This document shows positions 1-64,000 of a stretch of 64,000 nucleotides of DNA, piece after piece (within the stretch, counting starts at the first letter, position 1; every line of letters starts with the position of its first letter). The DNA is taken from assembly GCA_022510865.1 (NCBI GenBank), contig JAFLSQ010000002.1, positions 62,001-126,000 of the forward strand, read 5' to 3'. This DNA comes from Treponema sp. Lineage in GTDB: Bacteria > Spirochaetota > Spirochaetia > Treponematales > Treponemataceae. The position numbers were made by a program, and so were the translations under genes. The notes beneath the pieces were generated by a model. It saw nothing but the letters and a program-made list of their open reading frames with translations. It did not search any database and had not been told where the DNA came from.

Positions 1-2
1 GC

Positions 3-443
3 ACCAGGAGCACAAGATGCCTCAAAAGCGAGCTTTCCGGCGAGAGCCTTGGAATATACTTGCAGTGGTTCAGGCACACGGATTTTGAGCCTGGCAGGAT
101 TTTCCGGATCATCGACAGCCCCAGAAATTCGCTCGGGAGAATTCAGGACATCACAACTGCGGATTTCAAGAGCCTCTGCGAAAAAAATCACGGGCAGGCA
201 ATCGCGGGGAAAAAAGAGCCTCTGCAAAAAGATTTTTTTGTGCGCATGAAAGACGCGCCCCAAAATCCGCAGCGCATAACACCGCACCTTGACGATATTT
301 TTGATGACGACGCTGTGAGCCAGATTTTTCCGCTAACATCGCTCTCGCTCAGGCGCAATCCCGGGAACAACGAGCTGAAAGAAAGGCTTGCGGCCGAGGT
401 CTCACATCTCCGGGCAAAAATAAAGGACATTCTGAATGACTGA
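3..443 (+). CDS. C-terminal part of a hypothetical protein whose start lies upstream of the window
   Basis: Frame open from base 3 to TGA at 441-443; overlaps the ATG of the next ORF (436). Confidence 0.6.
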   Translation, partial: TRSTRCLKSELSGESLGIYLQWFRHTDFEPGRIFRIIDSPRNSLGRIQDITTADFKSLCEKNHGQAIAGKKEPLQKDFFVRMKDAPQNPQRITPHLDDIFDDDAVSQIFPLTSLSLRRNPGNNELKERLAAEVSHLRAKIKDILND

Positions 444-1956
444 TTTTTTATACAAAGATTTTATGACCGCAAAGAACGGCACGGTAATCCCGGTGCTCGC
501 GGACGGCAGAACCGTGGACTCACGCTACAATCCAGAGAAAGAGGCTTTGAGCTGCGTGAATTCGGTGAGCGCAGCATCCGGGCACAGTTTTTTCATCGTC
601 CTTGGAATCGGCTCCGCGCTGAGCGTGAGAATGCTGTCCCAGAAATTCCCGGAAAGCAGGATTATCGCGCTTGAACGGACACGGCATGACATCGATTTTC
701 TGATGCGTCTTGACGCGGTGCGGGATCTTGGCGCGAGCAGGAGGATTTTTCTCACTGATATTCAGGGCCTTGCCGGGACAATCATCAGGACTTATCTTCC
801 CGCAAAATACGAAACACCGCAGATAATCGAGCAGCGGGCGTGGATGCAGGCGAACGCCGACAAAACACAGCTAATCCGCGATGAGATTAACAGGGCGTTC
901 AGGACGGTGAGCGCGGATTATTCGGTTCAGGCGCACTTCGGCAAAATCTGGATGCACAACATAATGGAAAACCTTAAAATCCTCGCCGGTCAGACGCAGG
1001 CGGACGCGACTGCACGGAAAATAGCTCGGATTGACAGGAAAAAGACCGCGGTGATAATCGCGGCTGGCCCGAGCCTTGAAAAAACTCTGCGGCAGGTGCA
1101 AAACCGCAGGGAGGATTTTTTTGTCATCAGCACGGACACAGGCCTGAAAATCCTTGAGAAAACAGATTTGACTCCCGATGCCGTGATTTCCATCGACGCG
1201 CAGAGCATCTCAACGAATCATTTTGCGGGCAGAGCCTTGGGGAACGCGCTTTATTTTTTTGACATCTGCGCCTCGTCCTCCGCGGCAAGCCACATAACCG
1301 GCGGGGGCGGAAAAATCGTCTATTTCACATCCGGCCACCCAATGGGATTTTTTGCCTCGCAGTTCGCAAAGAACGGATTGCCCTGCCTTTTCTCCGGCGC
1401 GGGCACTGTGACCATCGCTGCGGTTGATTTGGCGCGGCAGCTTGGCTTTGAGCGAATCAGAGTGATTGGCGCGGACTTCGCCTATTCCGGTGGCAAGGCT
1501 TACGCCCGCGGCACTTACCTTGAGACTTTGTATGATATGCGCTCGATGCGGCTGGAGCCATCAGAGAAAAAATATGACGCGCTGATGTTCAGGACGGAGC
1601 TTTTTTTGCAGGACGGCGGGAAAAATCCGGGGAGACTTACGACGCAGATTCTTGACGCATACAGGAAATCTTTTGTCGGCTACGCGCTGGAAAATCAGAT
1701 GACGTGCGATTATGACGGCGAGGCGTACAACCTCAGCGCAGGAAAATCAGAGGGCGTTTTTGATGTATGCGCCGGATTTGATTTTGCGGCCTTCTGTGCG
1801 GAATGCAGGAAATCATCAAAAAACGCGCTTGAGATTCCGCTTCTGCCTTACATCGCGTATCTGAAAAACCGGGCCGGGCAATCCGCAGGCTATGAGGATT
1901 TTCTGAACCTTGCACATAGTCATATAGTGAGTTATAATGAAGATTATGAAAAATAA
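436..1956 (+). CDS. DUF115 / MptE-like (Maf-type motility accessory factor-like) protein
   Basis: 506 aa; FFIVLGIGSALSVRML, AVIIAAGPSLEKTL and VIGADFAYSGGKAYARGT resemble the DUF115 fold. Confidence 0.7.
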   Translation: MTDFLYKDFMTAKNGTVIPVLADGRTVDSRYNPEKEALSCVNSVSAASGHSFFIVLGIGSALSVRMLSQKFPESRIIALERTRHDIDFLMRLDAVRDLGASRRIFLTDIQGLAGTIIRTYLPAKYETPQIIEQRAWMQANADKTQLIRDEINRAFRTVSADYSVQAHFGKIWMHNIMENLKILAGQTQADATARKIARIDRKKTAVIIAAGPSLEKTLRQVQNRREDFFVISTDTGLKILEKTDLTPDAVISIDAQSISTNHFAGRALGNALYFFDICASSSAASHITGGGGKIVYFTSGHPMGFFASQFAKNGLPCLFSGAGTVTIAAVDLARQLGFERIRVIGADFAYSGGKAYARGTYLETLYDMRSMRLEPSEKKYDALMFRTELFLQDGGKNPGRLTTQILDAYRKSFVGYALENQMTCDYDGEAYNLSAGKSEGVFDVCAGFDFAAFCAECRKSSKNALEIPLLPYIAYLKNRAGQSAGYEDFLNLAHSHIVSYNEDYEK

Positions 1957-3242
1957 ATTTATAGTCGTCTACTCGGTGATTGCATCGCTTTTCATTTTGT
2001 TCTCCGTATCTTTTTTTGCAATGAGCCTGTACAGGGAATTTTCGCTCGGCGAGTCGCGCACAAACACGAATTTCATCCGCATGGTCAGCAGGATTAAGAC
2101 CGCCTCGTACCAGAGTGATATGTATTCGGATAATTTCACCGCAAAACTGGTGCAGGCAATCGGCAATTTTGATGACATCGCATTCATTGACATAAAAATC
2201 GACGGCGGCAGCGTGCTTGTTTTCCCGGACTCAAAAATCAGGCCGAATCCGTCAAACCTCACAATGCAGTATTCGGAGAGGACGACAATCCGCGACGCTT
2301 CGCTTGAGATTGACACGGTGATGTATCTTCTGCGCCCTACGTCAATCCATCGTTATGCGCGAATCTCATTTCTGATGATTCTGATTGTCACCATCATAAC
2401 GCTGATTCTTATTTTTTACATCCAGATGAAAGATTCCGGTGATTTCCAGAGCGCGGCTGAGGTTTATGATGATTCCTACCCGGCCGGCGACGAGATTGCC
2501 GCGGAGCACCCCTGTTGAGGAATCTGCGGCTGATGATGAGCCGGAGGCCGCGCACTCAGTTCCGGCTGACAGCACGGACGCGGAGGAAAATCCGCAGGAG
2601 AGCGATGACGGCGGGACAATCCGCTGGACGCAGGCTGACGAGACCGCTTCTTTTGATGACACGCCTTCCGTGCCAGACAGCTCCGCTAAGACAGAGCCGA
2701 TTGTCCTGCAAAGCGACGAGGAGAAGCCCGCCGCAATTGAGAGCGAGCCGAACGGACTTTTCTCGCCGGTGACAGGGCTTGGCTGGGAATCTTACCTTAT
2801 GACGCGGCTTGAGAACGAAGTGAACCGCGCGGCAGCCTCTGAGATGGACATCGCGCTTTTTGTGATTCAGATTCCCGGGTCAAAACGAGAGTCCGAGACA
2901 ATCAAAAAAACGTGCGGATATCTTACGGTGCAGTTCCAGTTCAAGGATCTGCTTTTTGAGTACAAGGACGACTGCATCGTGGCGATGAAAATAAACATGA
3001 GCCTGGACGAGGGTCTGAACTTCGCGGACAAACTTCACGCGGACATCACGGACATTATCGAGGCGGACGGACTGCAATGCTTCATCGGGCTGTCAACGCG
3101 CTCAATCAGGATTGTGGCGGCGGACAGGCTTCTCACCGAGGCGGAGCAGGCTCTTGAGCACGCCAAGGAAAATCACGAGAACGTGATTGCGTTCCGCGCG
3201 GACTCCGAGAAATACAGGCAGTATCTGGAAGAAAACAGATAG
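1937..3242 (+). pseudogene. Membrane-anchored degenerate GGDEF-like protein split over two frames (1937-2518 and ~2508-3242)
   Basis: First ORF (membrane segments, extracytoplasmic domain) stops at 2516-2518. The acidic linker and GGDEF-like domain continue in the +1 frame (VEESAADDEPEAAHS...). Skipping one C of CCCC at 2509-2512 joins them. Confidence 0.7.
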
Positions 3243-3248
3243 CCCGGC

Positions 3249-3935
3249 TCAGCCGCCAGTTTCTGTGATTTCTGATTCTGCGGCATTGGAATCACCGGGG
3301 GCGGGAAAATCATCAGAATCTTCGTCGTCCTCCAAATCCTCGATGTCATCGTAATTTATCTCTGCGAATTCCTTGTATTTCTCTGTGATTTTCGTGAGGT
3401 TCTTGTTCTCCGGGTACGACTCGCCCATGCGCGCAAGAACGGTCTCAAAATCCGCCCTGTATTTCTTGAAGAATTTTTTGTCGGAGAGCACGAGAATAAG
3501 ATAATTCTCCTGATATTGCTCGCTGTCCGGCTGGGAGGCAAGCAGCTGACTGTACATTCTGATTGCCCGGCGCACGTTGCCGTTCACAGAATAAATATAA
3601 GCGAGGCTCGCCTGCAACGAGGCGTTGTCCGGGTCACGCCCGAGCATTTCCCTGAACATCTTCTCCGCGTTAAGATAATCAGACGAGTAGACATAACACA
3701 GGGCAAGCTTATAGTAGCACGCCCAGTAGATTTTCTGGTTCTGCATTGCGAGCGTGTAATACTCGGCAGCGTTTTTGTACTCCTCCAGCCTCATATAAGT
3801 GTCGGCAATGTTCATATATTCCAGATGGATGTTCCTGACTGCCCGCGCAAAATCACCGGGAATAGGCACCGGCTTTGAGGTGCAGGATGCGAAGAGAAAA
3901 AATGCGCTCAGCACGGCAAGAAATCGCTCTCTCAT
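3249..3935 (-). CDS. TPR-repeat lipoprotein
   Basis: Lipobox-like FLFASC at N-terminus; TPR-like repeats (AAEYYTLAMQNQKIYWACYYKLALCYV). Confidence 0.75.
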   Translation of the reverse strand: MRERFLAVLSAFFLFASCTSKPVPIPGDFARAVRNIHLEYMNIADTYMRLEEYKNAAEYYTLAMQNQKIYWACYYKLALCYVYSSDYLNAEKMFREMLGRDPDNASLQASLAYIYSVNGNVRRAIRMYSQLLASQPDSEQYQENYLILVLSDKKFFKKYRADFETVLARMGESYPENKNLTKITEKYKEFAEINYDDIEDLEDDEDSDDFPAPGDSNAAESEITETGG

Positions 3936-3941
3936 TCCCGC

Positions 3942-4976
3942 TCACCCAAGGACAATCTTCTCAATCTCATAAAGCTGGGATTTATAAAGACCTGAGATGT
4001 TATGACCATAGTCCGCAATCAGCTGGATTATGTTGCGCGGCGAGTCTTTGGCATCGGAGCCGTTCAGCCGGTCGCCCGCGTCCCCAAGCCCCGGCATTAT
4101 GTACGCTTTCTCGTTCATCACGGGGTCAAGCCAGAGCGTGCAGCACGTGCAGTTCTCCAGGGCGCGTGTGACGCGGATGCTGCCTTTCATAGTTGAGATT
4201 GCATTGAAAAACGCGATGGACTTAGGGCGGATTCCCTGACTTTGCAGGTATTTCACAACCGTGACAAGCGAGCCGCCTGTGGCGTTCATCGGGTCGGCAA
4301 AAACAAGGTCGCGGCCATCCAAATCCTCCAGATTAAAGAAAGATTTTTTCAGGTCAAGGATGTACTCCATGTCGGCCTCATTTTTTGTGTCGTTGCGGCT
4401 GATTTTGAACAGCGCGAACGGAGTCCTGTAACCGTGCGATGAGTATTCCTGAATCTCCTTTGAGATAATCATGCTAGGAAGGAGCGCGCCGCGCAGGAGC
4501 ACGCACATCACGGTGTTCTCAATTTTGCAATCAATATCCGGGATTTTATGCACCGCATAATTCTGAACCGGAAAAGTTACCGGCGTCCTCACAATCATGT
4601 GGCCCTTTTTGTCGCCGTGATGGTCGGTGTATGCCATGCGGAACAGCATCTCATAGGCCCGCTGACTATAATACATGAATTCCTGATGGCCGGTGCGCTC
4701 GTCGCGGAGCTTGGAAATCACGCGGGAGCATTCCGCATGAGCGCTCTCCTCGGTCACAAACGAGTATACTTTGATTCCCGGATGCTTCGCGCAGATTCTC
4801 TGCATCTCGTGGCCCATGCTGTCATAGCCCTCGATGATTTTCTGCTCATCGACCGGGTCAAAAAATCGCATGGTCTCCCTGAACATCGCGTCCAGGCGGG
4901 CAAGGTCATCCAAATCCTCGGATGTAAGATAGCCGTCCAAATCATCCGCGCGCAAAATAATTTTGTCGTCCGCCAC
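3942..4976 (-). CDS. Uracil phosphoribosyltransferase-like protein with long N-terminal extension
   Basis: [34 protein letters not shown] and [15 protein letters not shown] are UPRT-like; ~130 aa N-terminal extension. Confidence 0.8.
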
Positions 4977-4991
4977 AATTCCCCCTTCTGA

Positions 4992-5867
4992 TTACAAAGC
5001 CAGCAGTTTGTAAAGCTGATTCTTGTCCAGTTTTATTCCTTTGATTGCAAGCTCGTTTCCGCGCTCCTCAATCCCCTGCGAATTCGTAAGGCCGAACGCG
5101 AGCATAAGTATTGCCCGGCCGGCTTTGAGCATGGTCTCATTCTTGAACGCAAAATTCAGATTCAGAATATACTGCGACTGGAATTTCGGGTCCTGAGCAA
5201 AACTTCCCCTCACCTCAACAAGGTTCAGGTTCAGCTGCGTGCCGGTCAGGATTGTAAGAAAAGACTGCGGAGTGAGCGCGTAAAAGCGGATTTCATCGGC
5301 CGCGCCCTCCAGATAATCAAAAAGACTGCCCGGAATCTCGTGCAATGCAGTGCTGTCATCAGACGGAAGGCGGGAAATCGCATCGAATTTCTCAAGCATG
5401 AAAGGCATTCCGCGCCCTATGCAGCAAATCTCCGCAGACGGAAAAGCCATCTCCAGAGAATCATAGGAATAGACATCATACTGATTTGAGGAGCCTGCCA
5501 CATACGCGCGGCGGTCCCATCCGTTTCTGACGCTCAGGATTCTGGGAATCATCCTCACGGGAACAGAAGCGTCAATCGCGGCCTGAATATCCACATGATT
5601 TTTGCGGCGGTTCAGCCCGCAGTAAATTTTATCTATGCGCCCGGAGATGAGCCTCACGTCACTGTCAGAGATGCCTGTCACGCTGTTTTTGATAATCCGC
5701 TCGATTAAGTCCGCGTCCGCTGATTTTGGAATGGCGATGTAAAATCCGCTGGAATTGTCCAGAAGCTCGGCGGCACGCACTTTGCGCCCCATGCCAGATG
5801 GCATGGATTTACAGCCAAGAAAAATCAGGGATAAAGCGACGACGGCAAGAAAACTACGCTTTCTCAA
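4992..5867 (-). CDS. Hypothetical lipoprotein
   Basis: Likely TTG start at 5867 (LRKRSFLAVVALSLIFLGC lipobox), overlapping the ileS stop; the ORF track start at 5996 is inside ileS. Confidence 0.65.
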   Translation of the reverse strand: MRKRSFLAVVALSLIFLGCKSMPSGMGRKVRAAELLDNSSGFYIAIPKSADADLIERIIKNSVTGISDSDVRLISGRIDKIYCGLNRRKNHVDIQAAIDASVPVRMIPRILSVRNGWDRRAYVAGSSNQYDVYSYDSLEMAFPSAEICCIGRGMPFMLEKFDAISRLPSDDSTALHEIPGSLFDYLEGAADEIRFYALTPQSFLTILTGTQLNLNLVEVRGSFAQDPKFQSQYILNLNFAFKNETMLKAGRAILMLAFGLTNSQGIEERGNELAIKGIKLDKNQLYKLLAL

Positions 5868-8800
5868 TGCGTACCCTCCATGTCTTGTCATCCGCCTCAA
5901 CAGCGACCGCATCCGCGATGTCATTCTTCCATTCAATCTGAGCGCACAAAGTCTCGCTGGCAATAAAATCGCTGAACATTCTCTGCGCGGCTTCAAGCTC
6001 AGAATCTCCTGAGATTTGCAGGCGGATTCTGTCCGTCACATTAAAGCCTGATTCCTTGCGCAAATTCTGAATTCCGCGGATGAGGTCACGCACATAGCCC
6101 TCTTTTTTAAGCTCCTCTGTGATTTTTGAGTCCAGCCCCACAGTCAGAGTACCGTCGTTCAGGACTTTAAGCCCGTCTTTCTCTGTGCGCTCGACAATCA
6201 CTTTGGACTCATCAAGGGTGACTGATTTTCCCTCAACCTCAATGCAAAGGCTTCCGCCCTCCAAAATCGACTGAATCTGACTGCTGTCAAGATTCTGGAT
6301 TACCGAGGCCGCCTGTTTCATCAGCGGGCCAAGCTCTTTTCCGAGCACCTTGAAATTCGCCTTGGCCTTGTACTCAACAAGCTCGTCCTCGCGGTCATGG
6401 AATTCCACCGCCTTGACGTTCAGCTCATCGCGCACAGAATCCTCCATTTCTGCAAGCACGCGCTTCTCCTCCAGATTTCTTGTGACAAGCGCGACGCTGG
6501 CAAGCGGCTGGCGGTTCTTAAGATTAAACTGATTGCGCAGGCTGTGTCCCATCGACACCGCTTTCTGCACTGTCGCGATTTTAAACTCCAGCGTTTCATT
6601 CAGCCATGCCTTGTTCACAACAGGATAATCGCACAGATGGACGGACTGCCTGTCCTCCGGTGTCCTGAGATTCTGGTACATCTGCTCGGTGATAAACGGA
6701 ACAAAAGGCGCGGCAACAAGGCAGAGCGTCTTGAGCGCGATGTACAGAGCCTCGTAAGCCTCGGATTTGTCGCTGTCACTCTCAGATTTCCAGAAGCGGC
6801 GGCGGCTCCTCCTGATGTACCAGTTGTTAAGCTCATCTATGAATTTCACAATCGGGTCAATCGCGCCGGAAAGGTCATAGGAATCAAGAGCATCGGAGAC
6901 ATCGCCCACAAGCCTCTGCGTGATGGACAAAAGCCACGCATCAAGCGGATTTGCCGGCGGTCTCTGGTCAAAAGCGTGTCCTGTTGGCACGGCATTGTCG
7001 ATGTTCGCGTAAGTCACAAAAAACGAGTACGAATTCCAGAGCGGAATCAGGATGGATTTGAGGACATCGCGCACACCATCATCGCTGTAGCGAATCTCAT
7101 CCGCCTTGACGACAGCCGAGTGCATTAGAAACAGGCGGATTGCATCAGCCCCGAACCTGTCGATTGCCTCGGCCGGGTCGGTGTAGTTCCTCTGCGACTT
7201 GCTCATTTTGTGACCGTCGCTGGCAAGCACAATTCCCGTGACAATGCAGTTCTTGAATGACGGCTTGTTAAACAGCTGCGCGGCAAGAACCGTGAGCGTG
7301 TAGAACCAGCCACGGGTCTGGTCAAGCCCCTCGGAGATGAAGTCGGCGGGAAATCCGCGCTCAAATTTCTCCTTGTTCTCAAACGGATAGTGCTGCTGGG
7401 CATAGGGCATACTTCCGCTCTCAAACCAGCAGTCAAAAACCTCCGGGATTCGGCGCATTGTGCCGTGACCGCATTTCCGGCATTTAAAAGTGATTTTATC
7501 CACAAACTGCTTGTGCAGGTCATCAGGATAAACTCCGCTCAAATCCTTAAGCTCCTGACGGCTTCCCACGCAGACCGCGTTCTTGCACTCCGGGTCATCG
7601 CAGCGCCAGATTGGAATGGGGTTGCCCCAGTAGCGGTTGCGGCTCACAGCCCAGTCACGCGCGCCGGCAAGCCATTTTCCAAAACGCCCCTCTTTAATGT
7701 GGGCGGGCTGCCATGTAATCTGACTGTTCGCCCTCAGAAGCACATCGTGATAATCAGCAACCTTAACGAACCAGCTTCCGATTCCGCGGTAAATGAGCGG
7801 CGAGCCGCACCTCCAGCAGTGCGGATATGAATGGACGATTGTGTCGCGCTTGACGAGTTTGCCCTCGCTCTTAAGCCTTGCAATGATATCCTTGTCGCAA
7901 TCCTTCACATAACGGCCCACATAATCAGATACTTCTGACGTGAACTTGCACTCTGCGTCAATCGGCTCGACATCGGGAACACCTGTTCCGCGGAAAACTT
8001 TGTTATCCTCCTCACCGAACGCAGGCGCAATGTGGACGATTCCAGTACCGTCATCAGTTGAGACATAATCCGCATTGAACATACGGAACGCGCCGCGCTC
8101 GCACTTCTGGCCGGAAATCTCCGCGCAGGAGGCCGCGCTTTTGAGCGCCGCAAAATAAGGGAAAAGCGGCTCGTATTCCGCGCCGATAAAATCCTTTCCT
8201 TTGCGGGTGTAAATGACCTCATACTCGTCCGCATTCTTGTAGTACGCGCCAAGACGTGCCCCGGCAAAAATGTAGAAGTCGCCGCTGGACTTGTCAAGAA
8301 TCTTGACGTAATCAATATCGGGACCCATGCAAAGCCCGAGGTTTGAGGGCAGAGTCCACGGCGTTGTAGTCCAGGCAAGGAAGTAGGTTTTTCCGTTGGT
8401 CATATCCGGGTCAGAGAATCCGTCAGGCGATTTTGTAATCCTGAAACGCACTGTCACTGTCTGATCCTGCACGTCCTTGTAGCCCTGGGCCAGCTCGTGC
8501 GTTGAGAGCACAGTCGAGCAGCGCGGACAATACGGCAGGATGTACTTTCCCTCGTAAATCAGACCCTTGTCCCAAAGAGATTTCGCCACCCACCAGATTG
8601 ACTCCATGAAGTCCGGGCTCATCGTCTTGTAATCGTTGTCAAAGTCAACCCAGCGCCCCATCCGTGTGATTGTCTTGCGCCACTCCGAGGTATATTTTAG
8701 GACTGACGCGCGGCACGCCTCGTTGAATTTATCTATTCCGTACTGCTCAATCTCATGCTTTGAATTCAAGCCAAGCTCTTTCTCAATCAGGTTCTCAACC

Positions 8801-9081
8801 GGAAGACCGTGGCAGTCCCATCCGAAGCGGCGCTCAACGCGCTTGCCTTTCATCGTCTGATAGCGCGGAACAATATCCTTGATTGTTGACGGAATGAAAT
8901 GCCCGAAGTGCGGAAGCCCCGTCGCGAAGGGAGGTCCGTCATAAAAAACAAAGTCCTCCGCTCCATCGCGCTGCGAGACGGATTTCTTGAAAATGTCATT
9001 CTCCTGCCAGAATTTTAAGACTTCCTCCTCCTGCGCGGGAAAGTCAACTTTTGGATCAACCGGTTTGAAACTCATGAGCAT
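5854..9081 (-). CDS. ileS: Isoleucyl-tRNA synthetase
   Basis: 1075 aa; GLPHFGHFIPS (HIGH-like), KMSKSQRNY (KMSKS), DGPPFATG, WDCHGLPVE. Confidence 0.97.
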   Translation of the reverse strand: MLMSFKPVDPKVDFPAQEEEVLKFWQENDIFKKSVSQRDGAEDFVFYDGPPFATGLPHFGHFIPSTIKDIVPRYQTMKGKRVERRFGWDCHGLPVENLIEKELGLNSKHEIEQYGIDKFNEACRASVLKYTSEWRKTITRMGRWVDFDNDYKTMSPDFMESIWWVAKSLWDKGLIYEGKYILPYCPRCSTVLSTHELAQGYKDVQDQTVTVRFRITKSPDGFSDPDMTNGKTYFLAWTTTPWTLPSNLGLCMGPDIDYVKILDKSSGDFYIFAGARLGAYYKNADEYEVIYTRKGKDFIGAEYEPLFPYFAALKSAASCAEISGQKCERGAFRMFNADYVSTDDGTGIVHIAPAFGEEDNKVFRGTGVPDVEPIDAECKFTSEVSDYVGRYVKDCDKDIIARLKSEGKLVKRDTIVHSYPHCWRCGSPLIYRGIGSWFVKVADYHDVLLRANSQITWQPAHIKEGRFGKWLAGARDWAVSRNRYWGNPIPIWRCDDPECKNAVCVGSRQELKDLSGVYPDDLHKQFVDKITFKCRKCGHGTMRRIPEVFDCWFESGSMPYAQQHYPFENKEKFERGFPADFISEGLDQTRGWFYTLTVLAAQLFNKPSFKNCIVTGIVLASDGHKMSKSQRNYTDPAEAIDRFGADAIRLFLMHSAVVKADEIRYSDDGVRDVLKSILIPLWNSYSFFVTYANIDNAVPTGHAFDQRPPANPLDAWLLSITQRLVGDVSDALDSYDLSGAIDPIVKFIDELNNWYIRRSRRRFWKSESDSDKSEAYEALYIALKTLCLVAAPFVPFITEQMYQNLRTPEDRQSVHLCDYPVVNKAWLNETLEFKIATVQKAVSMGHSLRNQFNLKNRQPLASVALVTRNLEEKRVLAEMEDSVRDELNVKAVEFHDREDELVEYKAKANFKVLGKELGPLMKQAASVIQNLDSSQIQSILEGGSLCIEVEGKSVTLDESKVIVERTEKDGLKVLNDGTLTVGLDSKITEELKKEGYVRDLIRGIQNLRKESGFNVTDRIRLQISGDSELEAAQRMFSDFIASETLCAQIEWKNDIADAVAVEADDKTWRVRIEKA

Positions 9082-9214
9082 ATCCTTGAATAAAAGTTAG
9101 TAATCCCCTTAATCTACCATAATTTTGCGAAAAGTTCTATACATCACGGCACATCACCGCGGGCGGCAAGGAAATCCGCTTGTTTTTGCCGCAAAAACGA
9201 AGTAGAATCACGAT

Positions 9215-9883
9215 ATGCAGAGCATCCGCACAAAATACGCCGATTTTTTTTATTCGCATGATGACGCGCACTTTGCGCCGGCCCTCGCCTCGGAGATTGA
9301 CGGCACATACGAAAGGACAGCTGATTTTTTTGACCTTGGCATGGCAATCACAAAGTTTGATTTCTATCTCTGCTCCGACGCGCACACTTTCAGGACGCTC
9401 GCGGGAATCAGCGGTGAGAATTACAAGGATTGGATGGTCGGGAATTGCGACTTACAAAAACGCCGAATCTGCATTCTCTCCCCGCGCGCCGCAAAAGACA
9501 GGACGCCTGAGCAGATGATGAAAGTCGCGAGGCACGAGACAATCCACATGGCGATGAACAACCTTGCTCAGGCAGAAAGCGTGAGCCTTCCGCTAGCGGA
9601 GGGAATCGCAGTCGCACTGAGCGAGCAGATAAATGTCCCGTTTCTGGACGCGGGCAATCCTCCGCGGCTCACTGACCTGCTGGACGAGGAATTTTTCTGC
9701 AATCACGGCGGCTATGATTATTCCGGCGCGTACATCCTGCATCTGATTAAAAAATACGGAAAAGAGACGTTCAGGCGAATCTATGCCGGGCAACTGGATT
9801 TGCGGGAATATCTTTATGACGGATTTGAGGCCGAGGCAGTCGCCGCGCTCAAAAAATCTGCGGATTGGCAGGCCCGAGCATGA
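9215..9883 (+). CDS. Putative zinc metallopeptidase-like protein (HExxH)
   Basis: ARHETIHMAMNN contains HETIH, with downstream EGIAVALSE. Confidence 0.55.
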   Translation: MQSIRTKYADFFYSHDDAHFAPALASEIDGTYERTADFFDLGMAITKFDFYLCSDAHTFRTLAGISGENYKDWMVGNCDLQKRRICILSPRAAKDRTPEQMMKVARHETIHMAMNNLAQAESVSLPLAEGIAVALSEQINVPFLDAGNPPRLTDLLDEEFFCNHGGYDYSGAYILHLIKKYGKETFRRIYAGQLDLREYLYDGFEAEAVAALKKSADWQARA

Positions 9884-10065
9884 ACATCACGCGGATTACA
9901 AGCCTTGGCGTGTGCACGGGCTGTGGAGCGTGCGCCTCCTGCAATCACATCACGTTCGCGCAGAACGCGCTCGGCTTTCCCGAGCCTTTGGTTGACGAGA
10001 ACTGCGTCAACTGCGGAAAATGCCTTGAGCAATGCGTTTTTAACCCGGACAGACAGGATGAATGA
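9880..10065 (+). CDS. Small 4Fe-4S ferredoxin-like protein
   Basis: ATGA overlap with preceding gene; CTGCGACASC and CVNCGKCLEQC; 61 aa. Confidence 0.65.
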   Translation: MNITRITSLGVCTGCGACASCNHITFAQNALGFPEPLVDENCVNCGKCLEQCVFNPDRQDE

Positions 10066-10197
10066 GCGAGCACAAAACTGATTGCAGAGCCGCGCCGGAA
10101 AATCAGACAGATTCCAGTCTGCGGAGGCAGAGCGGTGATTGAGAAGCCATGCCCATTTTTGCATACTCTGCGGAACTGCGTGGCATTCCGCAGGCAT

Positions 10198-10224
10198 AAA
10201 AAAAGACCCCGCACAATGCGGGGC
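10198..10224 (-). terminator. Rho-independent terminator of the lipoprotein gene at 10246-10677
   Basis: CCCCGCA-CAA-TGCGGGG hairpin followed on the minus strand by a T tract. Confidence 0.85.
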
Positions 10225-10245
10225 CGCAATCACTTGGCGTGACGA

Positions 10246-10677
10246 TTAAATTTTTCCGATGTAATACTTCTGGTACGCGCTCTGTGTACCTTTTGCTGCG
10301 GGGGGTTCCCACCACTCCGAGAACCTTATCAGGTTTCCGCCGTCAGTTACCGTGCCTTCACAATATCGCTCATCATCGCCTTTGGCAACAGTCATTGTTA
10401 TCTCGTCGCCGGGTTCCGTGGTGTCGCCTTCGTATGTGCCTGTATATAGGTCCTCACCCCATTTTACATCAACTTTTCCGCCAGAATAAAACGTAAATAT
10501 TATGCCTACTTCTTCGTAGATTTCATAATCATTCTCGTCCGGCTGGGTGCTGTAATACATGCCAACGTATCCCCACTCAGACACGACGGAACCGCCTACA
10601 TCATTCTTGCATGACACGAACGCACACGCAAGAACCAACGCGGCAACCGCCGCCAGAACAGTTGAGAATCTTTTCAT
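10246..10677 (-). CDS. Small hypothetical lipoprotein
   Basis: Start at 10677 (MKRFSTVLAAVAALVLACAFVSCKND) gives signal peptide and lipobox. Confidence 0.65.
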   Translation of the reverse strand: MKRFSTVLAAVAALVLACAFVSCKNDVGGSVVSEWGYVGMYYSTQPDENDYEIYEEVGIIFTFYSGGKVDVKWGEDLYTGTYEGDTTEPGDEITMTVAKGDDERYCEGTVTDGGNLIRFSEWWEPPAAKGTQSAYQKYYIGKI

Positions 10678-10892
10678 AAGATTCCTCCTAGAAATAAATG
10701 TATTGCCCCGAACTTTGCGGAACACAGTAACTATACAAAAAAAAAGTATTGAGTCAACCGACGCAGGATTTCCCATCCCGGCCGTGCCGTTACGGGAGAC
10801 TTTGTTCCATGGGGCAGCCTTTGCGTTCTATTGCGGTTCCCAGCGGTTCTGTGCTACAATCGGCGGAGACAACAGTTTTACAGGAGCGGACA

Positions 10893-11312
10893 ATGCAGAC
10901 AAAAGAGCGGATAATCGACTTCATCAAAAAGCAGAAGACGGCGTTCATCGCGTCCGTGGACGAGGACGGCTTCCCGAACATGAAGGCGATGCTCGCGCCG
11001 CGCAAGATTGACGGCAACCATTTTTATTTCACCACGAACACATCAAGCCTGCGCGTCGCCCAGTACGGGAAAAATCCCAAGGCGAGCATTTATTTTTACA
11101 ATCGGGGGCGTTTCAAGTACGAGGGAGTGATGCTCACCGGCACGATGGAAGTGCTCCACGACGAGGCGACCAAAAAAGAAATCTGGCGCATGGGCGACAC
11201 GATGTTCTACAAAAAAGGCGTGACCGACCCGGACTACTGCGTGCTCAGGTTCACCGCGCACAAGGCGCGCCACTACTGCGACCTTAAATCCGAGAGCTTT
11301 GACTTTGTATGA
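10893..11312 (+). CDS. Pyridoxamine 5'-phosphate oxidase-like (general stress protein 26-like) protein
   Basis: Start MQTKERIIDFIKKQKTAFIASVDEDGFPNMKAM; typical FMN-binding split-barrel pattern; GGAG upstream. Confidence 0.8.
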   Translation: MQTKERIIDFIKKQKTAFIASVDEDGFPNMKAMLAPRKIDGNHFYFTTNTSSLRVAQYGKNPKASIYFYNRGRFKYEGVMLTGTMEVLHDEATKKEIWRMGDTMFYKKGVTDPDYCVLRFTAHKARHYCDLKSESFDFV

Positions 11313-11362
11313 GAATGACCGCGCCACGCAAAGGCGGCACAGAACCGCGGTTTTCCGCAAAA

Positions 11363-12370
11363 CTATCGGCCTGAATCTTTTCCGCGCGGCCCGAAATTCC
11401 GCTGTCTAGCGCGCACTTCCTGAATAATCAGGTTTCCGCTCTCAAGCTGGTCAATCAAATCCCAATGATAGTCAAGGTTGCTCGGCGGGAAAGGCGGCTT
11501 GGCAGGAGGCTTCACGCGGCTGTTCGCCTCCCGGGCAATCTGCATCAAATCCTCAAAAGTCTCTTTGCCGGCAATGCGCACAAGATAAGGCTCGCTGTCT
11601 GCAATCAGAATGCGCCCGTCCTGCGAGAAGGTGAGAGAATCCGCGTCAAAAGGGATTGGAGCGACCACATTTCTGATTGAATTGCTTCTGCCTGATGTTG
11701 CGGAGTAATTGTTGCCGCAGGAATAAAGATGCTTGTCAACAAAAAAACTCTCGCCGCCAAATTCGGCGGACGCTTTTTCCGGCGAGTATTCCATATCAGA
11801 AATCCAGTAGCGGATATCAAAAATTCCGCTCGGGGTGATGTAAAGGCATCCGATGTTGCGGTCAACGCTCTGCCCGCTGATTTTTATTCCGTCGGATGAG
11901 GCGTTGCCGCGCCAGCAGTTCTTGTCATCCTCGTCCTGAACAAAAAAATTCAGGTACATTTTTCCGTCGTCAACGGCAAGCGCAATCCTGTTCTGCTGTA
12001 ATTTTGAGAAAATGAGCACAAGCTCGCCGGCGAGCGCGCTGCCGCCCGGACTGCTCTCCGCAAGATTCTGCGCCATGGAAATCGGCAGGAAATCAATATC
12101 CACGCTCTCCGCTTTTTTTGCAGTGGCCGCATTCACAAAGCGAGCCTGCCTCTGCGCGTAGCTCTCAGGCTCCGCCGCACGGTCCAAATGCCAGCCATAA
12201 TAAGTTTTCAAGACGATTACAATGACCGGATTTTGCTCCGGGTCAGGCTGCTCAAAAAAAACGTACCTGTCCCTGCCCTCCCAAATTCCCAGGAGCTGGT
12301 CGGGAAGCGGGGATGAATGCGCGGGGCACAGGAAAATCATCAGGAGGCCGAGCAAAAAACCTTTTCTCAT
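11363..12370 (-). CDS. Secreted hypothetical protein
   Basis: Signal peptide MRKGFLLGLLMIFLCPAHSS; no recognised catalytic motif. Confidence 0.55.
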   Translation of the reverse strand: MRKGFLLGLLMIFLCPAHSSPLPDQLLGIWEGRDRYVFFEQPDPEQNPVIVIVLKTYYGWHLDRAAEPESYAQRQARFVNAATAKKAESVDIDFLPISMAQNLAESSPGGSALAGELVLIFSKLQQNRIALAVDDGKMYLNFFVQDEDDKNCWRGNASSDGIKISGQSVDRNIGCLYITPSGIFDIRYWISDMEYSPEKASAEFGGESFFVDKHLYSCGNNYSATSGRSNSIRNVVAPIPFDADSLTFSQDGRILIADSEPYLVRIAGKETFEDLMQIAREANSRVKPPAKPPFPPSNLDYHWDLIDQLESGNLIIQEVRARQRNFGPRGKDSGR

Positions 12371-12429
12371 CGTTAAATGATTATCGGCAGGTGGTTCAAA
12401 AAACAAAGGATTTATTTTATAATGCAGGT

Positions 12430-13602
12430 ATGACGTATCTTGCGAAAATCGGGGAGCTGACGCTCAAAGGCTCCAACATCCAGGAATTCGAGACGCTTCT
12501 GCGGCAGAACATCGCGAAATATCTTGCGGGCACTTCCGCAAAGGCCACGGTGCGTGCGGGACGGCTTTACATCGACTGCGAGGAGGGCGACTGCGGCAAG
12601 GCTGAATTCGCGCTAAGTCATCTGATTGGAATAACCGGATGGGCAAGGGCACACACCTGCGGAAAAACAATCTCTGAAATCAAAGAGACGGTCTTCAATC
12701 TGGCGCGCGCTGAGGCGGAGAAAGGCAGCCGGACTTTCAAGATTGACGCAAGGCGGGCGGACAAAAGTTTTCCGCTCACATCATATCAGATTTGCTGCGA
12801 GGCTGCGGGCGACGCGGAATCTGTGATGAAAGTCGATGTCCACAATCCCGATACTGTGATTTACGTTGAGGTCCGCGAGCAGTGCTTTGTCTACGCGCAC
12901 TCCAACAAAGGGCACCGCGGGCTTCCCGTCGGCTCCAGCGGGAAAGGCCTGCTTCTTCTTTCCGGCGGATTGGATTCCCCGGTCGCGTGCTACAGGATGC
13001 TCAGGCGCGGCATGAAAATCGAATGCTGCTATTTTCATTCTTATCCGTACACTTCCGATGAGGCAAAGCAGAAAGTCGTGACGCTGGCGCAGAAACTCGC
13101 TTTCTACGGAATCACGACATATCTGAACATAATTCCGTTCACGCAGGTGCAGATGAGAATCCGCGAGAGAGCACCTGAGGCGTGGTCTACGCTGATGCTG
13201 CGAGTGTGCATGATGAAGACCGCGAACATTCTCGCAAGGCGGTGCAAGGCAAAGTGCATAATCACTGGGGAAAGTCTTGGGCAGGTTGCAAGCCAGACAA
13301 TCGAGAATATGAGCGTGACCGAGCATTTTGCGGAGCTTCCCCTGCTCCGCCCCCTTTGCGGGATGGACAAGGAGGAAATCATCAAAGACGCGATTCTGAT
13401 AGACACATACGAGACCTCAATCCTGCCTTACGAGGACTGCTGCGTGCTTTTCTCGCCGAGGCATCCTGTCCTGCGGGCAAAACCGGAGCAGGCGGAGGAG
13501 ATTTACGCCGCGCTTGACGCTGACGCGCTGATTGAGCAGGCCTACAACGAGCGTGAGATTATCAAACTGACGGCGAACGGCGAGCCGGTGGTAAAGACAT
13601 AA
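12430..13602 (+). CDS. thiI: tRNA 4-thiouridine synthetase ThiI (no rhodanese domain visible)
   Basis: GKGLLLLSGGLDSPVACYRMLRRG PP-loop; N-terminal MTYLAKIGELTLKGSN. Confidence 0.93.
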   Translation: MTYLAKIGELTLKGSNIQEFETLLRQNIAKYLAGTSAKATVRAGRLYIDCEEGDCGKAEFALSHLIGITGWARAHTCGKTISEIKETVFNLARAEAEKGSRTFKIDARRADKSFPLTSYQICCEAAGDAESVMKVDVHNPDTVIYVEVREQCFVYAHSNKGHRGLPVGSSGKGLLLLSGGLDSPVACYRMLRRGMKIECCYFHSYPYTSDEAKQKVVTLAQKLAFYGITTYLNIIPFTQVQMRIRERAPEAWSTLMLRVCMMKTANILARRCKAKCIITGESLGQVASQTIENMSVTEHFAELPLLRPLCGMDKEEIIKDAILIDTYETSILPYEDCCVLFSPRHPVLRAKPEQAEEIYAALDADALIEQAYNEREIIKLTANGEPVVKT

Positions 13603-14393
13603 TGAAAAAAGAGGAAAAAGCGCTTTTATTCAATCTTCTCAAAACCGCTGACGCGGCAATCCACGGCTACACGCGCGATGTGTTCGCTGATGAGCGGACT
13701 TTCTCTGATGACGAGGCTGCCCCGCAAAAAACGGATTTTCATGCAGAGACGGGCGGGAAAATCGCGGATGATGAGTCCCAATCCGGGATGGTATCACAGA
13801 GCGCGCAATCCAATCGGGACGGAATCACGCTTGATGATGTGAAGGCAAAAATCATGCGGTGCACGCGCTGCCCGCTCGCGCGAACAAGGAACAGTGTTGT
13901 GCCGGGGCAAGGCGTAGAGAATCCGCTTGTGCTTGTAGTCGGCGAGGGGCCTGGCGCGGATGAGGATGCGACCGGGCTTCCGTTCGTGGGAAAGGCGGGC
14001 GTCCTACTTGACAAGATGCTCGCCGCAATTCAGCTTGACCGCGCAAAAAACTGCTACATCGCGAATGTGGTGAAGTGCCGGCCGCCGCAGAACCGCAATC
14101 CGGAGCCGGAGGAGCAGGCCGCTTGCTTCGGCTTTCTGGAGGCGCAGATTCATATCCTAAAGCCAAGGATGATTCTCTGCATGGGAAAAATCGCCGCGGA
14201 AAAACTTCTTGACCGCCCGCTTCCAATCACGCGCGAGCACGGCAACTTTTTTGAGTACAACGGCATTCCGCTCATGCCCACATATCATCCAAGCGCGCTT
14301 CTGCGGAACGAGGAGCTTAAGCGTCCCGCATGGGAGGATTTGAAAGGCTTCCGCCGCAGACTTGACCAGATTTTGGGGCAGAGCCAGGCATGA
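13602..14393 (+). CDS. Uracil-DNA glycosylase, family 4/5-like
   Basis: CTRCPLARTRNSVVPGQG, VGEGPGADEDATGLPFVGKAG, HPSALLRN; Cys residues fit a 4Fe-4S cluster. Confidence 0.92.
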   Translation: MKKEEKALLFNLLKTADAAIHGYTRDVFADERTFSDDEAAPQKTDFHAETGGKIADDESQSGMVSQSAQSNRDGITLDDVKAKIMRCTRCPLARTRNSVVPGQGVENPLVLVVGEGPGADEDATGLPFVGKAGVLLDKMLAAIQLDRAKNCYIANVVKCRPPQNRNPEPEEQAACFGFLEAQIHILKPRMILCMGKIAAEKLLDRPLPITREHGNFFEYNGIPLMPTYHPSALLRNEELKRPAWEDLKGFRRRLDQILGQSQA

Positions 14394-16402
14394 AATATCT
14401 TCAGATTATCCTGAACCTGCCTGTGAACCAGAGCTTCACCTACTCGTACATTCCGCCGGAAGAGGAGAAAAATCCCCCGGAAATAGGCAAGCGCGCGCAG
14501 ATATTTTTCGGCAACAAAAAGACAGAGGGATTTATAATCGGCATCTCGGATGAGATTCCCGCGGACTGCCCGGTTGAGGCGGGAAAAATCAGGCCGATTA
14601 AGCGCGTGATTGACAAGGAGCCTCTTTTCGGAGATGAGCTGATTGAGATTGCGCGGTGGATTTCCCGCTATTATCTTTGCACGCTGGGCGAATCGGTTTT
14701 TGCGATGATTCCGTCCGGAAGGCGCGAGAGCGGCGCATCGGGCTTTTCTTTTGATGAGGAAATGAGCGAGAGCGCGGCAGTCACACTCTCCGATGAGCAG
14801 AAGTCGGCCGTCGAGAAAATCTGCGCCTCCAGCGCGGCTCTGACAAAAGACAATCAGTCAAAGGATTTTTTTCACTATCTTTACGGCCCAACGGGAACCG
14901 GCAAAACCGAGGTTTTTCTGTCGCTTGCAGATAGAATTCTTGCGGACGGGAAAGGCGTGATTTATCTTGTGCCAGAAATCGCGCTGACAGGTCAGGTGGC
15001 GAAATCAATCACAGGGCGTTTCGGAAAAACAGCGGCGGTGCTTCATTCCGGGCTGACACCGTCGCAGCGGCTTGGCGAATGGCGGCGGATAATGCACAGG
15101 GAAGCGCGGGTGGTTGTCGGGGCGCGCTCGGCGGTGTTCGCGCCCGTCCCGAATCTTGGGCTGATTATCATTGATGAGGAGCATGACGGCTCGTATAAAT
15201 CCGGGAGCACGCCGCGCTACCACGCAAGGCAGGTTGCGATGCACAGGGCGGTGAGCCTTAGAATCCCGCTTGTGATGGGAAGTGCGACGCCGTCCGTGGA
15301 ATCCTGGCACGGAATGAGAGGCGGGACAATCACGCGGCACACGCTAACAAAAAGGCTTTCCGGCGGGGAAATGCCGTCGCTCTCATGCATTGACCTGAAC
15401 TATTATCCGGATGGCGGATGCATCTCGCGGCCTTTGGAGGAGGCGGTCAGAAAATCACTGGAAAAAGGCAGGCAGTCAATCCTCTTTCTGAACCGGCGCG
15501 GATTCACGCATTTTTTCCGCTGCAACTCATGCGGCTACGAGCTTGTCTGCAAGAACTGCTCCGTGCCGATGACATACCATAAATCAGTGCACAGGCTGCG
15601 CTGCCACTACTGCGGATGGTCGGCATATCCTCCGCAGAGCTGCCCCCAGTGCGGCTCGATTGACATCGGCTCATCGGGGTTCGGAACGGAGTACATTGAG
15701 GCGGAGACACGCTCAAAATTCCCGAACGCGCGGATTATTCGGCTTGACACTGACGCGCTGAGATCCAAGACCGAGCTGCTTGAGAAACTTGACGCATTCC
15801 GAAACGGCGAGTACGACATAATGCTTGGCACTCAGATGGTCGCAAAAGGACTGAATTTTCCACGGCTTGAGCTTGTGGGCGTGATTCTTGCGGACGCGGG
15901 GCTTCACATGCCCGATTTCCGCGCGGCGGAGCGGACTTTCTCGCTCATAACCCAGGTTGCAGGCCGTGCCGGGCGGTATTTTCCTGACGGCAAGGTTTTT
16001 GTGCAGACTTACAGCCCCGGCAACGACAGCATCCGATTCGCATGCACGAACAGAACCGCGGATTTTTATGACTGCGAGCTTAGGCAGAGGCAGTCGCTGA
16101 ATTTTCCGCCTTTTTGCAGGCTGCTCCGGCTTGTTTTCAGAAGTTTTGACCGCAAACTTGCGGAGGCAACAGCGGATGAGGCGGTGCGCATTCTTGCCAA
16201 GGACGCGCCCAGAGGCGTTGAGATTGTCGGCCCAGCCGAATGCCCCATCGAAAAAATAAATTCAAACTGGCGTTATCAGATTCTTATGAAATCAGGCTCG
16301 ATTATCCCGCTGCAAAGCATGGCGCGAGGACTTCTGGCGAATCTATCGCGAAATCAGAATGTGTACATTGAATGCGATGTTGACCCCGTGAGCCTTTTGT
16401 GA
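14390..16402 (+). CDS. priA: Primosomal replication protein N' (PriA helicase)
   Basis: GPTGTGKTEV Walker A, DEEH box, paired Cys Zn-binding motifs, GTQMVAKGLNFP. Confidence 0.96.
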   Translation: MKYLQIILNLPVNQSFTYSYIPPEEEKNPPEIGKRAQIFFGNKKTEGFIIGISDEIPADCPVEAGKIRPIKRVIDKEPLFGDELIEIARWISRYYLCTLGESVFAMIPSGRRESGASGFSFDEEMSESAAVTLSDEQKSAVEKICASSAALTKDNQSKDFFHYLYGPTGTGKTEVFLSLADRILADGKGVIYLVPEIALTGQVAKSITGRFGKTAAVLHSGLTPSQRLGEWRRIMHREARVVVGARSAVFAPVPNLGLIIIDEEHDGSYKSGSTPRYHARQVAMHRAVSLRIPLVMGSATPSVESWHGMRGGTITRHTLTKRLSGGEMPSLSCIDLNYYPDGGCISRPLEEAVRKSLEKGRQSILFLNRRGFTHFFRCNSCGYELVCKNCSVPMTYHKSVHRLRCHYCGWSAYPPQSCPQCGSIDIGSSGFGTEYIEAETRSKFPNARIIRLDTDALRSKTELLEKLDAFRNGEYDIMLGTQMVAKGLNFPRLELVGVILADAGLHMPDFRAAERTFSLITQVAGRAGRYFPDGKVFVQTYSPGNDSIRFACTNRTADFYDCELRQRQSLNFPPFCRLLRLVFRSFDRKLAEATADEAVRILAKDAPRGVEIVGPAECPIEKINSNWRYQILMKSGSIIPLQSMARGLLANLSRNQNVYIECDVDPVSLL

Positions 16403-16424
16403 CAGGCCGGAAAATCAGGGAATC

Positions 16425-17219
16425 TCACTGATGGCGGCGCACTCCGTCAAACTTAATCTCGTATAAAAAAAGTCCGTCCGGCGGAGCGGTCACACCCGCA
16501 GCCGTCCTGTCACGTCTCTCCATGATTTTTCTGAGCGAATCGTCCGGGGCGCGGCTCTTGTCCAGCGTGACGAGCGTGCCCGTGAGCGTGCGGACCATTT
16601 TCCACAGGAACGCGTTGGCCTCAATCTGAAAGACAAGCAGATTTTTCCCGAAAATATCTTTTTGCAGGAAAAAGTGCGCGTCATCGATATAACGGCTCAT
16701 AGAAAGGCTTCCGTCTCCGCTGGCACAAAAGGACGTGCAGTCGCACTCGCCGCGAAGACAATCGCAGAGGGAATTCAGGTGATTTAAATCCGGAGAGTAG
16801 TTTCTGACGCGCCAGGCATAACGGGAAGTGCTGGCGGGAACATCATCCTCAAAAGAAATGAAATAGCGGTAGACACGGCTTGTGGCATTCTTGCGGGCAT
16901 TAAAATCAGCGGGAACTTCACGCGCGGCTGTGACGCGCACATCGCGGGGCAGGAAAGCATTGACCGCCCGAACATAATTTTCCGTGGGCATTGATTTCAC
17001 AGGCGAATAAAAATTCGCGGCCTGGGCCAGAGCATGAACGCCGCTGTCCGTGCGCCCCGAGCCATAGACCGCGGTTGCCTGTCCGTGGATTTTCTCCAGA
17101 GCGCGCTCAACCTCGCCTTGAACCGTGCGGAACGCCTCGCCGCCGGCCGCGTCATCCTGCCGCTGCCAGCCGCAGAAATCAGTTCCGTCATAAGACAGGG
17201 TGAGCAGAATATTGCGCAT
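16425..17219 (-). CDS. truA: tRNA pseudouridine synthase A
   Basis: MRNILLTLSYDGTDFCGWQRQ; SGRTDSGVHALAQAANF. Confidence 0.95.
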   Translation of the reverse strand: MRNILLTLSYDGTDFCGWQRQDDAAGGEAFRTVQGEVERALEKIHGQATAVYGSGRTDSGVHALAQAANFYSPVKSMPTENYVRAVNAFLPRDVRVTAAREVPADFNARKNATSRVYRYFISFEDDVPASTSRYAWRVRNYSPDLNHLNSLCDCLRGECDCTSFCASGDGSLSMSRYIDDAHFFLQKDIFGKNLLVFQIEANAFLWKMVRTLTGTLVTLDKSRAPDDSLRKIMERRDRTAAGVTAPPDGLFLYEIKFDGVRRHQ

Positions 17220-17220
17220 C

Positions 17221-18096
17221 TTAGAATTCGTCATCTTTCAGAAGTTTTGTGATTTTCTCGTAAAGCTCGCGGGCATTGGTCAGAAGAGGACCGGGCTTGC
17301 TTTTTGATGACTTTCCCAGACCGAAAATTCTTGCGATTGAGATTTTTGACTCGTTCAGTTTCTTAAGCCGCAGCTGCAAATCATCCTGCTGGCCGTAATT
17401 GTATTCCAGAAGCCCGCAGAGATAAATCACGCCGTCCCATCCGTAATTCTTGTCGATGTCCGGCCCCATGTTCGCGAGCGTGGAGCTTTTCTCCTTGCGC
17501 TCGGTCTCATTGAGAACCGCCTGCTGATAAAAAAACAGAGCCTTTGAATAGAACATCTTTGATATGAGGTCGTAATTGTGATCCTCGCAGCACTTGTGCA
17601 AATCATCGGTGAGCCATGCAAGGCGCAGGCTGATAATCGCCATTTTTAGCGTGGGAATCATCTCCGGGCTGACATCATTGTAAGAAAGCAGCGCAAGGTA
17701 GTACATCGCGCAGCCGTCAAAAAGCGTGCGCTCTTTCTGCAAATTATAATGCGGGAATATTTTCTCGCACATCTGCATACGTCTGTCCGCGCCGGCGGCA
17801 AGCTTGTCCTTGTCCGCCTGGCTTATCTTGGCGTGAAAATCGTTCCAGAAAAACGCTGTGTTGCAGTGAGGGCAGGCTCCAACCTCATAAATCAGCGGAT
17901 AAATCGTGCCGTATTTTGCGGAAGGCTCAAAATTCCTGTGAAGCTCCGGCGTGAGCGAGCCGGCAATCATCCTGCCGTTTCCGCTGCGCATAATCTCGTG
18001 CGCGAAAGGCTTGTTGCAGACCGGGCAGCTGAGTTTGTCCTTTGACCAATAAGTCAGCCCTACTTTTTTCTCTGATTCTGATGATTTTGCGGCCAT
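17221..18096 (-). CDS. DUF2225 family protein
   Basis: LSCPVCNKPFAHEIMRSG and EVGACPHCNTAFFWNDF Zn-ribbon pairs. Confidence 0.8.
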   Translation of the reverse strand: MAAKSSESEKKVGLTYWSKDKLSCPVCNKPFAHEIMRSGNGRMIAGSLTPELHRNFEPSAKYGTIYPLIYEVGACPHCNTAFFWNDFHAKISQADKDKLAAGADRRMQMCEKIFPHYNLQKERTLFDGCAMYYLALLSYNDVSPEMIPTLKMAIISLRLAWLTDDLHKCCEDHNYDLISKMFYSKALFFYQQAVLNETERKEKSSTLANMGPDIDKNYGWDGVIYLCGLLEYNYGQQDDLQLRLKKLNESKISIARIFGLGKSSKSKPGPLLTNARELYEKITKLLKDDEF

Positions 18097-18098
18097 AT

Positions 18099-18470
18099 CT
18101 ACCCCTCAATTATCACAAACGCTGTGGCGTACTCTCTCTCGTGGCTGAGCGAGACGTGCGTCCTGCAATCTCCGCAACGACTGCCAAGCAGAGCCGCCGC
18201 GGACTCACTGATGTTCAGCAGAGGTTTTCCGCTGTCATCGTTGGTTATATACACATCTTTAAGACTGAACCCCGTGATTCCAGTCCCGAGCGCCTTTGAG
18301 AATGCCTCTTTTGCGGCAAAACGCGACGCATAATGCTGGCATCTCGCGCTGTCGCTTCCGCCCATCATCATCTCTGACGGATTGAAAAAACGCGCCAGTA
18401 AATCAGGGTTCTCAATCCATTTCTGCATCCGGCTTACCTGCACAATGTCAGTCCCGATTCCAAGAATCAT
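18099..18470 (-). CDS. acpS: Holo-[acyl-carrier-protein] synthase
   Basis: ILGIGTDIVQVSRM; RFAAKEAFSKALGTG; SLSHEREYATAFV. Confidence 0.94.
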   Translation of the reverse strand: MILGIGTDIVQVSRMQKWIENPDLLARFFNPSEMMMGGSDSARCQHYASRFAAKEAFSKALGTGITGFSLKDVYITNDDSGKPLLNISESAAALLGSRCGDCRTHVSLSHEREYATAFVIIEG

Positions 18471-19435
18471 CTTGACCCACCGCTCCCGGATGAGACGGAG
18501 TCCAGAGTGACGGTGATGAAATCGGCGGACTTCGACACGATTGTGAAAGAAGGAAGCACGCTGTAGCGCACAGGCACCTCGTAAGTCCCAGGTTCCGTAT
18601 AGTCCCTTAAATTGATGATTGCGGCGCGCGCGCCGAGCCTGTAATTCTCAAGAACCGGAACCTCGCCAGAGAGGATTATGCTCACCGTCGGAATCTCGCT
18701 GCGCAGGGCAAGGCCGGGCGCAAGATAGACAACCTCAACGGGAACTCCCGTGAACTCTTTCTCCATCACATCAACCTCAAGCCAGACAGTCGCAGAGAGC
18801 GCGCCGTGCTCCTTCACAGTAATCATGCTGCCCTGCTCCTGCAAGGCCGTCTCCACGGTGAAATTTTTCTCCGCGTTCGAGACGGTAATCCGCGTGGTTG
18901 GGATTGTCCGCACGGCAGAGACCACGCTCTCCGGCCCGGAAATCTCCACGGTGGACGGCGTGACCGCTATGCTTTTGATCCTGTAGCCGTGGGCAACCTC
19001 GCCAACAACAGAAGGCTCAACCGGAACATATCTTGTGATTTTTCTCTCAACCTGCACGTCAATCTTGTCATCCTTTAAAATGACTTCCAGCGGATTCATC
19101 TCCATCAGCTTTGGCGAGAGATTCACGTGAACCGGCAGGGTGTAAGTTCCGGTCTCGGCAATGTAGGATATATCCACAACGCCGTCAAAATCAGAGGCGT
19201 TTATCGTGTTCATTATTGTGTCATCCGTGCGGACAGTCACAAGCACATAATTCGGAATCTGTCCGACATGCATCACAAGCCCGTTCTCCTCAATTCTGAG
19301 CGGGACTGCGAAAGTCTTCCTGTCTATCTGGGACGCATAATAAAAAATATAAAGGAGGATTGCTATGAGCAGGCACACGACTTTCGCAATCCAGTTCTCC
19401 AGCAGGCGGTCAATTAAACGTCTGATGCTCGTCAA
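18467..19435 (-). CDS. YbbR/CdaR-like protein
   Basis: N-terminal TM anchor then YbbR-like repeats (AVTPSTVEISGPESVVSAVRTI); next to cdaA. Confidence 0.85.
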   Translation of the reverse strand: MTSIRRLIDRLLENWIAKVVCLLIAILLYIFYYASQIDRKTFAVPLRIEENGLVMHVGQIPNYVLVTVRTDDTIMNTINASDFDGVVDISYIAETGTYTLPVHVNLSPKLMEMNPLEVILKDDKIDVQVERKITRYVPVEPSVVGEVAHGYRIKSIAVTPSTVEISGPESVVSAVRTIPTTRITVSNAEKNFTVETALQEQGSMITVKEHGALSATVWLEVDVMEKEFTGVPVEVVYLAPGLALRSEIPTVSIILSGEVPVLENYRLGARAAIINLRDYTEPGTYEVPVRYSVLPSFTIVSKSADFITVTLDSVSSGSGGSR

Positions 19436-20234
19436 TCGTATCCTCCAGGACTTTTTCTTCAGGTGTTATCTCAAGCAGATTTTCCAGAACTTTCCGCACC
19501 TCAGAGACAGAAAGGTCATAATTCAGTTTTGAATCATAGGCAAGGCTAAGCGCGCCGGTCTCCTCCGACACAACGAGGACAACCGCATCCGACACCTCGG
19601 AGAGTCCGAGCGCGGCGCGGTGTCGCGTTCCGAAAGTCTTTTTGATTGAGTAGTTCTCGCTTGACGGAAGGAAACAGCCCGCAGCAATCAGTTTGCCGCC
19701 CTGAATAAAGCACGCTCCGTCATGCAGCGATGTGTCTTTTCCAAAAATTGTCATAAGCAGGCTTGATGATAAATCAGCGTTAAGGATTGTGCCGGTGTGC
19801 ATTATGTTGTCAAGCTTTGTGTGGCGCATAAAAACCGCGAGCATTCCGCGCCTCTGCTTTGACAGCATATCCGCCGCAATAAGAACAGCGTCAACGTAAG
19901 TGTGCTTGGAGCGGCTTCCGAAGGCGAACCACGCGTTCTGCCCGATTCGCAGGAAAAGCTTGCGGATTTCCGGCTGGAAGACGAGCGCAAGCCCCACCAC
20001 AATTCCCGGCGCGATGATATTCAGAAGCCAGAGGATTGTCCTTAGCTTGAGCAAGGCTGCCACCGCGTATGCGGCCGCGACAATCGCAACGGCCTTAATC
20101 ATCTGCATTCCGTTTGTCTTTGATATAAAGTCGTAGGCCTTATAAATCAGAAAAGCAAGGATTGCGATGTCCAGCACCGGGCGGATAAAATTATATATGT
20201 ATAAAATTCTGTCAATTCCAATCATACGCACCAA
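19410..20234 (-). CDS. cdaA: Diadenylate cyclase CdaA
   Basis: TM N-terminus; DGA (LHDGACFIQGG) and RHR (GTRHRAALGLSE) motifs. Confidence 0.94.
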   Translation of the reverse strand: MVRMIGIDRILYIYNFIRPVLDIAILAFLIYKAYDFISKTNGMQMIKAVAIVAAAYAVAALLKLRTILWLLNIIAPGIVVGLALVFQPEIRKLFLRIGQNAWFAFGSRSKHTYVDAVLIAADMLSKQRRGMLAVFMRHTKLDNIMHTGTILNADLSSSLLMTIFGKDTSLHDGACFIQGGKLIAAGCFLPSSENYSIKKTFGTRHRAALGLSEVSDAVVLVVSEETGALSLAYDSKLNYDLSVSEVRKVLENLLEITPEEKVLEDTIDEHQTFN

Positions 20235-20244
20235 TTATATTATA

Positions 20245-21066
20245 TTATCGCAAAAAATTCATCACATTTAAAGTGTCAATTGCAGCGCGGACATCATGCA
20301 CGCGGATTATTCCGGCTCCTTTCTGCACGCAGATTAAGTCGGCGGCGAGCGTTCCAAAAAGCCTGTCCTGCACATCACGGGAAGTCATCGCGCCGATGCA
20401 GCGTTTCCGCGAGAGCGCCATCAGAAGCGGAAAACCCGCGCCGCACAAAAAATCAGTGTCCTTGATTATCCGGATGCACTCATCAGGGGATTTCCCGAAC
20501 CCGATTCCCGGGTCAACGATGATGTTCCGCCTGTCAACTCCAAGCGATGTAATCTCACCTGCCCGTCTTTTAAAAAAAGCCGCCACATCGGATGGAGTGC
20601 CGCCGCCCTGATGCATTATCACGACCGGAACGCCAAGACTTGCCGCCAGAGCAGGCATATTGCTGTCGTAAGTCATGGAAGATACATCGTTCAGAATGTC
20701 CGCGCCAGCCTCGTAAGCCGCCTTAAACACCCGTGATTTCCGGGTGTCCACAGAAATGCGCACCTGATTCCCGCTGTATTTTCTGCGCACCGCCTCAATC
20801 ACAGGAATCACGCGGCGAAGCTCATCGTCCTCGCTGACATCTGTGAAACCGGGACGGGTTGACTCTCCGCCAATATCCAGAATATCCGCGCCCTCCTCAA
20901 TCAGACAGAGAGCCTTCTGCGCACCGCCACGGCTCGCGTCAAAAAAAGAGTCCGGCGTGGCGTTCACAATCCCCATAACAAAGGCAGGACGCTCCGTGCT
21001 CATGGAAAATGCCGTGAAATCTAGCGAGCGCATTCTAAAATCCGCTCCTTTATGTCGCCCACACAA
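20245..21066 (-). CDS. folP: Dihydropteroate synthase
   Basis: VMGIVNATPDSFFD, DILDIGGESTRPG, NIIVDPGIGFGKS. Confidence 0.95.
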   Translation of the reverse strand: MCGRHKGADFRMRSLDFTAFSMSTERPAFVMGIVNATPDSFFDASRGGAQKALCLIEEGADILDIGGESTRPGFTDVSEDDELRRVIPVIEAVRRKYSGNQVRISVDTRKSRVFKAAYEAGADILNDVSSMTYDSNMPALAASLGVPVVIMHQGGGTPSDVAAFFKRRAGEITSLGVDRRNIIVDPGIGFGKSPDECIRIIKDTDFLCGAGFPLLMALSRKRCIGAMTSRDVQDRLFGTLAADLICVQKGAGIIRVHDVRAAIDTLNVMNFLR

Positions 21067-22952
21067 AGATGCGCCTGCGCAAGAACCTCCTCGCGGCTTC
21101 CGTGACCGTAAAATTTATCCTCAAATCCCATGACACGAGTGTTCGTGATTCCGTTTTGCAGCGCAATCTGATTGAGGTACTCGCCCGCGCCGCCGGACGC
21201 AATTCCGTCCTCCACAAAAACAATTCCGTGATATTCTTTTGCAAGCGCGATGAAATGCTCCTCATCGAACGGCTTTATGAAACGCAGGATGTACAAATCC
21301 GCGTAGCCGTCCTCCAGAAGGACTGCCCGCACCGCTTTCTGCGCCTCTGGATAGATTCCGCCAGTGCACACGACAAGAACCTTATTTTTGCGTGATGACA
21401 GCTCCGCCTCGCTGATGTTCTCAATCACAAATTCAGAGCAAGGGATTAGAATCCCGCGGCCGCGCTCCACAGGCACCGAAAACTGCGGAAGCTCCGTCGG
21501 GCAGGAAAGCTTGGGGTAGCGGATCATCACCGCGCCGCCTTTCTCAACAGCCCACTCAAAGCAAAGCCGCAGGTCCTCCGCGCTGACAGCGGTCATAATC
21601 TCCAGATTCGGAACTGTGCGGAAAAGCGCGATGTCAAAAATCCCCTGATGGGTCGCGCCGTCAGCAGGAACCGCGCCCGCGCGGTCAACCATGAACACGG
21701 CATGTGCGCCCTGCAACGTTATGTCGTGAATCATCTGGTCAACAGAACGCTGCAAGAAAGTCGAATAAATGCAGACCACGGGAATTTTTCCGCCGCGGGC
21801 AAGCCCGCCCGCAAAAGTCACCGCGTGCTCCTCCGCGATGCCGACATCAAAAAACCTTTCCGGATAAAGGCGGGAAAAATGACTGAGCCCCGTCCCTTTC
21901 GCCATTGCCGCGGTTATTGCGACCACATCGCTGTTTTTTGCGGCATAATCGCAGATGATGTTGCTGAACGCCTCGGTAAAACTCAGCGTGTCGAATTTCT
22001 CAACCGTGCCGTCGCTTATCTGGAACGGCCCCACCCCGTGGAAAAGCTCGGGGTCATCCTCGGCGGGACTGTAGCCCTTGCCTTTTTTTGTGACCACATG
22101 AACCACCACAGGACGATGAAGCCTCCTCACCTTTTTGAGCACAGTCTCCAGCGATGCCTCGTTGTGGCCGTCAAGCGGGCCTACGTACTCAAATCCCAAG
22201 TCAACAAAAAGATTGTTCGTCAGAAGCAGGCCTTTCAGCGAGCGTTTGAAGCGGAAAATGAATTTCTCAAGGTATCTTCCAAGGTACGGAATTCTGTCTA
22301 TGATTTTATCAACACGGTAGCGGAAGGTCTGGTACTGCGCGGTCATTGTGAGGCGGCTCAGATAGCGCGAGACCGAGCCGGTGTTGTGGTCAATCGACAT
22401 CTGGTTGTCATTCAGCACGACAATCAGATTTTTGGACAGCTGCCCCGCGTGTGATAATCCCTCAAAAGCCATGCCGCCTGTGAGCGCGCCGTCCCCAATC
22501 ACAGCGATTACCTTGCCGTCGTCCTCATTCAGCTCGCGGGCGGCAAGAAGCCCGAGCGCGGACGAGATTGACGTGGACGAATGCCCGTTCGTGAAAAAAT
22601 CGTGCTCGCTCTCAGACTGGTTCGTGAAGCCGGAGAGACCTGATTTCTGACGCAAAGTCCTGAAATCAGCATAGCGTCCGGTAAGAAGCTTGTGGGCATA
22701 GCACTGGTGGCTCACATCCCAGATTATCGCGTCCTTCGGGCTGTCAAAAACGCGGTGCAGCGCGATTGTAAGCTCCACCACGCCAAGATTGCTCGCAAGA
22801 TGACCGCCGTTCTTTCCCACAACCTCAATGATTGTCCTGCGCAGTTCTGCTGCCAGCTGCGACAGCTCTTTCTGGCTGAGATTTTTTATATCTTTTGGAC
22901 TATGAATTTCAGAAAGTAAAATACCGGACCTCTCGCAACGATTTTTAAACAT
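21021..22952 (-). CDS. dxs: 1-deoxy-D-xylulose-5-phosphate synthase
   Basis: GHLASNLGVVELTIALH, VIGDGALTGGMAFEGL, YSTFLQRSVDQMIHD; ATG at 22952 preferred to the ORF track start. Confidence 0.95.
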   Translation of the reverse strand: MFKNRCERSGILLSEIHSPKDIKNLSQKELSQLAAELRRTIIEVVGKNGGHLASNLGVVELTIALHRVFDSPKDAIIWDVSHQCYAHKLLTGRYADFRTLRQKSGLSGFTNQSESEHDFFTNGHSSTSISSALGLLAARELNEDDGKVIAVIGDGALTGGMAFEGLSHAGQLSKNLIVVLNDNQMSIDHNTGSVSRYLSRLTMTAQYQTFRYRVDKIIDRIPYLGRYLEKFIFRFKRSLKGLLLTNNLFVDLGFEYVGPLDGHNEASLETVLKKVRRLHRPVVVHVVTKKGKGYSPAEDDPELFHGVGPFQISDGTVEKFDTLSFTEAFSNIICDYAAKNSDVVAITAAMAKGTGLSHFSRLYPERFFDVGIAEEHAVTFAGGLARGGKIPVVCIYSTFLQRSVDQMIHDITLQGAHAVFMVDRAGAVPADGATHQGIFDIALFRTVPNLEIMTAVSAEDLRLCFEWAVEKGGAVMIRYPKLSCPTELPQFSVPVERGRGILIPCSEFVIENISEAELSSRKNKVLVVCTGGIYPEAQKAVRAVLLEDGYADLYILRFIKPFDEEHFIALAKEYHGIVFVEDGIASGGAGEYLNQIALQNGITNTRVMGFEDKFYGHGSREEVLAQAHLCVGDIKERILECAR

Positions 22953-23042
22953 ACCCGCACTCAATAAAAAAAAGACCGCAAGCAGTAAGTTACAGAAACA
23001 AACTGCGACGCGGTCTATCTGACACAATCTTCGACCTAAAAA

Positions 23043-23132
23043 CTACTTGCTCTTATGCCGATTACGTCTAAGCATCTTTTTTCGCTTATGTGTCGCCATT
23101 TTCTGGCGTTTTCTTTTCTTTCCACAAGGCAC
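23043..23132 (-). CDS. 29-aa very basic AURKAIP1/COX24-like ribosome-associated small protein
   Basis: GTG start with AAGGAG 7 nt upstream; MPCGKKRKRQKMATHKRKKMLRRNRHKSK. Below the length cutoff of the ORF track. Confidence 0.75.
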   Translation of the reverse strand: MPCGKKRKRQKMATHKRKKMLRRNRHKSK

Positions 23133-23202
23133 AATGGCACTCCTTAAAACTTATATAAGTTCCTATGATTATGGCGAAAAACTCGGCTCTTGTCAATAGA
23201 TT

Positions 23203-24177
23203 TTATTTGCGAAAAGCGTTTAAGTTTGATTTTATCACCTCGGAGACTTTCCGCACATCATCATCCAAAGCGCGATAATCAAGCCTGGTTCCAAGCGGAA
23301 TATCGCGGATATACGTGAACTGCTTTTTCGCATATTTACAGCTGTGCTTTTTTATCTCATCGCGCACAGTCCCGGCATCGCGGAGCTGTCCCGGCTTCTC
23401 ATCATCAAACCACTCGCTGTAACCGATTGCCTTCATGCCGGGGCTTTCCGCGCCATATCCCATAGCGACAAGAGAGCGCACCTCATCCTCAAGGCCGTCG
23501 CGGAACATCTGGTCTACGCGGCTACGTATCCGCTCATAAAGGGCTTCCCGCGGCGGCTCAAGGACAACGAGCACAAAATTGTATTTATCGCGCAAAGCCA
23601 GAGATGTGGTGTAACTGCTGCGGGGCTTGCCAGAAAGACGGTAAACCTCCAGTGCGCGGCAGATTCTGTACGCATCGTTCACGTGGATTCTCTGCGCGCT
23701 CTGTGGGTCAAGCATTTTCAGCTCATTGTAAAGTGCCTCGTTACCTTCAGCGGCAATCCGATTTTTAAGCTCCTCACGCACTCTGGAATCTGACTCAGGG
23801 GTGGGCGGAGGACCGTACAAAAAACTCCGCACATAAAACCCGCTGCCACCGCATACGACAGGAATTTTTCCGCGACCCGCAATCTCCTCGCAGGCGCGGT
23901 CGGCCGCCTCCACAAAATCGAATATATTCCACTGCTGCGACGGCAGAAGCATATCAATCAGATGATGGGGGATTTCCTTGCAGAATTCCGGGGATGGCTT
24001 TGCCGTTCCTATGTCCATGTGCTTGTAGACCTGCTGTGAGTCCGCGCTCACAACCTCCCCGGTTAAAATAAAATGACTGCCGTTCTGGGAGAAAAGCTCT
24101 CTCATCAGGGCAGTCTTGCCGGAAGCGGTAGGCGCGAAAATCACCACGACGGGGATTCTCTCAGTCCTTGTGCTCAA
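23203..24177 (-). CDS. miaA: tRNA dimethylallyltransferase
   Basis: FAPTASGKTALM, VSADSQQVYKHMDIGTAKPS, VCGGSGFYV. Confidence 0.95.
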   Translation of the reverse strand: MSTRTERIPVVVIFAPTASGKTALMRELFSQNGSHFILTGEVVSADSQQVYKHMDIGTAKPSPEFCKEIPHHLIDMLLPSQQWNIFDFVEAADRACEEIAGRGKIPVVCGGSGFYVRSFLYGPPPTPESDSRVREELKNRIAAEGNEALYNELKMLDPQSAQRIHVNDAYRICRALEVYRLSGKPRSSYTTSLALRDKYNFVLVVLEPPREALYERIRSRVDQMFRDGLEDEVRSLVAMGYGAESPGMKAIGYSEWFDDEKPGQLRDAGTVRDEIKKHSCKYAKKQFTYIRDIPLGTRLDYRALDDDVRKVSEVIKSNLNAFRK

Positions 24178-24358
24178 TGCGGTACGTCACCTTGTTCGTG
24201 AAAAGCTGCCGTGCGGCCGCGCACACAACCTTGTTGTGGCTCGCCTCAATCTCCGGGTCGTCAATCTTCGCCATCTGATACGCGCGGAGACTTGCCGCCA
24301 CAGTAATCTCATATATGTTTCCGTTATATTCAACCAATTGCTCCAACGGGAAAACCAT
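24161..24358 (-). CDS. rpoZ: RNA polymerase omega subunit-like protein
   Basis: MVFPLEQLVEYNGNIYEITVAASLRAYQMAKI resembles the omega N-terminus. Confidence 0.7.
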   Translation of the reverse strand: MVFPLEQLVEYNGNIYEITVAASLRAYQMAKIDDPEIEASHNKVVCAAARQLFTNKVTYRIEHKD

Positions 24359-24433
24359 TTTTACCCCCAAATTCTACCCAAGTATAATGGGATATTCTAA
24401 CAATTCCGTGATGATGTGTCAATCAGACAGAGG

Positions 24434-25642
24434 TCAAAGCGCGCTGTAGATTATGTTCTTGACCTTGCGCGTCGTGTCCGTAGTGCCGGCCCCGGTCATC
24501 TGCATTGTCATCACGATTGCAAGCGAGTTCCTGCGGTCAACGCTCAGGTACGGGCCAAGCCATCCGTCCCACCCCATCTCGCCGTTCTCTGTGATTGCCT
24601 TGCAACGCCCGCTCTCAACCGCGACCCGCATAAGGTTGCAGTAAGTGTAGCCGCTCAGATGCTCCATGTTCCTGTCGAACGCCTCCTGCAACGGCGGGCG
24701 CAAGCGGGCAGTCGCAAGAAAATCCACGGTCTTTTTATGCAGAATCCGCTTTCCATCGCTCTCGCCGCCGTTCGTCAGCATCCGCGCGAACTTCATGTAA
24801 TCGCTGACGGTGCTGCAAAGTCCCGCGCCGCCGCTCTCAAACGCAGGCGGATTTCTCATCTCGCCGGAAATTCCAAGGTGCGGGCTTGCGAAAACCTCTA
24901 AATGCCGGGCTGAATCAGCCTCAACGCAGGTGTACGTCTTTGCAAGGCGGCTCTGCTTCTCTGCGGGGACATAAAAGTCTGTGTCGTCCATCCCAAGCGG
25001 ATTGAAAATGCGTTTTTTAAGAAATTCGCTGAATTTCATCCCGCTGACTGTCTCGATGACCGCGCCAAGAATATCGGCTGAAAGTCCGTATGAGTATGAT
25101 GTTCCAGGCTCAAAGCTCACGGGAATCTGCGAAATCATCCTTGCGAATTCGCGCGTGGTGATTCTGTTCGCGCCGGAGACATCCTCGTTCAGCCGGTTTA
25201 TCAAATCCGAGGTGAGGTGCTCGCCGGAAGGACAGCACTCACCCCATGCGCCGTAAGTGTATCCACTTGTCATGTTCAGCAAATCCTGAATCAGAATCGG
25301 GCGGCTGGCAGGACGGGACGCGCTATTCCGCCCCTCGCCGTCAGAAATCATCAGATTTTTGAACTCGGGAAGATAACGCCAAAGCTCCTCGCTCAAATCA
25401 ATCCTGCCCTCCTCAAGAAGAATCATGGCGGCCACAGATGTGACAGGCTTTGTCATGGAGTACATCCGGCAGATTGTGTCGCGCGAGAACGCACGGCCGC
25501 TCTCCGCATCGGCAAAGCCCGACTGCCAGTAGCCGGCCTCAGAATCATCCTTGCAGACCAGAAGATTGACGCCCGCGATTTTTTTTGCCTGAACCGCGCG
25601 ATCCAGGACATCCTGAATCAAATTCAAATGCGAGATATTCAT
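24434..25642 (-). CDS. Serine hydrolase, beta-lactamase/class C PBP-like
   Basis: SMTKPVTSVAAMILLEEG (SxxK), YSYGLSADILG (YxY). Confidence 0.88.
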   Translation of the reverse strand: MNISHLNLIQDVLDRAVQAKKIAGVNLLVCKDDSEAGYWQSGFADAESGRAFSRDTICRMYSMTKPVTSVAAMILLEEGRIDLSEELWRYLPEFKNLMISDGEGRNSASRPASRPILIQDLLNMTSGYTYGAWGECCPSGEHLTSDLINRLNEDVSGANRITTREFARMISQIPVSFEPGTSYSYGLSADILGAVIETVSGMKFSEFLKKRIFNPLGMDDTDFYVPAEKQSRLAKTYTCVEADSARHLEVFASPHLGISGEMRNPPAFESGGAGLCSTVSDYMKFARMLTNGGESDGKRILHKKTVDFLATARLRPPLQEAFDRNMEHLSGYTYCNLMRVAVESGRCKAITENGEMGWDGWLGPYLSVDRRNSLAIVMTMQMTGAGTTDTTRKVKNIIYSAL

Positions 25643-25650
25643 AAAACCGC

Positions 25651-27459
25651 CTATCTTCCGAAAAATCCCCGGACTTTCTGCCAGAATGTCTTTTTAGGCT
25701 CGGGAGCGGGTGTGACAGCGTTCGCACCGCGCGATTTCTGTGATGATTTTCCGCCATTTGCGTTGTAGGATTTTTTCTTGTAATCGCCTTTTTTGTATAT
25801 ATCCCGGTAGGACTCTTTCTTGTAGTCGCCCTTCTTGTATATGTCCCGGTAGGATTCTTTCTTGAAGTCGTCTTTCTTGTATATGTCCCGGTAAGATTCT
25901 TTCTTGTAGTCGCTTTTCTTGTATGCGCCCGGAGCGGAATCCGGCTTTTTTCCGTCTGATTTTTTTTGCCCGCCGGTGTTTTTCTGCTGGTCGGATGCGA
26001 AAGTCTCCTTGTAGAGCCTCATGCGCTCATCATAGGAAAGCCCCGCCAATTTCTGCGGGTCAATGAAAGCCGCGCCCTTGCGCTTCTGGCCGCCCTTCCC
26101 CGAGCCGCCGTTTTTGCCCCCGGATTTTTTGTAGCCGTCTTTTTTCCCGTCATAAGACGTTCCGCCACCTGATTTTCCGCCGGAACGTCCGCCACGAGAA
26201 TCACGCGGCCTGTTATGAATGTCACCGTCACGGCCTTTGCGGTAGCCGCCGCGGTTATCATAATCATCATCCCCGCGCCAGTTCTCGGTCTTGATGTACA
26301 TTCCCGCTGACTTGTCCTCCTCCATCTGCTCAGGATACGCGACAGTCGCAGGAATCGACATCTCGATGTACCGCTCGATTGCGGGCAGATTGTAGACATC
26401 CTGCTCGCTGCAAAAAGTGTACGCTTTTCCGGTTCTGCCGGCGCGCGCAGTGCGCCCGATTCTGTGCACGTAATTCTCGGCCTCAACAGGAAGGTCATAA
26501 TTGATTACCATCGCAAGGTCGTCCACATCAATTCCGCGCGCGGCGACATCCGTGGCAACAAGAATTCTGATTTCCCCCGCCTTGAAACTTTTGAGAATTT
26601 GCAGGCGTTTTGACTGCGGCAAATCCCCAATCATGAATTCCGCCTTGATGCCGTTTATCACAAGACGCTTGGCGACAACCTCGCAGCACCTTTTTGTGTT
26701 GCAGAAGATTATCGCGCTCTCCGGGTTCTCATGCCTCAGAATGCCCACAAGAAGCTTCATTTTCTCATCGCTGGAGACGTGCAGAAGCTCCTGCTGAATC
26801 TCGCTCACGGTGATGTTCTCAGCCTCGATTGTAATCTCAACCGGGTCACGGGTGTATTCCCACGCAAGATTTTTCACATACGTGTTCAGCGTGGCAGAGA
26901 AAAGCATTGTCTGGCGGCTCTCTGCCTCGGGAAGGCATTTCAGGATTTTCCGCAGGTCATCGTAAAAGCCCATGTCGAACATACGGTCGGCCTCGTCAAT
27001 CACGCAGAAATGCGCGCCGGTCAAATCAAGGTTTCCGCCCTCGTTCAGGTCAATCACACGGCCGGGGGTTCCAATCAGAATGTCAACGCCTTTTTTGAGC
27101 GCGGCAATCTGCTTCTCATACCCAACGCCGCCGTACACGGAGAACGGACGCAGTCCGCTTGTTCCAACAAGAACCTTGGCCTCCTCCTCAATCTGCACGG
27201 CAAGCTCGCGCGTGGGGGCAAGAATCAGGCAGCGTTTTCCCGCGTTGCCCTCCTTGAGCATCTCGCTGATGACTGCCACAAGGTATGCGGCAGTCTTTCC
27301 GGTTCCAGTCTGGGACTGGACGTACAAATCAGGGCCTTTTCCGCCGCTTGCCTGCGACGCCTTAATCACCTGCTCCTGGACGGGCGTGCAGCTCACGTAC
27401 CCCGCCTGCTCAATCCCTTTTAAAAGTCTCTGGTCAAGACCAAATTCAACAAAATCCAT
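25651..27459 (-). CDS. DEAD-box ATP-dependent RNA helicase with basic repetitive C-terminus
   Basis: QTGTGKT, PTRELAVQ, DEAD (VIDEADRMFD), SAT, HRIGRTARAG. Confidence 0.95.
   Translation of the reverse strand: MDFVEFGLDQRLLKGIEQAGYVSCTPVQEQVIKASQASGGKGPDLYVQSQTGTGKTAAYLVAVISEMLKEGNAGKRCLILAPTRELAVQIEEEAKVLVGTSGLRPFSVYGGVGYEKQIAALKKGVDILIGTPGRVIDLNEGGNLDLTGAHFCVIDEADRMFDMGFYDDLRKILKCLPEAESRQTMLFSATLNTYVKNLAWEYTRDPVEITIEAENITVSEIQQELLHVSSDEKMKLLVGILRHENPESAIIFCNTKRCCEVVAKRLVINGIKAEFMIGDLPQSKRLQILKSFKAGEIRILVATDVAARGIDVDDLAMVINYDLPVEAENYVHRIGRTARAGRTGKAYTFCSEQDVYNLPAIERYIEMSIPATVAYPEQMEEDKSAGMYIKTENWRGDDDYDNRGGYRKGRDGDIHNRPRDSRGGRSGGKSGGGTSYDGKKDGYKKSGGKNGGSGKGGQKRKGAAFIDPQKLAGLSYDERMRLYKETFASDQQKNTGGQKKSDGKKPDSAPGAYKKSDYKKESYRDIYKKDDFKKESYRDIYKKGDYKKESYRDIYKKGDYKKKSYNANGGKSSQKSRGANAVTPAPEPKKTFWQKVRGFFGR
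25771..25925 (-). repeat. In-frame 42-bp tandem repeat coding KKxDYKKESYRDIY
   Basis: KKSDYKKESYRDIY / KKDDFKKESYRDIY / KKGDYKKESYRDIY / KKGDYKKKSYNANG. Confidence 0.9.
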
Positions 27460-27644
27460 AAAATTCCTCTGGGCGGCATCCTTGCCGCAAAATATATTTT
27501 ACCGCACAATACACAGATTGCGGGATAATCGCTGAGCGAAGGGACTTTAATTATAATGCTTTTTTCCGATTATGTGAACACGGATTGCGAACAAGTGCGG
27601 ATGACAGCCCCGCGGATTTCTCTGCCTTGCCCGGAAAAACAGCC

Positions 27645-28610
27645 TTACTCAGCGGAGGACGCTTTTCTTCCAAGCAGAAAACCGGGCACGCACATAGCCG
27701 CGCCGCACAGAAAGGTCACAATTCCATAGACACGCATCTGCGAAAGAATCCTGCCAGCATAAGCCCACACCACGGCAAAAATCCCATCGGGCAGGCCGGC
27801 ATCGCGCAGGAAGTCAGAGAGCGCGGACGGAACGACGGACGCTCCCACAATCGCGCAAACAAAAATCACCACGCCAACCGCAATCGCCGGAACAGAGACA
27901 AACCGGAGCCACGCAAAGACATCCCTGTTAATCAGCAGGATTGCCAACGCAAGAACCGCGCAGCACACGACGCAAATCACGAAAAACCTGAGCGAAAGCA
28001 GGAGGCGCAGAGTCCTGAGCCAGCCAAAAACATCCGCGGTCTCCTCCCGAACCTCGTCAAGCGCGGCGGCAATCTCCGGGAGGGCGGCCTCAACAGACGC
28101 TTCCACGGCCTTGTCAATCCCGCTACGGTCCACCGTCTCTCCAGTGCGCACCTCATATATGTCAATGGATTTGTTTATGACTCTGGTGATGTCATCCGCA
28201 TTGATTTCAAGGTCGGCCTTCGCACCGGTCACATAGTCCACCATCTCAGCGGCATATTTGTCAATAAAATCAGAGACCTCAGGCGCAGAGAGAATCTCCG
28301 TGATGAGCTCGCTCTCGACATCCACATCATAGTCCTGCAAGAACGACTGCACAATCCCGCTCACGTCAAACAGCGATGCCCCGCTGCGCTCATCAAAATC
28401 ATACTGCGCAAGGCTGATTGTCCTGCCATCAGGATGAAAAAGCCCGTCATCATACTGCGGCGCGGACTTTGAGGCCATCCCCATCATCTGCGCGGCTACA
28501 TCAAGAATCGCAGAATACCTGAAATTGAAGCGAACCACAGATAGCAGCAAAGTAAAAAGAAGGCAGAGCGCGAAAATCACGCTGAGCAAAACAGAAAGAG
28601 CTTTTTTCAT
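27645..28610 (-). CDS. Hypothetical membrane protein
   Basis: Hydrophobic N-terminus and several C-terminal TM segments; 321 aa. Confidence 0.6.
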   Translation of the reverse strand: MKKALSVLLSVIFALCLLFTLLLSVVRFNFRYSAILDVAAQMMGMASKSAPQYDDGLFHPDGRTISLAQYDFDERSGASLFDVSGIVQSFLQDYDVDVESELITEILSAPEVSDFIDKYAAEMVDYVTGAKADLEINADDITRVINKSIDIYEVRTGETVDRSGIDKAVEASVEAALPEIAAALDEVREETADVFGWLRTLRLLLSLRFFVICVVCCAVLALAILLINRDVFAWLRFVSVPAIAVGVVIFVCAIVGASVVPSALSDFLRDAGLPDGIFAVVWAYAGRILSQMRVYGIVTFLCGAAMCVPGFLLGRKASSAE

Positions 28611-28633
28611 AACAAAAATCCTCCACGTTAAAA

Positions 28634-28834
28634 TTATGATTTTTTCTCGCGGCTTCTCACCTTGTTCAAATCCTTGTAGTAATCCAGATACTGCACCAGA
28701 ATCCCCAGCGCCATCTGCACGCTCTGCTGCACCTGCTCGTCCTCCTCGGCCTCATCAACATCGGGATTGAAAATGGCGTCACGGAGACGGCAAAACTCAT
28801 TGTTCATTGCAAGATATTTTTCAGTCGCGGTCAT
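28634..28834 (-). CDS. Small acidic hypothetical protein
   Basis: MTATEKYLAMNNEFCRLRDAIFNPDVDEAEEDEQVQQSV; internal ATG preferred. Confidence 0.45.
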   Translation of the reverse strand: MTATEKYLAMNNEFCRLRDAIFNPDVDEAEEDEQVQQSVQMALGILVQYLDYYKDLNKVRSREKKS

Positions 28835-28985
28835 AGCATCATTATACCAGAAATGCGGCAGGCTTTGCAAACGGGAAATCAAGGCAAAAAAATCAGGCAG
28901 GCACACGCGGATTTCCTGACGAATCCCGGAGAATCAGGGGGCGCAGTCTATTCAATTTTTCTTCCGGGAATGATATACTCGCCTT

Positions 28986-30161
28986 ATGGACGCTCAGAAC
29001 GAAGACAGAACCGATTATCACGCCCGGATTTTCGCGAACAGGCTCAGAAAAAAATACAGGGAGCTGCGCAGGTGGGCGCGCAAAAACCGCGTGACCTGCT
29101 ACCGTCTCTATGACCGAGACATCCCCGAAGTGCCGCTCTGCGTGGATTTGTACGAGCTTCTGCCCGGCGGGATTGACTCGCCTATGGAGGCGATAAAATT
29201 CCTTGCCGCGCAGAACGCGCGGATTTCTGCGGGAGACACCGCGGACGAATCGGACATAAAATCCCGGACTTACGCAGTCATCTATCTTTATGAGAAATCC
29301 TACAAGAGCGGCTACGATGAGGCGTGGCTTTCTGTGATGGCCGCAAGCGCGGCGCAGGTTCTGGAAGTACCCGAGAATCACGTTGTGCGGAAATTCCGGG
29401 GCCGGAAAAATCACAAGAGCGATGATGACGACAGCCTTGCCCAGTACCAGAAGTCCGGCGCGTCCGCAGCGCAGGACATCACGATAAAAGGCATTGTTCA
29501 GGAGCAGGGGCAGATTTTCCATGTGGATTTGACAAGCTATCTTGACACCGGGCTTTTCCTTGACCACCGCCCGCTCCGTGAGGCAGTCCGCGCCCGGGCC
29601 GCAAAAAAACGCGTGCTGAACCTTTTCTGCTACACCGGAAGTTTCTCCGTCTATGCGGCGCAGGGAGGCGCAAAATCCGTGGAGTCTGTTGATTTATCGC
29701 ACACATACCTTGCATGGGCACAGGAGAATATGCGGGCGAACGGATTCACAGACAAAAAAAAGTATTCGTTCATCCGCGCGGACTGCGTGCGCTTTCTGCA
29801 AGAGAAGGCGCTTGACGCAAAGAAAGGCGCGCTCAAAAAAGACGATTTTTATGACCTGATTGTTCTGGATCCGCCGACGTTCAGCAACAGCAAGTCCGCG
29901 TCAAACGTGCTGGACATCAGGCGCGACTGGCCGCAGCTTGTGAAGGACTGCCTGAACATCCTTGCGCCCGGCGGAACGCTCTATTTCTCCTCGAACGCCG
30001 AGCACATAAAAATCGATGAGCAGAGGATTCCGGCAAGGACAATCAGCGAGAGCGCTTTCACCTGCACAGAAATCACGCAGGACACAATCCCCCGCGATTT
30101 TTCCGCCCGAAGACCGCACAAAGTGTGGGAATTCCGGCTGACACGCGCGCAAAGTTTCTAG
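28986..30161 (+). CDS. SAM-dependent methyltransferase, RlmK/RlmI-like 23S rRNA methyltransferase family
   Basis: GLFLDHRPLRE, VLNLFCYTGSFSVYAAQGGAKSVESVDLS, LIVLDPPTFSNSK. Confidence 0.88.
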   Translation: MDAQNEDRTDYHARIFANRLRKKYRELRRWARKNRVTCYRLYDRDIPEVPLCVDLYELLPGGIDSPMEAIKFLAAQNARISAGDTADESDIKSRTYAVIYLYEKSYKSGYDEAWLSVMAASAAQVLEVPENHVVRKFRGRKNHKSDDDDSLAQYQKSGASAAQDITIKGIVQEQGQIFHVDLTSYLDTGLFLDHRPLREAVRARAAKKRVLNLFCYTGSFSVYAAQGGAKSVESVDLSHTYLAWAQENMRANGFTDKKKYSFIRADCVRFLQEKALDAKKGALKKDDFYDLIVLDPPTFSNSKSASNVLDIRRDWPQLVKDCLNILAPGGTLYFSSNAEHIKIDEQRIPARTISESAFTCTEITQDTIPRDFSARRPHKVWEFRLTRAQSF

Positions 30162-30167
30162 CCCGCA

Positions 30168-30206
30168 CAAAAAACAAAAGCGGCCTCCGCAGCGCGCGGA
30201 GACCGC
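30168..30206 (-). terminator. Rho-independent terminator downstream of the LRR fragment
   Basis: GCGGTCTCCGC-GCGCT-GCGGAGGCCGC followed by CTTTTGTTTTTT on the minus strand. Confidence 0.75.
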
Positions 30207-30224
30207 AATGGCAGGAGCCGCGCC

Positions 30225-30425
30225 TTAGGTCGTTTTCTTATAGATACCAGACCAACGATCGCTCACGTCAATTTCGTCATCAGTATCATAGTCATACCAG
30301 CCAACTGGGTCATCAAATGTCACAGACTGAAAGTTGATGCAACCAGCGAACGCACTCTTGCCGATTTTTGTAACGCTGGCAGGAATTACCACGTCACCAG
30401 TAAGACTGCAATTAAAAAAACGCAT
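30225..30425 (-). pseudogene. Truncated BspA-like leucine-rich repeat (LRR_5) fragment
   Basis: CSLTGDVVIPASVTKIGKSAFAGCINFQSVTF is one LRR_5 unit; no signal peptide; in-frame TGA upstream in the same frame. Confidence 0.65.
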
Positions 30426-30475
30426 ATTTACCTTTTTATCACGGTGTCAATCGCACGGAATTTTTCTCCACCGCA

Positions 30476-30674
30476 CAGCCCAGGAACTCCGCAGTAACTC
30501 GCCTCCAAGCTCACAGGGTTTCATCTCCAAACCCTGCGGGCTTAACCACGCAACCTCACAGTGTTTCACCTTTAAGGCTACAGCGTTCCGGAGCAAAACA
30601 CTGTAGCCTTACGCCCGGAACCGTGCAGACTTGCAGCCAGAACACTATAGGCTTGCAGTCCAATCCATGCAGGG
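30476..30674. repeat. Degenerate 22-nt tandem array, about 9 units
   Basis: Units start at 30476, 30498, 30520, 30542 (23 nt), 30565, 30587, 30609, 30631 and 30653; conserved AA near positions 10-12 and CAG/CRG near 17-19. Confidence 0.7.
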
Positions 30675-30886
30675 TCAGAGGCGGGATTAGTGCAATTTTT
30701 ATCGATGGCAGACTAAGGCAATCAAATCAGCGTGTATGCCGGCAAGGTTTGTGTCTCGCACTTTACGTAGAGGCATACGGGGCAGTCAGACCATAACGCG
30801 GACAATCAGAGCGGATTATCTTTGCCGTGCCCAGGCAGTCACCGTCCGTCATCATCAGTTATCATCTTACAGAAAAATTGCTCCGA

Positions 30887-30917
30887 ACAAAAAAGGCTTC
30901 CCCGCAAGGAAGCCTTT
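30887..30917 (-). terminator. Rho-independent terminator of rpmE
   Basis: AAAGGCTTCC-CCGCAA-GGAAGCCTTT with T tract on the minus strand. Confidence 0.88.
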
Positions 30918-30936
30918 CTGATACACAGCAAAGCGA

Positions 30937-31146
30937 TTATTTATCGCCCTGAATTCCGTAACGCTTGTTGAACCTGTCGATTCGGCCGGCGGTGTCAACA
31001 AGTTTCTGCTTTCCGGTGTAGAACGGATGGCATGCAGAGCAGATTTCAACCTGGATGTTCTCCACAGTTGAGCGGGTCTCAATCACGTTGCCGCAAAGAC
31101 AAGTGATTTTCGTAAGTTTGTACTCCGGGTGAATTCCCTTTTTCAT
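30937..31146 (-). CDS. rpmE: Ribosomal protein bL31 (Zn-binding form)
   Basis: [48 protein letters not shown]. Confidence 0.95.
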
Positions 31147-31316
31147 TTTATAACTCCTATTCTCTTGCCCGATATTACGCCCGGCCGCCCCTAGCTTGCG
31201 CAAAGCGCATCTATCATTCCGCTACCGTCAACTGATTGTCTAATATCACAAGATAAAATGATTTTGATATTATACCCAAAAACCGGTTTTCTGGTCAAGC
31301 AGGCAGGAAAAATCCC

Positions 31317-33062
31317 CTAGCCGTCAACCGCCGCAGTCCCCGCGTTCATGCTCGCAAGGAACGCCTCATTGGTCTTGCTCTTTTTCATGCGCTCAAGAAT
31401 CAGCTCGGTAATCTCAACGTCCTCCATGGGATTAAGAACCTTGCGCAGAATCCAGATTTTCTGAAGCTCGTTCTCCGTGAGCAGCAGCTCCTCTTTTCTT
31501 GTCCCCGATTTTTTGATGTTGATTGCGGGGAACAGCCTGCGCTCCGCGAGCTTGCGGTCAAGGTCAATCTCGCTGTTGCCGGTTCCCTTGAACTCCTCAA
31601 AAATAACCTCGTCCATGCGGCTGCCCGTCTCAATCAGAGCGGTGGAGATGATTGTGAGGCTTCCGCCCTCCTCAACATTCCGCGCCGCGCCGAAGAATCT
31701 TTTTGGCTTGAACAACGCGTTCGAGTCCACACCGCCCGAAAGAACTTTTCCCGATGTCTGGACGGTCTGGTTGTAAGCGCGGGCAAGGCGCGTGATTGAG
31801 TCAAGCAGAATCACAACATCACGCTTGTGCTCCACAAGACGCTTGGCCTTCTCCAGAACCATCTCCGCAACCTGAACATGGCGCGTGGCCTGCTCGTCAA
31901 AGGTTGATGAAATCACCTCGCCTTTTATGGCGCGCTCCATCTCGGTGACTTCCTCGGGACGCTCGTCAATCAGAAGGACAATCAGATAGACCTCCGGATT
32001 GTTCGTGGTGATTGCGTTCGCTATTTTCTGCATGAGGATTGTCTTTCCGGCTTTTGGCGGTGCGACAATCAGAAGACGCTGACCCTTGCCAATCGGGGCG
32101 AACAAATCCACGATTCGTGTGGAGACCTCCGTAGAGACAGTCTCCAGCCGGAGCTTCTCATCCGGGTAAAGCGGGGTCAGGTTCTCAAAAGGAACACGTG
32201 TCTGCGCGACGCGCGGCTCATCGTAATTCACGCTCTCAATGCGAAGAAGCGCGAAAAACCGCTCGCCCTCTTTGGGTGAGCGCGTCTGCCCGTAAACGGT
32301 GTCGCCTGTCTTAAGATTGAAAAGCCGAATCTGGCTTGGGCTGATGTAAATGTCATCCGGCCCGGGAAGATAGCTGTTCTGCGGACTGCGCAGAAATCCG
32401 TAGCCGTCAGGCAGAATCTCCAGTGCGCCGGAGGCAAAGATTATTCCGCCGTGCTCCGTGTGCGCCTTGAGGATTACAAAAATCAAGTCCTGCTTTTTCA
32501 TGGGAGCAAGGTCATCTTCCGTAAAGCCGAACTGCATAGCCTGCTCGCGAAGCTCCGGCATACTTTTTATTGTCATGTCATTGATCAGAAGACGCGGCCT
32601 GTTCTCATTATCCTCCGGAGCCACGCTCATCTCCTGGGCAAGAGCCTCGGACATCTCTGCGGAAGGCACAGGATAAGATGCCCTCGCCCCATACGGACGT
32701 TTTGAGCCTTGACCGCGGCGGTTGTTGTATCTGTTCTGATAGTTCTGGCCCGTCCGTCTGTATCCGCCGCGCTCCTGCGGGTGCTCCGCGCTGCCGCGCT
32801 CACTCTGATGCTCCTGCTGCTCGGCGGAAGCCTCTTCTGAGGCGGCCTCCGAATCATCAACTTTTTTCACGACTCTTCTTCTTCGCACGACTGGCTTGCC
32901 GGCCTCCAAATCCGCTGCCCCTGATTTCTCAGAAATCGGCGCGCTCTGAGGTGCGGCCGCAGAATCAGAGCCATCCTGCGAATCAAAATCCAATGCAGCC
33001 TGAGTGCCCGCAGAATCCGCGCCCGCATCCTCATCATGCGGCTTTCTTCTTAAAGGTGCCAT
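31317..33062 (-). CDS. rho: Transcription termination factor Rho with basic low-complexity N-terminal insertion
   Basis: [44 protein letters not shown]. Confidence 0.97.
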
Positions 33063-33260
33063 GAGTAATTACTCCATAAAAATAAAGATATATTGATTTT
33101 CATAAAAAACTAAACTTTCAGGATAAAACAGCAGACGAAAAATGATGCGAACCGCACTGCCGCATAAAAAACGCAAAAAAATCGTCCAAAATCCTTGATT
33201 TATTTCTGATATTATAACTTTTATTTATCAATGATGTCAATTCTTCTTTGCAAACAAATT

Positions 33261-33689
33261 TCATTTCACCACATCCGAGTGGACGAACACCGCGTTCTTG
33301 TACTCGTCGGAGGCAACAGAGAACAAGTCCACGTCAGGCTCATCGTCCAGCATCGTGACCTGCCCGCTGTAATCCACATTGCTGGCAATCCTGATTCTTG
33401 ATGTGCTGATGTCGCTCTCGACAACGCTGCCCGAGCAAATCTCCACGCGCTCCTTGGCAAAAATATCCCCGGTGACGTTCCCCGAAATCACAACCGAGTT
33501 CGCGTCGATTCTATTCACCTCGCAGACAGCCTTTTTGGCAATCTGAAGGTCGCCCTGCGGCGCATTGATTATCCCGCTGAACTTCCCGGTGATTACGAGC
33601 CTGTCCGTGAATTCAAGCGTACCGTTAAACTCAGTCTCCGCACCAAAAACGGTGATGTTCCTCTTTCCAGAATCATTTTTCTCTGCCAT
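33261..33689 (-). CDS. Bactofilin family protein
   Basis: FNGTLEFTDRLVITGKFSGIINAPQGDLQIAKKAVCEVNRIDANSVVISGNVTGDI beta-helix pattern. Confidence 0.85.
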   Translation of the reverse strand: MAEKNDSGKRNITVFGAETEFNGTLEFTDRLVITGKFSGIINAPQGDLQIAKKAVCEVNRIDANSVVISGNVTGDIFAKERVEICSGSVVESDISTSRIRIASNVDYSGQVTMLDDEPDVDLFSVASDEYKNAVFVHSDVVK

Positions 33690-33951
33690 GAAAACCTCTG
33701 CTTATTCTCTGATTATACACACAATCCCGCTGATTATCAACAACGCGGACGCAAAGCGCATTCCGCCTCGCCCGGAAAGCAAAATCAGGCGCAGGAGCGG
33801 CAAAAAAAAATCAAACGATGCAAAAAAATGCGTCCGCAAGAAAACGCCTGTAAATCGCCGGCAGGAAGAAAATCCGCCTAAAATCTCCGGTGATTTCTCA
33901 GACTTTCTCGGATTTCTCAGCCCGCAACCGGATTCAGAGACCGCACACAAA

Positions 33952-34263
33952 TCACACGCCTTCCTCGGGAGTGATTGCCCGCATCGCCTCTTTAAGCTCT
34001 TTTCCCGCTCGGAATGCCGCCACATAATGCGGCCCGACAGAAAGAATCTCTCCGCTCCTCGGATTCCTTGCCTCGGCCCTGCCCTTGCGCAGCTTAGGCT
34101 CAAAAGTGCCGAACCCGCGCAGCTCTATCACAGAGCCGACTTCCAGACTTTTCCTGAGCTGGAGGAGAAAGCTGTCAATCACAAGCGCGATGTCTTTTTT
34201 GTCCACAGCGACTGACTCATAGACGCTGTTCACCAAATCTTTTTTTGTGATTTTAGAGCGCAT
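33952..34263 (-). CDS. HU/IHF family DNA-binding protein
   Basis: ITKKDLVNSVYESVAVDKKDIALVIDSFL ... ELRGFGTFEPKLRKGRAEARNPRSGE. Confidence 0.93.
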   Translation of the reverse strand: MRSKITKKDLVNSVYESVAVDKKDIALVIDSFLLQLRKSLEVGSVIELRGFGTFEPKLRKGRAEARNPRSGEILSVGPHYVAAFRAGKELKEAMRAITPEEGV

Positions 34264-34342
34264 TTTTCACCCGGCGGCGGTAAAAAAAATCCAGTTGAAA
34301 CAACGCTCAACTGGACTTCCAAAAAGCAACGTACTTTATAAG

Positions 34343-34618
34343 TTATTTTGCAGCGAAAGTAGCATTATAAAGTCTCATCATCCTTGACTTTTTGCGTGAT
34401 ACTGCATTTCTTTTCAAGACACCCTTGCCACGAGCAGTGTCAAGCTCTTTCTGAAGCTGCCTGTATTTTTCTTCGGCAAGTTTCTGGTCCTTAGCCTGAA
34501 CAGCCTCTAAAAACTGCTTGGCGTAGGTCCTGCAAGTGCTTTTGATTGCCTTGTTATGAAGTCTGCGAACCTCACTCTGAGCGTGTCTTTTTTCTGCAGA
34601 TGATTTTTTGCCTGCCAA
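34343..34618 (-). CDS. rpsT: Ribosomal protein bS20
   Basis: KKSSAEKRHAQSEVRRLHNKAIKSTCRTYAKQFLEAV ... GVLKRNAVSRKKSRM. Confidence 0.95.
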   Translation of the reverse strand: MAGKKSSAEKRHAQSEVRRLHNKAIKSTCRTYAKQFLEAVQAKDQKLAEEKYRQLQKELDTARGKGVLKRNAVSRKKSRMMRLYNATFAAK

Positions 34619-34654
34619 TTGGAGACCCCCAAATAAATTAGTTAACTGTCTGTT

Positions 34655-34683
34655 ATACTATCAAAATTAACTTTTTATGTCAA
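34655..34683 (-). promoter_or_regulatory. Sigma70-type promoter for rpsT
   Basis: TTGACA - 17 nt - TAGTAT on the minus strand. Confidence 0.65.
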
Positions 34684-34720
34684 TTGAGCGCAAAGATTTT
34701 ATTCCACATACTCATTGTGA

Positions 34721-34749
34721 TTGACACAGACGGACAATCTTTGTATTAT
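34721..34749 (+). promoter_or_regulatory. Sigma70-type promoter for the small Zn-ribbon gene
   Basis: TTGACA - 17 nt - TATTAT, 33 nt before the ATG. Confidence 0.75.
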
Positions 34750-34781
34750 ATCAGATACGAATATTCGACTGGAGGCACATA

Positions 34782-34955
34782 ATGGCTGGAGCAAGTAAAA
34801 ACTCTCGTACAACTGTGGCAACACAAAAGTTCATTTGTCCTGACTGCGGTGGCGAAATCATAATGAAAACAATGATTGAGAATGGCAGGATGAGGAATCA
34901 GGCGGAATGCCAGAAATGCAAGCGTGTTGAAAGAAGACCAAAGGATTTCAAATAA
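34782..34955 (+). CDS. 57-aa zinc-ribbon protein of unknown function
   Basis: GGAGG before ATG; MAGASKNSRTTVATQKFICPDCGGEIIMKTMIENGRMRNQAECQKCKRVERRPKDFK. Absent from the ORF track. Confidence 0.85.
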   Translation: MAGASKNSRTTVATQKFICPDCGGEIIMKTMIENGRMRNQAECQKCKRVERRPKDFK

Positions 34956-34973
34956 CAAATCCGTTGGAATGAG

Positions 34974-35002
34974 ACTGCAAGGCTCTGCCTTGCAGTTTTT
35001 TT
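34974..35002 (+). terminator. Rho-independent terminator of the Zn-ribbon gene
   Basis: ACTGCAAGGC-TCT-GCCTTGCAGT followed by TTTTTT. Confidence 0.9.
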
Positions 35003-35006
35003 ATGC

Positions 35007-35768
35007 CTAGCGAACTTCGGACGGAAGAGACCTCCACTCCATCACCTGCTTCTGAATCATCTGGGCGGATTCCTCCAGCAGGGCGTTGCACTCCTCCTTT
35101 GTCTTGGGATTATCATAGACTTTCAGGATTTTGACACGGTAACAACCGCGCTTGAGCCGCGTGAAAAGCCTGCGCAGATCCCGGAGCCGCCATCCGCCGT
35201 CAAGGGCGCAGACCATCACAGGAAGCCCGGTGGCCTCCACAATCCGCCTGAAACCGGCAGAGTAAAACCGCCCCACATTCCCGTCCCGTGTGCGCGAGCC
35301 TTCGGGAAAAAGAATCGGGATTTGATTGCGCTCAACCACGCGCTTCCCGAACTGCTCGACGTAGCGCATCGCCTCCATCGGCTTTGCCTCACGCGGGATA
35401 ACGCAGTGCTCCTGCGAGCGCAGCATCTCTGAGACAAGCGGAACATGACGGCCGAGCGTGTCCTTGGAGACAAAACGCAGCTCCTTGTCGCGGAAAAAAT
35501 TCATAAAAAGCGGAATATCAAGCAGGCTCTGATGATTTGAGATGATTATGAACTGCTCGGGAATCTCCGGCACGTCCTCCTTGTATCCCCAGAAATGAAA
35601 GAAACGGTATGTCCGCAGGATCGCGAACAGTCTCACTGCCAGAACTTTCTGTATATACTCAGAAATCGCCATGCTCCATTTTTTTGATATGGGATACGCG
35701 ATTATATTCGCAACAGCGGCGGGTATGACCATCGCGACAAGGCATATTAAAGTCAGAAGACTTGCCAT
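35007..35768 (-). CDS. plsC: 1-acyl-sn-glycerol-3-phosphate acyltransferase
   Basis: SNHQSLLDIPLFM (NHxxxxD) and FPEGSRTRDG. Confidence 0.9.
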   Translation of the reverse strand: MASLLTLICLVAMVIPAAVANIIAYPISKKWSMAISEYIQKVLAVRLFAILRTYRFFHFWGYKEDVPEIPEQFIIISNHQSLLDIPLFMNFFRDKELRFVSKDTLGRHVPLVSEMLRSQEHCVIPREAKPMEAMRYVEQFGKRVVERNQIPILFPEGSRTRDGNVGRFYSAGFRRIVEATGLPVMVCALDGGWRLRDLRRLFTRLKRGCYRVKILKVYDNPKTKEECNALLEESAQMIQKQVMEWRSLPSEVR

Positions 35769-35810
35769 ACAGACTCCAAAATTATCGGTTTTATAAAGTA
35801 TAATCCAATT

Positions 35811-38270
35811 TCAGTCAAAAATAAAGGAATTTATTTTTTTTATTATCGCGGACATCGGCTCATAGATTTTTCTGCACGGCGGCATTGTCGCAAGAAAATT
35901 CGCGCCATAACGCTTCTCGTAAATCCGGCGGTCAAGGACGACGACAACGCCTTTGTCATCACTTCTGCGGATGAGCCTGCCTACTCCCTGCCTGAATTTT
36001 ATGACTGCCTCCGGCACGCTAAGCTCCATGAACGAGCTTCCGCCTCTTTTTTCGATTGCCTCCGAGCGCGCCACAAAAACCGGGTCATTGGGAACGCTGA
36101 ACGGCAGCTTCACAATAATCACCTGGGAAAGAGACTCGCCGGGAATGTCCACGCCCTGCCAGAAAGAGTCCGTGGCAAAAAGTACGCTCTCCTTCTCCTC
36201 TTTGAATGATTCCAGAAGCCTCGCGCTGTCATCATCGCCCTGCCTCATAATCCTGCCTGAGAACGAGCGCAGGACTGACACAACGGTGCGGTGCGCGCTT
36301 CTGAGCGACTCATAGGACGTGAAAAGCACGAGCGTGCGCCCCTCGGCAGCCTCGATAAGGCGCGGAATCACCATCTCAATATACTGCTGATATTCGCTGC
36401 TGTCCGGGAACGGAGCATCAGACGGAACCGCAAAAAGCATGTTCTTCTCATACGGAAAAGGCGACGGATAATCCGACACAGAGATTCTCTGACTGTCCGC
36501 GAGCATAAGGCCTGTCCTGCCCATCCAGTAGCGGTAATCCCGGCCGGTCCTCAAAGTCGCGGATGTGCAGACGACGCTCTGCATCTGCTCAAAAACACCC
36601 TTGTTCATCATATATGAAATATCAAGCGGGGTCTCGTTCAGGATATAAAAATCAGGATTGCCAGACTCGCGGCTCAGCTCCGCAGAGAGCCTTTTTTTCT
36701 GAATCCAGTAGACAAAATCTTTTTTCTCATCCCACTGCAAGAAATTGCGGAGAAGAAGGCAGCACGAGTCCAGCCGCCGCAGTATGATTTTTGATTCCCA
36801 GCAGCACGGCGCGTCCAAATCCTCATCGGCAATTCCGTCAATCACACTGCGAATCATATCTGTGAACGCGCCGAGCGCACGGGAAAGCTCCCCGGCAGAG
36901 ACCAGAAAAGGCCCGAAATCACGGGCAGAGCCATCAGAAAGCCGCATTGTGTAGTCGCCCGCAAGCAAATCTGAGGCGGCAATTTCAAGGTTCGCGAGCG
37001 CGTCCCTTATTTTTGCGGAAAGCTCATAGGCGCGGTCCGCCTGCTCCTCGTTTGATGAGAGGATTGCAAGACTGCAAAGATGGCCGGAATACGAATTCTT
37101 TTTTTTGCGGTACATCTGGCTCACAAGCCTGTTTATCTTGAACCGCGTCAGATTCTCGCTGAAAAAACTTGTTGCCGCGCTCTCGATGCCGTGCGCCTCA
37201 TCAAAAATAAGATGGCGGTACGGAGGCAGAACCGCCGCATCCGAATAACCGACCCCGCTCATCCGCGACTCAATGTCCGCAAAAAGAAGGTGATGGTTCA
37301 CCACAATCAGGTTCGCGCCGGCCGCCTCCTTGCGCACCTGCATCACAAAGCACGATGAATGAGATGGGCAGCGCATTCCCATGCAGGCGTCGCTTTCCGA
37401 GCAGATTTTTGACCACGCCGATTCAGATGGAACGAACGGAATCTCGCTTTTGCTCCCGCTCGCGGAAGTGCCGGCCCACTGGGAAATCCTCTTAAGCTCA
37501 TCGCTCTCGTCCTCGAACAAATCCAGGACAGAAAGCGCGTCTGAAATCCGCCTTTTGCAGATGTAATTCTGCCGTCCTTTCATCAGCACAAATCTGATTT
37601 TTTTGCCCAGAATCCGCTCAACAGCGGGAATGTCTTTCTCGCACAACTGCTGCTGCAAGTTGATTGTTCCGGTTGAGACCACGACTTTCTCGTTGTTCGA
37701 GACCGCCCAGATAATCGCGGGAATAAGATATGCGTATGATTTCCCGACCCCGGTCCCAGCCTCAAACACGCCGAGAAGCGACTCGTTGAATGCCCTGCCG
37801 ATGCTCCGCAAAAGCGCAATCTGAACCGGCCGCTCCTCAAAATTGTCGGACAAGGCGGAAAGCGCACCGCCTGCGGCAATCATCCCGCCGGCCTCATCCA
37901 AATCAATCATGTGGATTTTTCTTGGCCTGACCGGCTCGACAACGACATAGACATCCGTCACGGAGTTGTTCACGATGTAAAAGCCCTGCGCCCGCTCCGC
38001 GCAATCAGAGGCGACCGCCAAATCCGCGGGAGACGGAAGAAGATTTCCGCCGGGATGGTTATGAATCAGAACCGATGACCGGCTGCCGCGCGCATCAGAG
38101 AAATTGACCGGAACAGTGTCGGAAGTTCCCCGCGCGCCGACTCTCACCGAGACGACAATTCCGTCAGCGTCAATCTCGCCGGTAAGAAAGACCTCGTTCC
38201 CGCAAGCCTCGTTTATTCCCGCCTCAAGCTGAGCAATCGCGTCCTGAGAAAAATATGAGCCGACTTTCAA
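35811..38270 (-). CDS. DinG-family helicase with N-terminal JAMM/RadC-like domain
   Basis: HNHPGGNLLPSPAD (HxHx7Sx2D), then FEAGTGVGKSYAYLIP, DEAH, VGRLIRRSDDKG. Confidence 0.88.
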   Translation of the reverse strand: MKVGSYFSQDAIAQLEAGINEACGNEVFLTGEIDADGIVVSVRVGARGTSDTVPVNFSDARGSRSSVLIHNHPGGNLLPSPADLAVASDCAERAQGFYIVNNSVTDVYVVVEPVRPRKIHMIDLDEAGGMIAAGGALSALSDNFEERPVQIALLRSIGRAFNESLLGVFEAGTGVGKSYAYLIPAIIWAVSNNEKVVVSTGTINLQQQLCEKDIPAVERILGKKIRFVLMKGRQNYICKRRISDALSVLDLFEDESDELKRISQWAGTSASGSKSEIPFVPSESAWSKICSESDACMGMRCPSHSSCFVMQVRKEAAGANLIVVNHHLLFADIESRMSGVGYSDAAVLPPYRHLIFDEAHGIESAATSFFSENLTRFKINRLVSQMYRKKKNSYSGHLCSLAILSSNEEQADRAYELSAKIRDALANLEIAASDLLAGDYTMRLSDGSARDFGPFLVSAGELSRALGAFTDMIRSVIDGIADEDLDAPCCWESKIILRRLDSCCLLLRNFLQWDEKKDFVYWIQKKRLSAELSRESGNPDFYILNETPLDISYMMNKGVFEQMQSVVCTSATLRTGRDYRYWMGRTGLMLADSQRISVSDYPSPFPYEKNMLFAVPSDAPFPDSSEYQQYIEMVIPRLIEAAEGRTLVLFTSYESLRSAHRTVVSVLRSFSGRIMRQGDDDSARLLESFKEEKESVLFATDSFWQGVDIPGESLSQVIIVKLPFSVPNDPVFVARSEAIEKRGGSSFMELSVPEAVIKFRQGVGRLIRRSDDKGVVVVLDRRIYEKRYGANFLATMPPCRKIYEPMSAIIKKINSFIFD

Positions 38271-38314
38271 GTTACCCCCACCGCGCTGTGTAAAGCGGAG
38301 CTAGCGAAGCAAAT

Positions 38315-38337
38315 AAAAAAGCCCACCAAAGGTGAGC
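38315..38337 (-). terminator. Terminator of tRNA-Glu
   Basis: GCTCACC-TTT-GGTGGGC followed by TTTTTT on the minus strand. Confidence 0.8.
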
Positions 38338-38354
38338 CTCTTTATTCTGAACTT

Positions 38355-38426
38355 CATCTCCTAGCAGAATTGAACTGCTGTTGTCGGGATGAAAACCCGA
38401 TGTCCTAACCACTAGACGAAGGAGAC
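38355..38426 (-). tRNA. tRNA-Glu (anticodon TTC), CCA not encoded
   Basis: GTCTCCTTCGTCTAGTGGTTAGGACATCGGGTTTTCATCCCGACAACAGCAGTTCAATTCTGCTAGGAGATG folds as a cloverleaf. Confidence 0.95.
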
Positions 38427-38526
38427 ATAATCACATGGCAGGATGCCACAATGACTTTGCAAAATATAGCAGATTGCCCGGTTTTCGTCAACAATCGCAG
38501 CGCAATTTTTCGGATTTTCAAGCCGA

Positions 38527-39780
38527 CTACATCCCCATGCCGAATTTCTTGACAAGTTTCTCCTGCAAAGAGGCGCACTCCTCCTGCTTCATCCCGAGTT
38601 TCAGCGCGACATTCAAATCATTCATGGCTTTCTCATACTCCTGCACCTCGTAATATACCATCGCCCGCCTAAAATAAGTGTGGGCCTGAAACTGATTTAT
38701 CTGCAATGACCTGGTATAGCAGTCAATCGCCTCGTCATATTTTTTCTGGATTGAATAGACAATTCCCTTGTAATAATATGAGCGGAACGCCTGATTGTCC
38801 GCCTCGATGCTCTTCTGAAAATCCTCCAATGCCTCGTCAAGACGGCTCATGGCAAAATACGCCATTCCCCTGTGCTTTCTGATGACCGCGATGACGTTCT
38901 TGTCATTCTCCGGAACCGCCGCGATAATCGCGGAATAAATGTCAACCGCCTCCTGAAGACGGCCCTCGTTGTGCGCCTGAATTGCCCGGAGAATCAGGTC
39001 GTCAATCGTGCCCTGGACATAAGTCGAGACGTGCGAGAAATCATCCGCAGAGGCGATTTTTCCGGCCTCATCATTCAGAAGATTGTCCGCAATCGAATAG
39101 AAAGAGCGGCGGCGCACATCCAGCGCACGCTGCAGTTTGTTCTGATAATCCCGGATTTCCTGAAAAGTAATGTCCGCGAGCGTAAGAGACGCGTTTATTG
39201 ACGCAAGCTTCCGGCGCAGAGGAATGTCAAACGGATTGAACTCTGTCTTATAGATAAGCTCGTGCTCAACCTCCGCCCAGGCATCCTGCAAAATCGTGCG
39301 AATCTGAATCTCGCAGACAAGCTCGTCAGTGATTGGCTTGAGTCCAGCGTATTTCCCCTCCAACGCGGGCATACAGTCATCCGGAAGTTTTATCAGCACA
39401 TGAACGGACTCATATCCGAACTCGCTGAATTTTTTGTCTGCCCCCTTGACCTCAACTTCCTTAATCACAAAAAGTTTTTTTATCTGCTCAAGGCCAAAGT
39501 TGATGTCCTCAAGAAAGGCGCAAATCATGCGCACACCCATCATGTCGGTGAGATAAATCAGCGTGTTATCCGCCTCAACCTTGTCCGGCTTCAGGCGCAG
39601 GACTTTTTTGTAATAGCTCTCAAAACTTTTTACGCGGTATTTGTAAGTCGGCTGGGTCGAAAGCCGTATATTCTGCTGGAGGATGCGAACGACGTTGCCC
39701 ATTGTCTCAGAAAAATATTCGGTGTAGGCCTCGTAGTTCTCTCTGATTTGTTTTTTTGACAGTAATCCGGATGTTCTCAT
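38527..39780 (-). CDS. RelA/SpoT-synthetase-domain protein with C-terminal TPR repeats
   Basis: YKYRVKSFESYYKK, LTDMMGVRMI, FGYESVHV, CEIQIRTILQDAWAEVEHELIYKTEF; TPR units after ~residue 265. ATG at 39780 preferred to the TTG at 39789. Confidence 0.85.
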   Translation of the reverse strand: MRTSGLLSKKQIRENYEAYTEYFSETMGNVVRILQQNIRLSTQPTYKYRVKSFESYYKKVLRLKPDKVEADNTLIYLTDMMGVRMICAFLEDINFGLEQIKKLFVIKEVEVKGADKKFSEFGYESVHVLIKLPDDCMPALEGKYAGLKPITDELVCEIQIRTILQDAWAEVEHELIYKTEFNPFDIPLRRKLASINASLTLADITFQEIRDYQNKLQRALDVRRRSFYSIADNLLNDEAGKIASADDFSHVSTYVQGTIDDLILRAIQAHNEGRLQEAVDIYSAIIAAVPENDKNVIAVIRKHRGMAYFAMSRLDEALEDFQKSIEADNQAFRSYYYKGIVYSIQKKYDEAIDCYTRSLQINQFQAHTYFRRAMVYYEVQEYEKAMNDLNVALKLGMKQEECASLQEKLVKKFGMGM

Positions 39781-39787
39781 AAGTCTC

Positions 39788-39821
39788 AAAAAAAACGCTT
39801 TGGCTAGCCAAAGCGTTTTTT
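39788..39821. terminator. Palindromic terminator downstream of flaA
   Basis: A8-CGCTTTGGCTAGCCAAAGCG-T6, a 20-bp perfect palindrome flanked by A and T tracts. Confidence 0.85.
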
Positions 39822-39850
39822 AAATCAATTCAGTAAATCAGTCCTGCTGA

Positions 39851-40945
39851 TTACTCTTCTACGGTATCTGCTCCGTCGCCTGTTGAAGTCTGAGCGTTAG
39901 AAGAAGAATCCTCATTCAAACTTGAAGTGAACTCATCCTCTGTAGCAAGCTTCGCCCGCTCAAGATAGCGGTTAACCTGCTTGTTACCGAATCTTGCCAT
40001 CTCAGCAGCCTGTCGTGCAGTCTCTTTCTTTGTGATGATTCCCCAGAGATCCTCATCAGCGATGTCGCGGTCAGTTGTAAGCAGAGCCTTGTCGTAGATA
40101 ATCTTGACATCTTTGAAATAGCCGATGAAAGTTCCGCCTATGTGCGCGGCATCACGAGTAATCTGGAAGCCCTTGAACTTCACGAAAGGCATTCCGCGCG
40201 GGTAAATCGGATAAACGCGAATCTCGCGGTTTCTGATTTCTGTGATGTACTGCGGGTTGTTCCAGCGCAGCTCTTTCCATCCGTCGAAGCCGAGGTATCC
40301 CATGAAATAACGTCTCTCGACATTATCATTGTCTGCAAGAAGAACATAAAGTCCGTGCGGGAAGTTCATACCCAGTGTTGTGACAGAAATAGCCTTGATT
40401 GTAGAGACATTCTTTACAACACCATATCCGTCCTCAAAAAGTGTCTTTCCGCTCGCTTTCTCCTCATCAGACGGCTCCTGACGATTTCCGTTCTCGTCCG
40501 CGCTTGACAACGGCTCGTAAGCCGGGATGTCAAACGGAGGCTCAATGCGGGCATTCGCATTCGCATTCCATGTCGGGAACTCAATGCGGACTCCCATCAC
40601 GTTGCTTCCCGCGAAAGGAACATCAGCCTCGCCTTTTACCGGCGCAGCGACAACCTGAGAATCGGCCAGGCTCATCACATTTTTAGCAGAAGCATTCAAT
40701 TTAACTTCCCATTCAGGAAGCGCAAGAGATGTCCTCATAAGATCTTTCTGATCCTCTGTGAATGTTGAGCCGGCAGCCACAGAATAGTCCATTACAGTAT
40801 GGCTGTTCTGTGTCGCATTTCCGTTCTCATCCTCCGCACAGTCCGCATCCAGCAATGTAAAATCAATGAGGACGGACTCTTCAGCGAAAGCAACGCCACC
40901 TACAAGCAGCATAGCAGCTGCAAATAAACCCAAAGTCTTCTTCAT
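39851..40945 (-). CDS. flaA: Flagellar filament outer layer (sheath) protein FlaA
   Basis: Signal peptide MKKTLGLFAAAMLLVGGVAFAEE; SNVMGVRIEFPTWNANANARIEPPFDIPAY. Confidence 0.88.
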   Translation of the reverse strand: MKKTLGLFAAAMLLVGGVAFAEESVLIDFTLLDADCAEDENGNATQNSHTVMDYSVAAGSTFTEDQKDLMRTSLALPEWEVKLNASAKNVMSLADSQVVAAPVKGEADVPFAGSNVMGVRIEFPTWNANANARIEPPFDIPAYEPLSSADENGNRQEPSDEEKASGKTLFEDGYGVVKNVSTIKAISVTTLGMNFPHGLYVLLADNDNVERRYFMGYLGFDGWKELRWNNPQYITEIRNREIRVYPIYPRGMPFVKFKGFQITRDAAHIGGTFIGYFKDVKIIYDKALLTTDRDIADEDLWGIITKKETARQAAEMARFGNKQVNRYLERAKLATEDEFTSSLNEDSSSNAQTSTGDGADTVEE

Positions 40946-40999
40946 CTTGAAGCTCCTTTTATATTATTACAGATTCGATGTAGCCTTGTATCTACTGCA

Positions 41000-41028
41000 A
41001 TTATCTAATAAGAATACCATTTTGTCAA
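41000..41028 (-). promoter_or_regulatory. Sigma70-type promoter for flaA
   Basis: TTGACA - 17 nt - GATAAT, then AAGGAG before the ATG. Confidence 0.7.
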
Positions 41029-41034
41029 CGACTT

Positions 41035-41508
41035 TTAAGATTCAAAAGCCGATTTTCCTTCAACAAAAAAATCAATCTCCTTTATTTTCGGGAAATTCTT
41101 TTTGATGTTTTTCTCAAGGAGGGCAAAACCATCCCTGATTTCTATGACTCCCTCGCCCATGTCAATAAGATCCTGCGAAAGATTGAGAAAAAGCACCGAA
41201 TCCCGCACAAAACACGAGCGGACTACCGTTCCCGGCGCAAAAAGCATACGGGTCCGCTCCACAGAAGAGCCGAGCAGAATCTCATCCACATAAAGCCGGA
41301 CATCGCCCTGCCCCGGCTGCTTCGCAAGATTCCTGTACTCGACGATGTATCTGCCGTTCTCGGCGGACGGAAAAATGAAAATCCTGCGCTGCCTGTCATT
41401 CCCCGCCCTGAAAATCACGGCTGAGACAATCAGAATTATGAGCATGAGCACGGTCAGAATCATCTGGGGCAGATATTTTTGCAGTCTTTTAATCATCTTT
41501 CCTGTCAT
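41035..41508 (-). CDS. GerMN-domain-like membrane-anchored protein
   Basis: N-terminal TM; RLYVDEILLGSSVERTRMLFAPGTVVRSCFV. Confidence 0.6.
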   Translation of the reverse strand: MTGKMIKRLQKYLPQMILTVLMLIILIVSAVIFRAGNDRQRRIFIFPSAENGRYIVEYRNLAKQPGQGDVRLYVDEILLGSSVERTRMLFAPGTVVRSCFVRDSVLFLNLSQDLIDMGEGVIEIRDGFALLEKNIKKNFPKIKEIDFFVEGKSAFES

Positions 41509-42539
41509 CTTAATGATGTGAATCCCTGCGAGCGCTCAAAATGCGTTATGAACGCCGCTATTCCATTATATATTCCCAGGGTAGCTTTTTTCAAGTATTT
41601 GTCATCATTTAAAAGAAGCGCCTCTTTCTCGTTTGAGACAAAGCCAAGCTCGATGAGGACGCTCGGCATATTTGAATTCTTCACGACGAACCATTCCTCC
41701 GCCTTGATTCCCCGCGCGGAAGACTCTTTTCCAATCTGCGCCTGAAGCCCGTCCATTATGAATTTTGCAATCATAATGCTTTCTGTCGTGTACTCCTCCT
41801 CCATCATGGAGTTAAGGATTGGGAACAGGCTCTTGTCATCCGCCATTGTGGCCTTGTCAAGCACGGTGCGGCGGTAGCCCGGCGAAAGATACCAGACCTC
41901 ATATCCGGATGAATTCTTGTTAAGCGATGAATTCACATGAACTGATATGAAAAGCACGGCCTCGTTCTCGACGACTTTCACTCCGTTCGCGATGTCCGTC
42001 CGCTCGCCCAGAGAAAGAAACACGTCCGTGTCGCGGGTGAGGATTACCTGCTTGTTCGGATATGCAGAGCGCAGTTTCTCGCCGAGCATTTTTGCCACGC
42101 GCAGTGTGACGTCCTTTTCCCGCACAGTCACGTCTTTTCCGCCGACTTTGTAAGTCTTGAGCGCGCCGGGGTCTTTTCCGCCGTGACCCGCGTCAATCAG
42201 GATTGCGCCCACCTTGAACGGCAGCTCTGATTTCTGCGAGAAAAATTCCTCGGAATCATCAAGGAATTTTTTTGAGACAAGGATAGAGCTTCCGCTGATT
42301 TCCGGGGCATCCGTAATCATCATCCGCACGCCGTCAAGAATGACAGTCTCCTCGCCCGCCCTGAACGAGAGGTGATGGTCATTTTTCTCAAGCATTCCGG
42401 TCTCTGAAAGCGAGTCCCAGTAGACATTCACGCCGCTTTTCTTGGAATTCTCAAGAAGAGAGATTGTGTTGGCAGCATGTGCGCTCACACTGACCGCCGC
42501 CAAAGTCAAAACCGATACTAAAAATTTCCTGATGCTCAT
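41505..42539 (-). CDS. N-acetylmuramoyl-L-alanine amidase (Amidase_3)
   Basis: ILIDAGHGGKDPGA, LTRDTDVFLSLGERTDIAN, FISVHVNSS, PSVLIELGFVSN; signal peptide from 42539. Confidence 0.93.
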   Translation of the reverse strand: MSIRKFLVSVLTLAAVSVSAHAANTISLLENSKKSGVNVYWDSLSETGMLEKNDHHLSFRAGEETVILDGVRMMITDAPEISGSSILVSKKFLDDSEEFFSQKSELPFKVGAILIDAGHGGKDPGALKTYKVGGKDVTVREKDVTLRVAKMLGEKLRSAYPNKQVILTRDTDVFLSLGERTDIANGVKVVENEAVLFISVHVNSSLNKNSSGYEVWYLSPGYRRTVLDKATMADDKSLFPILNSMMEEEYTTESIMIAKFIMDGLQAQIGKESSARGIKAEEWFVVKNSNMPSVLIELGFVSNEKEALLLNDDKYLKKATLGIYNGIAAFITHFERSQGFTSLR

Positions 42540-42552
42540 CGTATCCTCTTTT

Positions 42553-44265
42553 TCAGCGGCCGCCCGCGCAAGACAGGGTGTCGCTGTAGTAGACCGCCCC
42601 CTGAATCCCAGCACGAAGCGCGCTCTCCCAGAATTTCCTTGCGTCCAGTTCCGGGTGCCTCGCGCGAAGCAAATCGAATTTGCGGGCAGTCTGCAAAATC
42701 GTATTGTAATTCCAGTCCTTCGTGTTTAAATATTCGGCTTTTCTGAGAACTTCTGGAATAAAATCTTCGGTTTTTTTATCCGCTGGGATTTTCCCACTTA
42801 AATCCGAAAGAACGTGACCGGGAATTTCCGCAAACGCCGGCGGAGGAAAATCCTTCTCGCACTCGTCGCTCTCACCGCGCAGAAAAGCGTCCGTTTCCGC
42901 GTTGTCCGGCCTCAGCGTGATGAGAATGTTCGAGACGGCATCCTCGGCGGCAAGAACCGCCGCCTCGCGGCTGTGGCTCACCGCAATCACGTTCCCGCAC
43001 TTCTCCACGTTGTTCCTTGGAAACTGCACCGCCGCACCAATTCTGACGGCAGGACGCGGAAGAACATCAAAAACCGCCTGGTCAGTGTAATCGTTTATGT
43101 TCTCGATGTACTCAACCTCGCCGGGGATGCTCAGCCAAGCCCGCTCTGCGGCAGTGCGATTGCACGGCACCTCGTACAGCTCAAAAGGCCTCCCGCCCGC
43201 ATCAGATTTCTGACCAGATTTTGATTTGATTGCGGCCGGCAAATCAAAGCTCACCGGAACCGCCCGTGAAATCGCCTCTTCCGGGGATTTTCCCGCGGCA
43301 ATCAGAAGCGCCTGCTTGGTCAGGTTCAAGTCCGATGCATAAGGATAAGTCCAGCCGGACATATATCCGCCCGAAAGTCTTGCGGCAATCTCGCCAATCA
43401 TCGGGCCGTCTTCGGTGTATTTTATATCAGCCTTCGCGACACCGCAGGTCAATCCAAGGGATTTTGCGCCAAGGGCGAACACGGAAATCAGCTGGTCGTG
43501 GACATTTTTATCAAGGACGGCGGGCATTGTGTGCCCCACTTCTATAAAATAAGGCTCGAATTTTATGTGGCGGACTGCCAGCCCGGTCACTATGAATTTT
43601 CCGTCATAGACAAGCGCGTCAATCGAATATTCCTCGCCCCGCATGTAATTCTCAAGGATGGCGGTCTTTGTGCGCGAGCATTCCACCGCGGCGCGCACAG
43701 CGGGAAGAAATTCACTCTCATTGCGGACCATCCTGCACCCGCGCGCGCCCATATTATCCACAGGCTTGACGACGAACGGAAAGCGCAGCCTCCCAAGGAC
43801 TTTCTCCAGAAGCCCCAGGCCGATTTTATCGCCATTATTTTCAGCACACGCGCCGAAATCAGCGATGTCATCCTCCGTGATTCTCATAAAATCAGGTGAC
43901 GGCACCGCGCTGGCCTTGAAGCACTGGCGCATCCGGTCTTTTACGCTTGCGTTCAGAGCGGCCTCGTAGGAATGCGACGGAAGAGCCAGAGCCTCGCAGA
44001 CATAGCTCACGCTAGCGGAGAAATCCGTTCCTGCGGTGAAGACGGCCGCAAGACCATCCGCCGAATTTTTGAGCTCACGCGCATAATCAAGGATTGCCTC
44101 CTTGTCCTTCAAGTCGATTTTTCTGAATTCATCGGCATGAGAGACACAGGCCGCGTTATCATCAGCGTCAACGACACAAACCCGGTAGCCAAGCTCGCGG
44201 GCGCTAAGAATCGCCGGCTTCTGCATCAGTCCGGCACCAAGAATCAGGCAGTTTTCTTTTCTCAT
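42553..44265 (-). CDS. ATP-grasp domain protein
   Basis: Start MRKENCLILGAGLMQKPAIL; FPFVVKPVDNMGARGCRMV, ILENYMRGEEYSIDALVYDG, IGEIAARLSGGYMSGWTYP. Confidence 0.85.
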   Translation of the reverse strand: MRKENCLILGAGLMQKPAILSARELGYRVCVVDADDNAACVSHADEFRKIDLKDKEAILDYARELKNSADGLAAVFTAGTDFSASVSYVCEALALPSHSYEAALNASVKDRMRQCFKASAVPSPDFMRITEDDIADFGACAENNGDKIGLGLLEKVLGRLRFPFVVKPVDNMGARGCRMVRNESEFLPAVRAAVECSRTKTAILENYMRGEEYSIDALVYDGKFIVTGLAVRHIKFEPYFIEVGHTMPAVLDKNVHDQLISVFALGAKSLGLTCGVAKADIKYTEDGPMIGEIAARLSGGYMSGWTYPYASDLNLTKQALLIAAGKSPEEAISRAVPVSFDLPAAIKSKSGQKSDAGGRPFELYEVPCNRTAAERAWLSIPGEVEYIENINDYTDQAVFDVLPRPAVRIGAAVQFPRNNVEKCGNVIAVSHSREAAVLAAEDAVSNILITLRPDNAETDAFLRGESDECEKDFPPPAFAEIPGHVLSDLSGKIPADKKTEDFIPEVLRKAEYLNTKDWNYNTILQTARKFDLLRARHPELDARKFWESALRAGIQGAVYYSDTLSCAGGR

Positions 44266-46724
44266 TTCTGTATTTTCCTGCAATAAATCTCGACAGTATC
44301 GCCAAGACGCATTATCCTGCTGAATCTGTCTGTAAGCCGCCACAAAAGGCTTCCTTTCTGCGCGCCTTTTTTCCTGATTAAAGGAAAACGCTCAGGATGA
44401 TGGCCTGTTGAGACGATTTTCTCAACTTTGAATCCGTATTTCATAAGGATTGGCTCGCATTTTGACGGCTCCCAGACGGTAAAATGGTCAGACGGGCTTT
44501 TCTCAAAAAATGACTTTCTGTCTCTGGTTGCGGACACACCCTGCGCGGAGGGCGTTGAAAAGGCGAAAATTCCGTCATTCTTAAGGATTTCAGAGACTTT
44601 TCCCAGCACCTCATCAAGATTTTTAAAGTGCTCAATCACAAACCACATTGTGATAATATCAAACTGATGGATTCCGAACTCGCCCTGCGCATCCATGTCC
44701 GGAAAAACCGAGCGCACCGCGGGAATGCCAAGCTTTTTCTGCACATACTCCACGGCATCATCAGAAATGTCCGTCCCGAACGGCCGGAGACCCGCTTCCG
44801 AGGCGGCGGCAAGGAACGGCCCGAACGCGCACCCCACATCAAGGATATTTTTCTCCGAGAAGTATCCAGCAATCCTGCGGATATTCTCTAGGCGGCGAAT
44901 TCCCTGCGATTTTATAGCGTCAAAATCCTCCTCATAAGTCCTGCCGTACTGCTTTTTGTAATCCTCAAAAAAATATGATTTCTGATACTGCATCTCCTCC
45001 TCGCATGAGAACGAGAGATAGACCATCCCGCATTGAGCGCACCTTCTGTAAGTCTTGGAGGCAGTGCGGGCAATCGCAGGACCGGGCTTATCCGATTTTC
45101 CGGCGCAAACCGGGCATGAAAATCTTCGCCCGTCAGAGACTTTCTCAAGCACGGATGTGAGAGTCCGTCCGGAACTGAAATTTATTTTTGACGGATAAAT
45201 ATTGCGCGAGCACAACGCTTTTTGAAACGCGGATTTTTTCAGCGCGTTCTTCCGCAGAGAAGCGTATCCGTATTTTTTTGCCAGCGCGGAATGAAGTCTG
45301 GTCGTGGGCAGAAGAATCACGCGGCATCCGGCGCACGTTGCCTCGAACGCCGTTAGACCGTAATGCGTCACAACCAAATCAAACTCAAAAAGCCGCTCGC
45401 GCAGATTGTTTATCATCGGGGTGAAAGTCACGTTCTTGAAATCGCCATGGTCTGACAATCCGCATACCGCAGTGATTGCCGCACCGGGCAGGCATTGCGA
45501 GACCAGACGCACGGCGGGCAGCGTTAGGCCTGCAGGGTCCTCACCGCCAAGGCACACAAGCACGCTCCGAATGCCCTGCGCACCGCCTTTCCCAGCTTGC
45601 GATTGCCTCACGTTCGACGGCTTTTCAATCAGGCCGGGGTCAGAAAGATTCGGCTCGCGGCCAAGGCTCGCAGACGGAATCACGTCAAGAAGATAGTCGC
45701 TCTCATCCGCAAAATCAGATGACTCATCCATAGAAATGATGATTTTTCCCGCACCGAGCGCGCTGAACGTCTCTGCCGAAAGGCGGAAAGCGTCCGTGAC
45801 AAAAACGGCAGGGTAAGAATCATCAGGAAGCGATGATATGACCTGATTTTTTTCCAAGCCGCGCTCCTCATACGCACGGATTACGCCGGAAGTCTCTGCC
45901 AAAGTCGCGTCATCCGGCACATAGACAAATCCGCCTGTTCTGACTGCCTCAGAGAGACAGCGGTGAAGATGCCCCGTCCCATGCCCTTTGTCAACGGACG
46001 GCACGAAAATCAGGGGATTTCTCACGGACCTCGCGCTCAGGGCATCAAGAATCTGATGGAAGTCATAAGGATTGCCATCGCCATTATTTCCAAGATAGCG
46101 GACGACTGACTGCGCCCGAAGATAATCAGAATAAGTGTCGATTGTCGTGCGCAGCTCAGGGTGATTGTAGCGCTCCGGCGCGGCAATAAAATCGCACTTG
46201 AATTTATCCTGATGATTGTAGAGCGCGGGGCCAACATGCTCGTGGTCGTAAGGCTCGGAAGTCTGCTCCGCGGCGTTTATCAGCGAGTCCGCGCGGAAAA
46301 TCTCAACGCCGGAGCCATGCGGAAGACCCGAGAAAGTAAGATAATCGCAGCGATTCCCGCCCTTGTTCCTCTCCTCAAATTCCCTGACTGATTCCTCGGC
46401 CGCCTCATAGAACAAAAACGGATTATCGGCGGTCGCCCGGATTACGGTGCTGGCATCCACGGTTTGCAGAAGGCTCACAAAACGCTGGAGCACATCAGAG
46501 AGACTTCCTTTAAAGCAACGGAAGTTGTTGCGCTCGCAGACCGGGAGAATCTTGGCGTAGGAGTCCTCGTCGGTGGCGACATAGCGGTAATCCGCGGGAA
46601 TCTTGCTCATTGCGGCAAGCACCCAGTCGAGCACGGCTTTTCCTCCGAGCGGAAGCAGGGCTTTTCCCGGAAGTCTTGTTGAGGATAATCGGCACTGGAC
46701 AATCACAATTCGGTCTGTCTTCAT
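44262..46724 (-). CDS. Tri-domain fusion: SpsF-like cytidylyltransferase, PseG-like glycosyl domain, SAM methyltransferase
   Basis: IVIVQCRLSSTRLPGKALLPLGGKAVLDWVL; VLVCLGGEDPAGLTLPAV ... VVTHYGLTAFEATCAGCRVILLP; CPVC..CAQC ribbon; NILDVGCAFGPFLAAA. Confidence 0.82.
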   Translation of the reverse strand: MKTDRIVIVQCRLSSTRLPGKALLPLGGKAVLDWVLAAMSKIPADYRYVATDEDSYAKILPVCERNNFRCFKGSLSDVLQRFVSLLQTVDASTVIRATADNPFLFYEAAEESVREFEERNKGGNRCDYLTFSGLPHGSGVEIFRADSLINAAEQTSEPYDHEHVGPALYNHQDKFKCDFIAAPERYNHPELRTTIDTYSDYLRAQSVVRYLGNNGDGNPYDFHQILDALSARSVRNPLIFVPSVDKGHGTGHLHRCLSEAVRTGGFVYVPDDATLAETSGVIRAYEERGLEKNQVISSLPDDSYPAVFVTDAFRLSAETFSALGAGKIIISMDESSDFADESDYLLDVIPSASLGREPNLSDPGLIEKPSNVRQSQAGKGGAQGIRSVLVCLGGEDPAGLTLPAVRLVSQCLPGAAITAVCGLSDHGDFKNVTFTPMINNLRERLFEFDLVVTHYGLTAFEATCAGCRVILLPTTRLHSALAKKYGYASLRKNALKKSAFQKALCSRNIYPSKINFSSGRTLTSVLEKVSDGRRFSCPVCAGKSDKPGPAIARTASKTYRRCAQCGMVYLSFSCEEEMQYQKSYFFEDYKKQYGRTYEEDFDAIKSQGIRRLENIRRIAGYFSEKNILDVGCAFGPFLAAASEAGLRPFGTDISDDAVEYVQKKLGIPAVRSVFPDMDAQGEFGIHQFDIITMWFVIEHFKNLDEVLGKVSEILKNDGIFAFSTPSAQGVSATRDRKSFFEKSPSDHFTVWEPSKCEPILMKYGFKVEKIVSTGHHPERFPLIRKKGAQKGSLLWRLTDRFSRIMRLGDTVEIYCRKIQK

Positions 46725-46737
46725 ATTCACGCCCCTG

Positions 46738-47694
46738 TCAGTCATCATTCCAGCTCTCAATCAGGCCCTGCAAATCCATCACGAACCTGTACTTGTTTTT
46801 TTCCACCCAGACCCTCGCCGCGTTGAACTGACGCCTTGCCTCAAGAATTCCGCAGGACGATCGCAGGAAAAACGACGGAAAAGCCGATTTTTTGATGCAG
46901 CCCTGCCCAAGACGGATGCGCGGAAGCTCGTTTTTGAGATAGTAGCGCAGATAGCCGAGCGTGAACGTCCTGTCCTCCACAGGCGGCTCCTCGATGTAGT
47001 TGAAGCGCAGTTTTGACGTGAGCACGGTTCTCTCGCCCCAAAGCCAGGAGCGCACCGCAAGGTCAAGGCTCTGCCAGTACGGAGATGCGATTGTCCAGTC
47101 AAAGCCGCCGAGCCTGATGAATTTCTGCCTGTTATAAAGCGCGATATAATCAAACGGATAGAGAGTCCGCGCGCCGTCAAACATTGCGGTGGAAGATTCA
47201 ACGGAAAAATGATTTTTCTCGTAGACCGGGACGAAAGAGCACGGAATCTCATTTTTTGCGGAATCAAAAAGACGCGGCGCAATGCAGTAAGCCCCGCTCT
47301 GCGTCAGATTCTCTGCCAGATGCGGCAGGATTGTCGCGGCCGGAATGCTCAGGCTGTCACGGAGGACAAGCACGTAATCCGACTGAACCTCGCTCACGGC
47401 AAGGTTAATCAGCTCGCCGTCAGTTGCCTTTTCCAGCGGAATTATGAATTTCACGGCCGGAAACTTCTTTGACATATCATCCAGAGAAAAATTCTGGCAG
47501 TCATGCTCAACAGAGACAATCGAATGGAATTTGCACTCAAGGAGGTTCTCAAAGACGTGCGGACGCAGATGACTTCCGCTCGAATTCAGCAGAATCACAG
47601 AAATGTTCAGTGAGTCCGGTGAATCCGCGACTGAGCCTCCAATCACAGTCCTCTTTATCTGATGCTCATCAAAAGTTAAAGATATAGTATTCAT
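46738..47694 (-). CDS. GT2-like glycosyltransferase
   Basis: VILLNSSGSHLRPHVFENLLECKFHSIVSVEHD; GGFDWTIASPYWQSLDLAVRSWLWG. Confidence 0.65.
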   Translation of the reverse strand: MNTISLTFDEHQIKRTVIGGSVADSPDSLNISVILLNSSGSHLRPHVFENLLECKFHSIVSVEHDCQNFSLDDMSKKFPAVKFIIPLEKATDGELINLAVSEVQSDYVLVLRDSLSIPAATILPHLAENLTQSGAYCIAPRLFDSAKNEIPCSFVPVYEKNHFSVESSTAMFDGARTLYPFDYIALYNRQKFIRLGGFDWTIASPYWQSLDLAVRSWLWGERTVLTSKLRFNYIEEPPVEDRTFTLGYLRYYLKNELPRIRLGQGCIKKSAFPSFFLRSSCGILEARRQFNAARVWVEKNKYRFVMDLQGLIESWNDD

Positions 47695-49192
47695 CGCACT
47701 TGCCGCATCTCTCGTTCAGTTTATTTTTTATGTGGCTTTCCAAAAGCGCATCATTTCTGCGCCAGACGCTCTCCAAATCCTCTGTGATTGCGTTGCCGGC
47801 GGCCTCCTGATTCAGGCAGGTCCTGCACGCGGGAACATCGCCGTTGCACAGAATTGTCATGTCGCGGCGCAGATGCCAGCAGACATAACGCTCAAGCGGA
47901 GACAAATCAGCGGGTTTTCTTGGAGGAAGAAGCCCGGCAAAATCATCATACTTCTGGATTATCACATTCCCGCCGGAAGGGCTTGTTTTCTCGCTCCAGA
48001 AGCGGAAAAATCCCTCCAGCTCGCTTTCGTTCTCGTTCATTCTCACAAACTGCGGATGGACAGAGCCGGGAACTGCCCCGCAAAGCGCACAGACCGCGCC
48101 CATCGCCCGCTCAAAATCGCCGTCGCGAGCATCCGCCCGAACTTTCGCGTAACCTTCTTTTGTGAACGCGTCAAGCTGCACGGCAATCATAAGTTTTGGA
48201 TAAGGATTTTTTGATGATTCCGGCGCGCTCTCCAAATAAGATTTTAACGCCCCGCAGATTTCATCCGTGACAAGAAGTCCGTCCGTCTCTATGAAAAGAG
48301 AAAGCTCGGGGCAGGAGAGCACACGCCGGGCAATCCGCAGGAAATCCGGGTGACGAAGCGGCTCGCCCCAGACAAAAAGGCTCACGACCGCATCCTCGCT
48401 GAAATCAGAGATTTTTTTTATAATAAGGTCAAAATCCTCAAAAGACATTGCGGATTTTTTTCCCTCTGATTTAGCGCACGGCGGATTGTAAAGCGCGGCG
48501 TGGTTTATCTCATCGCAAATCTGGATGCTGTAGAATTTCGGGAGCGTTTTCAGGACCGCCACAGAGTTCGAGGCAAGCTCTGAGAGCGCATCCGGGCCAA
48601 AATCATCAGGATTTTTCCCCTGATTTTTGCAGGACTCGTAAAGGGCGCGGCAGGCAAGAAAATCGGCCTTGGTCTTTGCGCAGAATTCAAAGCGGTAAAG
48701 CCGCCAGTCATCCGGGGCAATAAAAGTCTCGACCTCAAAAGCATTTATGTCGTTGCGGACAAAGTCCCCGATTGCGCTGTGCGTGATTTTTTTTGCGCCA
48801 GCCTCAGAAAGATTGCCCGCGGACAGCCCCGCCATAATCGCAAGCGCCTGGGAATTTATGATTTCAGGCACGAATCCGAGCGGGTATCCGTCTGCAAAAG
48901 TGTATTCCGCGTGATATTTTCTGTGCTGGGCAAGAAGCCGGCCTGTCAAATCCGCATTGATAAAAGGCACGTCATCAAAAGAAAAAATAACGTCATCGGC
49001 ATGGTTTTCCGCGGCGCACGCGGCCATCCGCTCCAGAAGAGCGCGGACGTTCCCGCAGCCACCGAGCGTCACAACATCGTCCGCGACGGAGCGCGCCCAC
49101 TCAAGCGTCCTGTCTTTCGCGGATTTTCCGTCAAAAACTTTTTCTGATGCGTATCCGCTGCCGCTGTCATACAAAATCACAATGCTTTTCAT
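47669..49192 (-). CDS. Spirochaete-type SPASM protein (nucleotidyltransferase-like N-terminus, degenerate radical-SAM-like core)
   Basis: N-terminus MKSIVILYDSGSGYASEKVFDGKS; C-terminus YVCWHLRRDMTILCNGDVPACRTCLNQ ... CGKCDEYYIFNF; no CxxxCxxC. Confidence 0.75.
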   Translation of the reverse strand: MKSIVILYDSGSGYASEKVFDGKSAKDRTLEWARSVADDVVTLGGCGNVRALLERMAACAAENHADDVIFSFDDVPFINADLTGRLLAQHRKYHAEYTFADGYPLGFVPEIINSQALAIMAGLSAGNLSEAGAKKITHSAIGDFVRNDINAFEVETFIAPDDWRLYRFEFCAKTKADFLACRALYESCKNQGKNPDDFGPDALSELASNSVAVLKTLPKFYSIQICDEINHAALYNPPCAKSEGKKSAMSFEDFDLIIKKISDFSEDAVVSLFVWGEPLRHPDFLRIARRVLSCPELSLFIETDGLLVTDEICGALKSYLESAPESSKNPYPKLMIAVQLDAFTKEGYAKVRADARDGDFERAMGAVCALCGAVPGSVHPQFVRMNENESELEGFFRFWSEKTSPSGGNVIIQKYDDFAGLLPPRKPADLSPLERYVCWHLRRDMTILCNGDVPACRTCLNQEAAGNAITEDLESVWRRNDALLESHIKNKLNERCGKCDEYYIFNF

Positions 49193-49252
49193 CGCTTTCT
49201 TTATCGGCAATCCATTGAATAAGTTGATAAAATAAAGTACCTTGAATTCAAA

Positions 49253-50494
49253 ATGAACAGCCCGGATTTGCCGCAAGATGCGGTTTTTTCAGTCTCTCAG
49301 ATAACTGATATTATCAAAGATATATTGGAGTCCTCTTTCAGAGCCATCAGGATTGAGGGCGAGATTTCCAACTGGAGACCCAGCAGCGCGGGGCACATTT
49401 ATTTCACGCTAAAAGACAGCAACGCGCAGATAAAAGCGGTGATGTTCAGGGGCGCGGCATCAAAACTGGCGTTCCGCCCTAAAGACGGGGACAAAGTCCG
49501 CTGCTCGGGAAGCCTGTCTGTCTACGCGCCGCAGGGAAACTATCAGATAATTGTGAGCGCGATGGAGCTTTCCGGAACGGGGAACATCCTGCAAATGCTT
49601 GAGGAGCGCAAACGCGCTCTTGCCGCAGAGGGACTTTTTGACAGCAGCCGTAAAAAAAATCTGCCGGCATTCCCAAGGACGCTCGGCGTGGTCACAAGTC
49701 CTACAGGGGCGGCAATCCGCGATATTCTGAATGTCACAAAAAGGCGGAACCGCTCGGTAAGCGTGACTGTCCTGCCCGCGATAGTTCAGGGCGAGGGCGC
49801 GGCGCAGACAATCGTCAGGATGATTGAGATTGCCAACTTCTATGATTTATGCGATGTCCTGATTGTAGGACGCGGCGGCGGCTCTCTGGAGGATTTGCTT
49901 CCGTTCAGCGAGGAAAATGTTGTGCGCGCGGTTGCCGCATCACACATCCCGGTAATATCGGCGGTGGGCCACGAGATTGACTGGGCCATCTGCGATTACG
50001 CCGCAGACAGACGCGCCCCCACTCCATCGGCGGCGGCAGAGATGGCAGTTCCGCTTCTGAGCGACATCCAGCAGGGAATCTCAGAGAAGAGGCAGGAGCT
50101 TTTATCGAACATCACGAACAGGATTCAGCAGGCAAGGCTTTTAATCCGCGGATTCAATCCCGAAAATCTTGAGATACGCTTCCGGAACATCCAGCAGCCG
50201 CTTCTGAACAGATTCGCCGCCGCAAGGGAAAATCTGGAGAAAAACATGGCTGATTACATCAAAAATATGCGCACGCGGATTGCGGGCAGCGTCACCGTGC
50301 TGGAGAACGCAAGCCCCAGAGAAATCCTTAAGCGCGGATATTCGATGGTGACGACCCAGGACGGCACAGTAATCCACCGCGCGTCGCAGGTGAGCGAAGG
50401 CTCGACCGTGCGGATTTTTCCGGCAGAAGGTGAGATTACGGCGGCGGTAATAAAATCGCAGGAAAAAAAGGAGGATAAAAATGGCGACATTTGA
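49253..50494 (+). CDS. xseA: Exodeoxyribonuclease VII large subunit
   Basis: IRIEGEISNWRPSSAGHIYFTLKD; VGRGGGSLEDLLPF; VGHEIDWAICDYAADRRAPTPSAAAE. Confidence 0.96.
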   Translation: MNSPDLPQDAVFSVSQITDIIKDILESSFRAIRIEGEISNWRPSSAGHIYFTLKDSNAQIKAVMFRGAASKLAFRPKDGDKVRCSGSLSVYAPQGNYQIIVSAMELSGTGNILQMLEERKRALAAEGLFDSSRKKNLPAFPRTLGVVTSPTGAAIRDILNVTKRRNRSVSVTVLPAIVQGEGAAQTIVRMIEIANFYDLCDVLIVGRGGGSLEDLLPFSEENVVRAVAASHIPVISAVGHEIDWAICDYAADRRAPTPSAAAEMAVPLLSDIQQGISEKRQELLSNITNRIQQARLLIRGFNPENLEIRFRNIQQPLLNRFAAARENLEKNMADYIKNMRTRIAGSVTVLENASPREILKRGYSMVTTQDGTVIHRASQVSEGSTVRIFPAEGEITAAVIKSQEKKEDKNGDI

Positions 50495-50738
50495 GGAGAA
50501 TTTGCAGAGACTTGAGCAGCTCACAGGCGACATAAAGCGCAGCGACATCTCGCTTGAGGACGCGCTCAAAGATTTTGAGGAAGGAATCAGGCTTGCAAAA
50601 GGGATGGAAAGCCAGCTTGACGCAATCGAGGGGAAAATCCAGATTCTGATGACCGAGCCTTCCCCGATGGCAAAGGACAATCCTCCGCAGATGGATTTGT
50701 TCTCCGATGACTCCGAGGTGAGCGGAACCCGCCGATGA
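50481..50738 (+). CDS. xseB: Exodeoxyribonuclease VII small subunit
   Basis: FEENLQRLEQLTGDIKRSDISLEDALKDFEEGIRL. Confidence 0.93.
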   Translation: MATFEENLQRLEQLTGDIKRSDISLEDALKDFEEGIRLAKGMESQLDAIEGKIQILMTEPSPMAKDNPPQMDLFSDDSEVSGTRR

Positions 50739-52669
50739 GCCTGCAAAATCCCGTAAAATTCCTTAATCCGGAAGTCGCGAGAAAAATTGCCGCCGGCGAG
50801 GTGATTGACCGGCCGAACGCGATAATCCGCGAGCTGATGGACAATGCGATTGATTCGGGCGCGAAAAACATCACCGTGGAGATTGCGGGCGGAGGAATCG
50901 AAAGAATCAGGATTATTGATGACGGCTGCGGAATGACAAAAGACGATTTGCACAGCTGCGCCCGTCCTCATGCGACAAGCAAAATCTCCACAGAAACCGA
51001 CCTGATGAATCTGTCCACGCTGGGCTTCCGCGGCGAGGCACTGGCATCCATCGCGGCAGTGTCAAGGCTATCAATCACAAGCGGCGGCTGGAAAATGCGC
51101 GCGAGCATCACAGACGACCACATTCTGGAGCCGGTTGCGCAGACAAAAGGAACAATCGTGCAGTCAGAGGGACTTTTTGAGAATTTCCCGGCGCGCCGTC
51201 AGTTCCTAAGGCGGCCGGCTACAGAAGCGATGATGTGCAGGAACACTTTTATAGAAAAAGCAATGGCCCGCCCGGACATCGCTTTCAGGCTGATTCAGGA
51301 CGGAGAGCAGAAAATCGACCTTGCGGCCGGGCAGTCGCTCAAAGAAAGATTTTTGCGCGCGAACGCGTTCCGCGAGGACTCCGCGCTTTTTTACGAATTC
51401 GGCGGGTCCAGCGGCGGAAAAGACGCGGAATGGAGTTTTCAGGTTGTAATCGGCGAGCCTTCCGTCTCGCGCACAAACAAAAAAGAGATATTCATATACA
51501 CGAACGGCAGAAGAATCCAGGAATATTCGCTTGTCCAGGCAGTTGAGTACGGCGGGCAGGGTTATTTTCCGAACGGAACTTACCCTGTGGCGGCGGTGTT
51601 CATTCAGATTAAGCCGGAGCTTGTTGACTTCAACATTCATCCGGCAAAAAAAGAGGCGCGATTTTTTGACATTTCCTCGCTGCATCACGGTCTGAGCACG
51701 GCAATCAAAAGTTTTTTCCTTAATTACACGCGACAGAATTTTCTGGATGACAAGACTGCGGACGCGGTGCGGATTGACGCGCTCGACTTCGGCGAGGATT
51801 CCACCGCGCAGGACGGGAAAGAATTCCCACGCGGATTTTCTGACATGACCGGGGATGATAATCAGCGGGAAACTGCGGAAAAATCGCTACAGTCACAAAA
51901 ATCCTCTGATTATCAGCGGCACATAACCTACAGGGCACCGCTCTACAATCCGCATGGTCAGAAAAATTCGGGCGGTGCGGAGCGGGCAGTCTCGGATTTC
52001 CGAAGCAAATATTTTGGCGGGGCGGGTCTCGCGGAGCAGGCGTTGCTCGCGCAGGCAGAGACGGAGCAAAGCCGCGAAGATCGGGCCGGGCAATCCGCGG
52101 ACGCACGCAAAAATGACGGCAAAGTGCGTTATATCGGCTGCTGCCTTGGCACGTTCATACTTGCGGAGCGGAATTCCTGCCTTTATGTGATAGACCATCA
52201 TGCGGTTCACGAGCGCATTCTTTTTGACAACCTGATGTCATCGCAGTCCGCAAAAAAATCACAGCCGCTTCTGATTCCCTACACAATACGCACCGAGTCA
52301 AAAAATCAGGACAATCTGCTGGAAAAACTCAGGCCCGCGCTTGGCGCAATCGGCTTTGAGACTGTCCAGAAAGAGGCCGGATTATGGGAGGTCGTCTCGA
52401 TTCCTGAGCGGTGGACTGGCACTCAGTACGATTTTAAGACCATGATTTTTGTGAGGCATGTTCTGCCGGAAGAGATAATCCGGTCAATCGCCGCGATGAC
52501 TGCCTGCAAGGCCGCCGTGAAAGACGGATATGTGCTTGATGATCAGACCGCCGCAAAGCTCGCGGAGCAGGCGTTCACTCTTGATGACCCGCACTGCCCG
52601 CACGGACGGCCGGTCTACACGGTAATCTCGCGGGAAAAACTTTTTGAGCTTGTGAAGCGCACCCGATAG
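50735..52669 (+). CDS. mutL: DNA mismatch repair protein MutL
   Basis: VARKIAAGEVIDRPNAIIRELMDNAIDSGA; GFRGEALASIAAVS; VDFNIHPAKKEARF. Confidence 0.96.
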   Translation: MSLQNPVKFLNPEVARKIAAGEVIDRPNAIIRELMDNAIDSGAKNITVEIAGGGIERIRIIDDGCGMTKDDLHSCARPHATSKISTETDLMNLSTLGFRGEALASIAAVSRLSITSGGWKMRASITDDHILEPVAQTKGTIVQSEGLFENFPARRQFLRRPATEAMMCRNTFIEKAMARPDIAFRLIQDGEQKIDLAAGQSLKERFLRANAFREDSALFYEFGGSSGGKDAEWSFQVVIGEPSVSRTNKKEIFIYTNGRRIQEYSLVQAVEYGGQGYFPNGTYPVAAVFIQIKPELVDFNIHPAKKEARFFDISSLHHGLSTAIKSFFLNYTRQNFLDDKTADAVRIDALDFGEDSTAQDGKEFPRGFSDMTGDDNQRETAEKSLQSQKSSDYQRHITYRAPLYNPHGQKNSGGAERAVSDFRSKYFGGAGLAEQALLAQAETEQSREDRAGQSADARKNDGKVRYIGCCLGTFILAERNSCLYVIDHHAVHERILFDNLMSSQSAKKSQPLLIPYTIRTESKNQDNLLEKLRPALGAIGFETVQKEAGLWEVVSIPERWTGTQYDFKTMIFVRHVLPEEIIRSIAAMTACKAAVKDGYVLDDQTAAKLAEQAFTLDDPHCPHGRPVYTVISREKLFELVKRTR

Positions 52670-52673
52670 ATAA

Positions 52674-53624
52674 TCAAAACGGATTTTCCTTGCCCGGCTC
52701 ATCATCCAGAACTTCCGCATTCTGCAAGGAGGCTGCGAATTCATCCAGAAGTCTCCTGCGCTCCGCGCTGTCATCGGCCGTGCGCAAATCGTCCTGCTCG
52801 CTCTCATCGATTGATTCCCACACCTCTCTCGCAGGTTTGCCGGTGTAATCATCAATGACCGCCGCCCCGTCAAACTCCTCCCAGTCCGCGTTCCGAGCCG
52901 ATTTCCCGCTGGGAGTCTCGGGAAGTTTTCTGATGTTCTCCTGCTCGACGCGCTCCCAGTCGCCGTCACGCGCAGGATAATCGCCCTCAACAAAATCATC
53001 GTCAAAACGCTCCCAGACAACGCCGTCCGTGTCGTAGAAAGTCTCTTCGGGCGTGCCGTCAATCTGCTCCCAGTTGTCGCGCTCAAGCCGCGCCTCCTCC
53101 GCGCGCCGGGCAATCTCCTCGTCAATGGCGGAGATAAGCTCGCGGATTTTCTCGCTCTGCGGATTCTCGGGATTTTTCTCCAGAAAAAGCGAGTAATCGT
53201 CACGCGCAGAATTCAGGCGGTCATCCATCAGAAGGCTGTTCGCGCGGTTCAAAAGCGCCTCGGAAAAACCGCTGTCCTCGCCGAGCGAGCGCGCATAGCA
53301 GTCCGATGCCATGCCGTAATCTTTCATCGCAAAATACGCGTTCCCCTGATTAAAAAAGAGGATTTTCAAGTTGCCGTTTCTGGAATCAATTCCGCGCTGG
53401 AACGCGCGCACGGATTTCTCGTAATCACCAAGTTGATAGTATGCTAATCCCAGAAAATTATACGAATTCTCGGAGACCGTGCCGTTAGAAATCTCATTCT
53501 CCAGAACCTGCACCGCATCCCCGGGATTATTCTCCTTGAACAGCCGCTCGCCCTGAGTCTGCGCAAAAAAATATCCGCAGAAAAAGCAGAGACAGACGAG
53601 CATGGCAGCAAGCCTTCTTATCAT
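52674..53624 (-). CDS. Secreted TPR protein with acidic C-terminal region
   Basis: Signal-like N-terminus; TPR units (NSYNFLGLAYYQLGDYEKSVRAFQRGID). Confidence 0.65.
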   Translation of the reverse strand: MIRRLAAMLVCLCFFCGYFFAQTQGERLFKENNPGDAVQVLENEISNGTVSENSYNFLGLAYYQLGDYEKSVRAFQRGIDSRNGNLKILFFNQGNAYFAMKDYGMASDCYARSLGEDSGFSEALLNRANSLLMDDRLNSARDDYSLFLEKNPENPQSEKIRELISAIDEEIARRAEEARLERDNWEQIDGTPEETFYDTDGVVWERFDDDFVEGDYPARDGDWERVEQENIRKLPETPSGKSARNADWEEFDGAAVIDDYTGKPAREVWESIDESEQDDLRTADDSAERRRLLDEFAASLQNAEVLDDEPGKENPF

Positions 53625-53719
53625 AAAAACGCCCCATCGTGTTTGACACTATTAAATAAATTTACTACTCTATTCATTATCGAAGTAAATACGGACAGAC
53701 TTTACACGGAGCAAATTCA

Positions 53720-55081
53720 ATGTTCATAGTTATTCTAACTGCCTTACTGACAGGCATCATCGCGGGACTGGTGATTGTGGTCGTCAAAACCGTAGCGTCC
53801 CCAAAAAAACTGGAAGCAGTGCCGCGGCTGATAAAACAAGGAAAAACGACGAACGCCATAAAAATCGCGAAGCAGATGATTGCGAAAGACCCAAAAAATT
53901 ACATGGCGCACTATTATCTTGGAAAAGCGTACCTCAAAGAGAACAAAAAAGAGCTTGCCATCATCGAATACAGGACGGTTGATGAGAACGCGCTTTTTGG
54001 CGAGGGGATTGATGAGGCGCAGTTCCGCGCGGAATATGCCCCGCTCCTCATGGCGAGCAATCAGCAGAACGAGGCGCTCAAAAATTTCCTGCTGCTCACA
54101 AAGCAGGCTCCGAACAACGCCGATAATTTCTTTCAGGTCGGGCAGATTTACGAGCAGCAGGGACGGTATGACCTTGCGCTCGGTTTCATGCAGAAAGCCG
54201 CCATGCTTGACAAGAAAAACGCGAAGGCCCACGCAGAGATTGGCTTCATGTATTACAGGACAAAAAAATTCAAAGAGGCGAAGAAAGAGATTGACCTTGC
54301 CATAAAACTGAACCCGGAGAATTACTCATCCTACTATTATTTGGGAAAAATTCTTAAGGATCAGAAAGACATGGCCGGGGCAATCAAGGCGTTCGAGAAA
54401 GCGCAGCGCGCATCCGATGTGAAGCAGAAGGCGATTATCGAGCGCGGCTCATGCTACATGGCAGCCAACCGGTATGACAACGCCATCCTTGATTTTCAGC
54501 GGGCGGTCGAGCTTGACAAGGACAACGCGAACCAGGAGACGCTTTTCGCGCGGTATTTTCTGGCCGCCTGTTACGAGAAATTGCGGAAAATCGACAAGGC
54601 GTTCGAGCAGTGGGAGGCAATCAACAGGAAGAACAAGAATTTCCGCGATGTGCCCGCAAAACTCGCGGAGTACAAGGATTTGCAGGCGAACGATTTTCTT
54701 AAGGATTATCTCACAAGCTCCAACGATGAGTTCGTCGAAATCTGCAAGAACACCGCATCAAAAGGGCTTGGTCTTAAAATCCTCTCGTGCGATGCGAAAA
54801 AATGGGGCTGTGAGATTACGGGAATCAATCAGAGCGATGACTCGTTCATGAGCGTGAAAAAGCAGGTCGCCCTCCTCAGATTCTACAGGAATCCCGAGCC
54901 GATTGAGGAATCCGCGGTTACAGAGACGCTGGACACGATGAAATCCATGGGAAGCGTGAAATCATTCATTTTCTCAAGCTCAGAGTTCAGCCTTGCCGCA
55001 AAAAGATACGCGGAGAACCGCCCGATTGAGCTTGTGGAGAAAGAGAAACTTGAGGCTGTGCTCTCAAAAGCAGGTGCCTGA
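53720..55081 (+). CDS. Membrane-anchored TPR protein
   Basis: N-terminal TM; repeated TPR (YSSYYYLGKILKDQKDMAGAIKAFEKAQ). Confidence 0.75.
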   Translation: MFIVILTALLTGIIAGLVIVVVKTVASPKKLEAVPRLIKQGKTTNAIKIAKQMIAKDPKNYMAHYYLGKAYLKENKKELAIIEYRTVDENALFGEGIDEAQFRAEYAPLLMASNQQNEALKNFLLLTKQAPNNADNFFQVGQIYEQQGRYDLALGFMQKAAMLDKKNAKAHAEIGFMYYRTKKFKEAKKEIDLAIKLNPENYSSYYYLGKILKDQKDMAGAIKAFEKAQRASDVKQKAIIERGSCYMAANRYDNAILDFQRAVELDKDNANQETLFARYFLAACYEKLRKIDKAFEQWEAINRKNKNFRDVPAKLAEYKDLQANDFLKDYLTSSNDEFVEICKNTASKGLGLKILSCDAKKWGCEITGINQSDDSFMSVKKQVALLRFYRNPEPIEESAVTETLDTMKSMGSVKSFIFSSSEFSLAAKRYAENRPIELVEKEKLEAVLSKAGA

Positions 55082-55797
55082 TGAAAATTCTGTGCGTCTC
55101 CGATTATGTGGACCCTCTGATTTACAATCAGAACGTGAAGGAAGCGTTCCCGGACATTGACTGCATTCTCTGCGCCGGCGACCTTCCTATGGACTACATT
55201 GATTTTATAGTCACAGTCTTTAACAAGCCCACGTATTTTATTTTCGGAAACCACAATCTTAAGGAATTCCACTATTATCATCCGGAGTCAAGGGCGTTCG
55301 CATCAAAAGACCCCGAAGGACTGTTCGGCGATCAGCACGGGCATGGCGCGACATATCTTGGCTTCACGACTTTTGCGGACTGGCGGGTGACGCTCACTGA
55401 CCCGGCGACGGGAAAAAAACGTCCGCTTCTGATTGCGGGAACGTCAGGCTCTCTCAAATACAGCAAGGGGCTTTGCCAATACACAGATTTTCAGATGAGG
55501 ATGAGGCTTCTGGCGATGATTCCGAAGCTTCTGATGAACAAAATAAGATACGGAAAATATCTTGATATTTTTATGACCCACGCCTCGCCGCGTCACATCC
55601 ATGACCACGAGGATCCGTGCCACAAAGGATTTGACTGCTACAACTGGTTCCTGCAAAAATTCAGGCCTACGTTCATGGTTCACGGTCACATCCATCTTTA
55701 TGACATGAGGGAAGAGAGAATCGGAAAATATTACGATACTACAGTTGTCAATGCATACGCGCACTGCGTCATTGAATTTCCAGAGGACAGAAAATGA
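55081..55797 (+). CDS. Metallophosphoesterase-like protein
   Basis: CVSDYVDPL, CAGDLPMDYI, IFGNHNLKEF, MTHASPRHIHDHEDPCHKG, MVHGHIHLYDMRE. Confidence 0.85.
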   Translation: MKILCVSDYVDPLIYNQNVKEAFPDIDCILCAGDLPMDYIDFIVTVFNKPTYFIFGNHNLKEFHYYHPESRAFASKDPEGLFGDQHGHGATYLGFTTFADWRVTLTDPATGKKRPLLIAGTSGSLKYSKGLCQYTDFQMRMRLLAMIPKLLMNKIRYGKYLDIFMTHASPRHIHDHEDPCHKGFDCYNWFLQKFRPTFMVHGHIHLYDMREERIGKYYDTTVVNAYAHCVIEFPEDRK

Positions 55798-56756
55798 ACA
55801 TAACGGCCGCACAGTCAGAAGACGATTTTAACAGAGCGCGCAACAAGGCGTTCATAAACGAGATACAGCACCTGCTGTCGCCAGAGGAGGCGTCGCTCAT
55901 ATCCCTGAATGATGTGAAGCAGATGATTAAGCCGGTGAACGAGACCTACATCGGGATGAAAGTCATTCCGATTGACAAGATTGTGGGCAGCGAGGGACGC
56001 TACAATGATTTTGACAACCGTTTCTTCCCCAAAAGCTCACACCTCAAAAACCGATGGGAGCACGTTGACGAGGCGGCCATACAATCCATAGACCTGCCTC
56101 CAATCAAAGTCTATGAGATTTCCGGCCTTTATTTTGTGCGCGACGGAAATCACCGCGTCTCGGTCGCAAAGGCACGCGGCACGGAGTTCATAGACGCGGA
56201 GGTTGTCTCACTTCAAAGCGAGATTGTCCTCAAACGCCCGGACAACATGCCTGATATCATAAAGCAGATTATCAATTACGAGAAAAGGGTCTTTTACAGC
56301 GAGACCGGCTTCGGCGATATAACCGACTACTGGTGCCTTGATTTCTCAAGACCCGGCCGTTATGACGTAATCTACAACCACATCCTCACGCATAAGTATT
56401 ACATGAACCAGCAGCAGGAGGGCGAGGTCTCCATGGAAGACGCCATTCTCTCCTGGTTCAACACGGTTTACATGCCACTCGCCTACTCAATCACAAAAAA
56501 ACACATGCTCGCCTCGTTCCCGCGCAGGACAATCGGGGATTTATATGTATGGATTGTAAGATACTGGGATGATTTGAAGCGCAAATTCGGAAATGAATTC
56601 CCGATGGACACGGCCGTGGTGGATTTCAAGAAAAAGTACAAAATCCCGCTGCCAAAGCGCATCCTCAACCGCATAAAATGCATATTGCTCAGAAAAGCGA
56701 TTGACAACCTTGGCTCTGAGTCAGCGGAAACTCCGCCAGACCCGAAAAGCGTCTGA
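55794..56756 (+). CDS. ParB-like-domain protein (DUF4032-like)
   Basis: MKVIPIDKIVGSEGRYNDFDNRFFP; YFVRDGNHRVSVAKARGTEFIDAEVV. Confidence 0.65.
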   Translation: MNITAAQSEDDFNRARNKAFINEIQHLLSPEEASLISLNDVKQMIKPVNETYIGMKVIPIDKIVGSEGRYNDFDNRFFPKSSHLKNRWEHVDEAAIQSIDLPPIKVYEISGLYFVRDGNHRVSVAKARGTEFIDAEVVSLQSEIVLKRPDNMPDIIKQIINYEKRVFYSETGFGDITDYWCLDFSRPGRYDVIYNHILTHKYYMNQQQEGEVSMEDAILSWFNTVYMPLAYSITKKHMLASFPRRTIGDLYVWIVRYWDDLKRKFGNEFPMDTAVVDFKKKYKIPLPKRILNRIKCILLRKAIDNLGSESAETPPDPKSV

Positions 56757-56875
56757 AAATCACTTTCTGCGCTGTGATGAAAAAGATTTAAAAACTTGAC
56801 GATAGAATTGTTCAATGCTAAAATAAAAGGAAAGACTACTTTAGGTTGCATAGCCTAGATTTGCGGGAGAAAAAT

Positions 56876-58552
56876 GTGACAACGACAATAGATTCTTTCA
56901 TCAGCCTGCCGCTCCTTGTGTCCGCAGGAGTTGCCGCTCTGGTGTTGCTTTTTATGCTGCTGATAAGGCTCAGAAAAAAGGCCAGAATCAGTTATATATT
57001 CTACGTGGTTGCTGCAATCATTATCGTAGGCTCGCTTTACTGCTACTACACCGAATACTACATTTATTATGTGTTCACAGTGACGCTCTCCCTTGCGATA
57101 ACCCTCCCCTATCTGATTATAAAGGCTTTTGATAATCCGCAGAAGCGTGAGGAGAAAAAGGCCGCTAAAAAATCAGCGGAGCTTGCCGCGGCAAAAGACG
57201 CAGACATGGTGAGCAAAAAGGCTCTGGCAGAAATCGAGGAGAAGCATCAGAGGCTTTTGGATGTGAACAAAGACCTGATTGCGAAAGTCTCGTCGTTCTT
57301 CTCCAGCGACAACAGCATGGAGAATTACCTTGAATACTGCAACGACCTGATTGCCCAGCGTGTCTCTGCGGACGGCTGCATTATCCTCATGGCGGATGAT
57401 TATGACAACACCCTTGCCGTAAAATCATTCAAAGGCTTGTTCCCGCCGCCGTACAAACTTCCGGATGACCTGCCGCACAAGCCAATCAGAGTTGAGACAA
57501 ACCTGCGCTTCGCGCAGTTCCAGCTGGAAGGAAATATTTTCGGCGAGATTTTCAGCAGCGGAGAGCCTGCGTTCATCCCGGATTCAGTCCGCGATCCGCG
57601 CGTTTTCCAGAACGGTCCGGAAGAATTCCTGCGGTGCGGCGGCTACATCTTCGCGCCGCTGAAACAGACAGAAGGCGTTGTGGGTCTTGTCGCGCTTGCA
57701 AGGCTGCCTGAAAAAGAGAAATTCACAAAGCAGGATTTTGATACCGTGGTCATGCTCGCGGACGCAATCTCAACGACAATGAAACCGCTTTACAGTTTCC
57801 TTGCCTATGCGGAGCACACGGAGCTGAACAAAGGCGGAAGCATCGCGTCAAAATACCAGAAGGATTTGCTGCCGGCCAAGCTTCCCGTACTGCCCGGCGT
57901 TACAATCGGCTGTTTCTCGAACGCCATGGAAGGCGTGTGCGGCGACTATTACGACATAATCGTGTCAAGAAAAGACAGAATTTCGTTCATTATGTCCGAT
58001 GTCGCGGGAAAAGGAATGAATTCCCTGATTGTAATGATTATGATTCGCGCGATACTGCGGCTTTCCGTGAACACAGCGCAGTCCGCCGCCAAAATAATGG
58101 AATGGACAAACAGAGGAATCTGCCTTGAGACCTCAAAAATCGACCATTTTGCCAGCGTCGCTCTCATAAATTATGATGCGACAAAAAAAGAGGTTGACAT
58201 ATCAACGTGCGGCAACAATCCTGTGTTCATCTACAGGGCCGCAGACAAAACTGTAAACCAGATTTCCGAACCGACAGAGCCTATGGGCGTTGCCAAGGAA
58301 ACTGAGTATAAAAATCAGATATTCAAACTGGAAACCGGAGACATTGTGGCAACGTGTACCGATGGTCTGATTGAATCTCTGAATGAAAACGGTGTACAAT
58401 ACTCCGTTGAGAATCTGAAGAAAGCAATTATCAAAAATTGCGGTGCGAATGCCAAGGATATTGCAAGCCGGGTAAAAGACGACTTGAAAAAATACTGTGG
58501 CACCGCGCAGCAATATGATGACCAAAGCCTTCTGGTCATCAAAATTCAATAG
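56876..58552 (+). CDS. PP2C/SpoIIE-type phosphatase with TM and GAF-like region (RsbU-like)
   Basis: GTG start after GGGAG; LPVLPGVTIGCFSNAMEGVCGDYYDII, DVAGKGMNSLIVM, ATCTDGLIESLNENG. Confidence 0.85.
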   Translation: MTTTIDSFISLPLLVSAGVAALVLLFMLLIRLRKKARISYIFYVVAAIIIVGSLYCYYTEYYIYYVFTVTLSLAITLPYLIIKAFDNPQKREEKKAAKKSAELAAAKDADMVSKKALAEIEEKHQRLLDVNKDLIAKVSSFFSSDNSMENYLEYCNDLIAQRVSADGCIILMADDYDNTLAVKSFKGLFPPPYKLPDDLPHKPIRVETNLRFAQFQLEGNIFGEIFSSGEPAFIPDSVRDPRVFQNGPEEFLRCGGYIFAPLKQTEGVVGLVALARLPEKEKFTKQDFDTVVMLADAISTTMKPLYSFLAYAEHTELNKGGSIASKYQKDLLPAKLPVLPGVTIGCFSNAMEGVCGDYYDIIVSRKDRISFIMSDVAGKGMNSLIVMIMIRAILRLSVNTAQSAAKIMEWTNRGICLETSKIDHFASVALINYDATKKEVDISTCGNNPVFIYRAADKTVNQISEPTEPMGVAKETEYKNQIFKLETGDIVATCTDGLIESLNENGVQYSVENLKKAIIKNCGANAKDIASRVKDDLKKYCGTAQQYDDQSLLVIKIQ

Positions 58553-58567
58553 GAAAGGAGCTTCTTT

Positions 58568-58906
58568 ATGGAACTTAAAATACGTAAGAATGGTGATGTT
58601 TACATCATTGACGTAACCGGAGAAATGGATCTTTACAATTCATATAAGCTCAAGGAACTCGTAATGAAGATGCTTGAGAAAAATGTAAAGAATTTCGTCA
58701 TCAATCTTGAGCAGGTTGATTACATCGACTCTTCTGGAATTGGTGCATTGATTTACATCTGCTCGACAATCAAAAAGATGAACTTGAACCTTGCGATTGC
58801 GAACATCCACGGTTCGGTAAAAAAAGTCATTGAGCTGACAAAACTTATGGGCTACTTCCCAATTGCGAACAGCATTGAAGAGGCTCTTCTGATGGTCAAG
58901 GAATAA
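58568..58906 (+). CDS. STAS-domain anti-sigma factor antagonist
   Basis: VTGEMDLYNSYKLKELV ... VINLEQVDYIDSSGIGALIYI. Confidence 0.93.
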   Translation: MELKIRKNGDVYIIDVTGEMDLYNSYKLKELVMKMLEKNVKNFVINLEQVDYIDSSGIGALIYICSTIKKMNLNLAIANIHGSVKKVIELTKLMGYFPIANSIEEALLMVKE

Positions 58907-58944
58907 TCCAAAATTACCGGAAAGCATGAGATTTAGGAGGAATT

Positions 58945-59499
58945 ATGGTTCAGGAATTTAAAGAGCTGCGATCGGATGAGAACGACCCTTTGTTCGATAA
59001 AACAAATATGTTGAAGAAGGAGTTTCCTTCAGATTTCAGGCAGATTCGTTATTTTACCCTGCTGATTGTTCAGTCTGCGCCCACAGAAATCAAGGAGCTG
59101 AACCTTCTTGAGCAGCAAATCAGCGAGGTCATCAAAAACGCCGTGAAGCACGGTAATCACTGCGACATCAACAAGAAAGTCACAGTCTGGTACTCGTTCA
59201 GCGCGACGCACGCCCATATCATCGTTCAGGATGAGGGAGAAGGATTCCAGGACCTTGAGAAATGGAATGAATTCAACAAGAAACGCCTTGAGTGCCTGCA
59301 CAACAATGATTTTATGGCTCTGTCTGAGTATGTGTCTTTCCGCACGAAAGAGTCGGACAGTCAGGACGGCGGAAACGCCCTGTTCGCGGCGCTTGAATAC
59401 TGGAACGGCGGCTTTGTATACAACGGAAAACGCAACGCGGTCGCCATGCTCAAAAAGTTCCAGTCAAAGATTCATGGGGCTTCACAGGACGGCGAATAA
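58945..59499 (+). CDS. HATPase_c anti-sigma factor-like kinase
   Basis: EQQISEVIKNAVKHGNH; IIVQDEGEGFQDLEKW. Confidence 0.82.
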   Translation: MVQEFKELRSDENDPLFDKTNMLKKEFPSDFRQIRYFTLLIVQSAPTEIKELNLLEQQISEVIKNAVKHGNHCDINKKVTVWYSFSATHAHIIVQDEGEGFQDLEKWNEFNKKRLECLHNNDFMALSEYVSFRTKESDSQDGGNALFAALEYWNGGFVYNGKRNAVAMLKKFQSKIHGASQDGE

Positions 59500-59523
59500 A
59501 ATCCGGCAGTCATTTTAATTCAT

Positions 59524-59563
59524 AAAAAAAGAGGTTTTAGCATCCGCTAAAACCTCTTTTTTT
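59524..59563. terminator. Bidirectional terminator between the partner-switching operon and tmRNA
   Basis: A7-GAGGTTTTAGC-ATCC-GCTAAAACCTC-T7. Confidence 0.9.
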
Positions 59564-59941
59564 GGAGATGGGGGGAATTGAACCCCCGTCCGAAAAAGTA
59601 AACCAGGCACATCTACAAGTTTAGTCATGCGAGGTGATTGTCGGGAGACGGTAGCAGCATGACAAGCGTCGCCTCCGTATTCTGATTAAAAGTCCCGGCC
59701 GCATATCAGAAACTGCGTCCGGCAAGTCCCGGTAGGTGAAAGAACGTTATCCAGCGCGGAACAGAGCCAGACAGGTTCCTGCCCAAGCTTATGCAGCGAG
59801 AGCGTCTGCTTCGAAAGAAGCCTCAGCAGCCTCTTCCTCTTTTCTTGCGAAAATTGCAGTTATTTTTTTGTCAGTTTGGAGGACCTTCACCCTCACTTGC
59901 AGTGCAAGATTTCCCAATTCCGTCGAAACCGGGACATCCCC
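59563..59941 (-). ncRNA. ssrA: tmRNA
   Basis: 5' GGGGATGTCCCGGTTTCGACGG; 3' GGACGGGGGTTCAATTCCCCCCATCTCCA; AAAAATAACT before the resume codon; tag ends ALAA*. Confidence 0.95.
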
Positions 59942-59952
59942 AAAAGCACCTC

Positions 59953-59981
59953 ATTCTACATCAATCAGGTGAACTTGTCAA
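59953..59981 (-). promoter_or_regulatory. Sigma70-type promoter for tmRNA
   Basis: TTGACA - 17 nt - TAGAAT, 11 nt upstream of the mature 5' end. Confidence 0.75.
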
Positions 59982-60090
59982 ACAAAATCAAAAAATCCGC
60001 CGCAAAAATGATTCAAAACCGCGCACTATGCAAATCACAAAAAATGCATTACAATACCCTAACATTCTTCAATGGAAAAGAGGTGGAAAA

Positions 60091-61845
60091 ATGGCTGATG
60101 AGGCAAAACTTCAGACTGTGAGGCACAGCTGCGCTCACGTCATGGCAGAGGCGATTCTCAGGCTTTATCCTGGCACAAAAATCGCAATCGGACCTGCCAT
60201 TGACAACGGATTTTATTACGATTTTGACTTCCCGGAGGGAACAAAGCTCACCGAAACCGATTTTCCGACCGTTGAGAAAGAAATGCGCCGCATTCTTAGC
60301 GACAGGCACGAATTTGTAAGAAAAGAAATCTCGCGGAAAGAGGCGCTCGCGCTTTTCGCCGACCAGCCCTACAAAATTGAGCTGATAAATGATTTGCCGG
60401 ATGACGCGGTAATCTCAACTTATGAGCAGGATGGATTTGTTGACCTGTGCCGCGGTCCTCATGTGTCATCCACAAAAGAGATTAACGCGCAGTCGTTCAA
60501 ACTCACCAAGGTTGCGGGCGCATACTGGCGCGGCGACTCAAACCGCCCGATGCTCACGCGGATTTACGCGCTTTGCTTTGAGAAACCGAACGACCTAAAG
60601 GATTATCTTGTCATGCTTGAGGAGGCAGAGAAGCGCGATCATCGCAAGCTTGGTCAGGAGATGGATTTGTTCCACCTTGACCCCGAGAATCCGGGACAGA
60701 TATTCTGGCATCCGAACGGCTGGACAATCTACACGGTCATGCAGGATTATCTGCGCAAAAAAATCCGGCGGGACGGCTATCAGGAAGTCAACACGCCTGC
60801 AATCATGCCGCGCACTCTGTGGGAGCGTTCCGGGCACTGGAGCCACTACCAGCAGAATATGTTCATCACAGAGAGCGAGAAAAGGATGTTCGCCATAAAG
60901 CCGATGAACTGCCCCGGCGCTCTGGAGATTTTCAAGAGCCGCCAGCGGTCTTACAAGGATCTTCCGCTGCGGCTTTCAGAATTCGGGCATGATGTTCGCA
61001 ACGAGGCCAGCGGAACGCTTCACGGCGTAATGCGCGTCCGCGGTTTTGTGCAGGATGACGCGCACATTCTGTGCACGGAGGAGCAGATTGGCTCTGAGGT
61101 CACAAAATTCTGCAAGCTTCTGAAATCAGTCTACCACGATTTTGGATTTGATGAGCTTGTCGTGAAGTTCTCAACAATGCCCGAAGACCACGTAGGCGAT
61201 CTTGCGACATGGGAGCGCGCCGAAAAAGATTTGGCGGACGCATGCAAGGCTGCGGGTCTTGCCTACGAAATTCAGCCCGGCGAGGGCGCGTTCTACGGCC
61301 CGAAACTTGAATTCAAGCTTTATGACTGCATCGGCCGCGAATGGCAGTGCGGAACGATTCAGGTTGACTATCAGCTTCCGTCTGCCGAGCGTCTGGACGC
61401 AACCTACATCGGCGCGGACAACCAGAAACATCACCCCATCATGCTTCACCGCGCGATTCTTGGCTCGTTCGAGCGATTCCTTGGCATTCTGATAGAGAAC
61501 TTTGCCGGGGCGTTCCCGACATGGCTCGCGTTCGAGCAGGCCGCAATCATCCCGGTCACAAATAATTTTGATGACTACGCGAAAAACGTGCACGACGCGC
61601 TTATTGCCGGTGATATCCGTGCGAACGCCTATCTTTCCACGGAGAATATGCGCAACAAAATCAAGACAATCACAAAGGAGCATAAAACTCCGTACATTCT
61701 GATTGTCGGCGAGAACGAGCAGAAAGACGGCACTGTAACCGTAAGATTCAGGCAGTCAAGCGGACTTGAGCAGCGGACGATGAGCATTCAGGAATTCATC
61801 GATTACGTGCAGAAAAAGAACGAGGAGAAAGGAACCTCAATCTAA
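60091..61845 (+). CDS. thrS: Threonyl-tRNA synthetase lacking the N-terminal TGS domain
   Basis: AGGTGG RBS; starts [22 protein letters not shown] in the editing domain; [29 protein letters not shown]. Confidence 0.96.
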
Positions 61846-61939
61846 AAAAAAAGTCTGGAATCCGGCACCGCAGAAATCATCAGAAAAAAAGCCGGATTTC
61901 CCTGCGCGTTCGGAAAAAACATGCGCCCTGAGCAAAGAT

Positions 61940-61977
61940 AAAAAAAATGACGCGCATAAAGCGCGTCATTTTTTTTT
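61940..61977. terminator. Bidirectional terminator between thrS and rpsO
   Basis: AAATGACGCGC-ATAAA-GCGCGTCATTT with flanking A and T tracts. Confidence 0.9.
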
Positions 61978-62058
61978 GCCGCAATCCCAACTTGGATTTC
62001 AAGAACGCTCACAAAAACGCGAGGCAGTGAAATCGCCGTGCAGAACCACGGCAATAAA

Positions 62059-62328
62059 CTACTTGCGGATTCCAAGCTCCTTGATGAAAGCGCGGTAGCC
62101 CTCAAGGTCTGTGCGCTCAAAGTAGCGGAGCATTTTGCGCCGCTGCCCGACAACTTTGAGGAGCGCGCGTTTTGCCGTAGAATCCTTCGGGAAAGTTTTT
62201 GTGTGCGCGCTCAGCTGCGCGATGCGCTGCGTGAGCAGGGCAATCTGAACCTTCACGTTTCCCGTGTCTGTGTCTTTCGCGCCGTATTTTTTTACAGTTG
62301 CGGCGGTCGTCTCTTTTGTAAGTGCCAT
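62059..62328 (-). CDS. rpsO: Ribosomal protein uS15
   Basis: MALTKETTAATVKKYGAKDTDTGNVKVQIALLTQRIAQL ... VGQRRKMLRYFERTD. Confidence 0.96.
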   Translation of the reverse strand: MALTKETTAATVKKYGAKDTDTGNVKVQIALLTQRIAQLSAHTKTFPKDSTAKRALLKVVGQRRKMLRYFERTDLEGYRAFIKELGIRK

Positions 62329-62493
62329 ATCGGAACCCCTTAAAAAATATTCGTCTGCATAGGCGGATTGTCTGACGGTCTGCCTCCGGGTTTCTGGAGA
62401 CAAATCTCAAATCATTCCGTAAAACAGATTTTCTCATTCTACATAAAAATCAGAATTTAATCAACAGCAGGAAAATCAAGCTGGAAAATGATT

Positions 62494-63258
62494 TTAAAAA
62501 TCGAGGCTGCTGCAATCAGGAATCTCTGCGATTTTTCTGCCCGAAATCTCCAGCCTGACCTCATCTCCGCCCTCGCTTCGCACACGGTAAATCCCGTCCG
62601 GCGGAAGAATCTGGCTTGTAAATCCGTTTTTTCTGAGCGTGCTGATGTCAAGCCGGTAAGGTCTGGCAAGAAGCTCGGATGCGGTCGTGAAAAATCCTCT
62701 TTGAATCATGCCGCGGATATATGACGAGCTGACCCTCTCCTCCCCGCCCGCGCCATCACGGTAATAGACCGGCTCGACAAAAACGCACTCAACGTTCCGG
62801 CTGTCTGCCCAGTATTTTATTGCCTGAGTGTCCGTCGCGCCTTTGTAGCCGCACCTGAAATCAAAGCCTTCGGCAATCAGGCGCATTCTAGCGATGTTCA
62901 AAAGGATGTTCAGAAAATCAGTTCCCATGAGGCTTGCGAACGAGTCATCAAAATCAACGATGACCGCGAACGATATGCCGAGGCTCTCAAAAATCTCCAG
63001 CCGCTGCGCGAGCGTCGTGAGGTCGCCCATGTAGTCGCCGCTGTGCTTTATGCCGGGGAGCGGGCGGGAAAACGAGACGACTCCCGGGCGCAGATTTTTT
63101 GCGCGGCAGGACTCAACCAGCGCGGAGATGAGTTTTCTGTGCCCGAGGTGCACCCCGTCAAAACTGCCGACTGAGATGCCGGTTCCGGCCGAAAAAATCG
63201 GGATTTCGGAGCCGCTCTCCATTGCCTCAAGGATGTCGTTCCAAGTCAGAATCTGCAT
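62494..63258 (-). CDS. ribF: FAD synthetase (RibF-like), riboflavin kinase domain not recognisable
   Basis: GISVGSFDGVHLGHRKLI; FDFRCGYKGATDT; RVSSSYIRGMI; short C-terminus. Confidence 0.82.
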   Translation of the reverse strand: MQILTWNDILEAMESGSEIPIFSAGTGISVGSFDGVHLGHRKLISALVESCRAKNLRPGVVSFSRPLPGIKHSGDYMGDLTTLAQRLEIFESLGISFAVIVDFDDSFASLMGTDFLNILLNIARMRLIAEGFDFRCGYKGATDTQAIKYWADSRNVECVFVEPVYYRDGAGGEERVSSSYIRGMIQRGFFTTASELLARPYRLDISTLRKNGFTSQILPPDGIYRVRSEGGDEVRLEISGRKIAEIPDCSSLDF

Positions 63259-63278
63259 GAATGTATTATAAACCGTAG

Positions 63279-63307
63279 TTGCACAAATTACAAATAAGAG
63301 ATAGAAT
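63279..63307 (+). promoter_or_regulatory. Sigma70-type promoter for ilvE
   Basis: TTGCAC - 17 nt - TAGAAT, then GAGGGT before ATG 63364. Confidence 0.6.
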
Positions 63308-63363
63308 ATTTAGTGATAATAAATAACTTTAGCAGTACTAAAATTTTACACTGAGGGTAAAGT

Positions 63364-64000
63364 ATGGCAACAAAAAATCTTGACTGGGGCGATCTGCCTT
63401 TCGGCTACATGGAGACATCAAAAAGTTATGTGGCGAACTGGAAAAACGGCGAGTGGGATGACGGAGCGCTGACTTCCGACCACTCAATAAAAATCAGCGA
63501 GTGCGCGGGCGTTCTGCAATACGCGCAGACTGTTTTTGAGGGACTAAAGGCTTACACGACCGAGCACGGCGAGATTGTGACTTTCCGCCCGGATTTGAAC
63601 GCCGAGCGAATGGCGAATTCATGCGAGCGGCTTGAGATGCCCGTTTTCCCCAAAGAGCGTTTCATTGAGGCGGTGTTGCGGACAATCGAGGCGAACAAAG
63701 AGTGGGTTCCGCCTTATGGAAGCGGCGCGACACTTTACATCAGGCCGTTCATGTTCGGGTCAAGCCCGGTAATCGGCGTGAAGCCCGCGGACGAGTATCA
63801 GTTCAGGATTCTGGTCACGCCGGTAGGCCCTTATTTCAAAGGCGGTGTGAAGCCAATCAAAGTGAGGATATCAGACCTTGACCGCGCGGCTCCGCACGGA
63901 ACCGGAGACATCAAGGCCGGCCTGAACTACGCGATGAGCCTTCACAACATTGTGGACGCGCACAAATGCGGCTACGCCGAGAATATGTACCTTGATCCGG
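63364..64000 (+). CDS. ilvE: Branched-chain amino acid aminotransferase, truncated by the window end
   Basis: LQYAQTVFEGLKAY, FRPDLNAERMANSCERLEMP, LYIRPFMFGSSPVIGV. Confidence 0.92.
   Translation, partial: MATKNLDWGDLPFGYMETSKSYVANWKNGEWDDGALTSDHSIKISECAGVLQYAQTVFEGLKAYTTEHGEIVTFRPDLNAERMANSCERLEMPVFPKERFIEAVLRTIEANKEWVPPYGSGATLYIRPFMFGSSPVIGVKPADEYQFRILVTPVGPYFKGGVKPIKVRISDLDRAAPHGTGDIKAGLNYAMSLHNIVDAHKCGYAENMYLDP

Follow-up and report, generated by a model that had tools for sequence, protein, structure and literature searches.

A degenerate 22-bp satellite array in a Treponema genome and HU-HIG proteins as candidate readers of such arrays

We analyzed a stretch of 64,000 nucleotides (hereafter the window) from the Treponema sp. 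assembly GCA_022510865.1 (contig JAFLSQ010000002.1, positions 62,001 to 126,000). Within it, a 776-bp gap between a methyltransferase gene and rpmE holds an array of nine worn units of about 22 nt, together with a leucine-rich-repeat (LRR) fragment that is part of the context of the array but is not shown to belong to it (Table 1). Below, C numbers denote contigs of this genome (the window lies on C58), and G and L numbers denote genomes and loci of the comparison.

Table 1. Features at and around the array, in window coordinates.
Feature	Position	Strand	Description
Array	30476..30674	.	Nine contiguous degenerate units, eight of 22 nt and one of 23 nt; dyad-symmetric core AACCCTGCAGGGTT plus ~8-nt linker
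Inverted repeat	30507..30543	.	Two neighboring units in opposite orientation (AAGCTCACAGGGTTT / AAACCCTGCGGGCTT); arms 30507-30521/30529-30543, 87%
Inverted repeat	30573..30611	.	Two neighboring units in opposite orientation (TAAGGCTACAGCGTT / AACACTGTAGCCTTA); arms 30573-30587/30597-30611, 93%
LRR fragment	30225..30425	-	66-aa ORF, BspA-type (LRR_5), just beyond the array; absent from the syntenic loci of relatives
Hairpin	30180..30206	-	Strong, terminator-like, after the LRR fragment
rpmE	30937..31146	-	Ribosomal protein L31; flanking gene, conserved in synteny
Methyltransferase	28986..30161	+	Class I SAM-dependent methyltransferase; flanking gene, conserved in synteny
HU gene	33952-34263		Ordinary HU type; the nearest HU-type gene to the array
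Coding tandem repeat	25765-25947	-	42-nt repeat in the C-terminal tail of a DEAD-box RNA helicase, coding for 14-residue units (KKxxYKKESYRDIY-like)
Weak periodicity	63253-63367		Lag-22 periodicity of 0.53 in A+T-rich DNA; does not look like an array

A preliminary description made from sequence alone had reported about nine degenerate units of 22 nt (one of 23) at this site, and we confirm that the observation is real. The lag-22 identity of the region is 0.480 against 0.258±0.033 in 5000 dinucleotide shuffles, none of which reach it, and identity at lag 67 (22+22+23) is 0.553. No other 199-base stretch of the window has as high a lag-22 value. However, the array is worn: in leave-one-out scoring five of the nine units rank among the top ~15 of the ~128,000 positions scored in the window on both strands, while units 1, 2, 4 and 5 are poor matches. 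The array is too degenerate for Tandem Repeats Finder, which had been suggested as a check and does not report it even at score 30. The inverted pairs described earlier (AGGGTTT/AAACCCT and CTACAG/CTGTAG) are real and form part of the longer ones in Table 1. In place of a conserved AA near positions 10-12 and CAG/CRG near 17-19, the unit is better described from the AA onward as an imperfect ~14-bp dyad, AACCCTGCAGGGTT, plus ~8 nt, although the dyad symmetry of the window array taken alone is not significant (p 0.22). We agree that the array is neither CRISPR, as its units are contiguous and not separated by unique spacers, nor a reading frame; a spurious 90-aa plus-strand ORF crosses it, but the period is not a multiple of 3, no frame fits it, and there is no long conserved ORF. 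Rfam has no match here.

To place the locus in its lineage, we compared 20 genomes of the same genus in which the methyltransferase and rpmE are neighbors. Their gaps measure -4 to 575 bp (median about 105), none has an array in the stretch examined, and none of the relatives' loci matches the LRR fragment. Array and fragment are thus lineage-specific, although the closest genome compared shares only 66% identity in the methyltransferase, too little for recent history to be read. We also considered derivation of the array from the neighboring LRR gene, which has a 69-nt protein repeat, but rejected it because the array family occurs away from LRR genes, and no arrays were found near other LRR genes of this genome. 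Several BspA-type LRR genes sit at contig ends (C66, C99, C64, C80 and C113), so LRR copies probably break the assembly.

A blastn search against relatives and phages gave only two short hits, one in another family (L003, E 1.6e-5) and one that looks like chance (L004). In contrast, a sequence-only model of two-unit stretches found a second array in the same genome, on C55, and arrays in other Treponema genomes. These differ in sequence but share one grammar: AAA, a core of 8-10 bases, TTT, then a linker, repeating at 22-23. A pattern keeping only that grammar, (AA N10 TT N8) x5 with up to 2 mismatches, hits 129 of 196 genus genomes, with 10 to 104 matches in sixteen of them; these counts are only a guide, as some hits in A+T-rich DNA are chance and the reversed pattern used as a control also matches arrays. 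The genome under study has at least six arrays (C58, the window array; C55; C13; C77; C84; and C2), the whole genome having been scanned with patterns only. A scan of 84,980 species genomes with AAAC N7 GTTT N7 x3 gave 94 stretches, mainly in Bacteroidota and Treponema, but also in Kiritimatiellae, Anaerolineales, Beggiatoa relatives and others. When spacing was left free from 16 to 40, all matched Treponema units were 21-24 nt apart, whereas the same free pattern gave spacings of 20-34 in viral contigs, so the tight period is a property of the cellular arrays. One further 22-nt array, AACTTTACGGTGTCAAAGCAGG, lies between a kinase-like gene and a RelB/DinJ-like gene (L056:1455-1560, genome G068) on a contig that may be contamination.

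We next examined the anatomy of the class. In the 94 stretches, the seven core letters not fixed by the search pattern are complementary across the dyad in 53% of pairs, against 27.7±2.1% after column permutation. In 95 arrays, however, a base is as often complementary to the partner position in another unit as in its own, and a unit that deviates from its array is compensated in only 17% of cases. The arrays therefore share a palindromic consensus without pairing itself being maintained, which fits a DNA site but not an RNA or cruciform hairpin. A wedge model predicted curvature barely above a column-permuted null (mean z 0.77), and the observed AAA/TTT phasing, including the GTTT position, is not the most curved one. 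Arrays are mostly intergenic and, by rough gene calls, show no orientation bias relative to flanking genes (30 tandem, 9 convergent and 8 divergent, like other gaps), nor any promoter-side or terminator-side bias.

The neighbors of the arrays pointed to a possible reader. Arrays C55 and C77 both lie directly 5' of genes for HU-HIG proteins (PF18291, HU/IHF superfamily; NCBIfam TIGR01201 HU_rel), with E values of 2.3e-22 and 1.1e-23 respectively. Among 49 Treponema proteins taken from array flanks, HU-HIG is the commonest Pfam family (7 of 49) and most other families occur once; in a few cases the HU-HIG gene was chosen over a nearer dubious ORF, making the reverse test below the stronger one. 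In the Bacteroidota set only 3 of 96 array neighbors are HU-HIG, each within about 220 bp of its array.

For the reverse test, we listed all PF18291 matches in the 196 genus genomes and examined 73 HU-HIG genes with flanks for any period from 15 to 32. A 20-23-nt array (66-base window, identity at least 0.55, a criterion that misses worn arrays) lies within 1 kb of 42 of the 73, compared with 0 of 35 ordinary HU genes from the same genus (Fisher p = 3e-10) and 1 of 29 methyltransferase loci, and only periods 21-23 are enriched. Three of the 73 had been found through arrays; without them, 39 of 70 have an array at periods 21-24, against 0-2 of 70 for other sets of four periods. Because the loci are related to one another, the p-values overstate independence; after clustering of the proteins at 80% identity, 22 of 29 clusters have an array (20 without the array-found ones). 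The array is on the 5' side in 29 of 42 cases, as an operator would be, and most exceptions form a second subfamily, matching positions 1-120 of the model, in which the 22-23-nt array lies on the 3' side (L350, L354, L355, L356, L358, L364, L365, L369 and L370). These arrays, found without any palindromic pattern, are also dyadic, with 62% reaching p<=0.05 against column permutation. Across genomes, which are often fragmentary, 10 of 16 array-rich ones carry a clear HU-HIG gene against 39 of 180 others (p = 0.001). The remaining six lack a clear hit; in genomes G315 and G402 (L264 and others), array-rich with AAACTTGCCGAGTTT-type arrays but without a clear HU-HIG hit, another reader or a missed HU family is possible.

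The cultured rumen species Treponema saccharophilum carries an HU-HIG gene (protein WP_002701845.1) on plasmid pTS1 with a four-unit 21-nt palindromic array 5' of it (L412:2652-3375), the same array sequence as in genome G215 (L302). Among Bacteroides/Parabacteroides plasmid HU-family loci, two of three gave a period-22 signal of 0.59-0.61 that was not convincing by eye, and a search of IMG/VR found no HU-HIG relative. An AlphaFold model of HU-HIG built from a 4-row alignment was of low confidence, with HU/IHF structures as best but weak fold matches.

Cross-scoring of profiles splits the arrays of the genome under study into two sequence families and a singleton: the window array with C55 (z 6.7 and 4.7 both ways), C13 with C77 and C84, and C2 alone. 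One HU-HIG gene stands beside a member of each family, and the window array thus groups with C55, which lies 5' of a PF18291 gene, as a distal and more eroded member of that family. A period-23 signal upstream of a truncated third HU-HIG gene of this genome (L407) was too weak to count.

Together, these results lead us to favor, with moderate confidence, a model in which the window array is a distal, decaying binding array for an HU-HIG protein. In this view the units are imperfect dyad sites on double-stranded DNA spaced two helical turns apart, and HU-HIG dimers would bind unit after unit on one face of the helix. At C55 the protein would regulate its own gene from the adjacent array, while at distal arrays of the same sequence family, such as the one studied here, it would act as a nucleoid-organizing or locally regulating cluster. 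Our computations establish the periodicity, the dyad symmetry of the class, the sequence families within the genome, and the linkage and 5' placement at HU-HIG genes; that the HU-HIG protein binds, that units are filled cooperatively, that the gene is autoregulated and that the worn window copy is still bound are inferences. HU/IHF dimers are two-fold symmetric DNA binders, but ordinary HU proteins bind DNA with little sequence preference, and no HU-HIG gene is near the window array. The claim for the class is accordingly stronger than the claim for this copy. The earlier interpretation, a phased protein-binding or bent-DNA array, is partly supported: the two conditions set in advance as able to refute it, equal periodicity in shuffled sequence and an absence of other copies in related genomes, were both examined and neither held. 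Its protein-binding half gains strong indirect support from the dyad symmetry, the fixed two-turn spacing and the tight link to HU-HIG genes, whereas the bent-DNA half is not supported.

The array resembles the constant-length non-coding bacterial satellites of Subirana and Messeguer (PMC6749651; PMC8161180), which have a constant length (20-23 or 52 nt) and variable sequence, form several families of the same length in one genome, are patchy between species, and include non-coding families from the spirochete Leptospira and other groups. An unknown protein that needs a constant repeat size, such as a nucleoid protein, or RNA was proposed to explain them. The window array shares their unit length, its non-coding, intergenic position and the occurrence of several sequence groups in one genome, but it is far more degenerate; Tandem Repeats Finder, which is not the program or cut-off of those authors, misses it, while sister arrays are 64-80% alike. 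The dyad grammar (AAAC...GTTT), the occurrence of both unit orientations and the linkage to HU-HIG genes are not mentioned in the parts of those papers that we consulted. Nor did we find, in a literature search that was not exhaustive, any paper joining HU-HIG to satellites or a published array-binding role for HU-HIG. These satellites have been described as enigmatic, with no known reader, and a specific link to one DNA-binding protein family, with period specificity and a clean control in ordinary HU genes, turns this into a bench-testable question in T. saccharophilum and in Bacteroidota. A more speculative reading, which we regard as possible but less likely than not, is that 21-23-bp satellites are the DNA half of a protein-satellite system. 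Each HU-HIG paralogue would own a sequence family of dyad arrays, one beside its gene for self-control and others spread through the chromosome, where HU-HIG filaments would organize the nucleoid in the manner of a bacterial heterochromatin or centromere-like mark, with the window array as one of these distal marks.

The main alternative is that the array is a neutral satellite made by replication slippage that is decaying and does nothing, in which case HU-HIG linkage elsewhere says nothing about this copy. The window array is the most degenerate of those compared in this genome (lag identity 0.58 against 0.64-0.80 for C55, C13 and C77), and both its absence from the 20 syntenic relatives and the lack of orientation bias also speak for this view. 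However, a constant 21-23-nt period in unrelated sequences, dyads, and linkage to one protein family are not expected from slippage alone, and the window array still matches the C55 family; we consider a neutral origin unlikely but not negligible. It is much less likely that the units are binding sites for some other sequence-specific regulator of rpmE or of the LRR gene. Dyad symmetry and phasing suit any dimeric regulator, and the array lies 50 bp 5' of the LRR ORF, but arrays in general are not biased to divergent or promoter-side gaps, and family mates of the array lie beside unrelated genes, one of them an HU-HIG gene.

A role as RNA, with hairpins of neighboring units serving as attenuator, terminator or small RNA, appears equally improbable. 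The region has an MFE z of about -3.5 on both strands and two neighbor hairpins, and transcription of such satellites is reported for Bacillus coagulans (PMC8625621). Yet the z-score follows from a palindromic consensus, the class shows no compensatory change within or between units, there is no T-run at the array, and the only terminator-like site in the region is the hairpin after the LRR fragment. Least likely is a REP/BIME-like or MITE-like mobile repeat, despite the short intergenic palindromes in both orientations and several copies. The RAYT transposase family Y1_Tnp (PF01797) is absent from this genome and from the array-rich genomes G409, G087, G204, G186, G075 and G165. The BrickBuilt element of Porphyromonas gingivalis (PMC4596501), a Bacteroidota species, likewise has intergenic tandem 23-nt units in many copies per genome, but it has a leader and tail with terminal inverted repeats matching insertion sequences, whereas the arrays compared here (window, C55, C13 and C2) share no flanks or terminal repeats. 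In one Bacteroidales MAG (Hm464_bin103; L151, L162, L170, L186, L191, L193, L207, L213, L229, L232 and L233), by contrast, we observed many copies of an AAACATCGTATGTTT array, several with a shared left flank (GGTTGGGTG), so in that species the arrays may move as units.
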